Positions 1 to 49,092 of a stretch of 49,092 nt of DNA are shown one piece after another. Where the stretch lies: contig JABIRI010000011.1 of assembly GCA_018667915.1 (NCBI GenBank), positions 1 through 49,092 on the forward strand, in the 5' to 3' direction. Below the pieces are notes generated by a model. That model was not told where the DNA came from. It saw only the letters and a program-made list of their open reading frames with translations, and ran no database searches. Every line of letters starts with the position of its first letter. Within the stretch, counting starts at the first letter, position 1. Origin of the DNA: Opitutaceae bacterium. Its GTDB lineage: Bacteria; Verrucomicrobiota; Verrucomicrobiia; Opitutales; Opitutaceae. Both the position numbers and the translations under genes were made by a program.

Positions 1-78
1 CTTGGCCGCGCTGCGGCCACTGCTACGCCACAGTTGCAGCGCCTCGCGCTTAAACTCAGCATCATACTTGTTGTTCAT
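1..78 (-). CDS. IS3-family transposase OrfA (N-terminal fragment)
   Basis: Twenty-six codons from an ATG at 78 run off the left edge and read MNNKYDAEFKREALQLW followed by a Ser/Arg/Ala-rich stretch. This matches the start of the HTH_Tnp_1 domain in IS3/IS911-group OrfA proteins, in which a helix-turn-helix binds the element's ends and OrfA is later fused by frameshift to the DDE integrase OrfB. A purine-rich ribosome site (GGAGGTGGGG) lies about 20 bases upstream. The fragment is too short to assign a subgroup. Confidence 0.65.
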   Translation of the reverse strand, partial: MNNKYDAEFKREALQLWRSSGRSAAK

Positions 79-122
79 AAGGGACCTTTCATTTGGTCCC
101 CACCTCCGTGTCCGTCAAATCA
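1..122 (-). mobile_element. IS3-type insertion sequence, left end only (cut by window edge)
   Basis: The minus strand begins a transposase OrfA reading frame (1-78) preceded by an untranslated leader with a GGAGGTGGGG purine tract. An inverted pair GGGACC (81-86) / GGTCCC (95-100) lies in that leader. The likely outer terminus is the TGATTTGACGGACAC run read on the minus strand from position 122, because IS3-family ends usually begin with TG. The right end, target duplication and OrfB lie outside the window, so the outer boundary is an inference. The next gene's stop codon (120-122) would be supplied by this terminus. Confidence 0.6.
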
Positions 123-443
123 GGGCAACCTCAACCTGACCCCGTTAGCTAGGGGTTTGAGGACTTTGGCTTCGACGATGAAGGGGCCGAAGGGGAATAA
201 GGCGCCAAGAATGATGTAAATGGTGCGTTTGAGGGGCCATTTGTCCTCGTTGACCTGGGCATGGAGTGCCGCGGCGATCAAGAGGAGGAAGAGCACACCG
301 TGGGCCATGCCGACTATTCGCACTGCCATCGGTTGATCGGCCAAATACTTCAATGGCATGGCGATGAAGATTAACAGCACGAAGGACCAACCTTCGATGA
401 GTCCGAGCAGGCGAACGCGGCCTAGTGCGGTGGAAAAATTCAT
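120..443 (-). CDS. DUF3817 small membrane protein with an altered C-terminus
   Basis: A 107-residue membrane protein of the DUF3817 family, function unknown. Typical features seen are the LGRVRLLGLIEGWSF opening, the MPLKYLA and VRIVGMAHGVLF segments and an LFPFGPF third hydrophobic segment. The start at 443 (MNFSTAL) was chosen over an upstream in-frame ATG because family members begin just before the LGR motif. The last eight residues (NGVRLRLP) and the stop are encoded by a GGGGTCAGGT sequence and the presumed IS terminus rather than by family-like sequence, so the natural C-terminus has probably been replaced. Because the core is intact the protein may still fold. It is divergent from the small protein at 578. 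Confidence 0.8.
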   Translation of the reverse strand: MNFSTALGRVRLLGLIEGWSFVLLIFIAMPLKYLADQPMAVRIVGMAHGVLFLLLIAAALHAQVNEDKWPLKRTIYIILGALFPFGPFIVEAKVLKPLANGVRLRLP

Positions 444-485
444 GGGCCAAATGTGGTCAGATTTGGGACACTCGGTCCAGCCCAT

Positions 486-501
486 TGGGTGAATTCACCC
501 A
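486..501. promoter_or_regulatory. Perfect 16-bp palindrome, candidate operator
   Basis: TGGGTGAATTCACCCA is self-complementary and sits in the divergent spacer between the DUF3817 gene (start 443, minus) and the 59-residue protein (start 578, plus). Its size and position suit a dimeric repressor site, but no regulator gene is adjacent, so function is inference. Confidence 0.35.
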
Positions 502-577
502 GTATCACCTGAGTAATCACACCTATGACCCGAGGGTTGAGTAACCAAAGCACAATCAATAGCTTGGAGCCGTTACG

Positions 578-757
578 ATGGCCCCGGATATCCAACGAAT
601 TCTGTTGATGATAGTTCTGCCCGCATTGGTGCTGATGCTGGGCCTGTGGTGGGGGATCAAACGTAAGAACACGCCTCCTGAAATGAGGTGGCCACGTCGT
701 AATCGTTCCCGCGGTCGTCGCCGAAGCGAACGGGACCTACCTCCGGCCGATCACTGA
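578..757 (+). CDS. Small single-pass membrane protein with basic tail
   Basis: A 59-residue open frame starts at ATG 578 behind a TTGGAG ribosome site (564-569) with good spacing, and ends at TGA 755-757. Residues 8-27 are strongly hydrophobic (ILLMIVLPALVLMLGLWWG). They are followed by KRKN and an Arg-rich tail at residues 37-52, giving a probable N-out, positive-inside single helix. I recognise no family. Support comes from the ribosome site, the transmembrane segment with positive-inside charge, and the otherwise empty gap. It may be a small accessory or stress membrane protein; no function is claimed. Confidence 0.5.
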   Translation: MAPDIQRILLMIVLPALVLMLGLWWGIKRKNTPPEMRWPRRNRSRGRRRSERDLPPADH

Positions 758-785
758 GCACGAAGCAGGAGCGCCGGTTCTTACT

Positions 786-1196
786 TCAATCCGGATCGTT
801 TTCCCAGAGGCGGGGCGTCGCGAATTCGAGACTGTTTCCGGCCGGATCACGGAAGTAGATGGAGCGCGCGCCGTTTTCCCAGGTTTCCTCGTGTTCGACT
901 TCAACTCCGGCGGATTCGATTCGTTCACGCCAACGTGTCAGGTCTTCGCGTTCAACGGCCCAACAGATATGCTCACTGCCTTGGCTGCCGTGCGAGGGAA
1001 TGTCGCCGGGATGGGGGTTCTTGGTTTCGTCAGGATTGAAGATCAGCACCATGCCATGACCACAGTGGAAGAACAGGTGACGGCCTTCTACGCGCGAGTG
1101 GAGCCGGAGCTCCAGCAAGTCGTGGTAGAAGCGATAAGCCGCATCCAAATCCTCGGCATAGATGCAGGTTTCGAGAACGCGAAGAGGGGGAAGCAT
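786..1196 (-). CDS. VOC family (glyoxalase/bleomycin-resistance fold) protein
   Basis: A 136-residue single-domain vicinal-oxygen-chelate protein. It has the two-repeat babbb pattern: repeat one from LRVLETCIYAEDLDAAYRFY to HGMVLIFNP, repeat two from EHICWAV to the closing DPAGNSLEFATP motif. Metal ligands in this fold are His and Glu on the strands; candidates are the His in EHICWAV and the Glu in NSLEF. VOC members include glyoxalase I, dioxygenases and drug-binding proteins, and the substrate cannot be told from sequence. The length is normal for a single-domain member. It is transcribed alone on the minus strand. Confidence 0.85.
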   Translation of the reverse strand: MLPPLRVLETCIYAEDLDAAYRFYHDLLELRLHSRVEGRHLFFHCGHGMVLIFNPDETKNPHPGDIPSHGSQGSEHICWAVEREDLTRWRERIESAGVEVEHEETWENGARSIYFRDPAGNSLEFATPRLWENDPD

Positions 1197-1327
1197 TTTA
1201 AAAATCTAGGTTAATTTTTCCGGAATCGATCCCGCCTTCGATCAATCGGCGATTTCGGTTGGGCAATCGTTCGGGCCACACCTTCTCGCCGAGCATTGGG
1301 AGTCTCAACCTTCAACTCCGCTTACGC

Positions 1328-1762
1328 CTATCGCGAAAACGTCCGGTTCTCGTTCAGTTGTCGGTCGATCTCGATCACTTGGTTGTGCCGGATGACGACT
1401 TTGATTTGTTCTACGCGAGCGATGCGTTGTTGATCCATCAGCGGCTCCTTGAGCATGTGCATTTCGCCAGTGATGGGGTCGACATAGGGCACCTCCTGCA
1501 TTTCTGCGGTTATCGTTTGGTAGATGGGCGGATGGTCCACCGTATAGTAGCGGGTTCCCTCCATCCGGTTCCATTCCGTGGCTGGTTCGATTTTCCGTGG
1601 CTCGCCCAAGCAATCCTGAAGCTGAACCCGCGTCATCCCGACAATCAACTCGCTCGAGGCGGCGGGTTTGTTTGCAACCCGGGTAGACTCGCAGCCCGCG
1701 AAAACGAGCATGGCGATGATGCCGAATGCACGAATCATCGAAAACGAATGAAGGTTTGGCAT
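1328..1762 (-). CDS. Putative lipoprotein with SmpA/BamE-like region
   Basis: A 144-residue protein. From the start at 1762 (MPNLHSF) it has a signal sequence ending in a lipobox-like FAGC with the lipidated Cys near residue 24, so outer-membrane or periplasmic anchoring is likely. A later ATG at 1738 (MIRAFGI) would also give a functional signal. The mature part begins with IVGMTRVQLQDCLGEP, which resembles the GMT..QV...LG.P helix of SmpA/OmlA/BamE-like domains; the rest (repeated Tyr/Pro/Glu, then a basic Ile/Val C-terminus) is not recognised. A longer in-frame upstream extension lacks signal-peptide logic and was rejected. It is divergent from the nucleotidyltransferase at 1900. Confidence 0.65.
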   Translation of the reverse strand: MPNLHSFSMIRAFGIIAMLVFAGCESTRVANKPAASSELIVGMTRVQLQDCLGEPRKIEPATEWNRMEGTRYYTVDHPPIYQTITAEMQEVPYVDPITGEMHMLKEPLMDQQRIARVEQIKVVIRHNQVIEIDRQLNENRTFSR

Positions 1763-1899
1763 GAAGCTCTGAACTTCCGCGAACGGCGCGTGATATACAA
1801 ACCGGGCGTTGGTTGCTGTTAATCTGTTCGATAAATCCAGCGTCTGATTCCCCGCAAAATGCTTGGCGCACGACCGTCGGGGCATTCGTCTAGGCGGTA

Positions 1900-2772
1900 A
1901 TGCAACCTTCAACACTTTTGGTCTTAGCCGCTGGAATGGGTTCCCGTTACGGAGGGCTCAAACAACTCGATCCGGTCGGGCCGAGTGGGGAAACCATTCT
2001 GGACTATGCCGTGTTTGACGCGATCCGCGCCGGTTTTGGCCGGGTAGTATTTGTAATCCGTCGGGATTTTGAGGAGATCTTTCGCGACAAGATTGGCGCC
2101 CGCTATGCCGACAAGATTGATGTGGGCTACGCCTTCCAATCGTTGGACCGTTTGCCGGCGGGAGTCACTCTGCCACCCGAGCGCGAAAAGCCTTGGGGCA
2201 CCGGACACGCGGTCTGGTGCGCGCGCGACGAAGTGCCGGGATCATTTGCGGCCATCAATGCCGATGATTTTCTCGGCCGTGATGCGTTTGAGCAGTTGGC
2301 CGGATTCATCGCTGCACCCGATGCGGAACATGCAATGGTCGGTTACCGTTTGGATCGCACGCTTTCCGAGCAGGGGTCGGTTTCGCGGGGCGTTTGTGCG
2401 GTGGATGCGAATGGCTTGTTGACCGAAGTTGTCGAACATACCGGCATCTCGCACTCCGACGTCGGCGAGGGTCGCACGTTCTCGGGCCAAGAAATCGTAT
2501 CGATGAATTGTTGGGCGTTTCAGCCGTCGTTTTGGGATCAACTCGATCGCCAACTCCACGCCTTCATCGACAAACAGCTCAACGTGCCGAAGGCGGAGTT
2601 CTATCTGCCTGCTTCAGTGTCGGAGGAAATCGCAGCCGGCAATACGACGGTCCGCGTGCGGCCAACGACAGCGAGCTGGTTTGGCGTTACTTATCGCGAA
2701 GACAAGCCACAGGTCGAAGCTACGCTCGCCGGCATGGTGGAGCGTGGGGAGTATCCCGCTTCGTTATTCTAA
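1900..2772 (+). CDS. Nucleotidyltransferase family protein (sugar-nucleotide type)
   Basis: A 290-residue cytoplasmic enzyme with the NTP-transferase Rossmann-like fold. The N-terminal signature LAAGMGSRYGGLKQL (about residues 9-23) matches the LAAGxGxR nucleotide-binding motif of enzymes that join an NTP to a sugar or polyol phosphate. KPWGTGHAVW (about 97-106) and INADDFLG (about 118-125) correspond to the base-binding and catalytic Asp regions. Family members activate hexose-1-phosphates or related compounds for cell-envelope synthesis; which substrate is used here cannot be told. It stands alone, and the following gene is convergent. Confidence 0.8.
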   Translation: MQPSTLLVLAAGMGSRYGGLKQLDPVGPSGETILDYAVFDAIRAGFGRVVFVIRRDFEEIFRDKIGARYADKIDVGYAFQSLDRLPAGVTLPPEREKPWGTGHAVWCARDEVPGSFAAINADDFLGRDAFEQLAGFIAAPDAEHAMVGYRLDRTLSEQGSVSRGVCAVDANGLLTEVVEHTGISHSDVGEGRTFSGQEIVSMNCWAFQPSFWDQLDRQLHAFIDKQLNVPKAEFYLPASVSEEIAAGNTTVRVRPTTASWFGVTYREDKPQVEATLAGMVERGEYPASLF

Positions 2773-2801
2773 GCACCCACCGCGCGACGAGGGAAATTGA
2801 G

Positions 2802-3485
2802 TCAGCGCGTTTTGTGCGATTTCAGTTTCGCTAGGGTCACGACGATTTCACTGGGATCGTAACGTTTGGTGTAGTCCTCATTGATTTCAGCTCGGGCAAT
2901 CTTGTGATCTGAGCCGATCACGTAAGAGGCTGCGAGAGGGAGTCGGTCCGCTCCAGCGTCTCCATTGAGCACATCAAGTTGAATTCCCATTTGCGCATAG
3001 ACTCGGAGTAGCGTCGGCGGAACATTGTAAACGAGTCCGTATTGATCAGCGGTGCGTAGTCCGGCATCGGTTACCAACGGGAAATTCAGCGCGTGGTCGA
3101 TCCGCGTTTGGAGGGAACCGTCGGGCAGTTGCGGTGATACCGCGATTAGCTCGGCGCCGAGTTCCTGGAGGCGAGGCAACTCGCGTTGAAGACCGCGCAG
3201 ATAGGTTTCACAAAACGGACACCAGCCTCCGCGAAAGAAAATCAGCACGACCGGACCGTGGGAGAGTTTTTCGTAGAGACGCAGGGGCGTTCCGTCGGAT
3301 GTGGGCAAAATGAAATCCGGCGCGGGTGCACCGGATTTCAGAGCCGCATCCCCAGCTCCGCGATCGACGAGGGTGCGGATGGTATCCCGCATCACCCGCA
3401 GCTGATCCGCTGAAAGCATGTCACCGAGCGCTGCAACCCGCTCGGCCAATTCGGCGCGCGTAGGGGCTGCAGCGGGGGAGGACAT
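2802..3485 (-). CDS. Peroxiredoxin-like (AhpC/TSA) protein
   Basis: A 227-residue thioredoxin-fold protein. An N-terminal helical region (about 1-50) precedes the redoxin core, which opens with GAPAPDFILPTSDG and carries FFRGGWCPFC, so a CxxC motif occupies the peroxidatic site. This arrangement is typical of the peroxiredoxin-like AhpC/TSA family with a WCPFC motif rather than the classical PxxxTxxC Prx motif. It probably reduces peroxides or protein thiols in the cytoplasm. The start at 3485 (MSSPAAAP) was preferred over an upstream in-frame ATG inside the glutaredoxin gene. It follows the glutaredoxin gene with a 43-base gap, so the two probably form a redox operon. Confidence 0.85.
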   Translation of the reverse strand: MSSPAAAPTRAELAERVAALGDMLSADQLRVMRDTIRTLVDRGAGDAALKSGAPAPDFILPTSDGTPLRLYEKLSHGPVVLIFFRGGWCPFCETYLRGLQRELPRLQELGAELIAVSPQLPDGSLQTRIDHALNFPLVTDAGLRTADQYGLVYNVPPTLLRVYAQMGIQLDVLNGDAGADRLPLAASYVIGSDHKIARAEINEDYTKRYDPSEIVVTLAKLKSHKTR

Positions 3486-3528
3486 GATAGGATCGACTGG
3501 GATGGAGTTCGGTAAACCGACCGCAGAC

Positions 3529-3789
3529 TCAGGCGGGAACGTCGAGACCGCGAGCTTTGAAAAAAGGGACAAGCTCGTCGGCGCCGAAGTCGGCCAGCAC
3601 GTCACCGTTCCAGTTGAGCACGGGCGCCTTGGTCTGGCCGGAGAGAGCTTTCATGCGATCGAAGGCGTTGGCATCCGAGGTCACATTGACCTCTTGATAT
3701 TTGTGACCGGCGCGATCGAGCACGTCGGTGGCTTGAGCACACCAAGGGCAGCCGGTTTTGACGAAGAGTTGAGGAAGTTCGGAAGACAT
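3529..3789 (-). CDS. Glutaredoxin family protein
   Basis: An 86-residue thioredoxin-fold protein with a dithiol CPWC motif near residues 14-17 (VKTGCPWCAQA), a KAPVL cis-Pro loop and a DELVPFF C-terminal helix. The length fits small bacterial glutaredoxins, which reduce protein or glutathione mixed disulfides in the cytoplasm; CPWC instead of CPYC is a common variant. The start at 3789 was chosen because the upstream extension is Pro/Arg-rich and non-family. Its position between the peroxiredoxin-like gene and the YHS gene suggests it supplies electrons to the neighbouring peroxidase. Confidence 0.88.
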   Translation of the reverse strand: MSSELPQLFVKTGCPWCAQATDVLDRAGHKYQEVNVTSDANAFDRMKALSGQTKAPVLNWNGDVLADFGADELVPFFKARGLDVPA

Positions 3790-3821
3790 TTTGATGGAGG
3801 GACGAAGTTCTGAGGGAAGAG

Positions 3822-3861
3822 GAAATATAAACGGAGGCGATTCTGAAGGGAACCGCCTCCG
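3822..3861 (-). terminator. Intrinsic terminator after the YHS gene
   Basis: An 8-bp perfect stem, CGGAGGCG (3832-3839) with CGCCTCCG (3854-3861), is followed on the minus strand by the T-rich run TTTATATTT. It lies directly downstream of the YHS gene stop and upstream of the glutaredoxin start, so it probably limits read-through between them. Confidence 0.6.
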
Positions 3862-3877
3862 AGGTTTTGCTGAAAAA

Positions 3878-4321
3878 TTATTCAGATGCGTTGAGGCTGG
3901 GCCAGTTGGCATCGGCCCTCTCGATAAGGGCGTCGATATCGGCATCGAACTGGGCTTTGATCTCAGCGTTGTAGTTGAGAATCAAACGGCCGCCGGTGAT
4001 CTGCCAGGTGTCGATTTCGACGGGAAACAGTTTTCCTTTGGCCGCACCAAATCCACAGTAGCCGCCGTAAGCGGGCAGATATCTTTCAGGGGAAGCCAGA
4101 AACAGATCACGATGAGCAGTCTTGGCGAACTGGTAGGTCGCACCTTCATGCTCGGCGGTGATGGAGGATTTACCCTGCACGGCTGCCCCCAAAGTGAAGA
4201 AGGCGACGGGATCGTGCCCGGAGAGGGCGAGACCGTTGTCGTCGGTGTTGACCGCGGCGCTCGCTTGAGCGGCGAGAGAGAGTAGCGTGAAGGCAGCGAT
4301 GAAGCGAAGTGAGTGGGTCAT
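3878..4321 (-). CDS. Secreted YHS-domain protein
   Basis: A 147-residue protein with an N-terminal signal peptide (MTHSLRFIAAFTLLSLAAQASA, in two parts: basic/polar start, hydrophobic core, AxA cleavage near residue 23). The mature part has the YHS hallmarks GHDPVAFF (about 35-42), a YQFAKTAHRDLF segment and YLPAYGGYCGFG (about 81-92). The YHS domain is a small, possibly metal-binding module named from a Tyr-His-Ser set; secreted copies are widespread and uncharacterised. The gene is divergent from the LysR regulator at 4468, so it is the likely regulatory target, and it is followed by a terminator. Confidence 0.85.
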   Translation of the reverse strand: MTHSLRFIAAFTLLSLAAQASAAVNTDDNGLALSGHDPVAFFTLGAAVQGKSSITAEHEGATYQFAKTAHRDLFLASPERYLPAYGGYCGFGAAKGKLFPVEIDTWQITGGRLILNYNAEIKAQFDADIDALIERADANWPSLNASE

Positions 4322-4421
4322 GATATTTTGGTGTGTTGGATTGGGTTTGAAATTTTCGACCGGCGGGGCCGATCGGTTGGTGGGTCCAGAATAACCTGAA
4401 GTTATAAATTAGTGAAATCGT

Positions 4422-4443
4422 ATGATTTTCTTGAATTAATCAT
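4422..4443. promoter_or_regulatory. Candidate LysR-type operator between YHS and LysR genes
   Basis: ATGATT (4422-4427) and AATCAT (4438-4443) form an inverted repeat with a 10-base AT-rich spacer inside the 146-base divergent region. It contains a T-N(n)-A core of the kind LysR-type regulators bind. The surrounding 60 bases are markedly AT-rich compared with the genome average seen here, as expected for overlapping divergent promoters. Confidence 0.4.
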
Positions 4444-4467
4444 ATTTTCTTATGACTAATTCGGACC

Positions 4468-5391
4468 ATGGAACTGCGACACATGCGGACCTTCGCGGCG
4501 GTGGCCCGGGCTTTAAATTTCACGGCGGCGGCGGCGGAGTTGAATGTTGCGCAGCCGGCGGTGAGTCAGACCATCCGCGATCTGGAGGACGAGATGGGGG
4601 TGCAGTTGTTCCACCGCACCAAACGATCCGTGCGCATTACGGCGGCGGGGCGCACGTTTCAGGCCGATGTCGAACGCATCTTGAGTGATGCCGATGTGGC
4701 TGTCCAAGCCACGCAACGAGCGGCACGGGGCGAGGTGGGAGCGCTCTCAGTGGGGTTTATGGGGCCAGCGATGTGGCCGGTTCTTCCTGAAATCGTGAAA
4801 GATTATCAGGGGCTGTATCCCGGGGTGGAGTTGTCGTTGCGGGAGTTGATGCCGGACCGGCAAATCACGGCGTTTCGCGAAGGTCGATTAGACGTGGGGT
4901 TTTCCCGATCGTTTGGTGAGCAGGCCCAGGAGTTGTGGCTGGATGAAGAACTCATTTACACCGATCGGATCGTCGCAGCAGTGCCGACGGATCATGCGCT
5001 GGCGAAGCGCCGTCGTTTGAGTCTCAAACAACTGGGGCGGGAAGACTTGGTGCTGTATCACCGCGAAGGCACCCCCGGTATGTTTGACCAAATCATTGAG
5101 ACTTTGCGTGGGGTAGGCGTGGTTCCACGGGTGCGCCATCAGCCCGATCAAATGATGACGGTGCTCACTTGGGTGGCGGCGGGTTCCGGCATCGGACTTG
5201 TGCCGGGATGCGTTGCGCGGCTGGCATTTGAAGGCGTGGAGTTCCGCGAAATCACGCCCTCGGCAGGCCCGCTTCCGCTGGTGATGGTGCATCGGCGGGC
5301 TGATGAGTCGCCAACGGTCGCTGCATTTGTCGATCGGGTGCGGGCGCAGCGGGATCGGTTGCAGAAGGGTATGGAAGGACGCTGCAGTTGA
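4468..5391 (+). CDS. LysR family transcriptional regulator
   Basis: A 307-residue LysR-type regulator. Residues 1-60 hold the winged helix-turn-helix (MELRHMRTFAAVA, then AAAELNVAQPAVSQTIRDLE and LFHRTKRSVRITAAG). Residues about 90-295 form the periplasmic-binding-protein-like effector domain (GALSVGFMG, PGVELSLRELM, DVGFSR, ASGIGLVPG). Such regulators act as tetramers at divergent promoters and respond to a small ligand. The divergent YHS gene with an intervening inverted repeat is the most likely target; the symporter that follows after 52 bases on the same strand is another. The ligand is not predictable, though the effector region resembles BenM/CatR-like aromatic-responsive members. Confidence 0.9.
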   Translation: MELRHMRTFAAVARALNFTAAAAELNVAQPAVSQTIRDLEDEMGVQLFHRTKRSVRITAAGRTFQADVERILSDADVAVQATQRAARGEVGALSVGFMGPAMWPVLPEIVKDYQGLYPGVELSLRELMPDRQITAFREGRLDVGFSRSFGEQAQELWLDEELIYTDRIVAAVPTDHALAKRRRLSLKQLGREDLVLYHREGTPGMFDQIIETLRGVGVVPRVRHQPDQMMTVLTWVAAGSGIGLVPGCVARLAFEGVEFREITPSAGPLPLVMVHRRADESPTVAAFVDRVRAQRDRLQKGMEGRCS

Positions 5392-5443
5392 CGCTGAGCG
5401 CGGAGCGGGGAAGGTTGTTGATCACCCCTCGACCCCGTTTGCC

Positions 5444-6724
5444 ATGAATTCCCTTTTCGATCCGCGTTATCTGACTCGTAACATCCTCATCGGTATGGCG
5501 CTGGGCGCGACCATCGGCACGGCGCTTAACATGGCGGGAGCGACTCCAGAGGCGCCAGGGTTTATCGCAGGAGAACTGTTCCAATTATTGGGCGATGTGT
5601 TTGTGCGGTCCTTGCAGGTATTGGTCGTGCCCCTCGTATTGCTGTCCCTGATCGTCGGCACGGCTTCATTGGACGATGTGCGCAAGCTCGGCCGGATCGG
5701 CGTGAAGACGTTGGTCTTCTACATCGGCACGACGGCTGCAGCGATCACGATCGCGATGTTGTTGGCTGTGGTGTTTCGAGCGGGGTCAGGATTTGAGCTG
5801 AATCTTGAATCGAGTTTTAGCGCAAAAGAAAGTCCCGGTCTGCGCTCGGTGTTGACCAATATTTTCCCGAAAAACCCCTTCGCGGCGATGGCCGAAGGCA
5901 ACATGCTTCAAGTGATCGTTTTCGCGATTCTGATCGGGATTTCGATGTGCTTGGCCGGGGCGCCCGGTCAGCGGGTTTTGGCCATCGCCAAAGATTTAAA
6001 CGAAGTCGTGATGAAGTTGGTCGTGGTGCTCATGCTGGCCGCTCCGTTCGGTGTTTTTGCGCTGGTCGGGAAAACGTTCGCCATTCAAGGCTTTGGCACG
6101 ATAGCGGCCCTGGGGCAGTATTTTGGATTAGTGCTTGGTGCGCTACTCCTCCACGCGTTCATTACCTACGGAATAATTTTGAAGGTGTTTTCGGGGTTGA
6201 GCCCCGTGCGTTTCTTTAAGCAGATGCGTCGCGTGCAACTGTTCGCGTTTTCGACCGCGAGCAGTAACGCGACTTTACCTCTCAATCTGGAGAATGCGGA
6301 ACATAACCTCGGCGTGAAGCGCTCGATTGGTTCGTTCACGATTCCGTTGGGCGCGACGATCAACATGGATGGCACGGCGATCATGCAGGGTGTTGCCACC
6401 GTATTTATCTCCACCGCGTTGGGCGTTGAGCTCGGGGTGCAGGGCTACTTGATGGTCATCCTCACGGCGACCCTCGCTTCGGTCGGAACGGCGGGGGTGC
6501 CGGGGGTCGGCCTCGTGATGCTTGCCATGGTATTTAATCAAGTCGGGCTGCCACTTGAAGCGATTGGAGTCATTCTGGGCGTAGATCGCCTCCTCGATAT
6601 GGTTCGCACCGCGGTCAACGTGACTGGTGACGCGGTTGTTTCTACCATCGTCGCGAAGTCGGAAGGTGAGTTTAGCCAGGCGATTTTCGATGCTGAGGAG
6701 CCCCAGTGGGAAGAACGCACGTGA
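5444..6724 (+). CDS. Dicarboxylate/amino-acid:cation symporter (DAACS family)
   Basis: A 426-residue inner-membrane transporter of the GltP/DctA/GltPh family, which moves C4-dicarboxylates or acidic/neutral amino acids with Na+ or H+. Diagnostic motifs are the Ser-rich hairpin TASSNATLPLNLENAE, the NMDGTAIMQG signature (sodium and substrate site) and the C-terminal DRLLDMVRTAVNVTGDA, where the second Asp and Asn contact substrate. TM1-3 start at LTRNILIGMALGATIGT. A longer in-frame start at 5303 overlaps the LysR gene and lacks family similarity; 5444 gives the usual N-terminus. It lies 52 bases after the LysR gene on the same strand. Confidence 0.92.
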   Translation: MNSLFDPRYLTRNILIGMALGATIGTALNMAGATPEAPGFIAGELFQLLGDVFVRSLQVLVVPLVLLSLIVGTASLDDVRKLGRIGVKTLVFYIGTTAAAITIAMLLAVVFRAGSGFELNLESSFSAKESPGLRSVLTNIFPKNPFAAMAEGNMLQVIVFAILIGISMCLAGAPGQRVLAIAKDLNEVVMKLVVVLMLAAPFGVFALVGKTFAIQGFGTIAALGQYFGLVLGALLLHAFITYGIILKVFSGLSPVRFFKQMRRVQLFAFSTASSNATLPLNLENAEHNLGVKRSIGSFTIPLGATINMDGTAIMQGVATVFISTALGVELGVQGYLMVILTATLASVGTAGVPGVGLVMLAMVFNQVGLPLEAIGVILGVDRLLDMVRTAVNVTGDAVVSTIVAKSEGEFSQAIFDAEEPQWEERT

Positions 6725-6803
6725 GGTCCCGGAATGCCGTGCTTTCCGCAAAACGGGTTTGCGCCGGACGCAAGAACCCGCGTAGGTGCGTCTCTACACG
6801 TTA

Positions 6804-8147
6804 ATGAATTCAATTTCCAATGAGCTGTTGGTGTTGCTGCTTTTGCTGGTGGCCAATGGCATTTTTGCCTTTGCCCGCGCCGCGTTAGGAGCCGCCCGTA
6901 AATCCCGCTTGCGGGAGCTGGCCGACGAGAATGCGCCGCACGCCGCCGAGGTCCTGAAAGTGCTCGAAGAGCCGGGCAAAATTATGACGGCGATTCGTTT
7001 CGCCGTGATTTTTGCTACCGTGCTGGCGGGTGCGCGGGTAGGTGGCGCCGTGACCGAACGTATTCAGATCATGATTACCGAGACGGCTTGGTTGCAGCCG
7101 ATGGCTCGCCCAGTGTCTCTGACCCTGGCGGCGTTGGCTATCACGATCGCCGTGGTTTTCATTGCGGAACTTTTGCCTCGCCGATTAGCACAGATGAGCC
7201 CGGAGCGTTTTGCCATGCTGTTGGTGCGGCCGATGCGCATTATGGCCTTTGCGGTCAGTCCCTTTGTTTCCGCGCTGTCCGCTCTCACGGAACTCATCCT
7301 GTGGCCGTTTGGCCTTCACCGCACTCCGAAGGAAAATCCGGTCACGGAAGAAGAAGTAAACACCTTGGTAGAGGAGGGGATGAAGGGCGGTGTCTTCAAC
7401 GAATCCGAACGCGACATGGTCGCCGGGGTGCTCGAACTCGATGAGATGCCGATCACCTATCTCACGACCCCGCGCCCGAAATTGGTGTTTCTCGATCTGG
7501 CCGACCCAGACGAGACCAACTGGCGCAAAGTAGTGGCCAGCGGTCACTCGCATTTCCCAGTGGTCCACGGTAACAAGGAACAGGTTATCGGCATGGTTTC
7601 GGTCAAAGCGATGTGGGCGAACCACGCGTTTGGCGTGCCGACCGCGCTGCGTCATCTGCTGACGCCGCCCCTGACGGTTCCGGAGAACATGGCGGCTAGC
7701 GCCGTGCTCGAGCAATTCAAACGCACCGGCCAACACATTGCCCTCGTGAACGACGAGTTTGGGGCTCTGGCCGGTGTGGTCACGCTCTACGATGTGTTGG
7801 AAGCAATCGTTGGCGACATTCCTGAGCCCGGTCGGCAGAGCGGCCCCGAGGTGGTCACTCGACCGGATGGTTCGTTCCTGATGGATGCGACCTTCGAGAT
7901 CGATGAATTCAAAGAGCTTACCCACCTCGACGACCTACCACATGAAGAGGAAACCGAGTTTCAAACGGTCGGTGGTTTTGTTCTGACTCACTTCGGTCGA
8001 ATTCCCAGCGCAGGTGACCGCTTCGAGTTAGAGGGCTGGCGCTTCGAAGTCATGGATATGGACCGCCAACGTATCGACAAGGTCTTGGTATCCCCGCCCA
8101 TTGCGCCGGAAAAGGACCCTTCGGAAGATCCCGCTGGAGGTATTTGA
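6804..8147 (+). CDS. CNNM/CorC-type (hemolysin family) transporter-like protein
   Basis: A 447-residue membrane protein with the classic three-part layout. A DUF21/CNNM transmembrane domain spans about 1-180 (hydrophobic segments LLVLLLLLVANGIFAFARAALG, in two parts, VSLTLAALAITIAVVFIAELLP and FAVSPFVSALSALTELILWP). A CBS-domain pair spans about 205-335 (PRPKLVFLDLADP, FPVVHGNKEQVIGMVSVK, IALVNDEFGALAGVVTLYDVLE). A CorC_HlyC cytoplasmic domain lies at about 355-435. Relatives export or sense Mg2+/Co2+ with adenine nucleotides bound at the CBS pair. The start at 6804 was taken because an ATG with family-like sequence follows. It is transcribed alone or with the symporter (79-base gap). Confidence 0.9.
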   Translation: MNSISNELLVLLLLLVANGIFAFARAALGAARKSRLRELADENAPHAAEVLKVLEEPGKIMTAIRFAVIFATVLAGARVGGAVTERIQIMITETAWLQPMARPVSLTLAALAITIAVVFIAELLPRRLAQMSPERFAMLLVRPMRIMAFAVSPFVSALSALTELILWPFGLHRTPKENPVTEEEVNTLVEEGMKGGVFNESERDMVAGVLELDEMPITYLTTPRPKLVFLDLADPDETNWRKVVASGHSHFPVVHGNKEQVIGMVSVKAMWANHAFGVPTALRHLLTPPLTVPENMAASAVLEQFKRTGQHIALVNDEFGALAGVVTLYDVLEAIVGDIPEPGRQSGPEVVTRPDGSFLMDATFEIDEFKELTHLDDLPHEEETEFQTVGGFVLTHFGRIPSAGDRFELEGWRFEVMDMDRQRIDKVLVSPPIAPEKDPSEDPAGGI

Positions 8148-8283
8148 GGCCATTGGCCCCACCTCGGTCGATTGTTAACAACCTGTCGGTAACCCGAGGG
8201 CAATTCTCGGCAACTTCCGTTTGCCAAGGACCGCGCGCGGCGCGACGGTAGCAGCTCACCCGAATCATGAGCCAAAACGAAGC

Positions 8284-9216
8284 ATGCAAGACCCCTTCAC
8301 CGGACGCCCCACCTGCATCCAAGGCGGACGGCTCCCGAGCGCCGAAGCCTGGCGCGCGCTTCAACACGATCACCGGCGAAGACTGGAAGCGCTCGCTCGC
8401 TTCCGCACGGCAGCGGCGCAAGTCGGCATCGGAACGTATCCGGACGATGACCTCGTCCTCTGGGACGCCGATGAAATAGGCCTACTTGCCAAGGCCGATC
8501 CGCTCTGGGAAGAACTCGATGCCGCTGCGCGCGCGTTCCGCGAAGTTTTTCCATTAGTCGATCTGGAAGACTTTGGCTTTCCCGATGAGGTAGAGGATCT
8601 CTTGGGAGAGGCCAGTTCCGCTCTACGCCCCATCAGCAGTGGTGTGGAGGCTACAGCGTTCGAAGCCCGCGATCACTCGATCTATAAATTCTTCATGCCG
8701 CGTGATGATGGGCACATCGGTGGCACATTCAGTTTTACGCGAGGAGAGGACGTCGCTCTGGAGGCGGAAGCTTCTGATGGCACCTACCAAGCGATGCTAG
8801 AGAAATTCGATCTCATCATGCGCCTCGGTGGGATGCCCACGGAAGTCGTCGGTGTCACTAAACGCGAAGGCGTGCTCGTGACCAAACAGACGTTGGGTGA
8901 ACTCCTATCCGAAGGTGCGGATACCTCTCAAGTGCAACCACCTGAACTGATCCCATTGGCGTCACGATTCCTGCGAGCCCATCGCGATCACCCGCGGCTG
9001 TTCTTTGTCGATGGCTCACCGTGGTTGGTAGCGGATCTTCATTCCAAAAATATGGTCAAAGCGGCCGACGGAGAACTGCGCGCGATCGACCTACTCGCCG
9101 CACCACTCCCATCCGATCTCATCGCGCAAGAGCCACTCCTCGCCGATTGGTTGGAGCGTGTCGCCGAAGACCCCACCGCCAACGTCCTCCGAGCCGTCCA
9201 CGACGACGAACTGTAG
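8284..9216 (+). CDS. Orphan protein-kinase-like protein
   Basis: A 310-residue protein without signal or membrane segments. I do not recognise a named family, but kinase-fold landmarks appear in order: a Gly-turn strand SSGVEATAFEA (118-128), a candidate ATP-binding Lys in SIYKFF (K135), a hinge-like GVLVTKQTLGELL (196-208), a catalytic-loop-like DLHSKN (D251, N256) and an Asp in RAIDLL (D269) that could bind metal. The GMPTEV..GV..REGVLVTKQ segment recalls the kinase-like domains of phage polyvalent proteins. Residues 1-110 are a separate helical, acidic region. The start at 8284 was chosen; an upstream in-frame ATG at 8221 is possible. It is followed by an inverted repeat and a convergent peroxiredoxin. 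Confidence 0.65.
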   Translation: MQDPFTGRPTCIQGGRLPSAEAWRALQHDHRRRLEALARFRTAAAQVGIGTYPDDDLVLWDADEIGLLAKADPLWEELDAAARAFREVFPLVDLEDFGFPDEVEDLLGEASSALRPISSGVEATAFEARDHSIYKFFMPRDDGHIGGTFSFTRGEDVALEAEASDGTYQAMLEKFDLIMRLGGMPTEVVGVTKREGVLVTKQTLGELLSEGADTSQVQPPELIPLASRFLRAHRDHPRLFFVDGSPWLVADLHSKNMVKAADGELRAIDLLAAPLPSDLIAQEPLLADWLERVAEDPTANVLRAVHDDEL

Positions 9217-9241
9217 ACGGATCCTCAGCTTGGTGTTTTTA

Positions 9242-9366
9242 AACCACAAATAGACACGAATGGCGTTCCGCCTACCGGCTCCACGTCTCTCTGAATTAAC
9301 AAATGTTCAGTATAGTGGGTTTCAGTGCGTAAGGGTAGTGAAGCCCATCCGTGTCCATTTGTGATT
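9242..9366. repeat. Imperfect 22-bp inverted repeat (CACAAATxGACACGAATGG type)
   Basis: The arms are 9242-9263 and 9345-9366; they pair at 19 of 22 positions and enclose 81 bases. The arm sequence, containing ACACGAATGG and CCATTTGTG cores, resembles a dispersed repeat I associate from memory with many environmental bacterial genomes. It lies between the convergent kinase-like and bcp genes, where such repeats usually settle. No open frame is present inside. Confidence 0.5.
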
Positions 9367-9392
9367 AAAAAAAAGACGCCCGAATGGGCGCC
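9367..9392 (-). terminator. Strong intrinsic terminator of the Bcp peroxiredoxin gene
   Basis: On the minus strand GGCGCCC-ATTC-GGGCGTC (9375-9392) makes a 7-bp stem with one G-T pair and a four-base loop, followed at once by eight T residues (9367-9374). It lies 33 bases past the stop of the gene at 9426. Confidence 0.85.
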
Positions 9393-9425
9393 TGTTGGAG
9401 TGGTTTTAAATGGGATACCCGTGGT

Positions 9426-9929
9426 TTACTGATTCAGGAAGTTGAGCACGTCGGTGGCCTGTTGGGCGGTGCTGCCTTTGTGATCGGCGTAGACGATTTT
9501 GTTGTCGTGCACCAGATAGGCGGAACGACTGGCGAAGACCATGCCGTCGGCACCAAACGCCTTGGCGACTTGTTTCTCCGTGTCGGCCAATAGCGTGAAC
9601 GGGAAGTTATACTTTTCCTTGAACGCGCGTTGCTTCGCGACCTTGTCGTAACTGACGCCAATCACCGCCACCCCTTTGTCGGTCAGCTCCTCATAGGCGT
9701 CCCGCAGCGAGCAACCTTGTTTAGTGCAGCCGGGCGTGTCCGCCTTCGGATAGAAGTAAACGAGCGTGTAGTCATTCTCGGCGTAGACATCGGCGAGATT
9801 GAGGTTTTCGCCTGCATCCGTGAGTGCGGAAGCAACCGGCGCCGGAGCGCCTACATCGGAAGGAGAAGCCGTCATAAGATTAAACATAGTCAGAGATAAG
9901 AGGGATGCGAACAGAGTGCGGACGTTCAT
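9426..9929 (-). CDS. bcp: Bcp/PrxQ-type peroxiredoxin, exported
   Basis: A 167-residue thiol peroxidase with an N-terminal signal-like segment (MNVRTLFASLLSLTMFNLM, about 1-19), so a periplasmic location is likely. The core shows VYFYPKADTPGCTKQGCSLRD, whose two Cys in TPGCTKQGC are the peroxidatic and resolving residues of the atypical 2-Cys PrxQ class; VIGVSYDKVAKQRAF and LLADTEKQVAKAFG follow as usual. It reduces hydrogen and organic peroxides with thioredoxin-like donors. A long in-frame N-terminal extension back to a palindrome at 10093-10121 is rejected because it is low-complexity Gly/Arg sequence. It is a single gene with its own terminator. Confidence 0.88.
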   Translation of the reverse strand: MNVRTLFASLLSLTMFNLMTASPSDVGAPAPVASALTDAGENLNLADVYAENDYTLVYFYPKADTPGCTKQGCSLRDAYEELTDKGVAVIGVSYDKVAKQRAFKEKYNFPFTLLADTEKQVAKAFGADGMVFASRSAYLVHDNKIVYADHKGSTAQQATDVLNFLNQ

Positions 9930-10020
9930 AATAGAACAACATCGTGCGAGACATCCCCAGTTTGGCAAATTCCCCCTCAAGTTCTTCACTCCTCCTCCCG
10001 GGAAAAATCCCCCCCGGTCA

Positions 10021-10052
10021 GTCACCCGAGCCTCCCGCCGGTCACCCGAGCC
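10021..10052. repeat. Short direct repeat GTCACCCGAGCC, period 20
   Basis: Two identical 12-base copies, 10021-10032 and 10041-10052, lie in a C-rich stretch between the bcp start and the palindrome at 10093. They could be regulator half-sites on the bcp leader or chance GC-rich sequence. Confidence 0.3.
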
Positions 10053-10092
10053 CCGCCGGGCCCCACGGAGGATGTCCCGGATCAGTGATCTC

Positions 10093-10121
10093 ATGTTTGT
10101 CACCATTATGGTGACAAACAT
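10093..10121. promoter_or_regulatory. Perfect 29-bp palindrome, candidate operator
   Basis: ATGTTTGTCACCAT and its exact reverse complement ATGGTGACAAACAT are separated by a single T, giving 14-bp arms. It lies in the 278-base spacer between the MuiA-family stop (10208) and the bcp start (9929), both minus strand. No U-tract follows on either strand, which argues against a terminator; the length and symmetry suit a dimeric or tetrameric DNA-binding protein. No regulator gene is adjacent. Confidence 0.5.
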
Positions 10122-10207
10122 ACTTAAACCAATGCCGACGAGTTTATTAGTGAACTAACTAGGGGGTGCGGAGTGGTGCTGAGTTTTGACCCTGAGGGTT
10201 TGTGGGA

Positions 10208-11896
10208 TTATTCGACGCCTTGGACGTTCAGGTCGTTGGGGTGTTCGATGCTGAACTTGAGCGTCATTTCGCGCGTGGCGCCGGCGCCGAGGGAGCCGGT
10301 CCAGGTGAGGATACCTTCTTCGTCGCGGGTGAAGGCTTGGTTGTCATCCGGACCACCAATATCGCGGTCGGTGGGTTCGACCAATTTGACGATAATTTTT
10401 TCGTGACGACTGACGGGGAGCGGCTCGGCGAGTTCAACACTCACGGGGATCGATTTGTGATTGGAGAGCTTGATCAAGATTTCGTAGGTCGTGCGGGTGC
10501 TCTTGTTGGTGAAGCCGGTTTTTTCGACGAAACGATTCACGAGCGTGCGTTCGACGGCGACCGCTTCGTCGACGCCGAGAGCGAGTTCGAACTCTTCGCC
10601 GGCCATGGTCGTTTCGATATGACTATTGGCGATGAACGCACCATCGACGAAGGCGGCGAGCGATCCGCCGAGCAGCGGAAATTCTGTGTTGTTCTCAACC
10701 TTGGCGGAGAGGAAAGCGGCGTCCTGCAACTTCGGCGTGGTGGCGTAGCGTAGACCGGCGGAGAGGTCGAGGGTCGTGACTGAGACTTTGGTGACCGTGC
10801 CGTCGGCCGGAATGGTGGCGGGGGTGGCGATGGTAAAGGTTGCGGCGGTGAGACCGGTTTCGACGGTGGCTTGTCGGGCCATCATGGGGGCCGAAGCAAA
10901 TGTCTGTCCCGCGTAGGTATTTTCTCCCAATACGAGCGAGTCATATTGAGTAGGAGACATTTGCGAGGATTTAGCCATATCCATGGCGCGCATTATTGGC
11001 CTCGGTTGGAGTTGTTGGACGATCCAGGGTCTCGCCTCTGGCGCCGAGCCGCCGGCTGAGGGTTGGGCGGTGGAGAGGGTGAGGGCGACGTTGTCCCAGG
11101 TGTCGCCGGTGCGGTTTACGACTTGGGCTTGGTAGTCGAGCACGACGCGGCGGGTGTTGGAATCGAGGCGGGCCTGGTAGACCGGGGTCCAATTCGCGCC
11201 CGGCACGGTGTAAGCGACGGTGACGGTTCCTGCGCCGTTCTCGGTAGCGGCCAAACGCACGGTGACTTCCTTTACGGCGCGGCGTCCGGGTTGGCGTCCG
11301 CGAGCTTCCTGCAGCTGGCGTTCCACGGCCATGATCTTGTTCGCGAGCTCTTCACTTTGCTGCTCTTTTTTGCGTCGGGCATTTTGGATCCGTCTACTTT
11401 CCTCAGCGTTGAACTTCAGTAATTCCCGCCAGTCTTCGAATGAAGGGCGAGGGGCATCTCCTTCGGTCGGTAGCGTTGTTGCGGCCTTGCTGATTTGGTC
11501 GAGGACGCGGCGATCGTTGGTCAGGGCGATTATTTCGTCTTCCATGCCGGATTTTTCAATTCGGAGTGCGGCCGATTTTTCCTCCAGTTCGCGGATGATC
11601 GGGCTGGGTTAGGCTTCGAGATAAACGTTGCGGGACTGCACATCGACGACGGTGGTGCCAGCGGGGCCGCTGCCGGAGACTTGCAGGGAATTGTCCCAGA
11701 GGTTGGCGGGCAGATCTTTGAGCACTAGGATCGTTTCACCAGCGCGTAGGTCGAGCTGAGCTTGGCGTTCGACGAGGGCGCGGTCCGTGTAAACCGTCAC
11801 CTCCGTTACGCGGGAGGCGGTTTCGTGGCGATATTGCGCGGGACCGGCATGGGCCGCGAGCGCGAGGGCGAAAGAAAGGAGGATTGTGCGTTTCAT
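10208..11896 (-). pseudogene. MuiA family (DUF4140/DUF4139) secreted protein gene, split by an in-frame stop
   Basis: The frame from ATG 11896 encodes a signal peptide (MKRTILLSFALALAAHAG) and a DUF4140-like N-terminal domain (VTEVTVYTDRALVERQ, ILVLKDLPANLWDNSL). It meets TAA at 11609-11611 directly after NVYLEA. The same frame continues without a shift: 21 codons (PSPIIRELEEKSAALRIEKSG) join to a coiled-coil of about 120 residues and a DUF4139 beta-rich domain (GANWTPVYQARLD, LDYQAQVVNRTGDTW, to the end at 10208). Apart from that one codon the 561-residue product is complete. Family members include the mucoidy inhibitor A-like proteins, exported and of unknown biochemistry. Either a recent nonsense mutation or a sequencing error explains it; the downstream part could also be made separately from the ATG at 11545. 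It is the last gene of the lipid-transport operon, 74 bases after the lipoprotein gene. Confidence 0.8.
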
Positions 11897-11970
11897 GGAA
11901 AATACAGGCATACTCTGACAACGCCCATTGGCGTGGGTTCTTAGAAAGAAGATGAAATTTGTCGGGCCGA

Positions 11971-12591
11971 CTATTCCGCGGGAATGGCATCGGCGATGAC
12001 GGCCGCGCCCTCCACGATGGCGGTGCTGAGTAAGCGCGCGAGGTCGCCGGGAGATCCATTCCACGATTCGGGCGTGGCTTGGAATATACCGTGGGCGACG
12101 AGTTCACCTTCGAGATCCATGACACTGTATTCGCAGGAGAACCGAGCGGAGCGATTGTCGCCTGCGGTGAAACCTTCGCAGTCGATTACGTTAATTTGCA
12201 GATCGAAGTCGCGATTGGTGTTGGCACCAAACGGCAGCGTGAGCACGCGAGAGACGTTGGGTGCACGTCCCAGGGCGGATTGCAGGACGCGTTCGATACC
12301 TTCGTCCAGCGGCTCCGCCCAGCGTTCGAAGTCACGAAATTCAATTTCCTGTTGCGGCGATGAAATCGCTATCGCCCGGCTGTCTCCGAGGTAAACGGGG
12401 AGACGAATGCCCAAGAGGCCGATGGTGGCACCCGTGCGGGGAGCGGAGGCTTGCCCGGCCATCGTGCCGGGATCCTCCAAAACGAAGAAACGGGTGGGGT
12501 CGGGCTTGGCTTCAGGCACGATCTGGCAGGCGGTGACACCCAGTAGCAGGGCCGAAGTGAAAAGGGGGAATGCGAAACGAGGAAACGGCAT
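11971..12591 (-). CDS. PqiC-like ABC-transport auxiliary lipoprotein
   Basis: A 206-residue lipoprotein; the signal MPFPRFAFPLFTSALLLG leads to VTAC, a good lipobox. The mature part begins PDPTRFFVLEDP, the TRFYVL-like opening of the PqiC/DUF330 family, followed by IGLLGIRLPVYLG and the FERWAEPLDEGIERVLQSALG stretch typical of that family. PqiC-type lipoproteins sit in the outer membrane and work with MCE proteins in lipid traffic between membranes. The gene starts 16 bases after the MCE protein's stop, so it belongs to the same operon. The start at 12591 was preferred to the in-frame ATG at 12633, which would overlap the MCE gene. Confidence 0.82.
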   Translation of the reverse strand: MPFPRFAFPLFTSALLLGVTACQIVPEAKPDPTRFFVLEDPGTMAGQASAPRTGATIGLLGIRLPVYLGDSRAIAISSPQQEIEFRDFERWAEPLDEGIERVLQSALGRAPNVSRVLTLPFGANTNRDFDLQINVIDCEGFTAGDNRSARFSCEYSVMDLEGELVAHGIFQATPESWNGSPGDLARLLSTAIVEGAAVIADAIPAE

Positions 12592-12607
12592 GGCGGGGAG
12601 AGGACGG

Positions 12608-13615
12608 TTATTCACCGGGTGGGGTGCGACCACTGATCAAGGCGTTTGGATTGCGTTCGAGGTAGTCGGCGAGGCGTCCGACGGCGCGGGCGGCTTCACC
12701 GAGTTGGCGGAGGGCGTCAGCGGCTTCGGTGCCGAGACCACTTTGGGCAGCGATGAATCGGGACGCGGAGTCGGTGGTAGTTTCGAGTGAGTCGAGACTG
12801 CCGCGCAGTTTTTTCAGGGTGAGAGCGAGTTCCGCGGCGGTTGGTTCAACCGCCCCTTCGATTTCCTGGAGGGTGCTACTGAGGTCACCGAGGGCTTTGT
12901 CGAATTTCTCCAAGATCGAGGGGATGCGTGGCGACTGGGCGATGTCGCGGTAGGCCTGCGCGGTGCTGGTGATCTCGGTTGAGATGGTTGCAGTATCCAG
13001 TTTTTGGATCTGCTCGCGCGTGTCGGACAGCAGGCCGTACATCTCGGTGGTGAGCGAGGCGAAGTCGACGTCTTTGATGTTGGCCAGGATTTCGGTGAAG
13101 CTGGCTTGAAACTCTGAGATGGCGGAAGGCGCGGCGGGGATGATCGCGTAGTTGACCGGAACGAGATCGCGGTGTGGCACGGGATATTCGAGCGGATCTT
13201 TCATATCCAGCTCGACGTAGAGTAGGCCCGTGGCGAGGCCCAGGATGCCCAATTCGGCGCGCAGGCCGGCAGCGATCAGGTCTTCGAGCTCGTTGCGATT
13301 GGAGAGTTCTATCGGTTTGCCGCGCGTGTCGGTGAGCACGTTGCGGTTGAATTCGCAGAGCACCGCGACGACGGACTGTTTCGTTTCGGCGTTGTAGGTG
13401 ACGCTGATTTTGGCCACGCGCCCTACGCGCACGCCGCGGAATTTTACGGGCGATCCTTGGTCGAGGCCGGAAACCGATTCATCGAAATAGACTACAAATT
13501 GTTCGGGCTTGGTCAGAAAGTTGAAGGACCCAAATGACAGCAGTGCAATGATGCCGAGGAAGAAGGCGCCGAGGACAAAGAAGCCGACGACGGTGGGACT
13601 GACTTTGGTCTTCAC
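12608..13615 (-). CDS. MCE/MlaD family lipid-transport substrate-binding protein
   Basis: A 335-residue protein anchored by one N-terminal helix (VVGFFVLGAFFLGIIALLSF, about 9-28). The MCE domain follows at about 38-115 with the expected VYFDESVSGLDQGSPVKFRGVRVG (in two parts) and the later ILGLATGLLYVELDM loop region. Residues about 150-320 form a long helical and coiled tail (repeated Leu/Glu/Ala heptads), as in larger MCE proteins where it builds a periplasmic tunnel. MCE proteins form hexameric rings that ferry phospholipids or other hydrophobic molecules through the periplasm. It sits between the ATPase gene (53-base gap) and the PqiC-like lipoprotein gene. Confidence 0.9.
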   Translation of the reverse strand: MKTKVSPTVVGFFVLGAFFLGIIALLSFGSFNFLTKPEQFVVYFDESVSGLDQGSPVKFRGVRVGRVAKISVTYNAETKQSVVAVLCEFNRNVLTDTRGKPIELSNRNELEDLIAAGLRAELGILGLATGLLYVELDMKDPLEYPVPHRDLVPVNYAIIPAAPSAISEFQASFTEILANIKDVDFASLTTEMYGLLSDTREQIQKLDTATISTEITSTAQAYRDIAQSPRIPSILEKFDKALGDLSSTLQEIEGAVEPTAAELALTLKKLRGSLDSLETTTDSASRFIAAQSGLGTEAADALRQLGEAARAVGRLADYLERNPNALISGRTPPGE

Positions 13616-13668
13616 GATGGGGAGTAGGAGCGAGAACGCGGAGGATTACGAGTAAGAGAATCGAGGTC

Positions 13669-14442
13669 TCAGGTGGGAGCGATGTCGCCTCGATGGAGAA
13701 ATTCCAGCACGCGCGGATCGGTGCTATGCTGGGCGAGATCCTTGGGCGGACCTTCGGCGATGATGGTCCGGGCCTGTTTTTCAAGCAGGATCACCCGATC
13801 GCCGATGGAGAAGATCGACGCGAGTTCGTGGGAAACGATGACGCAGGTGGTGCCTTGGTCGCGGCTGACTTTCTGGATCAGTTCATCGAGTTCGCGGGAC
13901 GTGATGGGATCGAGCCCGGCGGAAGGTTCGTCGAAAAATACGATGGCGGGATCGAGGGACAAGGCGCGAGCGAGGCCGGCGCGTTTTTTCATGCCGCCCG
14001 AAATTTCAGAAGGGTAGTAGTCGGCATAACCGGTGAGGCCGACTTGCGAGAGTTTTAGGCAGGCGACGTCCTGGCGTTCCTTTTTGGAGAGATCGGTGTA
14101 TTCCTCCAGCGGCAACATGATATTTTCCGCGAGAGTGAGGGAGGACCACAAGGCACTGCCTTGGTAGAGCACGCCGAAGTGTTTGAGGAGGCCGCGACGT
14201 TCTTCGACGGAGGCCTTGGTGAAGGACTGCCCGAAGATTTGCACGTCACCCGCGATGGCGGGCTGGAGGCCGATCAGGTGGCGCAGCAGTGTGCTCTTGC
14301 CGCAGCCCGAACCGCCAATGACGAAAAAGATTTCACCGGGGTCGATGCTGAAGTTGAGGTGCTCCATAATCGGGACGCCGTCGTAGCCGCAGGCCAAATC
14401 CTGCGCGACGATGATGGGAGATTTTTTGGGAGAGTCAGTCAC
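13669..14442 (-). CDS. MlaF-type ABC transporter ATP-binding protein
   Basis: A 257-residue ABC ATPase. Walker A is GGSGCGKST (about 39-47), the signature motif is ISGGM (about 146-150), Walker B is AIVFFDEPSAGLDP (about 167-180) and the switch His is in CVIVSHEL. The KKRAGLARAL stretch after the signature is typical of Mla/Mkl-type ATPases of MCE systems. It energises the adjacent STAS-permease. Its start overlaps the permease stop by four bases (14439-14442, ATGA-type), pointing to translational coupling and equimolar synthesis. Confidence 0.93.
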   Translation of the reverse strand: MTDSPKKSPIIVAQDLACGYDGVPIMEHLNFSIDPGEIFFVIGGSGCGKSTLLRHLIGLQPAIAGDVQIFGQSFTKASVEERRGLLKHFGVLYQGSALWSSLTLAENIMLPLEEYTDLSKKERQDVACLKLSQVGLTGYADYYPSEISGGMKKRAGLARALSLDPAIVFFDEPSAGLDPITSRELDELIQKVSRDQGTTCVIVSHELASIFSIGDRVILLEKQARTIIAEGPPKDLAQHSTDPRVLEFLHRGDIAPT

Positions 14443-15575
14443 CAGCCAAGAATGTTGAAGAGCACGGCGAAGATCGCGTCGGAAACAATGATGAGCAAAA
14501 TCGCGGTGACGACGGCCGAGGTGGTGGCCTCACCGACGCCGGCGGCGCTGCGCTCAGCTTGTAGTCCGCGTAGGCAACCCGCCATGCCGATAATTGCGCC
14601 AAAGGTGGTGGCTTTGATCATCCCGGTCATCAGATCAGAGGCGTCCACGATGGAGAGCATTTCGACCCAGAACGCGGGTGGTGGAATATCGAGCAGTCCC
14701 CACGCAATCGCCATACCGCCGACGACGCCGAGCGCATTCGCGTAGAGCGCGAGTAGTGGCATCATGAGGCCCAGCGCCACGATGCGCGGGATCACTAAAA
14801 AATCGATTGGGCGGATCCCCAGCGTAGTGAGGGCGTCCACTTCTTCGTTGGCGCGCATGTTGCCAATCTCGGCGGCGAACGACGCGCCCGTGCGCCCGGC
14901 CAGCACGATCGCCGTCATCATCGCGGCCATTTCGCGGGTCATCGTAACACCGACCAGGTCCGCCACCCAAATGTCGCCGCCGAACTGCCGCAAAATCACT
15001 GCGCCGGAGTAGGCGAGAATGACGCCGACGAGGAACGCAATGAGTCCGGTGATGGGCAGCGCCATAGCTCCGGCGCGTTGCATTTCGGCAAGCGTATCAC
15101 GCCAGCGAAATTTCGTGGGGTTACGGGCGAGGTAGGCGAAGCTCAATACACACTCGCCGACGAAGCGGGCGTATTGCATGGCGCGGTCCCAAAACTCAAT
15201 GGACGCGCGTCCGACGGTGGCAAAAAAATCGGTCGGCCGGTCGGCCGGAATGGGCACGGCGGTCTTGTCCTCGAAATGCAGCACCATTTCACGCAGGCTC
15301 TCGGGCAGCGCCTTGACGTTGCAAAAAACACCATGGACGCGGCACCAGTTTGAGGCCGCGGCGATGAACAGGACGAGTGAGGTGTCCCAGTATTCGATCT
15401 GCTCCAAATCGAAATCAACCCGCGCGGGCTTGAGCTTGGCGGCGGACTTGGTCCAGTCGGGACGTTTGGCCGTGATGCGCCACGCTCCACCAAAAATCAC
15501 GCGGATGCCCTCGGCAGTGGTCTGCAGGTCGGCGAGGGCCGGGGCATCATGAGAGGCAGACATCGGGAGCAGCAT
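14439..15575 (-). CDS. MlaE-type ABC permease with N-terminal STAS-like domain
   Basis: A 378-residue inner-membrane permease. Residues about 8-115 form a STAS-like domain (VDFDLEQIEYWDTSLVLFIAAA, in two parts, and VHGVFCNVKALPE), here fused to the permease rather than encoded separately as in E. coli MlaB. Residues about 140-375 are the MlaE/DUF140 permease (LPITGLIAFLVGVILAYSGA, LVGVTMTREMAAMMTAIVLAGRTGASFAAEIG (in two parts), EVDALTTLGI, ATTFGAIIGMAGCLRGL). It is the first gene of the lipid-transport operon. The first ATG (15575) has an AGG six bases upstream; an ATG four codons later (15563) is an alternative. It is divergent from the HAD gene. Confidence 0.92.
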   Translation of the reverse strand: MLLPMSASHDAPALADLQTTAEGIRVIFGGAWRITAKRPDWTKSAAKLKPARVDFDLEQIEYWDTSLVLFIAAASNWCRVHGVFCNVKALPESLREMVLHFEDKTAVPIPADRPTDFFATVGRASIEFWDRAMQYARFVGECVLSFAYLARNPTKFRWRDTLAEMQRAGAMALPITGLIAFLVGVILAYSGAVILRQFGGDIWVADLVGVTMTREMAAMMTAIVLAGRTGASFAAEIGNMRANEEVDALTTLGIRPIDFLVIPRIVALGLMMPLLALYANALGVVGGMAIAWGLLDIPPPAFWVEMLSIVDASDLMTGMIKATTFGAIIGMAGCLRGLQAERSAAGVGEATTSAVVTAILLIIVSDAIFAVLFNILGW

Positions 15576-15648
15576 CGGCGCCTACCCACCGAGCCGCAAA
15601 ACCAAATTTCTTGCGGCCCAGGGAGCGAATCAACGACGCTGGAGCAAT

Positions 15649-16311
15649 ATGCGCTTCCGCACCTTTCTCTTTGATCTGGATGGCACGTTGATCGAACATC
15701 TTCCAGCGATCCATCGTTGCTACGCGCATACCATGCCGCAACTGGGCTATCCGGCACCGACCTACCAACAGGTTAAGAACGCCATCGGCGGTGGCCTTCC
15801 CCGTGCGATGGGCAAGTTCGTGCCCGCCGAGCGGGTTGCGGAGGCGCTGGTGATCTACCGGGCCTATTGGCACGAGACGATGCTCGATGGGGTGAGTTTG
15901 ATGCTCGGAGCGGAGATGATTTTACGCGATTTGAAGTCGCGTGGCTTTCAGACCGCAGCATTTACCAACAAGCACGGACCGTCGTCGCGGCGGATCTGTG
16001 ACCATCTCGAGATTTCAACGTGGCTCGATGCGGTGGTCGGAGCAGACGACACGCCGTGGTTGAAGCCGGAGCCTGCTTTCAATGCTTACATGCTCGAACA
16101 GCTCGATACCGCCACGACCGCGGAAACGACCTGCATGATTGGAGACTCTCCTTACGATGTAGGCGCAGCGTTGGCCGGAGGGTGGGGCTTCGCTGGAGTG
16201 ACGACCGGCACGCACACGGAGGAACAATTGCGCGAAGCGGGGGCAACGGATGTTTTTGCAGACTTACCGGCACTCGCTCGTCATTGGGGTCTGGATGGCG
16301 CGGCGCAATAG
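15649..16311 (+). CDS. HAD-superfamily phosphatase (phosphoglycolate-phosphatase-like)
   Basis: A 220-residue HAD hydrolase. Motif I is FLFDLDGTL (Asp nucleophile near residue 9, general acid Asp two residues on), motif II is AAFTNK, motif III is the Lys in WLKPEPAF and motif IV is MIGDSPYDVGAA. The helical cap between motifs I and II (about 15-85) and the overall length match the Gph/PGP-like group, which dephosphorylates small metabolites such as 2-phosphoglycolate; the true substrate is unknown. It is divergent from the MlaE-type gene and followed by a REPIN-like repeat, with a convergent hydrolase gene beyond. Confidence 0.85.
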   Translation: MRFRTFLFDLDGTLIEHLPAIHRCYAHTMPQLGYPAPTYQQVKNAIGGGLPRAMGKFVPAERVAEALVIYRAYWHETMLDGVSLMLGAEMILRDLKSRGFQTAAFTNKHGPSSRRICDHLEISTWLDAVVGADDTPWLKPEPAFNAYMLEQLDTATTAETTCMIGDSPYDVGAALAGGWGFAGVTTGTHTEEQLREAGATDVFADLPALARHWGLDGAAQ

Positions 16312-16328
16312 CGCGTGGGAGTTGAGAT

Positions 16329-16502
16329 AAAGGTAGGGGGTGGACCCTCCACAGGCGGGCGAGCCGCTGGGCCGTCCGCCATTGCCTCACAGCAAATTCT
16401 AGTTTGGACAGCACCGGGTTTGGGGCCTGTGAGCACCAGAATAATCGAGGACTACTATCTGCCACTCCACTGCGGACAGCCCAGCGGCTCGCCTCTACCT
16501 TT
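16329..16502. repeat. REPIN-like paired inverted repeat
   Basis: Two 22-base arms, 16358-16379 and 16472-16493, pair at 21 of 22 positions (core GGCGAGCCGCTGGGC). Outer 8-base arms AAAGGTAG (16329-16336) and CTACCTTT (16495-16502) also pair. The 174-bp unit fills nearly all of the gap between two convergent genes, the usual place for REP doublets mobilised by a RAYT transposase. I find no RAYT gene in this window and no second copy, so the class is inferred from structure. Confidence 0.6.
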
Positions 16503-16513
16503 GGCGTGACGAA

Positions 16514-17308
16514 TTATCCGGCCGCCGCGACCGGGTTGCTCAGGGTGCCGAGGTTTTCGATGTCGACCTGAACGGTGTCGCCGGGTTGTAACCACGTGGG
16601 TGGATTGCGGGCGAAGCCGACGCCTTCGGGCGTGCCGGTGAGGATGACCGTGCCGGCGGGTAGCGTGCGATCGGCACTCAAAAACGAGATGAGGGAACGC
16701 ACATCGAACACCATGTCGGCGGTGGATGCGTCTTGTCGCACTTCGCCATTCACGCGGGTGGTAAGGCGCAGGTTATCGGGATCGGGCACCTCCGACGAAT
16801 CGACTAAAAACGGGCCCAGAGGGCAAAATGTATCGAAGCTCTTGGCGTGACTGAATTGTCCGCCACCGAGATCGCGCTGCCAGTCTCGCGCTGACACATC
16901 GATCCCGATGGTGTAGCCGAGCACATAGTCCAGCGCGATATCTGGGCTGATGTTCTTCGCATCACGACCGATCACGACGGCGAGTTCGCCTTCGTAGTCC
17001 ACTTTGGTGGATGAGGATGGGAGCACGATGGGTTCACCGGGGTGCTGCACGGAGCCGGTGGTTTTGACGAACCACATGGGGCGTTCGGGCACAGCCCGTT
17101 TACCTTCGTCGGCGTGTTTACGATAATTGAGGCCAATCCCGATGATGTTGGAAGGAGCAACCGGCGCGAGGATCCGACTCGGAGTTACGTGGCGATCACT
17201 CACCGTGTGGTCGCCGAACAAATCACCCTCAATAGCCTTGGTATCGCCGTCCGGAGTGAGTGTGGCCCAGGCGGGTCCGTTTGGGGTCTGATGCCGGATG
17301 TAACGCAT
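16514..17308 (-). CDS. Fumarylacetoacetate hydrolase family protein
   Basis: A 264-residue FAH-fold enzyme. A short N-terminal region (to about 60) is followed by the catalytic domain: NIIGIGLNYRKHADE, then VDYEGELAVVIGRD with the metal-binding Glu residues, GYTIGIDVSARDWQ, FSHAKSFDTFCPLGP and the closing VILTGTPEGVGF. Relatives hydrolyse or decarboxylate 2-keto acids with C-C bond cleavage (fumarylpyruvate, acylpyruvates, 2-keto-3-deoxy sugar acids) using Mg2+. The start at 17308 (MRYIRHQ) was chosen because upstream in-frame sequence is not family-like. The context offers no specific pathway, although sugar-acid catabolism would fit the carbohydrate genes nearby. Confidence 0.88.
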   Translation of the reverse strand: MRYIRHQTPNGPAWATLTPDGDTKAIEGDLFGDHTVSDRHVTPSRILAPVAPSNIIGIGLNYRKHADEGKRAVPERPMWFVKTTGSVQHPGEPIVLPSSSTKVDYEGELAVVIGRDAKNISPDIALDYVLGYTIGIDVSARDWQRDLGGGQFSHAKSFDTFCPLGPFLVDSSEVPDPDNLRLTTRVNGEVRQDASTADMVFDVRSLISFLSADRTLPAGTVILTGTPEGVGFARNPPTWLQPGDTVQVDIENLGTLSNPVAAAG

Positions 17309-17372
17309 TGGGACGATACGTTGAGCATCGGGAGAGCGGAGAGCAATCCTTCCCTCTGTCGTGGTGCAACAA

Positions 17373-19643
17373 CTACAAAGTATGGGCGTGGTCGCGGGCG
17401 TAGGCCACGGCACGGGGATGGTCGGCGGCCTTGAGTAGTGCTTCGCGATGTTCAGGCTGATGGCAGAGCCGCGCGATTTCGGACAAGGTAGTCAAGTGGC
17501 CGTCGTTGTTGGCGGGAGGGCTGAGCACGAGAAACGCCAGCTGATTGAACTCGGGATCGCGCCCCAACATGCAGATACGTGTCGGCAGGTTTTCGGCGTC
17601 AGCATTGGGGACATACACGCCCTTTTCGATTTCGGTCGGGAACGAAGTGGCGCGAGCTTCCAAATCGGCGAGGATTTGTTTGGTGTCCAGTTTGGGGTGC
17701 AACACTTTGGCCGCGGCCACGAGTTTGGGGAAGGGGTTGAGAAAATCTTTTCCTTCCATGTTCACCAGAGCTCCGCCCGCCAGTGCGCGGGCGAGGTAAC
17801 TGCCCGTGCGGTGGAGTAGCAGCACGTTGTCGCCTCGCTTGAAATTGAAGGAACCCGCGGTGCCCACCGTGCGGATACGTTCGTCACGGGCGACCATCAA
17901 CGGAATCGTTTGAGCCGGAAGCTTGGTAGGATCTTCCACGGTGTATTCCGAAATGGAGGACTCCCGCAGACTCAACTCGCCCGCGACCAAAGCAGGATGA
18001 GGCAGCTCGCTCCAAATCGGTTGACCGTTGGTCAGGCGGTGGGACCGAGAAGAACCGTCTGTGCTCCAGCGATAGAGATTCTGACGGTCGATGGTTTCAC
18101 TCCAGCGGTGGCAGGCGAGCTCGTTGAGTTCGGAGTTGTCGGTAAGCGCGAGTAGATTTCCCACGTGCTGCATTTCGGGCCGGCCGAGCAAGTTTTCGGG
18201 TTCGAGCGCGTCACCGGTGATCACGGTGTGTCCCGCGTGAGCGGCGGTTTCGGTGGCGACGGGGTTCCGGTCCAGCAACACCGCTTTGGCCCCGGAGTGA
18301 TTTGAGAGGAAGTTAGCGACTGTTTGGCCAAATTCGTGAGCGCCCAGCACCATCCAGCCGCGTGGTTCCGCGCTGCGTAGTCGTAGAACCCATGCCACCA
18401 TTCCCGCAGTGAAACCCTGCAGCACAACCGTGACCACGATCACACTGTAGGTGAAGGTCTCAATGATGCGGGGATCGAAACCAAGATCCTCCTTGGCCAA
18501 AGCGAGGGCGAAGAGTGAGGCCATCGATGCGGCGACAATCCCGCGTGGGGCTACCCAACTTAAAAACGCTTTTTCGCGCCAATTCAGTCCGGAGCCCCAG
18601 GTGCATAAAATGACGCCCACCGGCCGCACGACGAGAATTAAAAAGATGACGGCGCGTAGTCCTTCTTCGCCGAAGGTGCGGAACTGATCGAGCTCGAGGC
18701 GCGACGACAGCAACATGAACAGCAGACCGATCAACAACTCGACGATCTCGCCTTTGAATTCGCGAATGCGGTGCAGGTCGATCGGATGACGCGAACCGAC
18801 GACGAGACCGGCCACGGTTACCGCGAGCAAACCAGCTTCGGAACGGATCGATTCGGCGAGGCCGAACAGCAGGACGGCCATCGCCAGCGCGAAACTGTTG
18901 ACCATCGAATCCGGTGCGATGCGCCATTTCAGCGCCAGGTAGATGACCCACCCCCCGACCAGTCCCAGCCCCAGTCCTGACAACGTGCGGATGGCGAAGT
19001 TCATCAACGCCGGGCCGCCCGTCTGGGCGGTGACCCATTCGAAACAGAGCAGGGCGATGAACACGCCAATCGCGTCGATCAGCACGCCCTCCCAATGCAG
19101 GATGTGGTGCAACCGCGGCTTTACGCGGATGCGTTTGAGAATCGGCACGATAACCGTAGGCCCGGTGACGATCACCAAACTGCCCGCCAGCAGTGCGACG
19201 GCAATGTCGACCTTGAGAAAATAGCGCACCGCGATCGCGGCGCCTGCCCACGTGGTCAATACGCCGATGGACAACAGTCGTTTGATTACAAGGGAACCTT
19301 TGAGGTAACCCTTCAGGTCGAGCGTGAGACCGCCCTCGAAAAGGATGATGCCGACGGCGAGCGAAACGATGATCGGCAGAAAACCGCCGAGGGCCTCAGG
19401 ATCAATCCAGCCCAACCCCTCGGGTCCGACGCCGATACCGCCACCTAGGAGCAGCACGATGGTCGGCAGTTTAAGCCGTCGGGCGATGACGATGAGGAAG
19501 GTTCCCAGCGCGAGGGCGAAGGCGAGGGAGAGCAGCGCGTGATGTGAGTCGTCCAAGAGCGGAAAATCGAATTGCAGGAAATGACCGTTCGGAAATGACG
19601 GCGGGTTGAATTCGATGCGGTTCGGAGGCTTAGGCCAAAACAA
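17373..19643 (-). CDS. Cation:proton antiporter with TrkA-N and EIIA-like regulatory domains
   Basis: A 756-residue protein. Residues about 32-425 are a CPA1-type antiporter of about 12 helices with VTGPTVIVPIL (159-169) and WEGVLIDAIG (184-193), the IDxIG variant of the ion-binding site. Residues 428-515 are a TrkA-N/Rossmann domain (WMVLGAHEFGQTVANFL, LLDRNPVA, VITGDALEPE) and about 555-612 resemble a TrkA-C region. Residues about 638-745 match a PTS EIIA type-2 (Ntr-like) domain, but the catalytic GxxxPH is GVYVPN, with Asn680 replacing the phosphorylatable His. It probably exchanges Na+ or K+ for H+ under nucleotide control, with the EIIA-like part as a non-phosphorylated sensor. The initiation codon appears to be TTG at 19643; no ATG precedes the first helix. 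Confidence 0.87.
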   Translation of the reverse strand: MFWPKPPNRIEFNPPSFPNGHFLQFDFPLLDDSHHALLSLAFALALGTFLIVIARRLKLPTIVLLLGGGIGVGPEGLGWIDPEALGGFLPIIVSLAVGIILFEGGLTLDLKGYLKGSLVIKRLLSIGVLTTWAGAAIAVRYFLKVDIAVALLAGSLVIVTGPTVIVPILKRIRVKPRLHHILHWEGVLIDAIGVFIALLCFEWVTAQTGGPALMNFAIRTLSGLGLGLVGGWVIYLALKWRIAPDSMVNSFALAMAVLLFGLAESIRSEAGLLAVTVAGLVVGSRHPIDLHRIREFKGEIVELLIGLLFMLLSSRLELDQFRTFGEEGLRAVIFLILVVRPVGVILCTWGSGLNWREKAFLSWVAPRGIVAASMASLFALALAKEDLGFDPRIIETFTYSVIVVTVVLQGFTAGMVAWVLRLRSAEPRGWMVLGAHEFGQTVANFLSNHSGAKAVLLDRNPVATETAAHAGHTVITGDALEPENLLGRPEMQHVGNLLALTDNSELNELACHRWSETIDRQNLYRWSTDGSSRSHRLTNGQPIWSELPHPALVAGELSLRESSISEYTVEDPTKLPAQTIPLMVARDERIRTVGTAGSFNFKRGDNVLLLHRTGSYLARALAGGALVNMEGKDFLNPFPKLVAAAKVLHPKLDTKQILADLEARATSFPTEIEKGVYVPNADAENLPTRICMLGRDPEFNQLAFLVLSPPANNDGHLTTLSEIARLCHQPEHREALLKAADHPRAVAYARDHAHTL

Positions 19644-19726
19644 ATCCCCGGCAAATTCGGCGCCATTTTTTACGCTAACATGTGCGCAGATTTGCCAATC
19701 GAGAGTGGATCCTCATCATACCCCTT

Positions 19727-20848
19727 ATGAGTGCTACCCCTTTGCCCCCGATTTCACGACGTCACTTCATTGGAGCCTCCGCCCTCGGTGCGGCTGGCCT
19801 GAGCCTCGGTTTACAGGCAAGTCCGCGCGACTTGTTGCCCAAGGGACGCAAGCTCGGCATCGCACTGGTCGGCATGGGATCCTACGCGGGCAACCAACTT
19901 GCCCCGGCGCTGCGGCAGACGGAACTGTGTGAATTGCGCGGCGTCGTGACCGGTGACCCCGAAGGCAAGGGGAGACGCTATGCCTCGGATTACGGTTTCT
20001 CCGAGAAGAACATCTACAGTTACGAGACGATGCACCGCATCGTAGACAATCCGGAAATCGACATCGTCTATGTGGTGACGCCGCCTGGTCTGCATTTGCG
20101 CGATGTGTTGGTCGCGGCCGCTGCGGGCAAGCATGTGATTTGCGAAAAACCGATGGCGGTGAGCGTGGCCGAATGCGACGAAATGATCGCAGCCTGCGAC
20201 AAGGCCGGCGTGCGTTTCTCGATTGGTTACCGATTGCACTTTCATCCGTATCACCAACGCGTGAAAGAGATCGCGGCGAAGGATGAGTGGGGCGCGGCTC
20301 CTGCGATGACCGGTGGCTTTGCATATCGTCAGGGCGATCGCCGCACGTGGCGCATGGACAAGGCGCTCGGTGGTGGCGGCCAGTTGATGAATGTCGGCAT
20401 TTACGTGCTTCAATCGGCCCTCATGGCGAAAGGCGAAATGATGCCGACCACGATCACAGCCCACGAAGACCCCAAATCCCGACCTGAACTTTTCAACGAG
20501 GTCGAAGACACGATGCGCTTCCAGCTCGATTGGGCCGATGGCTCCCGCCTGAAGGGTGTATCGAGTGGCGACTTCGGACAGAACGATTTTATCGCGACCA
20601 CGCCGCACAAGAACGTGGAGATCGGGCCAGCGTATTCATACGGCGGACTGCGGATGAGCGAAGACGGTGAAGCGTTTGCACCGCTCAATGGCTTCAACCA
20701 ACAGGCTCACCAAATGGACGGATTTGCCGCTGCGATTTTGAAGGACGAGCCGTCCACGGTCCCCGCCGCCATGGGTCGCCGCGATATCGTGCTCACCTCA
20801 GCCATCTACGAATCCGCCGCTACCGGCAAATCGGTGAAGGTTTCGTAG
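19727..20848 (+). CDS. Gfo/Idh/MocA oxidoreductase with Tat-like leader
   Basis: A 373-residue enzyme. The N-terminus carries SRRHFIGASALGAAGLSLG (about 10-28), a twin-arginine type signal, implying export with a bound nicotinamide cofactor. The Rossmann half starts KLGIALVGMGSYAGNQLAPAL, continues DIVYVVTPPGLHL and contains the family's catalytic EKP motif in HVICEKPMAVS; the C-terminal half is the usual open beta-sheet domain (GGGGQLMNVGIYVLQSAL). Family members oxidise or reduce sugars and sugar acids, and exported forms in this phylum often act on glycosides at C3. The sulfatase gene follows 87 bases on, suggesting a joint role on sulfated glycans. The start at 19727 places the Tat motif correctly. 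Confidence 0.9.
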   Translation: MSATPLPPISRRHFIGASALGAAGLSLGLQASPRDLLPKGRKLGIALVGMGSYAGNQLAPALRQTELCELRGVVTGDPEGKGRRYASDYGFSEKNIYSYETMHRIVDNPEIDIVYVVTPPGLHLRDVLVAAAAGKHVICEKPMAVSVAECDEMIAACDKAGVRFSIGYRLHFHPYHQRVKEIAAKDEWGAAPAMTGGFAYRQGDRRTWRMDKALGGGGQLMNVGIYVLQSALMAKGEMMPTTITAHEDPKSRPELFNEVEDTMRFQLDWADGSRLKGVSSGDFGQNDFIATTPHKNVEIGPAYSYGGLRMSEDGEAFAPLNGFNQQAHQMDGFAAAILKDEPSTVPAAMGRRDIVLTSAIYESAATGKSVKVS

Positions 20849-20935
20849 TGATAGGCCAGTCAGCCAAAACACGCTTTGCATCGGAGGCGATTCGCGCTCA
20901 GACATGCGGAGAGTATCTACCCTTACCTCCATCTC

Positions 20936-22273
20936 ATGAAATTGACGCTACCTCGCCTGGCCGGTTTGTCGGCCCTGATTCTTTTTGTTAACCTCGCCCT
21001 AGCGCGGCCGCCCAATGTCGTGCTGATCATGGCCGATGATATGGGCTACGAGTGTGTCACGGCGAATGGAGGATTGAGTTATGAGACTCCTCGTCTGGAC
21101 GCTCTGGCGGCTGGCGGGCTGCGTTTTACCAATTGTTATTCCACGCCGCTCTGCACGCCTTCGCGGGTGCAGATCATGACAGGGCGTTACAACGCCTATA
21201 ACTACGAGGAATTTGGTTACCTAAATCCGGACTTGCCGACGTTTGGTCACCTTATGCAGGAGGCGGGTTATACGACGATGATTGCCGGTAAGTGGCAGCT
21301 CAACGGGATCTCCCACGGGAATGGTAAGTTCGCGCGCGGCGAAGATCCTACCCGTCCGGGTGATGCCGGATTCGACGAGTGGAGTCTATGGCAGGTCACC
21401 GAAGGCAAACAGTCCGGGGAGCGCTTTTGGGACCCCTTGATCGAAGAAAACGGGAAACGATTGAAGGCCGAGTTGGAGGGCACTTATGGGCCGGACCACT
21501 CCACCGACTACATCTGCGATTTTATTGAGCGTAAAAAGGACGAGCCCTTCTTCGTCTACTACCCGATGGCGCTTGTGCACGATCCGTTCATCCACACGCC
21601 AGATAGCACTACGACCGAGTTGTCTCATCAGGAGGCGTTCACCGACATGATGGCGTATTGTGACAAACTCGTCGGGCGTATTCACGACAAGTTGGCCGAG
21701 GAGGGATTGTTGGAAAATACCCTGATCATCTTCACCGGCGATAACGGCACGCCGCGACAGATCGTAAGTGAGATTGGCCAGCGTGAAATCACTGGGGGCA
21801 AAGGTCAGACGATCGACGACGGCATTCATGTGCCGCTGATCGTGTCATGGAAGGGAAAAACTCCCGTCGGCGGAGTGCGCGATCAGTTGATCGATTTCAC
21901 CGACATGAAGGCCACACTCTTTGACTTGGTCCAAAACCACCGTGCCGATTCGGCGAAAGATTTGGTTTTAGATGGTATCAGTTTTCTCCCTACGATTAAG
22001 GGTGGGTCCGGTTTGGAGCGAGAGTGGGTCTTTTGTCACTACGATCCGCGCTGGGGACGATTCCGCGGGCAACGTTCGGCGTTTGCTTATGACGGTCGCG
22101 TGAAGGTTTATCACGATGGCAGAGTCATTGATGTAGCGAAAGACGTGATGGAGCAGAACCCATTGGCTGATGATGCGATTTCACCCGCGGTGTTGGCTCA
22201 ATTGCGATCGGCCTTAGCGCAACATCCGGCATTTCCAGCGGAAGAATCCGAGTTTCAGCAGCCTCATCGCTAA
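20936..22273 (+). CDS. Exported sulfatase (formylglycine-dependent)
   Basis: A 445-residue type I sulfatase. The signal peptide LAGLSALILFVNLALA (about 8-23) is followed by PPNVVLIMADDMGYE with the metal-binding Asp pair (34-35). The activation motif is CTPSR (C73-R77), in the CxPSR form whose Cys is converted to formylglycine by a maturase. Further landmarks are the K in IAGKWQL, HDPF after the mid-domain, and IFTGDNGTP for the second metal half-site. It removes sulfate esters from polysaccharides in the periplasm or outside. A GTCGCG/CGCGAC hairpin (22285-22302) follows the stop but lacks a T-run. Confidence 0.92.
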   Translation: MKLTLPRLAGLSALILFVNLALARPPNVVLIMADDMGYECVTANGGLSYETPRLDALAAGGLRFTNCYSTPLCTPSRVQIMTGRYNAYNYEEFGYLNPDLPTFGHLMQEAGYTTMIAGKWQLNGISHGNGKFARGEDPTRPGDAGFDEWSLWQVTEGKQSGERFWDPLIEENGKRLKAELEGTYGPDHSTDYICDFIERKKDEPFFVYYPMALVHDPFIHTPDSTTTELSHQEAFTDMMAYCDKLVGRIHDKLAEEGLLENTLIIFTGDNGTPRQIVSEIGQREITGGKGQTIDDGIHVPLIVSWKGKTPVGGVRDQLIDFTDMKATLFDLVQNHRADSAKDLVLDGISFLPTIKGGSGLEREWVFCHYDPRWGRFRGQRSAFAYDGRVKVYHDGRVIDVAKDVMEQNPLADDAISPAVLAQLRSALAQHPAFPAEESEFQQPHR

Positions 22274-22377
22274 AATTAGCGGATGTCGCGTTTGATCGCG
22301 ACGAATTGTCGGAAATCGTCCCAGTTTTGGGAGCGACTGGTTTCGGCTGCGCGAATGATTCGAGATGTAGGAAATCG

Positions 22378-22536
22378 ATGAAGATTTATAAAATACTGAT
22401 TGTCAGTATAATAAGTTTTGTTTTTGGAGTTGGCACGGCGGATGTAAATAGAGGATCGGAAGCGCGATCTTCGCTGCTCTCCGAAATCTCTAACTCAAAA
22501 CATCAAAACCGCTTGTCGGAATCCTATCATGAATAA
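22378..22536 (+). CDS. Possible 52-residue secreted peptide
   Basis: An ATG at 22378 opens MKIYKILIVSIISFVFGVG, a plausible signal sequence with a basic start and a long hydrophobic core, then a short polar tail ending at 22536. The stretch is noticeably more AT-rich than its neighbours. It overlaps the start of the next gene by eight bases in another frame. There is no good ribosome site and no recognised family; it could equally be an untranslated leader of the TonB-like gene. Confidence 0.3.
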   Translation: MKIYKILIVSIISFVFGVGTADVNRGSEARSSLLSEISNSKHQNRLSESYHE

Positions 22537-22903
22537 GTCCATCAAACTCATCTCCACCATCGTCCTCGGTGCAGCTCTCCTCACCTCCTCCGCTTTCGCG
22601 ATTCCCAATCCGGGTAGCGCTCAACCTGAGAACGAAAACTGGACTGCACCACAACCCACCGAAGTGATCGCACCCGTCTTCGCTCGCCAACATGAAGGTG
22701 ACACCGTGCGCGTTCGTTTGGTCATCGATGAACTCGGTCAACCCAGTGAAATCGTGGTGCTGACCTTGGTCGACGCCGAGCTGAAGCAGAACATCGTGAC
22801 CGCTGTTGGACAATGGCGCTTCGAGCCTGCCACCAAAGATGGTAAGGCCGTAAAGACTCACGCGGTGCTCCCTATCGAGCTCAAGATCGACTACAATTCC
22901 TAA
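22529..22903 (+). CDS. Small TonB C-terminal-domain protein with signal peptide
   Basis: A 124-residue protein. The signal sequence (MNKSIKLISTIVLGAALLT, cleavage after SAFA near residue 24) is followed by a TonB_C-like domain: APVFARQHEGDTVRVRLVIDELGQPSEI (in two parts), then VVLTLVDAELKQNIVTAVGQWRFEPATKDGKAV (in two parts) and VLPIELKID. TonB C-terminal domains contact outer-membrane receptors, but here there is no membrane helix or Pro-rich spanner, so the protein is probably free in the periplasm. Such signal-peptide plus TonB_C proteins are common and uncharacterised. An 8-bp inverted repeat GGTGCGAT/ATCGCACC (22925-22960) lies 22 bases past the stop without a T-run. Confidence 0.8.
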   Translation: MNKSIKLISTIVLGAALLTSSAFAIPNPGSAQPENENWTAPQPTEVIAPVFARQHEGDTVRVRLVIDELGQPSEIVVLTLVDAELKQNIVTAVGQWRFEPATKDGKAVKTHAVLPIELKIDYNS

Positions 22904-23066
22904 CCGAATGACTGTCGCCCCAAGGGTGCGATTTGGGGGAAATATTTCTCAGATCGCACCTCGTGGTGGTGAGGCGCGGAAAGGCGCGGTATGCTGACGG
23001 TGGAAGGCGCGCGGTAGGGTAGGGTGGTTCTTGCGGTTAACAAATTTTCCGCAAAAGTGATCGACC

Positions 23067-23822
23067 ATGTCACGCCCCCAGATCCCCTCAACTCTGACTA
23101 ATGCTCAGGGAGAACATTTAGATTTTACTTTCCATCCGGGAGATCCCGATCGCTCGGAAATTATCGTCCTGGGCCATGGCGTCACAGGTAACAAAGATCG
23201 ACCGTTTCTGGTCGAGATGGCGGAAGGTTGGGCGGCGCAAGGCCTCAATGTGATCCGCCACTCGTGGTCGGGTAACGGAGATTCCGAGGGCAACTTCGCC
23301 GACTCGAATATTTCGAAGGAAGTCTCCGATCTCGACGTGATCATTGGCACGTTAACCGGTGTTGGTTTTAAAGTGTGTTACGCAGGCCACAGCATGGGCG
23401 GTGCCGTGGGTGTGCGCCAAGCCGCGCGCGACGAGCGGATTGAATGGCTGGTTTCATTGGCGGGGATCGTGCACACCAAGGCGTTTGCCGAAGATGCGTT
23501 TGGAGATCTGACGCCCGGCGAAGGGCTGATGTTTGATAAAGAGGGACTGATCTTGCCGCAGGCCTACATGGATGACCTTCGCGGGATTGATTCCGTGATC
23601 GAAGAAGCGGCCAAGATTCGGGTGCCGTGGTTGTTACTCCATGGCGACGCCGATGATGTGGTGCCTATTCAAGATTCGCGTCATGCGCTTGCCCGAGCGA
23701 CCACTACCGATGTGCAGTTCGTGGAGTTGCCGGGCGCCGATCACATCTTCGACCCGGATGCAGTGCCGCAGGTGATCGAAAAAGTCGGCGCTTGGTGTCG
23801 CGATCGATTTGATCGCGGTTGA
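23067..23822 (+). CDS. Alpha/beta hydrolase
   Basis: A 251-residue cytoplasmic serine hydrolase. The nucleophile elbow is GHSMGG (about 109-114), the oxyanion-loop region is VLGHGVTGNKD (about 33-43), the acid is the Asp in LLHGDADDVVP and the catalytic His is in GADHIFDP near the C-terminus. The layout resembles small esterase/acylaminoacyl-type hydrolases of the DUF1749/YqiA-like kind. The substrate is unknown. It is a single gene, convergent with the DJ-1/PfpI gene with a 21-base gap. Confidence 0.88.
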   Translation: MSRPQIPSTLTNAQGEHLDFTFHPGDPDRSEIIVLGHGVTGNKDRPFLVEMAEGWAAQGLNVIRHSWSGNGDSEGNFADSNISKEVSDLDVIIGTLTGVGFKVCYAGHSMGGAVGVRQAARDERIEWLVSLAGIVHTKAFAEDAFGDLTPGEGLMFDKEGLILPQAYMDDLRGIDSVIEEAAKIRVPWLLLHGDADDVVPIQDSRHALARATTTDVQFVELPGADHIFDPDAVPQVIEKVGAWCRDRFDRG

Positions 23823-23843
23823 GATCGGGTCGGCTATCTGGGC

Positions 23844-24395
23844 CTAAGCACACAGGTGCTTGAACACTTCGCGGTAGAAATCGGGGTGGCTGCCCCAAGT
23901 CTGGCCGGTGATGATTTTCCCGTCGCGCACACACTCTTCGTTAATCCACGTGCCACCGCATGACTCGAGCTCAAATCGCACGTTTTCGTAGCAGGTGAGC
24001 TTGAGACCGTTGCCGAGTCCGGCGGCGAGCAGGATCTGGATGCCATGGCAAAGGGAGAGGATCCATTTGTCTTGGGCGGCAAATTCCTTGGTGATCTGGA
24101 TCAACTTCTCTTCGTGGCGGAGAAACTCGGGAGCGCGGCCACCGATCAAGAGGATGGCAACGTAGTCATCTACATTGACGTCATCGAAACTGATATCGGC
24201 ATCGATGAGGTAACCCGGCTTTTCAATGTAAGTATTCCAGCCCGGATAGAAGTCGTGGATGACACCATTGAGCTGTTTCTTCTGGGTCGCAGCAATCACG
24301 GGAGTGAAGCCGGCTTCCATCAGGCGATGTTGGGCATAGAGGATTTCGTAGGACTCACCGGCGTCGTCGGTGACGATCAAAATTTTAGAGGGCAT
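23844..24395 (-). CDS. DJ-1/PfpI family protein
   Basis: A 183-residue single-domain class I glutamine-amidotransferase-like fold. The strand-turn KILIVTDDAGESYEI opens the domain; DYVAILLIGGRAPEFL gives the conserved GGxxPE segment and WILSLCHGIQILLAAG carries the reactive Cys of the CHG nucleophile elbow. EECVRDGKIITGQTWGSHPDF supplies the C-terminal element. Relatives act as glyoxalases, protein/nucleotide deglycases or chaperones, and some are inactive sensors. It stands just downstream of a decayed gene on the same strand. Confidence 0.9.
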   Translation of the reverse strand: MPSKILIVTDDAGESYEILYAQHRLMEAGFTPVIAATQKKQLNGVIHDFYPGWNTYIEKPGYLIDADISFDDVNVDDYVAILLIGGRAPEFLRHEEKLIQITKEFAAQDKWILSLCHGIQILLAAGLGNGLKLTCYENVRFELESCGGTWINEECVRDGKIITGQTWGSHPDFYREVFKHLCA

Positions 24396-24463
24396 CCCTA
24401 AGCGCTAAACGGGAAGGGGACGTTGTCCAACGCCATTCCGATTAACGTTCGATTTTTGACGGA

Positions 24464-25135
24464 TCAGTCTGTCGCTATTTCCTCGGAGAATGTGCGGGCG
24501 GCAGAAGCTACCGGACCGGGAAAGGGGACGCCCCACATTTGGGGCTGATCCGTCGCGGCCCGATTCTCATGGGTGGCGAGAAGTTCGAAGACGTGATCAA
24601 AGCTTAGGCTGCATTGGAGTCGTCGTTGTCCGGTGGAGCCAATTTTTGGATTAAGCACGATCAGAGAGTCTTTGAACGGCGCCTGCTTCTTCAATCTCCT
24701 GGGCCAAATTCCGGACCTCGCGGTAGTCGATAGACCGGTCTTTGATGAGAGAATTGAGCCGCTCTAAGTCCTCCCGAGTGACGGGGCCCCACATCATGCG
24801 CCACGTCTCTGGATGGATCGTTACGGGGGTGATGTTCACAAACCGCTTCACGTCGTCGTCCTGTTGCCAGAATCCGAGCAGGAGAATGAACGGTTCCGCG
24901 ATGTCGTATTGGCGCAACGCATCGCCGAGACCGACGGGTGATCTATATTTTGTGGCCTTGGGATTCACCGGATACCCCCCGAACCGAAGATTCGCTCCGG
25001 CCGGAATATCCCACTTCTGGGTATAGCTCTCCGGCGTATACCCACCGAAAAATTCCTCCCGAACCCATTCCTCAAACACGACCCCATGCTGCTGCACCTC
25101 CTGCGCCGGCAACGAAACCGCCAACACCAACCACA
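24464..25135 (-). pseudogene. Decayed secreted protein gene (start lost to element, later frameshift)
   Basis: Two overlapping minus-strand frames look like one former gene. Frame A (to TAA at 24651) holds the remains of a signal core LWLVLAVSLPAQ directly behind the repeat element, then VVFEEWVREEFFGGY, WDIPAGANLRFGGYPVNPK, SPVGLGDALRQYDI and WGPVTREDLERLNSLIKD. Frame B (24694 to 24464) continues as KKQAPFKDSLIVLNPKIG, QRRLQCSLSFDHVFELL and MWGVPFPGPVASAARTF. A +1 shift near 24685-24695 would join NLAQEI to KKQAPF. The N-terminus, including the initiation codon, was displaced by the element at 25136-25306. I do not know the family; the charged, Trp-rich layout hints at an exported enzyme. 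A TTG inside the residual signal might allow weak initiation, but the frameshift would still truncate it. Confidence 0.65.
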
Positions 25136-25306
25136 AAAGGGGGTCAGGTCGTGCTTTCTTAATTAATTGGTCGAGAGATTTTCGCAGTATAATTCTGAAA
25201 TGATTGAATAATAGATTTTTAAGTCCGTATCGCACCATTACGAGAGCAAATACCCTCCGGCGCCAAGTGCCGTAGAAAATTAAATAAACAAGACCTGACC
25301 CCCTTT
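25136..25306. mobile_element. 171-bp MITE-like element with 15-bp perfect terminal inverted repeats
   Basis: AAAGGGGGTCAGGTC (25136-25150) and its exact complement (25292-25306) bound an AT-rich interior; the pairing extends imperfectly inward for roughly 20 more bases (TTAATTAATT against AATTAAATAA). There is no transposase frame inside, so it is non-autonomous. One end has cut into the signal-peptide region of the decayed gene at 24464; the other provides part of the TAA stop of the lipoprotein gene at 25305. A related GGGGTCAGGT occurs at 134-143 next to the IS end. Confidence 0.7.
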
Positions 25307-25565
25307 AGCGGTTGAGGCCACGGGGGCGGATGAGGTCGCGGGCGCGTTCGCCGCGGAAGACGGCTACGGGGCTACTGCCTTGGTTGTGGGCGGCGTGTTC
25401 GCCTTTGAGGACGCGTTGGGGGATGCGGCTGTCGGTGGTGGTCACCCATTCGTAGCGCTCATCGCGGAGCTTTTTTGCGGCGGGGCTAAGTTTGGCGTTA
25501 TGGGTGGCGCAGCCTGTTCCTAGGCAAAGCAGCGCAACGACGGGGATGAGTCGAAGGTGTTTCAT
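25305..25565 (-). CDS. Small lipoprotein, function unknown
   Basis: An 86-residue lipoprotein: KHLRLIPVVALLCLGTGCAT gives a basic start, hydrophobic core and TGC lipobox near residue 19. The mature part is basic (LSPAAKKLRDERYEWVTTT, then RIPQRVLKGEHA and a C-terminus rich in Arg). TDSRIPQRV followed by RGERARDLIRPRGL suggests a conserved short motif, but no family is recognised. The natural stop TAA (25305-25307) lies at the edge of the repeat element, so the original C-terminus may or may not be intact. It lies 90 bases downstream of the SMP-30 gene on the same strand and may be co-transcribed. Confidence 0.65.
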   Translation of the reverse strand: MKHLRLIPVVALLCLGTGCATHNAKLSPAAKKLRDERYEWVTTTDSRIPQRVLKGEHAAHNQGSSPVAVFRGERARDLIRPRGLNR

Positions 25566-25655
25566 TTGGAGGATGAGGTAGGGTTTTGCAGGTTTGAAGC
25601 TGGACCTGAGCGCGTCGATACAGCCGATTTTTGACTCCCAGTGCGAGTGCAAAGC

Positions 25656-26651
25656 CTAGAGGAGCTCGGCGCCTTGAGCGTTCACGTAGACCGAATAAAG
25701 CGATTGGCTCGCGGTCATGAAGAGGCGGTTTCGTTTCACGCCGCCGAAGCAAAGGTTGGAGCAGGTTTCGGGGAGGTGGATTTTGCCGATGGGATCTCCG
25801 TTAGGTGCGAGGATATCGACTCCGTCAAAGCCTTCGCCGGCCCAACCGTTGGAGCACCAGAGGTTGCCATCGGTGTCGCAGCGCACGCCATCGCCGCCTC
25901 CGGGGGTGAAGCCGTGAAGCTGTTTGAGGTCCTTTACGGTTTTGCCTTCGATCACGTCGTAGGCGAAGAGCCCTTTGGTTGGACCGGTGTCGAGAACGTA
26001 GAGCTTTTGGTAGTCAGGCGAAAAGCAGAGTCCGTTGGGCTTGGCGAGGTCGCTGGCGATGAGTTGCACTTCGCCGGTCTCGGGATTGAGGCGATAGATG
26101 CTTTCGGGGTGCTCAAATTTTGCGGGGAACCCTTCGTAGTAGCCCATGATTCCGTAGCCGGGATCGGTGAACCAGAGGTGGCCGTCGGGATGGCAAACGA
26201 TGTCGTTGCAGGCGTTGAAAGGTTTGCCATTATACTGATCGGCGAGCACGCGAATCGTGCCGTCGTATTCAGTGCGGGTGACGCGACGGCTTTCGCAACT
26301 GACGAGCCGGCCTTGGCGGTCGCGGCAGTGTCCGTTGGTATTGTTGGAAGGTTGGCGAAAGATGCTGACGGTGTCGTCTTCTTCCGACCAGCGGAGGATC
26401 TGGTCGTTGGGAATATCGCTCCACAGCAGGTAGCGTCCGTCGCCGAACCACACCGGGCCTTCTGCCCAACGCATGCCGGTGTGCAGTCGTTCGATGGCGG
26501 CGTTGAAGACTTTGGCTTTGAAGCGGGGGTCGAGCACTTCAACGCCCGTGTCCGGATAGCGCACCATTTTGGGCAGGCCTTTGGCGGCACTGAGCGATGG
26601 TAACAGAGTGGCGCCGGCGGTTAAGCCGGTCAGAAATTCGCGACGTTTCAT
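25656..26651 (-). CDS. SMP-30/gluconolactonase family protein with Tat leader
   Basis: A 331-residue six-bladed beta-propeller lactonase. MKRREFLTGLTAGATLLPS is a twin-arginine-type leader, implying export. The propeller has the family's RWAEGPVWFGDGRYLLWSDI (in two parts), where Glu binds Ca2+ or Zn2+, then NACNDIVCHPDGHLWFTDPGYG (in two parts) and NGLCFSPDYQKLYVLDTG (Asn and Asp metal ligands). Members open sugar lactones such as gluconolactone; this suits a product of periplasmic sugar oxidation. It follows the aldose-epimerase gene by 32 bases on the same strand, forming a sugar-processing pair. Confidence 0.9.
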   Translation of the reverse strand: MKRREFLTGLTAGATLLPSLSAAKGLPKMVRYPDTGVEVLDPRFKAKVFNAAIERLHTGMRWAEGPVWFGDGRYLLWSDIPNDQILRWSEEDDTVSIFRQPSNNTNGHCRDRQGRLVSCESRRVTRTEYDGTIRVLADQYNGKPFNACNDIVCHPDGHLWFTDPGYGIMGYYEGFPAKFEHPESIYRLNPETGEVQLIASDLAKPNGLCFSPDYQKLYVLDTGPTKGLFAYDVIEGKTVKDLKQLHGFTPGGGDGVRCDTDGNLWCSNGWAGEGFDGVDILAPNGDPIGKIHLPETCSNLCFGGVKRNRLFMTASQSLYSVYVNAQGAELL

Positions 26652-26683
26652 GGAATGGGAAGACGGGGTGGGCCGCGGGATAA

Positions 26684-27841
26684 TTAACGGGAGGAGAACT
26701 GGTAAACCGTGGTGGTGTCGTAGGTCTCTCCGGGACGTAGAGTGGTGCTGGGGAAATTAGGCTGATTGGGGGAGTCGGGGTAGTGCTGCGTTTCGAGGCA
26801 GAAGCCGGTGCGATGCTGGTAGGTCACACCGCTCTTGCCGACGCGCACGACCCCGTCGACCTCGAGGAAGTTACCGCCGTAAAACTGGATGCCGGGTTCG
26901 GTTGTTTGCACGGTCATCACGCGCCCCGTCGTGGGCTCGTAGACTTCCGCGGCAAGGGACATTTCACCATAGGTTTTGTTGAGCACCCAGTTGTGGTCAT
27001 AGCCGCCGCCGAAGGTGATTTGTTCGTGGTCGGCGGTGTTGCGTTGGCCAATGGTGTGGGGTGAGGTGAAGTCCATAGGGGTGCCAGCAACGGGCGCGAT
27101 TTCGCCGGTCGGAATCAATCCGATGGTGACGGGGGTATAGTGATCGGCATTGAGGGTGAGGAAGTGACCGTTGATGTGACCGACACCTTCACCTTGCAGG
27201 TTGAAATACATGTGGTTCGTCAGGTTCAACGGCGTGGCTTTGTCGGTGGTGGCGTGGTAGTGGATGGAAAGCTCGTTGTTGTCGGTGAGCAGGTAGGTCA
27301 CCTTCATCTGAAGGGTGCCGGGATAGCCTTCGTCGCCGTCGGGGCTGGTGTGCCATAGGATGAGTCCGGCGTCGTGGTCTTTGATGATGGGTTTGGCTTT
27401 CCAGACAACTTTATCGAATCCCTTGTCGCCGCCATGAAGGTGGGCGTTGACGTTTTCGTCGGCGTTGTTGACGGCGAGGGTGTAGTCGGCGCCATCGAGC
27501 GAAAATTTTCCGTCGGCGATGCGGTTGCCGTAGCGACCAACCAGACAACCGAAGTAGGGCGATTTGTTTTCGTAGTCTGCGACGTTGTCGAACCCGAGAT
27601 TGATGTCAGCCAACTGGCCGTTGCGGTCCGGGGTCATGAGACGAACGACGGTGCCGCCGTAGGTCATGATGTCGGCGGAGAGGCCGTTGCGATTGGTCAA
27701 GGTGTAGAGTTGGACAGCCTCGCCGGATTTTGTTTGGCCGAAAGCAGACATCGTGACGGTCGCCTTGGTGGCGGCGGTTGCGACGCTGGCGGTGAAGACA
27801 CAAACCGTGGCGAGAAGAGGTAGAAGGATTTTAATACGCAT
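26684..27841 (-). CDS. galM: Aldose 1-epimerase (galactose mutarotase type), exported
   Basis: A 385-residue mutarotase with a signal peptide (MRIKILLPLLATVCVFTAS, about 1-20). Family marks are DINLGFDNVADYEN, FGCLVGRYGNRIADGKF, the NAHLHGGDKGFDKVVW His motif, LNLTNHMYFNL with the catalytic acid His and GFCLETQHYPDSPNQP with the catalytic base Glu. It interconverts alpha and beta anomers of hexoses, here in the periplasm because it is exported. The start at 27841 is preferred over the in-frame upstream ATG because it places the signal peptide at the N-terminus. It is co-transcribed with the SMP-30 gene and divergent from the MFS transporter, suggesting joint sugar uptake. Confidence 0.92.
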   Translation of the reverse strand: MRIKILLPLLATVCVFTASVATAATKATVTMSAFGQTKSGEAVQLYTLTNRNGLSADIMTYGGTVVRLMTPDRNGQLADINLGFDNVADYENKSPYFGCLVGRYGNRIADGKFSLDGADYTLAVNNADENVNAHLHGGDKGFDKVVWKAKPIIKDHDAGLILWHTSPDGDEGYPGTLQMKVTYLLTDNNELSIHYHATTDKATPLNLTNHMYFNLQGEGVGHINGHFLTLNADHYTPVTIGLIPTGEIAPVAGTPMDFTSPHTIGQRNTADHEQITFGGGYDHNWVLNKTYGEMSLAAEVYEPTTGRVMTVQTTEPGIQFYGGNFLEVDGVVRVGKSGVTYQHRTGFCLETQHYPDSPNQPNFPSTTLRPGETYDTTTVYQFSSR

Positions 27842-27983
27842 GGGGAATGAAGGGGGAAGGGGGCGGAAAAGAAGGTGCAGGAAGTCAAACCGATGCTCCG
27901 GTCGAAGCAGAGGCAAAAACCGGCGAACCGTAATGGTCAAGAGGGGGAGAAGTCGGGTGATTCAACGGTAGACGAGAAAACGT

Positions 27984-29207
27984 TTGGGGAGGAAGCGATA
28001 TTTCAGTCAACGTGCGCGTGTGTCGGATCGTGCCTCACGTCTCCTTTTGCCCGTGATCTATCTGGGCTTCATCAGCCTAGGGCTACCCGACGGCTCGTTG
28101 GGGGTGGCGTGGCCGCAGATGCACGATACGATGTCGTTGCCGATCGGGCTGGCGGGTCCGCTGTTGCTGTTTGGGACGTTGGTCGGTGCAGGGTCGAGTC
28201 TGAATAGTGCGCGGTTGATTCGCCGGTTTTCGACCGGGCCGGTTGTGGTGGTGAGTTGTGCGCTCACGGGGATCGGCATGCTGCTCATTGCAAAGGCTCC
28301 GGCGGTGGGGTGGCTGTGGTTGGCGGCAGGAGTGATGGGGCTTGGGGCGGGAGCGGTGGATGCCGGGCTCAACGGATTTGTGGCGAAGCATTACGAAGGC
28401 CGACACATGAGTTGGCTCCACGCGTGTTGGGGCATAGGAGCCACGGGTGGACCTTTCATTTTAGCCGCGGCGCTCGCGACATCGCATGAAGGCTGGCGGG
28501 TCGGTTACCTCGTGATCGGAGGCGTGCAAATTACCTTGGCGATCGTATTTTTTACGACGCTCCCGCTTTGGCGCAAAGTGCCGGAATGCTCTCTCGCAAA
28601 ATCGGTGCAACGCGGGGACGGCGAAGCAGCGCCTGTGGCCCTTCCCTCCATGACGGCGAATTCGACGGCGGGTAAATTGTCGGCGGGTATTTTTGCGATT
28701 TATGTAGGCGCCGAAGTGGCGGCGGGATTGTGGATCGCGACCTTCCTAGTTGAGGCGCGCGGAGCGAGTCCGGCGATGGCGGGGGTGTGTGCGACGGCTT
28801 ATTACGCGTCGATCACCTTGGGGCGAATTCTCAGTGGACTGGTGGTGGATCGGTGGGGAAATCGCGTGATGATTTCGCGAGGGCTCTGGTTGGCGTTGGT
28901 CGGGGCAGTGCTGTTTGCGATACCGACAACGGTGTCGTTCGCGGGGATCAGTTTGGTGCTGATAGGGTTGGGTATCGCGGCGGTTTATCCGGGACTCATG
29001 CATGAAGTGCCGCGGAGGTTCCGCGCGGAAGATGTGCAAACGGTGATCGGTCGTCAGAACAGCGCGGCCTACATCGGTGGGGCGATCGTTCCTCTGATCG
29101 CGGGTGGGCTGGTGCAGGAAGTCAGCGTGTTGTTTGTGCCTGCGATTCTGTTACTCGGAATTGTCGCGACTCAATTGGCTATTCGTCGATTGGATCAGCT
29201 GACTTGA
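27984..29207 (+). CDS. MFS transporter
   Basis: A 407-residue member of the major facilitator superfamily. About 12 hydrophobic segments follow the N-terminus; YLGFISLGLPDGSLGVAWP opens the first helix pair and GAGAVDAGLNGFVAKHYEG with WLHACWGIGATGGPF recalls the FucP/sugar-symporter-like subgroup. The start is uncertain: the listed TTG (27984) is the earliest, a GTG at 28020 gives a neater N-terminus, and a strong GGGGAGGAAG lies inside codons 2-4 with no ATG after it. Its neighbours (mutarotase, lactonase, oxidising operon) suggest a sugar or sugar-acid substrate, which is inference. The last 29 bases overlap the 3' end of the convergent serine hydrolase gene. Confidence 0.85.
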   Translation: MGRKRYFSQRARVSDRASRLLLPVIYLGFISLGLPDGSLGVAWPQMHDTMSLPIGLAGPLLLFGTLVGAGSSLNSARLIRRFSTGPVVVVSCALTGIGMLLIAKAPAVGWLWLAAGVMGLGAGAVDAGLNGFVAKHYEGRHMSWLHACWGIGATGGPFILAAALATSHEGWRVGYLVIGGVQITLAIVFFTTLPLWRKVPECSLAKSVQRGDGEAAPVALPSMTANSTAGKLSAGIFAIYVGAEVAAGLWIATFLVEARGASPAMAGVCATAYYASITLGRILSGLVVDRWGNRVMISRGLWLALVGAVLFAIPTTVSFAGISLVLIGLGIAAVYPGLMHEVPRRFRAEDVQTVIGRQNSAAYIGGAIVPLIAGGLVQEVSVLFVPAILLLGIVATQLAIRRLDQLT

Positions 29208-30360
29208 TCGCGGTCAGGACGTGTTGAACGAACGCGTTGATGGTGTCGCCGCTTTGGATCCAGCGCATGACGATCACGAGGTCGTTTTCCCAATCGAGAT
29301 AGATGATGTTGGCGCCGTTACCGCGGAAGGTGACGCTGGTCGCGGGAGCGTTGGGCAGCATCTGATGATCGGTATTTAGAAACCAATTGGCGTAACCGTA
29401 GGTTTCTTTGACGGGAGTAGGGGTGCGCGCCTGGGCGATCCACTCCGATGAGATGATTTGCTCACCGGACCAATGGCCGTCCTGGAGGAACAGATAACCG
29501 AAACGGGCGAGGTCCCAAGCGTTGATGAACACGCCTCCGCCAAAATGTCCGCCGCCGCTGACGGATTGAGTTTTCCGGCCGTCTACGGTGATCCACGAAT
29601 CTTCGTAGCCGTGCCAGCGCCACGTGGAGGAAGCGCCAATAGGGTTCATGACGTGATCTCGCAAAACTACGGGCAGTGGTTCGCGCCAAACGTGAAGGGC
29701 AGCGAGAGCGAGTAAATTCACCCGCACGTCGTTATATTTGAAGTGAGTGCCGGGTGCGTGCATCTCGCGGTTCTTCATTTCTTCCACGGTTTCGCCAATG
29801 GGGCGATCGGCCCAGTCGGGGAAGCCCCACAGCTCACCCGACCAGTCGCTGGTTTGGCGCAAAAGGTGATCCCAAGTGATGGGGGCGTTGTGGTCGCCGG
29901 CGAACAGTGATGGGTCGGGCATGTAGGGCCCCACGCGATCGTGCACGTTGCTGATCAATCCGTAGTCCCACGCGAGCCCCACGGTGGTGGATAGGAATGT
30001 TTTGGAAATACTGTGTGTCATGTCCACGCGATCAACGGGGCCCCACGTCGCGGCGACATAGCCGCCTTTAATAATGATGCCACACGTGGCTTCCCAAGAT
30101 TTGGTCGGGCCCATGATGCGGTAGTAAGGCTCGCGCTTGCCGAATGTAGCCTTGAGATCGGCGGCCGTATCACGGTTCTGGTCGCTCTCGTGAGCACGGG
30201 CAAAATCGACTGCGGCCTGCAACGCTTTAGGATCAAACCCAAGTTGCTTCGCCGAACGAGATTCCCACTGACCACGCGCGGGAAAATATGTCGAAGCTGC
30301 AAGCGAGACCGCGGTCGCCGTGAGTATCAACAGGCCTAGCAATCGGTGTGCTCGAATCAT
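29179..30360 (-). CDS. Serine hydrolase of the beta-lactamase/class C family, exported
   Basis: A 393-residue protein with a signal segment (LLGLLILTATAVSLAAST, about 7-24). Active-site motifs are SISK (SxxK, in DMTHSISKTFLST) and a YND Tyr-x-Asn-type motif in HFKYNDVRVN; a third motif HxG/KTG-like is less clear, with NGANIIYLDW near the C-terminus. This family includes class C beta-lactamases, esterases and D-aminopeptidases; in carbohydrate loci they often act as esterases on acylated sugars. An in-frame ATG five codons upstream (30375) is an alternative start; the chosen one has GGTGAG just before it. It lies 44 bases after the propeller gene on the same strand and may extend that operon. 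Confidence 0.87.
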   Translation of the reverse strand: MIRAHRLLGLLILTATAVSLAASTYFPARGQWESRSAKQLGFDPKALQAAVDFARAHESDQNRDTAADLKATFGKREPYYRIMGPTKSWEATCGIIIKGGYVAATWGPVDRVDMTHSISKTFLSTTVGLAWDYGLISNVHDRVGPYMPDPSLFAGDHNAPITWDHLLRQTSDWSGELWGFPDWADRPIGETVEEMKNREMHAPGTHFKYNDVRVNLLALAALHVWREPLPVVLRDHVMNPIGASSTWRWHGYEDSWITVDGRKTQSVSGGGHFGGGVFINAWDLARFGYLFLQDGHWSGEQIISSEWIAQARTPTPVKETYGYANWFLNTDHQMLPNAPATSVTFRGNGANIIYLDWENDLVIVMRWIQSGDTINAFVQHVLTAIKSADPIDE

Positions 30361-30404
30361 GAGCTCACCGTGCATGGACTCACCTGAACCGCAATGCTGA
30401 TGAG

Positions 30405-31895
30405 TCAGCGTAGCTTGCGCACAGTGTAGCAGATCGTGGGGTTGCCGATGGTAGAGCCGTCGGTGGCGAGTAGGCCTTCTCCCAGATCGAGCTGAATGAT
30501 GCGTCGCGGTTGGATTCCGGGAATCGTTAGGTCGACGGTGTGCCCGTCGGCGGAGACTTGGGCTGAGGTGATGGGCAACTCCGTTACGTCCATTTGCGGG
30601 CTGCCGTATTTGTAATGCGATTTATACCAGTAGCTCTGGGCTTTGTAATTGGAGAGTTGAGATAAGGTAGATGCATCAACCGGTTCGGTGAAGGTCAGTC
30701 GGAAGCCCGATTTGGTGATTGAAATATTCTGCACTTCGAAGGGCGTTTTACCGGTATAACTTACCCGTTTCAGTCCGTCGGTTGAATTGCGAGTCCAGCC
30801 CCGGAAGGTTTGGCCGACGTAGAGTTGGGAGCCATCCGGACTGAAGACCAACCGGTTGTTGCCACCGCCGATATCACCGCTGATCAGGGTCACGCAGGCT
30901 CCCTGCATGATGCCGTTGACCTCTTCAACCATGACGCGAGTGATGCGTGGACCAGCAATGTCACCCACCAGCATTTGTCCGGCGAAGGGACCGAATCCAT
31001 CACCTGCTGGGATCACGACGGGTTCGCTTGGGGAGTTGGACATGAGGCCGTGGGGGAACTCAACGGCGGCCGGTGTGCGGTGGGCTTCGTAGGCATCCCA
31101 GTCGTTGATGTAGAGTTGGAGGGGGTCTTTCGATACGTTGGCGGTGAAGGTCTTGTCCCAGATGAGTGCGGACGGGTGGCCGTAGAAGTTGTCCTCTTCG
31201 ACGTGGTAGAGTGGGGAGGTGCCACGCCAGTCGCCTTGATTGTCGGTCGCCCAGATGCGGCCCTGGGGATCGCGTAAAATGCCGTTGTGAGCGCGAAATC
31301 CTTTGGCGAACGGCGTGATGTTACCTTCGGCATCGGCGTGAATGACCCAGCCTTTCCAGGGACCGGCCGCAAAGTTACGGCCGGTGCGGCCGAACGGAGC
31401 GAACTCACCGCGGGTGTGATAAAACGTTGGGCCATTGTGGGAGGCCGTGCCGATAGCGAGATACCAGCCGTCGCCGCCGTCGCGGGTGATGGCGATCGTC
31501 TCGTGGTAGTTACCGGTAACGCCCCAGTCGTCGGCGACATTTTCAAACAAGTCGGCGATGTCATCTCCATCGGTGTCGGTGATGCGGGTGAGCTCCTGCA
31601 TTTGGCTGACGAGCACCTCGCTGCGACTGATGACGTCGAGGCCGGTGGGATTGTGCAGGGAGTCGGCTGCAAAAACGCGCCAGTTAAACGCGGTGGGATC
31701 CGCGGTAGGACTTGCCATTAGGATACCGTGGCGACGAAGCGCTACAACGAGTTCACCTTCCGGTGTGAAGTCGAGGTCACCCACTTCGGGTGCGACATCG
31801 CCGGGCATGTTGATCGCCTCGACGCGGTAGCTTTCGGCGGAGAGTCCGGTGGTGCTGGCGAGAAGAGCGAGTCCAATAATTAAGTGGCGATTCAC
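30405..31895 (-). CDS. Exported beta-propeller dehydrogenase-like protein (PVC type)
   Basis: A 496-residue exported protein (signal MNRHLIIGLALLASTTGLSA). Residues about 25-375 form a propeller of the PQQ-sugar-dehydrogenase-like/NHL kind, with repeated blades such as DLDFTPEGELVVALRRHG, AHNGILRDPQGRIWATDNQG and RLVFSPDGSQLYVGQTFRGW. Residues about 385-496 are an Ig-like domain with FTEPVDASTLSQLSNYKAQS and SPQMDVTELPITSAQVSADG, a signature I know from large Planctomycetes/Verrucomicrobia secreted dehydrogenases. Its start overlaps the cytochrome stop by four bases (31892-31895), so the two are translationally coupled and likely partners. The cofactor is not evident from sequence. Confidence 0.82.
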   Translation of the reverse strand: MNRHLIIGLALLASTTGLSAESYRVEAINMPGDVAPEVGDLDFTPEGELVVALRRHGILMASPTADPTAFNWRVFAADSLHNPTGLDVISRSEVLVSQMQELTRITDTDGDDIADLFENVADDWGVTGNYHETIAITRDGGDGWYLAIGTASHNGPTFYHTRGEFAPFGRTGRNFAAGPWKGWVIHADAEGNITPFAKGFRAHNGILRDPQGRIWATDNQGDWRGTSPLYHVEEDNFYGHPSALIWDKTFTANVSKDPLQLYINDWDAYEAHRTPAAVEFPHGLMSNSPSEPVVIPAGDGFGPFAGQMLVGDIAGPRITRVMVEEVNGIMQGACVTLISGDIGGGNNRLVFSPDGSQLYVGQTFRGWTRNSTDGLKRVSYTGKTPFEVQNISITKSGFRLTFTEPVDASTLSQLSNYKAQSYWYKSHYKYGSPQMDVTELPITSAQVSADGHTVDLTIPGIQPRRIIQLDLGEGLLATDGSTIGNPTICYTVRKLR

Positions 31896-32854
31896 GATGC
31901 GTCCTCCTCGATGTTTTGGTGTAGGAACCGGCTGAAGCTGCGGGTTTGGCCGTTCGCATCAGTCACGGTATAAAAACAATGGGCGACGCCCGGTTCGTCG
32001 GACGGGGTGATCAAAAGGGTGATCTGTTTGTCGCCGATTTCATAAAAATACTGCGGTGCGCCGTCCACTTTGCGATAGCCACGGAAGCGAGGCTTGCCGG
32101 CAAATTCCGCCGGTCCCTGGGTTCGCCAAAGCAGGTTTCCCAGCACGGTGGGGACGTAGCCAAATTTCTTACGTTGGCCGCCTTGGCCCGCCCCCCAATA
32201 GTCGGTCATATCCATGAAGCCGCCTTGCCACGTGTAAAGTATGCGACACTCGGTCGTATCGAAACAGTAGGACAAGTTTTCGCCGAAGTTTACCGCGATC
32301 GCTCCCGGCACTCCATCGATGGGGTCCTGCATCGTTTCGATATCGAACGTGCCGCCCTTGGCGTTGTATTTGGGGGTGGCCATGCCGTTGCCGTGGTGCG
32401 GGAAGACCTCGTCGCCGACGCCCATGGTGGGCATGAACGTGCGCAAAATGTAGGGCTCTTCGGCCGAACCGAAGGGGAAGGGAGTGACGGTGGTGTCTGG
32501 GGTGGCGACCATGCCGCTGGGCAGGTTGTCGTCCATGATACTCATCACGTAGTGAGCGGTGGCTTCGATGGTCACGTCATCCATGACTCCGCCCCATGGC
32601 GGCATGGAACGGGCGGGCACGCCTTCACCGATCACCTTGATGATTTCGGCCAACGATTCGCCGTGGAGGACTTCGGCGTCGGTGAGGTTGGGGGCGAGTA
32701 ATCCCGCGCCTTCGGGCCCGTGGCAAGGCGCACAGTAGGTCACGAAGGTTTCGCGACCCTGCGGAATGGTCGCGTCATCGGCGGCGTGGGCGTCGCCGGA
32801 AATTCCGGCGAGAAGGAAGCCGGTAGCGGCGAGGGGGATCAGGCGGTATTCCAT
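31892..32854 (-). CDS. Exported c-type cytochrome with a C-terminal sugar-oxidation-associated domain
   Basis: A 320-residue protein: signal peptide (IPLAATGFLLAGISGDAHA), then a class I cytochrome c of about 90 residues with heme motif CAPCH (about residues 41-45) and a Met axial-ligand candidate in MPPWGG (about 84). Residues about 125-315 form a second domain containing GAIAVNFGENLSYCFDTTEC, LYTWQGGFMDMTDYWG and KPRFRGYRKVDGAPQYFYEIG, a region I recall from cytochrome-linked dehydrogenases of PVC bacteria but cannot name. It probably accepts electrons from the coupled propeller protein. It overlaps the TIM-barrel gene by 16 bases upstream and the propeller gene by four bases downstream. 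Confidence 0.87.
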   Translation of the reverse strand: MEYRLIPLAATGFLLAGISGDAHAADDATIPQGRETFVTYCAPCHGPEGAGLLAPNLTDAEVLHGESLAEIIKVIGEGVPARSMPPWGGVMDDVTIEATAHYVMSIMDDNLPSGMVATPDTTVTPFPFGSAEEPYILRTFMPTMGVGDEVFPHHGNGMATPKYNAKGGTFDIETMQDPIDGVPGAIAVNFGENLSYCFDTTECRILYTWQGGFMDMTDYWGAGQGGQRKKFGYVPTVLGNLLWRTQGPAEFAGKPRFRGYRKVDGAPQYFYEIGDKQITLLITPSDEPGVAHCFYTVTDANGQTRSFSRFLHQNIEEDAS

Positions 32855-33720
32855 TGATTTACGATGGTTGAAAATCCTCCGGCCAGTTCTTCGAGTTCAA
32901 ATTTCCCTTCGATGCCGATGCGGCCGGCGTAACCGGATTCCTTGAGCACTTTGAAGTAAGGGCGGAAGTCTTGTCCACTGGTGCCGGGAACGCGACGGCC
33001 CTCGAGTTCGGCGATTTCAACGTGGCTCACGATATCGACGGCCTGCGCCAAATCGGCGGTGGTATCGCCTTCGGCGACCATATGGTAAAAGTCGGCGACC
33101 CCCCGAATGTTGGGATGATTGGCTCCGCGCACGACCTGTTCCATTTCGCCGATGCGGTTGATGAAATTGACCTCGCGGGTTTGCAGTTGCTCGACCTGCA
33201 CGGTCACGCCGTGGTCGGCGGCGGCGGGTCCCATGCGGCCCAACAACGTGGTGAATTGATCCATCGCATGGTCGTAGTCGTAACCTTCCGGCAGCCGGCG
33301 TGATCCGCTGCTGCCAAAAGTGATAAATTTGACGCCGGCCCGCTCGGCGCGGCTAAAGGCCCGCTTCACGTATTCCATGACCTCGTCATGATTTGCATCG
33401 GGGCCATTGCACTTCAGGTCCTTGCGGCGGATGAAGCTGTTGCAGGCGTAGATCGGCAAAGGCGAGTCGGCGGCCTCTTCAAGGCGGTCGCGAAACTCGT
33501 TTTCCGGTCCGTCGGGTTGGAGCCAGCCGGCGACACTCAGACCGATCCAAGAACCACCGGCGACTTTGACGGCGGCGGCGTTGGCGAGGGAGGTCTGCAC
33601 GCCCAAGGAAGGGACGGGAACTTTGTGGTGAGCGGCGCGGAGTTGGGGCAGAGCGAGGCCGGCACCAGCGAGCAGGAGAGACCGGCTGAACTCACGCCGG
33701 GACAAGGTTGGGGTATCCAT
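32839..33720 (-). CDS. TIM-barrel sugar isomerase/epimerase with Tat leader
   Basis: A 293-residue xylose-isomerase-like (AP endonuclease family 2) TIM barrel. SRREFSRSLLLAGAGLALP (about 7-25) is a twin-arginine leader, so the protein is exported. Barrel elements include AAVKVAGGSWIGLSVAG, GVKFITFGSSGSRRLPEG, GVTVQVEQLQTREVNFINR with a metal-ligand Glu, GVADFYHMVAEGD and GRIGIEGKFELEELAGG with a closing Glu. Relatives isomerise or epimerise keto-sugars. It is the first gene of the operon with the cytochrome and propeller genes. The start at 33720 places the RR motif near the N-terminus. Confidence 0.87.
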   Translation of the reverse strand: MDTPTLSRREFSRSLLLAGAGLALPQLRAAHHKVPVPSLGVQTSLANAAAVKVAGGSWIGLSVAGWLQPDGPENEFRDRLEEAADSPLPIYACNSFIRRKDLKCNGPDANHDEVMEYVKRAFSRAERAGVKFITFGSSGSRRLPEGYDYDHAMDQFTTLLGRMGPAAADHGVTVQVEQLQTREVNFINRIGEMEQVVRGANHPNIRGVADFYHMVAEGDTTADLAQAVDIVSHVEIAELEGRRVPGTSGQDFRPYFKVLKESGYAGRIGIEGKFELEELAGGFSTIVNQWNTA

Positions 33721-33854
33721 GGGTATATGAAACGAACGAAGAAACGAATCGAGTGAATCAGGCTTCCCGATTGCCCCCGTCCTTTCAATCTTCAATCGGT
33801 CGGTCGCTATCGAGGTATTGCGTAACTGTTGCGACCTCCCTTGGATGGATTCTC

Positions 33855-35096
33855 TCAGTCATTCTCCAGCCCCTCCATCCGACGACGCAGGGAACGGCGT
33901 TCGGCCGCGAGGGGGGCAAGTTCGAGCGCGCGTTCGTAGACGGACAATGCGGAGGGATCATTCAATTCACTCAGCATATCGGCGCGGGCGGCGTGATAGA
34001 GGTGGTAGCTGTCCACGGTGGTGGGGTCGACGTGGGCGTTCAGGTGGACCAATCCGGCGGCAGCTCCTTCGGCCCGGGCGATGGCGATGGCGCGATTGAT
34101 GGAAACGGCGGGAGAGGGCGCGAAATTCTCGAGTTGACCGTAGAGTTGGGCGATGTGGTTCCAGTCGGTTTTTTCGAATGACGGAGCGAGACTGTGACAT
34201 GCCGCGATTCCAGCTTCGATGTGGTAGCGGGAAAGTTGGTCTCCTTGAGCCGATGCGGAGAGGAGTTTCATGCCGCGTCGAAGCTGGCCTTGATCCCACG
34301 CGCGGCGGTCTTGATCGGCGAGGATGACCGGATCGCCTTCTCCGTCGAGACGGGCGGGCAGCCGAGTGCGGTGAAAGGCGAACAGCGCTGCTAGGGCAAG
34401 GGTTTGGGGTATCGCGGCAGGTGCCCAAGGGCCGAGGGCTGAAAGCAACCGATCTGCTTCGCGGCAGAGTTCGTTGCGGATGATGCGTTCGCCGGTGGAC
34501 GCTTTGAAGCCCTCGTTGAATAAAAGATAGAGCGCGTGCAGCACGGTGTGAAGCCGATCTTCCAGTTCTGCGTCGGCAGGGAGGTCGATTGAAACATCTG
34601 CTTCGCGCAGAAATTTGCGCGCCCGCACGAGACGTTTGGCGATGGTCGGGCGGGTGGTCAGGAAGGCTGTTGCGATCTCTTGCTCACCGAATCCGGCGAG
34701 GGTTTTAAGAATCAAGGCGAGTTGCGCATCGGAGGAAAGTCCCGGATGGCAGCAGACGAACATCATGCGTAGTTCGGCGTCGCGGATTTCGTTTTCGAAG
34801 GTGGCGTCGGCCGAGTCCATCGCCTGTGCGGCCGTGGACTCGAGGAGTTGCGTGATGGCGGGCTCAGATTTTTGCCACCGTTGATTCCGGCGGCAGATAT
34901 CGTGGGCGCGATTTCGCGCGGTGGTGAGCAACCACGCGGTGGGGTTGGGCGGCAGTCCGCGATACGGCCAGACTTGAGCCGCGCGTAGCAGCGCGTCCTG
35001 CACGACGTCTTCGACCAACGGTAGGCGCGCCGATCCGAGTTGGCGGGTGAGGATCGCCACGAGCCGGCCATACTCCTGGCGAAACAGGTGGTCCAT
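33855..35096 (-). CDS. ECF sigma factor with C-terminal DUF6596 domain (ECF42-like)
   Basis: A 413-residue extracytoplasmic-function sigma factor. Region 2 spans about 1-70 (MDHLFRQEYGRLVAILTRQLG, in two parts, then VEDVVQDALLRAAQVWPYRG and PTAWLLTTARNRAHD) and region 4 about 120-175 (LSSDAQLALILKTLAGFGEQEIATAFL in two parts, TIAKRLVRARKFL). The remaining 230 residues form the helical DUF6596/TPR-like domain (TLALAALFAFHRTRLPAR, YHIEAGIAACHSLAP, SINRAIAIARAEG) that marks the ECF42 group. That group lacks a classical anti-sigma factor and is co-encoded with DGPF proteins, as here. A TTG at 35163-35165 overlapping the DGPF stop is an alternative start that would add 23 residues. Confidence 0.88.
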   Translation of the reverse strand: MDHLFRQEYGRLVAILTRQLGSARLPLVEDVVQDALLRAAQVWPYRGLPPNPTAWLLTTARNRAHDICRRNQRWQKSEPAITQLLESTAAQAMDSADATFENEIRDAELRMMFVCCHPGLSSDAQLALILKTLAGFGEQEIATAFLTTRPTIAKRLVRARKFLREADVSIDLPADAELEDRLHTVLHALYLLFNEGFKASTGERIIRNELCREADRLLSALGPWAPAAIPQTLALAALFAFHRTRLPARLDGEGDPVILADQDRRAWDQGQLRRGMKLLSASAQGDQLSRYHIEAGIAACHSLAPSFEKTDWNHIAQLYGQLENFAPSPAVSINRAIAIARAEGAAAGLVHLNAHVDPTTVDSYHLYHAARADMLSELNDPSALSVYERALELAPLAAERRSLRRRMEGLEND

Positions 35097-35161
35097 CGTC
35101 CGCTGTGTAGCGGATGCGTTCGGCTCTTGGTGAGCCTCGACGGATGATGAAGCGGGCGGAA

Positions 35162-35518
35162 TCAATGCACCATGATAGGACGCACCTCGACCGACATGCC
35201 ACGCGGAAGTCCCGGGCATTCGCCGGCAATTTTGCAGGCATCCTCCATGCTCTCAGCATTGATCAGGAAGTATCCGCACAGGACCTCTTTGGCTTCTACG
35301 AAAGGGCCATCGGTGACGGACTCACCGGTTTCGCCGCGAACGACCTTGCCCTGTTCGGTGAGCGGATTCCCGCCCTCATATTTGCCGACTTTGCCGAGGC
35401 GTTCAGACCATGCAAACCAGGTGGCGAACATGGCCTGCATTTCTTCAGGCGCCACATCAGGGGCATCGTCGGATTCGCGGAAGAGGAGAAGGTATTGGGA
35501 TAGATGGGATTCACTCAT
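35162..35518 (-). CDS. DGPF/YCII-related protein
   Basis: A 118-residue dimeric alpha/beta-barrel protein of the YCII/DGPF family. QYLLLFRESDDAPDVAPEEM opens the domain, and VTDGPFVEAKEVLCGYFLI contains the DGPF signature and the conserved Glu. Proteins of this type always accompany ECF42 sigma factors and are thought to provide part of the regulatory input, although the mechanism is not settled. The sigma gene follows 65 bases on the minus strand (or overlaps by three bases if it starts at TTG). Confidence 0.9.
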   Translation of the reverse strand: MSESHLSQYLLLFRESDDAPDVAPEEMQAMFATWFAWSERLGKVGKYEGGNPLTEQGKVVRGETGESVTDGPFVEAKEVLCGYFLINAESMEDACKIAGECPGLPRGMSVEVRPIMVH

Positions 35519-35629
35519 AATATTTTAGGGAGTCATCTACTAAACGAATGAGATGGGGGTGAGAGGACAGCGCGGAGAAATTTTTCAAGAAAACGTCAGG
35601 GCGACTTGCTAGAAATCCATTTGGCGGAA

Positions 35630-38332
35630 TCAAATCGCCGCGGTCACTCTGGCAATCGTGCCCAATAGGTTGTCGATTTCGTAGGGCTTCTGCAGATAGG
35701 CGTCATAGGCCACCCCTTCCAGATTGGTTTTGGGGTCAGTCGCCCCGTAACCGCTCAGTATGATGATGCGGACGTCAGGATCGATTTCCCGGAGTTTATG
35801 CAATGTCTCTACCCCGGTCAGGCCGGGCATGGTCAAATCGAGCAAAACTACGGCAATGTCCGACCGGTGGGCGCGGAATACATCAAGCGCTTCCTCACCG
35901 TCGGCTGCCGCTAAGGCTTTAATGCCTTCCATGTCCAAAATATTAAGGGCCAGTTCACGCACGGATTCTTCATCATCCACGACGAGGACTGCGCCGTCGA
36001 TATGGGCGGGCGCAGGGGTAGGGGTAGGCTCGGTCGTCGGTGGATTTTGGGCGGTTGATTTCAGTAGGTATACTGTGAATACGGAGCCCTGCCCGGGTTC
36101 GGACGAGGCGATCAGGGCGCCGCCGTGTGACTGCACGATGCCGTGGGCGGTTGATAACCCCAGGCCACGGCCTTTGGCCTTGGTTGTAAAAAAGGGATCG
36201 AATACGCGGCTCAGTTCTTCCGGTGAAATTCCGGAACCATTGTCGGAGAACGCTACGCCGACATAGGTGCCGGGGCTCAATCGCTGGGTCTCCAAATCAG
36301 AAGATGAATCTGATGGGAAGAACGTGCGTTCGAAGGTTCGAATTGTAATCGTGCCCAATTGAGGGGAGATTGCGTCGGAGGCGTTGATAATCAGATTCAT
36401 CACCACCTGACGAATTTGGGTGATGTTGGCTTCGATAGATGCGGACGTTGGTAAAAGATCCTCTTGGATGGTTACACTTTTGGGCAGTGAAGCGCTGAGC
36501 AGTTTGGTGGTTTGGGTGATGATTTGATTGAGGTCGATTACCTCAGATTCATGAGATGCTTGGCCCGCGTAGGTGAGCATCTGTTGGCATAGTTCGGAGG
36601 CACGGCGAGAAGCCGTTTCGATCAGCTCGAGTTTATGGTCGTGTCCGGGCGTTATGGATTCGTCTCGACGCATCAGGGATGCCTGTCCCAGGACCGTCGC
36701 AAGAATGTTATTAAAGTCGTGAGCCACACCGCCGGCGAGCTCCCCGAGACTTTCCATTTTCTGACTGGCTTGCAGCTTGCGTTCGTATTCGCTTCGCAAA
36801 CGCTCAGATTCCGCTCGATCGGTGATATTGGTGACGATGCCTCCCACGGCGTAGAGCTCGCCATTTTCATCGAAGATGGGAAATTTCTGCACGATATCGA
36901 CGCGCCGTTTTCCCTGAAATTCAAAATCGGTTTCAAGGCGGACCACCTCCCGCGAATCGATAACTTTTTGATCAACGTCTCGAAACGTTTTCGCTATCTC
37001 GGGTGAAAACAAATCGTCGTCGGTGCGGCCGAGGATTTCGTCGGGAGATCTCCCCAGCGATTTCTCAAGTTCACCATTGAAGAGAATGTAGCGTCCGCTG
37101 CGGTCTTTGACGAAAATTTCGCTGCCACTGTTGTCGAGAATCCCGCGAAGCAGACCTTCGCTTTCTTGCCACTTTTTCTCTGCGATGACCCGCTGCGTGA
37201 TGTCTTGTTCGAGCATCTTGCGGGTTTCTTCGAGTGCTTGAGTCCGTCGAGCAACAAGTCGTTCGACCTCTCGATTCTGAACCAGCAGTGAATTGATTAA
37301 CAGCGTGAGTAGTGCGGTGGCAAAAACACCTCCTCCGAGGATTAGCCAGGGCGTATGGCTGCGCTGACCGTTCGCCCAATCCGGATTGAGGCGTGCGATG
37401 AACCTCCATTGTCGATTTCCGATATCGAATGTCTCGGTGTGAAAATCAGGTCGTGATTCGTCCAAGTCTACGGGCAGTGCGACCGTTTGGGAATTAGACA
37501 TGGGCGGTTCATACCCCGCAAAATTGGCATAAAGCACGGGTCGCTCATGGGCCGCGGCGGACGCATCTTCATAATAAACGAGAAGGGCTTCGTCCACTGA
37601 GTCGCGGTGAAGGGTAGCGAAGGCATCGTGGACGAGCAGGATACATTGAACAAAGCCGCGCAAAAAGTCGGTTTCTTGACCGCGTTCACGAATGAAAATA
37701 GGCACAATCAAATTAACCGCCATCAGATCATCGGGACTGCCTGCCTGTGCTAAGGTGAATTGAGGAGTCGCCACCATCCTGCGGGTTTTTACCGCATCCT
37801 CCAAAGTGCGGATCGTAGGCGCACTCAATAGATCGTAACCAATGACGGATTCATTGCCGGCCAGGGGCACTACCGTTTGAATCGGATAGTATAAATCAGC
37901 GGGTGGAGCAGGCTTGAACGAACCGTCGGATTGCCTTTGGCGGATAGTGATGGCCCGATTTTGAATTTGGGAATTCATTTTCTCGAATCGCTCGCGATTG
38001 GCGCCTCGAACCGCCGGGACCCATTCCATCATTGCGATGGAGGGATGTCGTTGGGTGAGAGACTCAAAGTTTTCTCTGAGCATGGCCCAAAACACATTTA
38101 CCTTGAATGAACCCACCGTGGAGAGTTGTAGCATCATCTCCGGATAGATTTTCAGATGCTCCCGGGCAGCATCTGAACGCTGTTTCGCCCGGTGCTGAAA
38201 TTCCGACAAAATTCGAGCCTCCTGCTCCTCGATCGCCTTATTTCGCAACACAACCGAGGTCGTGATACCCGCGATTGCGATCAATGAGACCACGAGAAAG
38301 CGGTAGCGGGATGATACGGTGGACGGAAACAT
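35630..38332 (-). CDS. CHASE/PAS hybrid sensor histidine kinase with receiver
   Basis: A 900-residue membrane kinase. Helix 1 at 11-29; periplasmic CHASE domain at about 73-300; helix 2 at 328-350; short coiled coil to 385; PAS domain at about 395-510 (GILDNSGSEIFVKDRSG); HisKA with GGVAHDFNNIL (phospho-His 538); HATPase_c at about 640-760 (N-box LIINASDA, G1 SDNGSGIS, G2 GRGLGLS); a Pro/Thr linker of about 20 residues; then a receiver at 781-897 with phospho-acceptor Asp832 and Lys882. CHASE domains bind small extracellular signals, in some bacteria cytokinin-like or nucleotide ligands. No output regulator gene is adjacent. The intrinsic receiver suggests phosphorelay or autoregulation. Confidence 0.93.
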   Translation of the reverse strand: MFPSTVSSRYRFLVVSLIAIAGITTSVVLRNKAIEEQEARILSEFQHRAKQRSDAAREHLKIYPEMMLQLSTVGSFKVNVFWAMLRENFESLTQRHPSIAMMEWVPAVRGANRERFEKMNSQIQNRAITIRQRQSDGSFKPAPPADLYYPIQTVVPLAGNESVIGYDLLSAPTIRTLEDAVKTRRMVATPQFTLAQAGSPDDLMAVNLIVPIFIRERGQETDFLRGFVQCILLVHDAFATLHRDSVDEALLVYYEDASAAAHERPVLYANFAGYEPPMSNSQTVALPVDLDESRPDFHTETFDIGNRQWRFIARLNPDWANGQRSHTPWLILGGGVFATALLTLLINSLLVQNREVERLVARRTQALEETRKMLEQDITQRVIAEKKWQESEGLLRGILDNSGSEIFVKDRSGRYILFNGELEKSLGRSPDEILGRTDDDLFSPEIAKTFRDVDQKVIDSREVVRLETDFEFQGKRRVDIVQKFPIFDENGELYAVGGIVTNITDRAESERLRSEYERKLQASQKMESLGELAGGVAHDFNNILATVLGQASLMRRDESITPGHDHKLELIETASRRASELCQQMLTYAGQASHESEVIDLNQIITQTTKLLSASLPKSVTIQEDLLPTSASIEANITQIRQVVMNLIINASDAISPQLGTITIRTFERTFFPSDSSSDLETQRLSPGTYVGVAFSDNGSGISPEELSRVFDPFFTTKAKGRGLGLSTAHGIVQSHGGALIASSEPGQGSVFTVYLLKSTAQNPPTTEPTPTPAPAHIDGAVLVVDDEESVRELALNILDMEGIKALAAADGEEALDVFRAHRSDIAVVLLDLTMPGLTGVETLHKLREIDPDVRIIILSGYGATDPKTNLEGVAYDAYLQKPYEIDNLLGTIARVTAAI

Positions 38333-38456
38333 CGGTGGAATCCAATCAACTCAACCAGATTTCGGCACTACAAATGTCGGGGTTTTCTCCGACCGGAATT
38401 CCGCCGGAAGGGAGTTGTCCTCGACGTGCAATGAGGCGGCGCTTTCACTGGCGGGC

Positions 38457-39503
38457 ATGAGTTCACAAGAAATAGGTTTCGGGATTGTGGGAACGGGCAT
38501 GATTGCTGGCGTGCATGCGCAGGCGATTGCGGCGGTGGACGGCGCCCGTTTGGTGGGCGTGGTGAGCCGGAGTGCGGAGCGAGGCGGAGAATTTATTGCC
38601 AAGCACGGCGGAGACACGGTTGCGGCAACGGTGGAAGAACTCGTTGCCCAACCCGGGATCAATGTGCTGTGCGTCACGACTCCGAGTGGCGCTCATTTGG
38701 AGCCGGCACTTGCCGCAATTGCGGCGGGTAAACATCTCGTGGTCGAAAAGCCGATCGAGATCACCACGGCGCGAGTTGATGAGCTGTTGGATGCCGCCGC
38801 AAAAGCCGGCGTGCGGGTCGCTCCGATTTTTCAACAACGCTTCAGCGAAGGCGCGCAGGCGCTGAAAGCGGCGATCGAGGCGGGTCGGTTCGGACGACTG
38901 ACTTCCGCCGGCTGCTATGTGAAGTGGTTTCGCGAAGAGAGCTACTACACGGGTTCGAATTGGAAAGGCACGGTCCAGTTTGATGGCGGGGGAGCGGTGA
39001 TGAACCAAGGCATCCACGGAGTGGATCTTTTGCAGTGGTTGGTAGGTCTCCCGGAAGAGGTGATGGGCTATACCACCCGGCGGGTGCATCGGAGTATCGA
39101 AGTTGAGGATACGGCAGTCGCCAGTCTACGCTTTCCCGATGGCGCCCTTGGCACCATTGAGGCGACGACGGCGGCGTGGCCGGGGTGGGCCATGCGTATT
39201 GAAATTTGCGGAGAGAACGGTTCGGCCCGACTCGAAGATGGCGTGATCACGGAATGGAATTTCCGCGATGAAAATGCCAATGATGCTGTCAGCACGGGGG
39301 GCGATTCCGCGCTTGGTTCAGGCGCGGCCAATCCGGCGGGTATTTCGATTGAAGGTCATCGCCGCCAAATCGCCGACATGGTTGCAGCGGTGAGTGAGGA
39401 TCGTCCCTTGGCGATTGACGGTCCGGCGGCGCGCAATGCCGTGGCGCTGATCAACGCGCTGTATGCTTCGGCTGCGCGTGGACGGCCGGAACGCGTGGGC
39501 TGA
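38457..39503 (+). CDS. Gfo/Idh/MocA family oxidoreductase, cytoplasmic
   Basis: A 348-residue oxidoreductase without a leader. The Rossmann motif is GIVGTGMIAGVHAQA (about 8-22), followed by VLCVTTPSGAHLEPAL and the EKP-type motif in HLVVEKPIEIT, then FQQRFSEGAQAL and a C-terminal domain with GGGAVMNQGIHGVDLLQW and the motif IEVEDTAVASLRF. The likely substrates are inositol-like or sugar compounds with NAD(P). An in-frame ATG at 38319 was rejected because it adds 46 residues of non-family sequence ahead of the Rossmann strand. It ends two bases short of the convergent lipoprotein gene. Confidence 0.9.
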   Translation: MSSQEIGFGIVGTGMIAGVHAQAIAAVDGARLVGVVSRSAERGGEFIAKHGGDTVAATVEELVAQPGINVLCVTTPSGAHLEPALAAIAAGKHLVVEKPIEITTARVDELLDAAAKAGVRVAPIFQQRFSEGAQALKAAIEAGRFGRLTSAGCYVKWFREESYYTGSNWKGTVQFDGGGAVMNQGIHGVDLLQWLVGLPEEVMGYTTRRVHRSIEVEDTAVASLRFPDGALGTIEATTAAWPGWAMRIEICGENGSARLEDGVITEWNFRDENANDAVSTGGDSALGSGAANPAGISIEGHRRQIADMVAAVSEDRPLAIDGPAARNAVALINALYASAARGRPERVG

Positions 39504-39505
39504 AA

Positions 39506-40456
39506 CTAACGCAGACGATATCGGATCAGTGGCGGCTGTTTTGCTTCTGTTGTGAGAAGAAGCGTTGAGCCGTTTTCATCGAAACACAGCGATTCTGCCT
39601 GAGGCAGGCCTTTGATGGGAATACGCACGGGGGGGTGCGTCAGGACATCCGTCCAGCGTTCGCCGACGGGACGATTGTAGATGTAAACGTTGCCGTAGGT
39701 GAGCACGGCGGCGCTACGGTTGTCGGCCGATATGTCGAATCCGGTGACTTGGGAACGATAGATCCCGAGTCGACCGGGGATCAGTTTTTCCGCTGCGGTT
39801 GGAGCAACGATTCCTCCGACCGGGTTGATTCGCTGGGCCACGTAGGGGCCGTCGTCATCGTCGCACTGGGTCAACAAAGGCAAGCTGTAGAGCACCGGAG
39901 GTTCCGTGCGTTTGGAGATCAGCAGGATTTTTCCATTGATGGGGTCGATGGCGACTCCTTCGCAGTCGCGCGGGCCGTCTTCATAACGAAATGGCATGAC
40001 GGAGGGCGCGGTAACGCGCATCACGGGTTGGTCGGCAAAATCGGCGGGGTCGGGTTCGGGCAGCAGGTAGATCACCACGTCGTCGCGAACGGACGCGTTG
40101 TCACCGACATCGGCGATCAATAGCCATGGTTTGCCGTCGATGTTGACCAACGCCATGTCCTCCCAGTCTCGCGCGATGGCGTTGGTGATCTCCAGGATGC
40201 CGCGCGTTTTACCGTCTGGCCCGACCGCGAAGAGGCGAGGTTTGTCGCCACTATCATTGTGCACCCAGAGGACGCCGGGTTCCCGGAGAGAGCAGGCCAT
40301 GCCGCTGATTTCATTCAGGCGGGCATCTTCAAAATGGGTCAGGGTCTCGGGGCCGGGCCGGTCGGCATGCATGGGGGCAAGGGTGGAGCAACCGGCTAAG
40401 ATCAGCGCAAACAGAGGAAGGTAACGTAAAACGGAAGGAGCCAAGCGCGCAGCCAA
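39506..40456 (-). CDS. Secreted lipoprotein with beta-propeller-like repeats
   Basis: A 316-residue lipoprotein: ARLAPSVLRYLPLFALIL leads to AGC (Cys23), a good lipobox. The mature part shows repeated strand patterns with ISGMACSLREPGVLWVHNDSG, WEDMALVNIDGKPWLLIADVGDN, DCEGVAIDPINGKILLISKR and AESLCFDENGSTLLLTTEA, reminiscent of NHL/phytase-like propellers with acidic (DxD/DxN) loops that could bind calcium. Function is unknown. It could be an extracellular esterase or carbohydrate-contacting protein. It is divergent from deoC. Confidence 0.8.
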   Translation of the reverse strand: MAARLAPSVLRYLPLFALILAGCSTLAPMHADRPGPETLTHFEDARLNEISGMACSLREPGVLWVHNDSGDKPRLFAVGPDGKTRGILEITNAIARDWEDMALVNIDGKPWLLIADVGDNASVRDDVVIYLLPEPDPADFADQPVMRVTAPSVMPFRYEDGPRDCEGVAIDPINGKILLISKRTEPPVLYSLPLLTQCDDDDGPYVAQRINPVGGIVAPTAAEKLIPGRLGIYRSQVTGFDISADNRSAAVLTYGNVYIYNRPVGERWTDVLTHPPVRIPIKGLPQAESLCFDENGSTLLLTTEAKQPPLIRYRLR

Positions 40457-40547
40457 CGAAAATGCTTTGAAGGAGGCAAGTCCGAGGGTTAGTGACTCGA
40501 TGCTTTGTTTTTTGCATTTGGAGCAAGGTTGTTTGATAGTCCCGCTT

Positions 40548-41486
40548 ATGGCAGTCGCTCAACCCACCGTATTCCGTCGTTTGATGAACGAGATTGGCAA
40601 CGTCGATGCCGTCGGCGTTGAAGAACGCGCGGCAAAATATGGGACCCGATCGATCAAGACGGCATCCAAGGTGCAGGGGCTTAAACTTGCGGCTTCGATG
40701 GTGGATCTTACGACGCTCGAAGGTAAGGACACTCCCGGCAAAGTGCGCGCGCTTTGTGCGAAAGCCATCCGCCCTCACGATGATTTGGACTGCCCACCGA
40801 CCGGTGCAGTTTGTGTGTATCCGGCGATGGTGAAGCACGCCCGTGCTGCGTTGGGCGATAAGTCGCCGGTCAATATCGCTTCGGTCGCCACGGCATTTCC
40901 CAGCGGTCAGGTGCACCTGCGCACGCGTTTGGCAGAAGTGAAAGCTGCCGTCGCGGACGGTGCCGATGAGATCGATATGGTGATCAATCGCGGCGCTTTT
41001 CACGCGGGCGAATACAACCGGATGCAGGATGAAATTGCGGCGGTGGTTGAAGCCTGTGGAGACGCGGCCTTGAAGGTGATTTTGGAAACGAGCGAACTCG
41101 AGACCTTCGACAATATCCGCGGCGCGTCATTCCTGGCGATGCGGGTGATTCGTGCGGGCGATTTCATCAAAACGTCCACCGGCAAAACATCAGCCAATGC
41201 GACCCTCGCCAACAATCAGGTTATGTTGGATGCGATTCGTGACTTCTATTTCGAGACTGGGGTTGCGATCGGGATGAAACCCGCGGGTGGCATTAAATCC
41301 GCCAAGCAAGCACTGCATTTTCTGGTCGCGGTAAAAGAGACTCTGGGCGACGACTGGCTGACGAATCGCCGCTATCGGTTTGGGGCATCTTCGCTGCTCA
41401 ACGATCTCTTGCGCCAGCTCGTAAAAATGGAGACCGGAGCGTATCAGGCCCCCTACACCTTCAGCGAAGCGGCAGGGGCTTATTGA
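40548..41486 (+). CDS. deoC: Deoxyribose-phosphate aldolase
   Basis: A 312-residue class I aldolase that splits 2-deoxyribose-5-phosphate into acetaldehyde and glyceraldehyde-3-phosphate. The Schiff-base Lys is K208 in FIKTSTGK; the second active-site Lys is K244 in GMKPAGGIK; Asp in MVDLTTLEG and EIDMVIN complete the family pattern. It is longer than the 250-residue E. coli enzyme because of an N-terminal extension of about 45 residues, as in the larger DeoC group. The acetaldehyde it makes could be used by the aldehyde dehydrogenase at 43997. The start at 40548 was chosen (ATG behind a purine-poor leader); an upstream ATG at 40467 is less family-like. It overlaps the receiver gene convergently by seven bases. 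Confidence 0.95.
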   Translation: MAVAQPTVFRRLMNEIGNVDAVGVEERAAKYGTRSIKTASKVQGLKLAASMVDLTTLEGKDTPGKVRALCAKAIRPHDDLDCPPTGAVCVYPAMVKHARAALGDKSPVNIASVATAFPSGQVHLRTRLAEVKAAVADGADEIDMVINRGAFHAGEYNRMQDEIAAVVEACGDAALKVILETSELETFDNIRGASFLAMRVIRAGDFIKTSTGKTSANATLANNQVMLDAIRDFYFETGVAIGMKPAGGIKSAKQALHFLVAVKETLGDDWLTNRRYRFGASSLLNDLLRQLVKMETGAYQAPYTFSEAAGAY

Positions 41487-41878
41487 TCTTCAGCGGAGGC
41501 GGTCGGCGACTCGTCGGCCGATAATAATTTTCGGACTGTTTTGAGTAGAGCTTCCAGAGGTGCCGTCTTGTTGTGATAAGCGGTGATTTTGGTGCTAAGC
41601 TTCTCATCGATGGTCTGTTCATCGAAATAGACTCCGGTGAGGAGAATGACGGGGACGTCGGGCAGGTCTTGACGAATCGATCCTACCAGCTCCAAGCCGT
41701 CCGAATTGGCTAATTGCAGGTCGGTGATGATGAGGTCGGGGGTTTTCGCCGCAATGGCTGCTTTGGCCTCTCGTGGGGTGGAAGCTTGAGCAATACTGTA
41801 GCCCTCTTTCTCGAAGAGTTCGCGGAGGAGGCTCAGGATGACTTCTTCGTCGTCGATGGTGAGAATGTTTTGGGTCAC
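41480..41878 (-). CDS. Single-domain response regulator (receiver only)
   Basis: A 132-residue REC domain. The acidic pocket is IDDEE (Asp9, Asp10), the phospho-acceptor is Asp53 in LIITDLQL, the switch Thr is in ILLTGVYF and the Lys is in AYHNKTAPL, where Thr replaces the usual Pro after Lys. There is no output domain, so it would act through protein contacts like CheY or as a phosphate sink. GTG at 41876-41878 is the likely start; an ATG further upstream lies inside the sensor gene. It follows the sensor gene by 28 bases on the same strand. Confidence 0.85.
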   Translation of the reverse strand: MTQNILTIDDEEVILSLLRELFEKEGYSIAQASTPREAKAAIAAKTPDLIITDLQLANSDGLELVGSIRQDLPDVPVILLTGVYFDEQTIDEKLSTKITAYHNKTAPLEALLKTVRKLLSADESPTASAEDQ

Positions 41879-41906
41879 GGTGATATTAAAATAAAAATGG
41901 TTTAAC

Positions 41907-43034
41907 TTAGTTGGATGGACGGAGCGTAATGACTCCTCCCACCACGCGGTCGTGATCCCGGAGGGGATGTAGGCTCGCGAGCATGGGTCTGGATTTGTGA
42001 TTGTGGTCGATGGCGTTGGCCGCGTGATCGACAAGATCCTGATTGGAGCGCAACGAGAGCTCGAACGGATCGATCATTTCGTCGCCGGACTCATCGATGG
42101 CCAGTTTTACGAATTCGGAGATGGATTGATCCACGAGGGCAGGAGCGAGTTCACCGATGAGGTTTTCGAATGCTGGATTCACGCGCGAAATATTAAGCGC
42201 GCGGGTGACGACCACCACGGGGCTGGCGACACTTTCGATGATGAGATTATTGTAGCGGAGCTGGTGTTCCAATGCTTGTGCAGACCACCGGCTCTCAAGG
42301 TTTTCAGCCCGTAGTTTGCGGTTGGATTGTTTCAGCTCCGACGTGCGCTCAGCCACGCGAGCTTCCAGTTCTTCATTGGAGGCTGCGAGCAGAGCAGCTT
42401 CCCGTCGCCGGCTTTTCAAATCGTCGCGGATAAACCAGCTTGAGATTAATAAAAGTAGCAGGGTTAGTCCCGCGCCGACGTAGAGGGTATTGCGGGTGCG
42501 GTTGTCGCGATTGAACTCCACGCGATCCCGTTGTTGGAGCAGACCTTGGTGCCGACTCACGATCCGCCGATTCAAGCTGGCCAAGGCGTCAATTTGGGTG
42601 GGGTCATCTTCGCTCAATTGCTGATGGATACTGTCCGTGTCTCCGGACCGGTGCGCCGCGAGTAACGCCCGGGCGATGTCTGCCCGTGCGATCAGCGCCG
42701 TTTCGAGTTCCGCAACTTCACTTTTGTTTTCCGCCTCGGAAGCAGCCAAAGCTTTTGCAACTTCGATGTGCTCGGAGAGTTCTCCGAACGCCTGGCTCAT
42801 TTGAGCCCGTTGGTCGGGGTTGTTGGTCAGGAGGAACGCGTGTAAGGCGCTCTCCGCTCGTTGGCCTGCGGTGACGGCTGCGTTGATCTCGGCGATGAAC
42901 GCGTGGGTGTGGTTGACCCATTGCGCGGAGCGATTGGCTCGCTGCAGATTGGTAATCGAGAGCACCACCTCGGTCACCATGCTCGTCGCGAGAATGGCGA
43001 AGACCAAAAGGATCAGGCGGAATGTTTTGTCCAT
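41907..43034 (-). CDS. CHASE3-PAS membrane sensor lacking a kinase domain
   Basis: A 375-residue protein. Helix 1 spans about 7-28; residues 30-180 form a helical CHASE3-like periplasmic domain (QWVNHTHAFIAEINAAV, ESALHAFLLTNNPDQ); helix 2 spans about 186-202; a coiled coil of about 205-258 follows (EELEARVAERTSELKQSNRKL, in two parts); a PAS-like domain fills about 262-372 (IIESVASPVVVVTRALNISRVNPAF, in two parts). There is no HisKA, HATPase, GGDEF, EAL or HAMP domain, so it cannot phosphorylate the receiver itself. The transglutaminase-like gene starts 43 bases upstream on the same strand. Confidence 0.85.
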   Translation of the reverse strand: MDKTFRLILLVFAILATSMVTEVVLSITNLQRANRSAQWVNHTHAFIAEINAAVTAGQRAESALHAFLLTNNPDQRAQMSQAFGELSEHIEVAKALAASEAENKSEVAELETALIARADIARALLAAHRSGDTDSIHQQLSEDDPTQIDALASLNRRIVSRHQGLLQQRDRVEFNRDNRTRNTLYVGAGLTLLLLLISSWFIRDDLKSRRREAALLAASNEELEARVAERTSELKQSNRKLRAENLESRWSAQALEHQLRYNNLIIESVASPVVVVTRALNISRVNPAFENLIGELAPALVDQSISEFVKLAIDESGDEMIDPFELSLRSNQDLVDHAANAIDHNHKSRPMLASLHPLRDHDRVVGGVITLRPSN

Positions 43035-43077
43035 GAGGTGGAGGCGGGTTGAAACCGAATAGGAGAAAAATAGAGGA

Positions 43078-43755
43078 TCACTCGACGAGAAAGGGATTGG
43101 GGCGAGGTGCTGCTTTCCCAGGAGGAGGATCGGTGCTCGGATCCTGAGTGCGCACGACTTTGGCGGTAATGTTCTTGCGCTGGTTATTATACGAAAAATC
43201 GAATTCGAATGCCGAGGTCCAATTTGCGTTGAGCGAGCGGGCCACCTTGCCGGCGATCTTGCGCAACGACGGGTCGGAACGCGTCATAGTGAAAAAAATG
43301 TTACGATTATTGTAGTCAAGATACGCGCCATCCTCCGTGACGTAGCAGACGGCGTGAGAGGTCATCCCCACCAGCCTGATGTGGATAAGCCGGGTCTCAA
43401 AACCTTTTGGCTTGAGAACGTCGTCGGCTAGACACGCGTAATCGTCACAGTCCCCGCTTTTAGTGCGAAGGAACTCTTCGGGCGTCTGCACGTAATCAAA
43501 AAGCTCGAAGTTGAAGTCGGAGAACATACGACTAAATTTTTTTGGGGTCAGGTCGGGTTGGCCACGGAGGTGCCCTATGCTCATGGCCATCGAGGTCGTC
43601 GCAAATAGGGCCAGAGCGAGAAGACCTCCCGCCAAGGTAACTTTTCGATGAGATGGTCCCAAACCAAGCCTTAGACTGCTTCTTGCGGAAGCGGCGATTG
43701 GGTAGGTCCGCTCACAGCGTGATGGGACTGGAAGATATGATGGATTTGTTTTCAC
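43078..43755 (-). CDS. Transglutaminase-like cysteine protease-type protein, membrane-anchored or secreted
   Basis: A 225-residue protein with a basic N-terminus and a hydrophobic segment at about 40-58 (TLAGGLLALALFATTSMAM) serving as signal or anchor. The core holds a Cys-His-Asp set in transglutaminase-fold order: SGDCDDYACLA (C103), TSHAVCYVT (H134) and YLDYNNRN (D147). This matches bacterial transglutaminase-like cysteine proteinases, which cleave or crosslink periplasmic proteins. The C-terminal tail is Lys/Pro-rich. It heads a three-gene minus-strand group with the CHASE3-PAS sensor and the receiver. Confidence 0.8.
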   Translation of the reverse strand: MKTNPSYLPVPSRCERTYPIAASARSSLRLGLGPSHRKVTLAGGLLALALFATTSMAMSIGHLRGQPDLTPKKFSRMFSDFNFELFDYVQTPEEFLRTKSGDCDDYACLADDVLKPKGFETRLIHIRLVGMTSHAVCYVTEDGAYLDYNNRNIFFTMTRSDPSLRKIAGKVARSLNANWTSAFEFDFSYNNQRKNITAKVVRTQDPSTDPPPGKAAPRPNPFLVE

Positions 43756-43920
43756 ACGAGAATGGCCAGCTCGCGTCGCGGTCTTAGACTATTGCCATTG
43801 AAATGCAGCGTTGTCGGATTGTCGAATTTCCCCTGCTAGGGTATATCACCCGGTCCGTTTTGAGGGGTTCGACCGGGCAGGTCGGGGGTGGTCTTTGCCT
43901 TGTGATTCCGGAGGAGAGGG

Positions 43921-43941
43921 ATGAATATCCCGAATCAATAG
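43921..43941 (+). other. Possible six-codon leader peptide (MNIPNQ) before the aldehyde dehydrogenase gene
   Basis: A strong ribosome site, GGAGGAGAGG (43910-43919), immediately precedes ATG 43921; the frame reads MNIPNQ and stops at TAG 43939-43941. It lies 55 bases upstream of the ALDH start and just before a palindrome. The combination is the only strong Shine-Dalgarno in this 241-base gap; it may be a leader/attenuator or chance. Confidence 0.3.
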
Positions 43942-43954
43942 CGTTTGTTGGTGT

Positions 43955-43966
43955 GCGTGCGCACGC
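43955..43966. promoter_or_regulatory. 12-bp GC palindrome in the aldehyde dehydrogenase leader
   Basis: GCGTGCGCACGC is perfectly self-complementary and lies between the short leader frame and the ALDH start at 43997. It could form a hairpin in the transcript or be an operator. The rest of the 43756-43996 spacer shows no other gene. Confidence 0.3.
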
Positions 43967-43996
43967 CAGACCTACCCATTTCCTCATCTGCTTCCC

Positions 43997-45499
43997 ATGC
44001 CTGTTGCCGCTCGTTTTAAGTCGAAAAACTCATCCCGTCGTCGCTCCGAACCGGAGTTAATCTTTGGCGATTTATGGGAGTTCGATCCCGCGCCGGAGTC
44101 CGCCGACCCCAAGCTGCTGAGACGTTACCAGCTCTTCATTGGCGGCAAGTTTGTGGCACCCAAGAGTCGTAACTATTTCCCGACCATCAGTCCGGGCACC
44201 GGCAAGCCGCTGGCGGAGATTGCGCTCGCGTCGCCGGCCGACGTTGACGCTGCCTATGCCGCCGCTGCCAAGGCGTTCCCTGCGTGGTCAAAATTGCCCG
44301 GTGCAGAGCGGGGCAAATATCTCTATCGACTCGCGCGTCTATTGCAGGATCGCGCCCGCGAGTTTGCGGTCGCCGAAACCATGGATGGTGGCAAGCCGAT
44401 CAAGGAGTCTCGCGACTTCGATGTGCCGGTAGCTGCCGCGCACTTCTTCTACCATGGCGGTTGGGCGGACAAACTGGCCTATGCATTTCCGGGTGCCACG
44501 CCTCAACCGCATGGCGTGGTGGGGCAGGTGATCCCATGGAATTTCCCTTTATTGATGCTGGCGTGGAAAATCGCTCCGGCGCTGGCGACCGGTAACACCG
44601 TTGTGCTCAAGCCCGCCGAGACGACCTCCATCACCGCGCTAAAATTTGCCGAGATCGTGCAGGAAGCCGGTTTGCCTCCCGGGGTTGTGAATATTGTCAC
44701 CGGAGCCGGCGAAACCGGAGCGGCGGTAGTCAATCATCCGAACGCCGCGAAGGTCGCCTTCACCGGATCGACTGACGTGGGTAAACTCATCATGCGTTCG
44801 ACCGCCGGCACGGGCAAAAAGCTCACCCTCGAACTTGGCGGTAAGGCGGCCAATATCGTCTTCGAAGACGCCCCGCTCGATCAGGCGGTGGAAGGCATCG
44901 TCAACGGTATCTTCTTCAACCAAGGCCACGTCTGCTGCGCCGGTTCGCGTCTCCTCGTCCAGGAAAGTATCGCGGAGGCGGTGCTCAAACGGCTCAAGAA
45001 TCGCGTAAGCGTGTTGCGGGTCGGCAACCCCTTGGACAAGAATACCGACATCGGCGCGATCAACTCCAAGGAGCAGCTCGACAAGATCGCTGGACTAGTG
45101 AAAGCCGGGCGGGCGGAAGGCGCCGAGATGTTTCAACCTAAGTGCACCCTGCCTCGCAACGGTTGGTATTTCCGCCCAACCTTGTTCAGCGGGGTGGAGC
45201 AAAGTCACCGTATCGCCCGCGAGGAAATCTTCGGACCGGTATTGTCGATTCTCACCTTCCGGACGCAGAGTGAGGCCGTCGAAAAGGCCAACAACACCGC
45301 TTATGGCCTAAGTGCCGGCGTATGGACGGAGAAAGGCTCGCGCATCCTGAAGATGAGCACCGAACTAAAAGCCGGTGTGGTCTGGGCCAATACGTATAAC
45401 AAATTCGATCCCGCATCGCCGTTTGGTGGATACAAAGAGTCCGGCTTCGGCCGCGAAGGCGGCAAACACGGCCTCCACGACTACGTAAAACTCACCTGA
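43997..45499 (+). CDS. NAD(P)-dependent aldehyde dehydrogenase
   Basis: A 500-residue ALDH. Catalytic Cys313 lies in NQGHVCCAGS, the general-base Glu279 in LTLELGGKAAN and the oxyanion Asn182 in IPWNFPLL; FTGSTDVG is the cofactor-binding turn. The N-terminal extension of about 40 residues is longer than usual. It oxidises aldehydes to acids in the cytoplasm; acetaldehyde from the nearby DeoC is a plausible substrate. The following gene encodes a shorter ALDH-like protein without catalytic residues, an arrangement resembling a split form of the two-domain ALDH16 family. The start at ATG 43997 has a weak ribosome site. Confidence 0.92.
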   Translation: MPVAARFKSKNSSRRRSEPELIFGDLWEFDPAPESADPKLLRRYQLFIGGKFVAPKSRNYFPTISPGTGKPLAEIALASPADVDAAYAAAAKAFPAWSKLPGAERGKYLYRLARLLQDRAREFAVAETMDGGKPIKESRDFDVPVAAAHFFYHGGWADKLAYAFPGATPQPHGVVGQVIPWNFPLLMLAWKIAPALATGNTVVLKPAETTSITALKFAEIVQEAGLPPGVVNIVTGAGETGAAVVNHPNAAKVAFTGSTDVGKLIMRSTAGTGKKLTLELGGKAANIVFEDAPLDQAVEGIVNGIFFNQGHVCCAGSRLLVQESIAEAVLKRLKNRVSVLRVGNPLDKNTDIGAINSKEQLDKIAGLVKAGRAEGAEMFQPKCTLPRNGWYFRPTLFSGVEQSHRIAREEIFGPVLSILTFRTQSEAVEKANNTAYGLSAGVWTEKGSRILKMSTELKAGVVWANTYNKFDPASPFGGYKESGFGREGGKHGLHDYVKLT

Positions 45500-45602
45500 G
45501 GCGCTGCGCGCCCCAAATGCTGAAAGCTGAAAGATCCGAAACACTGAAAGAAGTTTTCCGCCTCTCAGCCCAATCTGAATTCGTAAATCCAAAATCCAAA
45601 CG

Positions 45603-46475
45603 ATGCCTCGTTTAACTATTTCCAAGACCCCCAAGTGTTACGTTGGGGGTAAGTTTATCCGCTCGGAGAGTGCGCGCACGTTTCCGCTCAATGCCGCCTC
45701 AGGTGAATTTTTTGCGCATGTGCCGCAGTGCACCCGCAAGGACGTGCGCAACGCCGTCGAAGTCGCCGCGAAGGCGGGTGGTGGTTGGGCTGGTCGATCC
45801 GCCTACAATCGAGGGCAGATCCTCTACCGCCTCGCCGAGATGCTTGAGCCGCGTTCCGCCGAACTTGTCGATGCGCTAAAGCTCGGGGGAGCGACTCCGT
45901 CAGAGGCCAAGGCCGAAGTCACGGCCACGATCGATCGTATCGTGCACTACGCCGGCTGGACCGATAAATACGAACAGCTCCTCGGTAGTGTGAACCCCGT
46001 CGCATCGCCGCACTTTAATTTTACCGTCACCGAGCCCATGGGCGTGATCGGTGTTGTCGCACCAGATGAGTCGCCGTTGCTCGGATTGCTCACGTGCATC
46101 CTGCCGGCGATCACGGCGGGCAACAGTGTGGTCGTCATTACCTCTGAATCTGCACCTTATCCGGCGATTGCTTTGGGCGAGATGTTAGCCACCAGTGATC
46201 TCCCGGGAGGTGTCGTCAATTTGCTCACGGGTTTCCGTAAAGAAATGGTGCCCACCTTTGCGACCCACGAACACATCCGTGGTATTGGCGGCGTGGTCAG
46301 TGCGGATGAACGCAAGACCCTTGAAACCGGAGGGGTGGAAAGCATGAAGCGCGTGAAGATTTTCAACGCGGCGGATGCCATCGATTGGCGGGCTGGCGAC
46401 GGCCCCAAAGCCTCCCTCTACGCTATCGCCGACTTCTTGGAATACAAGACGACCTGGCATCCCGTCGGTGCGTAG
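45603..46475 (+). CDS. Pseudo-aldehyde dehydrogenase (short, catalytically dead homologue)
   Basis: A 290-residue protein resembling the N-terminal (cofactor-binding) half of ALDH: CYVGGKFIRSESARTF, YNRGQILYRLAEMLE, GVIGVVAPDESPLLGLL, ITAGNSVVVITSESAP and LPGGVVNLLTG all align with the preceding enzyme. The oxyanion WNFP is replaced by PDESP, and the segment with the catalytic Cys and the C-terminal half are absent; the chain ends after DFLEYKTTWHPVG. The length (about 190 residues short) and missing residues indicate a pseudoenzyme, perhaps a structural partner of the 43997 product. The 103-base spacer (45500-45602) holds a GGCGC/GCGCC hairpin and low-complexity sequence. Confidence 0.8.
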   Translation: MPRLTISKTPKCYVGGKFIRSESARTFPLNAASGEFFAHVPQCTRKDVRNAVEVAAKAGGGWAGRSAYNRGQILYRLAEMLEPRSAELVDALKLGGATPSEAKAEVTATIDRIVHYAGWTDKYEQLLGSVNPVASPHFNFTVTEPMGVIGVVAPDESPLLGLLTCILPAITAGNSVVVITSESAPYPAIALGEMLATSDLPGGVVNLLTGFRKEMVPTFATHEHIRGIGGVVSADERKTLETGGVESMKRVKIFNAADAIDWRAGDGPKASLYAIADFLEYKTTWHPVGA

Positions 46476-46579
46476 GAATTCAGATTTGGCCTTAATCTAG
46501 TTGGGTAAAGGAGTTCTCATTCAGCTTTCAAATTGGTTTCATTTGCCGTCTGCATGACCGAACTCAACCGAACTGAATT

Positions 46580-48373
46580 ATGAAGCACACAAATTTGATT
46601 TCCAAGTGGTCTGCCGGGTTGGCCGTGATGACGGTAATGTTAACGTTCCCGGTTTTTGCCGTGGCCGGAACGGCGGACAAGGCGCCCAACATCATCGTCA
46701 TTCTGACGGATGACCAGGGGTGGGGGGATTTAAGCATTAGCGGTAATACAGTTTTGGATACGCCCAACATTGACCGGCTCGCGCGAGAAGGCGCTCGGTT
46801 TGACCGCTTCTATGTCAGTGCGGTGTGCTCGCCGACCCGCGCGGAGTTTTTAACCGGCCGGCATCATGCTCGTAGCGGCGTTTATTCGACCTCCGAGGGT
46901 GGCGAACGGGTGAACCCCGAAGAAAAGATGATCGGGGAGTTTTTTCGCGAAGCGGGCTATCGCACGGCGGCTTTCGGCAAGTGGCACAGTGGCATGCAGT
47001 ATCCCTACCATCCGAATGCCCGTGGGTTTGAGGAATTCTATGGCTTCTGCTCAGGCCATTGGGGCGACTACTTCAGCCCGATGCTGGAGCACAATGGGCA
47101 GATGGTGACCGGCAATGGTTTCGTGATCGATGACTTCACGGAACGCGCGATGGACTTCATCGAGGAGAGTCAGGACGAGCCCTTCTTCGTCTACTTGCCC
47201 TACAATACGCCGCATTCGCCCATGCAGGTGCCGGACCGTTGGTTGAAAAAATTCAAGGATCTCGAGCTCCCGCCCGATCATCCGCCGGCTCCGGGTGACA
47301 AACTCGATCATGCCCGGGCGGCGTTCGCGATGTGTGAGAACATCGATTGGAACGTGGGTCGCATCATGGACAAGCTCGATGCACTCGAGATCGCGGACAA
47401 TACGATCGTGATCTATTTTTCTGATAATGGTCCCAACGGAGCACGTTGGAATGGCGGTATGCGTGGTCGCAAAGGCTCGACCGATGAGGGTGGGGTGCGT
47501 TCACCCTTTTCCCTGCGCTGGCCAGCGAAGGTGAAGGCGGGCACCGAGGTGACTCAACTGAGCACCGCGATGGACCTTTTGCCGACATTGGCGGAGGTGT
47601 CGGGAGTGAAGCTGTCTGGCGGAAAGCCGATCGATGGCATGAGTTTTGCGCCCCTGCTCTGGGGCGATGATGACGACTGGCCGGAACGCACCATCGTGAA
47701 CCATTGGAAGACCCGCACCTCGGTGCGCAATGCACAGTATCGGCTCGATTATGAGGGCAACCTTTACGACATGCTCGCCGACCCCGGACAGACGATGGCT
47801 ATCAACGAAGAGCAGCCGCAGGTCGCGGCGGAGTTGGCTCAGGTCGTGGCGGATTTTCGGGCAGAGATGTTGGTCAACTACGGGCCGGAATTTGATGACC
47901 GACCCTTTGTGGTGGGCCACCCCGATGAGAAGATCACGCAGGTGCCGGCCCGGGATGGCAAAGGGCATGGCAACATCGTGCGGTCCAATCGCTGGCCCAA
48001 CGATTCGTTCCTCACAAATTGGACGAGTTTGGATGATTCCATCACCTGGGATTGTGAGGTGGGAGAGACGGGGACTTATACCGTCGAATTGTTCTACACC
48101 TGCCCGCCGGCGGATGTCGGTTCGACGGTCGAGCTCAGTTTCAAGGGCGATGCTCTCGAGGCGAAAATCGTCGAAGCGCATGATCCGCCCCTGCGCGGCA
48201 TGGAGCATGATCGTTTCGTGCGCGGAGAGTCCTACGTAAAAGATTTTAAACGGGTTACCTTGGGCGAGATTCACCTCGAAGCAGGCAAGGGGACGCTCGC
48301 ATTGAAGGCGCTCGATATGCCGGGATCGCAAGTCATGGACTTTCGTCTGATGCTGTTGTCGCGGGTGGAGTGA
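46580..48373 (+). CDS. Exported sulfatase with extra C-terminal beta domain
   Basis: A 597-residue arylsulfatase-type enzyme. The signal peptide (LAVMTVMLTFPVFAVAG) precedes NIIVILTDDQGWGD with the metal-binding Asp pair; the activation motif is CSPTR (C83-R87), the CxPTR variant, followed by the LTGRH helix; FGKWH supplies a Lys/His pair, NTPHSPM follows and IYFSDNGPNG completes the metal site. The sulfatase fold ends near residue 435. Residues about 450-597 form a beta-rich domain (SNRWPNDSFLTNWTSLDDS, GTYTVELFYTCPPADVG, LEAGKGTLALKALDMPG), like the carbohydrate-binding-like domains attached to other sulfatases of this phylum. It is a single gene after a 104-base spacer. Confidence 0.93.
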   Translation: MKHTNLISKWSAGLAVMTVMLTFPVFAVAGTADKAPNIIVILTDDQGWGDLSISGNTVLDTPNIDRLAREGARFDRFYVSAVCSPTRAEFLTGRHHARSGVYSTSEGGERVNPEEKMIGEFFREAGYRTAAFGKWHSGMQYPYHPNARGFEEFYGFCSGHWGDYFSPMLEHNGQMVTGNGFVIDDFTERAMDFIEESQDEPFFVYLPYNTPHSPMQVPDRWLKKFKDLELPPDHPPAPGDKLDHARAAFAMCENIDWNVGRIMDKLDALEIADNTIVIYFSDNGPNGARWNGGMRGRKGSTDEGGVRSPFSLRWPAKVKAGTEVTQLSTAMDLLPTLAEVSGVKLSGGKPIDGMSFAPLLWGDDDDWPERTIVNHWKTRTSVRNAQYRLDYEGNLYDMLADPGQTMAINEEQPQVAAELAQVVADFRAEMLVNYGPEFDDRPFVVGHPDEKITQVPARDGKGHGNIVRSNRWPNDSFLTNWTSLDDSITWDCEVGETGTYTVELFYTCPPADVGSTVELSFKGDALEAKIVEAHDPPLRGMEHDRFVRGESYVKDFKRVTLGEIHLEAGKGTLALKALDMPGSQVMDFRLMLLSRVE

Positions 48374-48398
48374 GGCGCGCGCGATAGGGCGGAGTCGC

Positions 48399-48505
48399 TC
48401 TTTCTCTTTCATCTTTATCGTAATCGTTCTCGTTCTCGTAATCGTTCTCTGACGGCGGAGCCGCCCCGTTTGATTGAGGATAAGGATAAAGAATAAAGAG
48501 AAAGA
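48399..48505. repeat. Low-complexity repeat region with 21-bp imperfect inverted repeat
   Basis: Arms 48399-48419 and 48485-48505 pair at 19 of 21 positions (cores TCTTTCTCTTT and AAAGAGAAAGA). Between them a 14-base direct repeat TCGTAATCGTTCTC occurs twice with an 18-base period (48418-48431, 48436-48449), followed by a GGCGG/CCGCC hairpin. It fills most of the 176-base spacer between the sulfatase and the redoxin gene. No gene is visible inside. Confidence 0.6.
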
Positions 48506-48549
48506 TGAGTGGGAATTGTCATTCGTGGAGTTTCGGGGATGATTCGGGG

Positions 48550-49092
48550 ATGCGTATCCCTCAGATTCTCCGATTTGTTTTCCTGTTTGGCCTCGTCGGT
48601 GGCTTTTGTGCTGCGGCTGAAATGCCCGGTTTGAAAGTGGGGGATCGGGCGCCTGAATTTACTTTGGCATCCGGCACCGGGAGTGAAATCAGCCTAGCTG
48701 ATCTCCGGAAAAATGGACCGGTGATTCTGGTGTTTGTGCGTTCAGCGGATTGGTGTCCGCATTGCCGCCGGCAATTGCAGGGGTTGGAGGCAGACCGGGC
48801 GGAGCTCGAAGCGCATGGAGCGCAATTGGTGGCGCTCAGCTACGATAGTGCTGCGACCCAAGCCCAGGCCGTGGCCAAGCTCGGGTTGACCTATCCGCTG
48901 TTGGCCGATCCCGGGAGCAAAACCATCGATGCTTACGGTATCCGTAATCACGAAGCCCGGGGCAAAGGTCTCGGTGTTCCGCACCCGGCAATCTTTGTCG
49001 TAGATCGCACGGGTGTAATCCGGGCAAAACTGATGGAAGAGAGCTACCGCGACCGCCCCAGCAGTGAGGCGATCCAAGCAGCGCTTACAAAC
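48550..49092 (+). CDS. Exported redoxin/peroxiredoxin (runs off right edge)
   Basis: The first 181 codons of a thioredoxin-fold protein. The signal segment (LRFVFLFGLVGGFCAAAE) suggests periplasmic location; GDRAPEFTL, VFVRSADWCPHCRRQL (CxxC motif) and LVALSYDSAATQAQAVA follow in redoxin order, with GVPHPAIFVVDRTGVI as the cis-Pro strand. It is probably an AhpC/TSA-type or thiol-disulfide redoxin; the C-terminus is not in the window. It is the third peroxiredoxin-like gene in the window, after those at 2802 and 9426. Confidence 0.85.
   Translation, partial: MRIPQILRFVFLFGLVGGFCAAAEMPGLKVGDRAPEFTLASGTGSEISLADLRKNGPVILVFVRSADWCPHCRRQLQGLEADRAELEAHGAQLVALSYDSAATQAQAVAKLGLTYPLLADPGSKTIDAYGIRNHEARGKGLGVPHPAIFVVDRTGVIRAKLMEESYRDRPSSEAIQAALTN

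Follow-up and report, generated by a model that had tools for sequence, protein, structure and literature searches.

The window analysed here, a whole stretch of 49,092 nt, contains three ORFs on the minus strand between positions 41480 and 43755, and the ORF calls bear out the three-gene operon of the preliminary description, with gaps of 43 bases (T-S) and 28 bases (S-R). The gene for T (43078..43755, minus strand) encodes a predicted exported transglutaminase-like cysteine protein, the gene for S (41907..43034, minus strand) encodes a CHASE3-coiled coil-PAS membrane receptor with no kinase or other output domain, and the gene for R (41480..41878, minus strand) encodes a lone receiver (single-domain response regulator). 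Start-stop overlaps of 4 bases are common between the genes of the unit at the 30 loci measured.

T consists of 225 aa from a GTG start as called, and an alternative TTG start at 43662 (codon 32) would give a more compact signal peptide. Hydropathy reveals a single N-terminal hydrophobic stretch (residues 39-53), and T is predicted to be exported and cysteine-protease-like. The Cys-His-Asp residues lie at C103, H134, and D147, as previously stated, together with a second conserved cysteine, C137. C103 is kept in 58 of 58 readable sequences of the T family (62 distinct ORFs), and H134 and D147 are each kept in 60 of 61. Acidic residues flank the active cysteine in the motif GDCDDYA and may form a calcium site like that of LapG, but D104 is replaced by Ile in 8 of 58 sequences and by Gln or Lys in 2 of 58. 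In Pfam, T passes the gathering cut-off of DUF553 (PF04473, 'transglutaminase-like'; 31.7 bits, cut-off 20.5), and it stays under those of Transglut_core (20.9 vs 23 bits) and Peptidase_C93 (PF06035; 15.6 vs 27 bits). The AlphaFold2 model of T (mean pLDDT 80, pTM 0.70, above 90 in most core blocks) places the Cys-His-Asp residues in a transglutaminase-like fold, and the closest solved folds are the CPR-C4 protease (Z 12.3) and LapG (Z 9.8), suggesting that T may have proteolytic activity.

S (375 aa) has predicted membrane helices at residues 7-25 (42960..43016, minus strand) and 184-202 (42429..42485, minus strand). Pfam confirms its description as a CHASE3-coiled coil-PAS membrane protein without a catalytic output domain, with CHASE3 at 50.5 bits (cut-off 28) and PAS_4 at 24.6 bits (cut-off 23.1) being the only matches above cut-off. 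No HisKA or HATPase domain is found in S by Pfam up to E 1, the LapD/MoxY periplasmic domain and GGDEF-EAL are absent, and NCBIfam kinase models cover only its PAS domain and coiled coil, far under cut-off. HD-GYP matches neither S nor the 10 dCache-type receptors described below. In the model of S (mean pLDDT 86.8, pTM 0.47), a continuous helix (residues 146-268) joins CHASE3 to PAS, and the alignment of 26 sequences contains 26 invariant columns. The PAS domain of S opens with the motif H257-Q-L-R-Y-N (42249..42266, minus strand), which the listed receiver-linked receptors retain in the form [HQ]Q.[RHK]Y and three receiver-less relatives have lost. We rejected H257 as an essential phospho-acceptor because two receiver-linked receptors (L157 and L172) carry Gln at this position. 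R has 132 aa with a GTG start, and Response_reg matches its residues 5-115 with 77.6 bits. It is a receiver-only protein, as claimed, with the phospho-Asp and catalytic residues and no output domain, and D9, D10, D53, T81, and K104 are kept in 49 of 49 receivers.

T-S-R recurs as a unit in Opitutaceae (Verrucomicrobiota) while the other neighbours vary, so that the absence of a conserved neighbourhood, which the preliminary description had named as refuting its reading, is clearly contradicted by the relatives. Across 34 loci (the window and 33 others), the T cluster occurs in 32, S in 30, and R in 28, and just two further clusters are common to at least 4 of these loci, a mixed kinase/PAS cluster in 11 and another in 4; the adjacency of T, S, and R exceeds chance. 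Both T and R are present at 50 of 66 distinct receptor loci, and T is present without R at 4, one of which is at a contig end; L112, L117, and L119 are T-S pairs without R. At 10 loci the same PAS domain and R stand behind a dCache-HAMP sensor and T is absent, and the 2 loci with neither enzyme both lie at contig breaks, with T present at another contig end in each of the genomes concerned (G112 and G034). The PAS module (E<1e-40) is encoded by 52 of 200 genomes in the family; these include every one of the 44 genomes with T, and the other 8 all have a second Cys-His protein, A. Within genera, T and S are co-present or co-absent.

A adjoins the receptor in 10 of 10 dCache loci, and 9 of these also carry B, a paralogue of A that lacks its invariant DCD, H, and EPQ residues; in the profile alignment an invariant Gly of B stands opposite the Cys of A. 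We had considered the dCache loci to be enzyme-free with the receiver as their output, a reading overturned by families A and B. All dCache loci have A and the CHASE3 loci have T; therefore, the two receptor types are each paired with a thiol enzyme of their own, and sensor type matches enzyme type in all 64 resolvable loci. A is distributed more widely than the dCache receptors, being matched in 34 of 200 genomes. Its DCD resembles the DCDDFA that contains Cys215 of Marasmius oreades agglutinin (MOA), and its E-P-Q has the spacing of MOA Glu274 and Gln276 (PMC8244254), although MOA, unlike A, is a fungal lectin fusion. The match of A to MOA (PDB 2iho) is not significant (E 1.1, with an unrelated leucine-rich repeat protein ranked above it at 0.71), and those to PF18021 (0.012 at best) and PF15644 (0.008) are both below cut-off. 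A recalls a papain-like protease akin to MOA through its invariant residues and these sub-threshold matches. Homology between A and T is not significant (hhalign probability 9 and 47).

In the receptor tree, the dCache receptors are nested among receiver-linked CHASE3 receptors with 3 sensor changes (2-3 in bootstraps; the starred branches force 1), and sensor and enzyme therefore seem, from the sequences, to have been exchanged as a pair while PAS and R were retained. The receiver-less state comprises 3 sequences in a single group, and the branch leading to one of these, L119, is very long. The highest partial correlation of distances is that between PAS and R (0.43, 95% 0.29-0.55; 49 loci), and T and CHASE3 show no covariation beyond shared history (0.06, 95% -0.23 to 0.38). 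The preliminary description proposed that the sensor gates the protease or transmits to the receiver using a kinase encoded elsewhere. Both links gain genetic support because T-S pairs without R and PAS-R pairs without T (10 loci) exist, and both may be true, the gating itself and the contacts of S with T and R being putative. A kinase lies directly upstream on the same strand in 5 of 64 cases compared with 23 of 511 for other genes, a weak excess, and a constant kinase neighbour was rejected; REC-HisKA-HATPase genes adjoin a few loci of both receptor types. No kinase is a constant member of the unit, and one encoded elsewhere may serve R. No candidate substrate was found. The LapA-type retention module (NF033682) has 0 matches in the window's own genome (G000), with a control that matched in 1 of 14 genomes and there only below cut-off. 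Peptidase_C93 has no match in G000, and its Caulobacter control matched; LapD_MoxY_N matches neither G000 nor the control genomes and so carries no weight.

Among the titles and abstracts listed as matches, which for one broad query were 20 of 6,654, none describes a CHASE3-PAS receptor with a transglutaminase-like enzyme and a receiver, in agreement with the earlier statement that no such system was known. In LapD-LapG, of Pseudomonas fluorescens and as CdgS9-LapG of Legionella, the periplasmic domain of a membrane receptor controls an exported Cys-His-Asp protease of transglutaminase fold, a receptor-gated logic (PMC4359373) like that suggested for T-S. The earlier comparison of T with LapG stands for fold and logic but not for family membership, as T scores 14 bits against the cut-off of 320 of the LapG equivalog (NF045674). 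LapD combines a LapD/MoxY periplasmic domain with a HAMP-GGDEF-EAL portion reading c-di-GMP (PMC13090378), whereas S joins CHASE3 to PAS and the receiver is a protein apart, and the T-S-R unit is not a Lap system. DvhD of the DvhD-DvhG pair of Desulfovibrio vulgaris, a dCache-PAS-HD-GYP protein (PMC13090378), resembles the dCache sister receptors in its periplasmic dCache, its PAS, and its logic. However, it ends in a c-di-GMP-binding HD-GYP domain where the receptors here have a receiver gene, and its protease is LapG-like rather than an A protein. In Caulobacter, the kinase-inactive, receptor-like DivL reads the phosphorylated state of the single-domain receiver DivK, with PAS contributing specificity (PMC4211667), much as S may read R; DivL retains a kinase-like core, whereas S has none and instead has a periplasmic domain and an adjoining enzyme gene. 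HvyA, a Caulobacter BTLCP, is a periplasmic transglutaminase-like Cys-His-Asp protein acting at the cell surface (PMC4241560); its main regulation is presented there as control of abundance over the cell cycle rather than by an adjacent receptor.

We tentatively propose, with a confidence just short of even, a dedicated three-part envelope signalling unit that works inside-out with S as its receptor hub. The periplasmic CHASE3 bundle of S would work with exported T, and its cytoplasmic coiled coil and PAS would partner R, which probably docks near HQLRYN. R would receive its phosphate from a kinase that is encoded elsewhere and probably lacks a periplasmic sensor. By binding, R or R~P would alter the S dimer, and the change would travel via the long helix and the membrane to the periplasmic half of S, which would hold or free T, so that released T could cut or modify an envelope protein. 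The dCache-HAMP-PAS sister family, with the same receiver family and a putatively exported A (with B), would follow the same scheme. Control would most likely run as in LapD-LapG and DvhD-DvhG, which gate periplasmic cysteine proteases by c-di-GMP as the inner signal, with a receiver replacing the c-di-GMP domain. Somewhat more doubtful is the general form of this idea, in which kinase-less receptors have an exchangeable periplasmic cassette, either CHASE3 with a transglutaminase-like enzyme or dCache with a papain-like enzyme and its inactive paralogue, and a phosphorylated lone receiver controls periplasmic proteolysis. If true, two-component signalling would be linked to envelope proteolysis directly, with no transcriptional step, a function would be gained for lone receivers and for CHASE3-PAS proteins that lack a kinase, and a phosphorelay would have an inside-out output parallel to the c-di-GMP control exerted through LapD and DvhD. 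The matching of sensor and enzyme types is a natural experiment, and the idea is testable by swapping halves.

Because allostery works both ways, the same genes fit an outside-in direction, which we consider unlikely: T or A would process a periplasmic ligand or the receptor's own sensor, CHASE3 or dCache would read the result, and PAS would bind or release R as the output, acting on partners. Ligand sensing is the usual role of dCache and CHASE3 domains, and R is retained at the 10 loci with a different sensor. In GlnH-GlnX, moreover, periplasmic proteins are thought to signal via related four-helix sensors, a region of GlnX matching CHASE3 at borderline significance (PMC9769921). However, S, which lacks both kinase and phosphatase domains, could change R by binding alone, the strict phosphorylation site in 49 of 49 receivers suggests that R carries information in, and three T-S pairs have no R. 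It is still less probable that the three proteins share a regulon with no contact, S sensing, R serving other kinases, and T being an envelope housekeeping enzyme. The lack of covariation between T and CHASE3 fits this, as does T without adjacent S at L057/L108, where G074 carries it as a second copy, and at the Pedosphaera locus L121 (judged at the locus only); the 64 of 64 type matches, the joint presence or absence of T and S within genera, and the few further neighbours in common argue against it.

The remaining explanations appear far less credible than inside-out control by a dedicated unit. S stops directly after PAS, as though HisKA and HATPase had been removed, and a few relatives have broken copies of S (L035 and L049) or of T (L063), but decay of a histidine kinase in a degenerating unit is barely conceivable given the maintained short architecture with its invariant columns and the conserved sites of T and R. 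There is also very little chance that the hybrid kinase encoded at 35630-38332, of architecture CHASE-PAS-HisKA-HATPase-REC, is R's true partner, with S being incidental. This kinase lies 3.1 kb away and has a 48% identical homologue near the unit in L031; yet among the ORFs searched a full-length homologue of that closeness occurs only there, and the kinase already contains a receiver and is not a companion of the unit across loci.

Three minus-strand genes separated by gaps of 43 and 28 bases encode, as the preliminary description held, a predicted exported transglutaminase-like protein (T, 43078-43755), a CHASE3-coiled coil-PAS membrane receptor (S, 41907-43034) and a lone receiver (R, 41480-41878). 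The Cys-His-Asp residues claimed for T (C103, H134 and D147) are present in a protein with a single N-terminal hydrophobic stretch. S has two hydrophobic helices flanking CHASE3, then the coiled coil and PAS, and it ends directly after PAS, in agreement with the claim that it has no output domain; R is likewise a receiver domain with no other domain, and its end falls in the last 7 bases of a convergent deoC-like gene. T scores above the Pfam cut-off of DUF553 (transglutaminase-like) and below those of Transglut_core and Peptidase_C93, as well as below the NCBIfam LapG cut-off. Compared with solved structures, its AlphaFold2 model (mean pLDDT 80, pTM 0.70) comes closest to the CPR-C4 protease, at Z 12.3 and rmsd 4.6 across 159 residues; LapG scores Z 9.8 with rmsd 3.0 across 120, just ahead of the vasohibins (Z 9.7). 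In the model of S (mean pLDDT 86.8, pTM 0.47), one helix spans residues 146-268. Among 49 complete triplets, simple hydropathy predicts the hydrophobic stretch in 46 T proteins (13-residue window) and two membrane-type helices in 39 S proteins, three in 7 and one in 3; one T carries a lipobox-like motif. The window also encodes a 316-aa protein (39506-40456, minus strand) with a lipoprotein-like N-terminus (LAGC) by eye and no Pfam hit at an E-value of 1 or less.

A single-sequence search recovered T from 32 of 189 relatives, and a profile search from 44 of 200 family genomes; across the phylum it turned up in 10 of 387 genomes, 9 of these 10 belonging to the same family as the window. Two peptide patterns scanned over one genome per species gave 54 loci, with titles including Opitutaceae, Opitutus, Lacunisphaera, Oleiharenicola, Cephaloticoccus, Pedosphaera and other Verrucomicrobiota; one weak match in the scan, from Brocadiaceae (L127), shows no T, S or R profile match. 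The clusters of T, S and R cover 32, 30 and 28 of the 34 loci compared (the window and 33 others), the next-largest neighbour cluster, a mixed one (hybrid kinases and a multi-PAS protein among the members checked), covers 11, and the next shared family reaches 4. Adjacent genes of T-S-R often overlap by 4 bases, start codon with stop codon.

Pooling the fetched loci and deduplicating them on the last 110 receptor residues gave 66 distinct receptor loci, in which the CHASE3 of T-linked receptors is assigned by receptor profile and, for the window's receptor, by Pfam. Both T and R are present in 50 of them. T occurs without R in four, namely L055, which is truncated by the contig end, and L112, L117 and L119, which have no R within the stretch examined (T is convergent in L119). 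R occurs without T in ten (L128 and L148-L156), and two (L171 and L172), both at contig breaks, have neither T nor A, a Cys-His family described below; in the genomes concerned, G112 and G034, T stands at a different contig end. The 66 leave out L035, which has T and R but a disrupted S reading frame; L053, where a contig end carries T and the beginning of S, and L172 holds the other half; and loci with T but no adjoining receptor: L057 (the place of L108), L121, L062 (the place of L124, and the T of G112), L120 and L125 at contig ends, and L122 (a match inside a 1639-residue ORF, catalytic Cys absent). Besides a complete T-S-R, G074 has an additional T that lacks S and adjoins receiver-containing genes (L057, 10870-11478). 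In the draft genomes of L035, L049, L063 and L118, T or S is frameshifted or split, either by real decay or by assembly error.

The PAS module is found in 52 of the 200 family genomes (E below 1e-40), and two others matched weakly. All 44 T genomes fall within the 52, and the other 8 have dCache receptors and all carry A; one genome, G561, has both receptor kinds. Several genera contain genomes with and without T and S: G005 lacks both while the seven other genomes of its genus (g1), the window's included, have both, and G010 (g4), G023 (g17) and G024 (g18) lack what their congeners have.

The ten T-less loci have the same PAS domain behind HAMP, with dCache_1 above cut-off in 7 receptors and a related first-PDC model in 9 (L156 was scanned from HAMP onward; the ORF at 5380-6291 just upstream of its receptor groups with the other receptors), and all ten have a receiver of the same family. 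On the PAS tree, which leaves most branching of the receiver-linked CHASE3 receptors unresolved, these receptors fall within that group; the sensor label requires three changes (2-3 in bootstrap trees), of which starred branches force only one. The view that these loci have no enzyme was overturned by neighbourhood comparison, which revealed A (~220 residues) in all ten and its paralogue B (~194 residues) in nine, the contig ending inside A at L150. Both have signal-peptide-like N-termini by eye. The order is A-B-S-R in L148, L151 and L155 and S-R-A-B in L128 and L156, and A/B lie on the strand opposite S-R in L149, L150, L152, L153 and L154.

The D-C-D, H and E-P-Q residues of A are invariant in 9/9 close sequences and in 21/21 of a wider alignment, a chosen set of 7 of those 9 plus 14 sequences from 14 of 18 further loci. 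An hhalign comparison relates B to A (probability 95.7, E 1e-8); its alignment sets the Cys of A against an invariant Gly, its His against an invariant Asp and E-P-Q against D-P-P, so B should be inactive. Matches of A to papain-like families are below cut-off (L128 to PF15644, E 0.008; L178 to PF18021, the MOA agglutinin protease domain, E 0.012; PDB 2iho, MOA, E 1.1, with an unrelated protein ranked higher in the PDB search). The A-MOA alignment places the Cys of A on Cys215, within DCDDFA, and the E-x-Q spacing is identical. In MOA, Cys215 and His257 form the catalytic dyad, Glu274 anchors the His, Gln276 was also studied, and the calcium site of LapG overlays site A of MOA (PMC8244254). 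Taken together, the weak papain-like matches, the aligned Cys and the shared spacing lead us to the unproven proposal that A belongs to the papain superfamily of cysteine proteases. At 1e-5, A matches 34 of 200 genomes. It lies away from these receptors, in some cases with B alongside, in L175, L178, L179, L181-L186 and the window's own genome (G000:C111, 103-687), and in L175 (5327-8641) A and B come directly after a chemoreceptor gene; no Pfam model scores above cut-off for this DCD/EPQ Cys-His family among the members scanned there.

The conserved phospho-receiver, the receptor without catalysis and the exported enzyme with conserved catalytic-type residues suggest, as the simplest reading and with nearly even chances, that T-S-R signals from inside to outside: a kinase would act on R, R on the PAS end of S, and S across the membrane on the exported enzyme. 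LapD-LapG (PMC4359373) and DvhD-DvhG (PMC13090378) are described with the same logic but with c-di-GMP as the inner signal, and in DivL-DivK a kinase-dead receptor reads a phosphorylated receiver, with PAS helping (PMC4211667). The opposite direction, with the exported enzyme as input and R as output, is less likely; for it, a periplasmic protein, GlnH, is proposed to signal via GlnX, a receptor with a periplasmic domain that gives a borderline match to CHASE3 (PMC9769921). That the proteins make no contact at all seems improbable.

Distance partial correlations over the 49 complete triplets are highest for PAS-R (0.43), which supports the S-R link, and lowest for T-CHASE3 (0.06, with zero inside the interval), which either counts against S-T contact or marks a weak test there. 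A [HQ]Q.[RHK]Y motif at the PAS start is found in receiver-linked receptors (Q258 and Y261 in 49/49, H257 in 48/49), with Gln at its first position in L157 and L172, and it is gone in all three receiver-less receptors. Because these form one tree group (99/88; the L119 branch is very long), the loss may be one event and not three. T-S-R would thus belong to a known kind of system, in which a receptor gates a cysteine protease of the envelope, but with an inner module of its own; none of the papers listed in literature searches, which covered broad topics in part and few subscription journals, describes the T-S-R composition.

No constant kinase member was found: a same-strand kinase lies directly upstream in 5 of 64 loci, a count that misses two further cases, L060 and L063 (intervening receiver gene or split T), versus 23 of 511 other genes. 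A REC-HisKA-HATPase family (~360 residues) adjoins the dCache loci L149 (two copies), L151, L154 and L155 and the CHASE3 loci L157 and L166. The Pfam scan of one L149 copy and the L154, L155, L157 and L166 kinases matched no sensor domain, which favours a signal that would reach R from the cytoplasm; in L166, REC and HATPase matched and HisKA did not. The same-strand run at 391-7498 of L155 comprises a 912-aa hybrid kinase, the REC-HisKA-HATPase kinase, A, B, the dCache receptor and the receiver, and is the best place to seek the kinase of R. In the window, a CHASE-PAS-HisKA-HATPase-REC hybrid kinase (35630-38332, minus strand) lies 3.1 kb from T-S-R; among the ORFs searched, its full-length homologue (48% identical) occurs in L031 only, near T-S-R there. 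L043 (2561-11874) is a chemosensory cluster ending in T-S-R, preceded in order by a CHASE3-HAMP protein, a CheA-like Hpt-HATPase-CheW-REC protein, CheB and a REC-PAS-kinase-REC protein.
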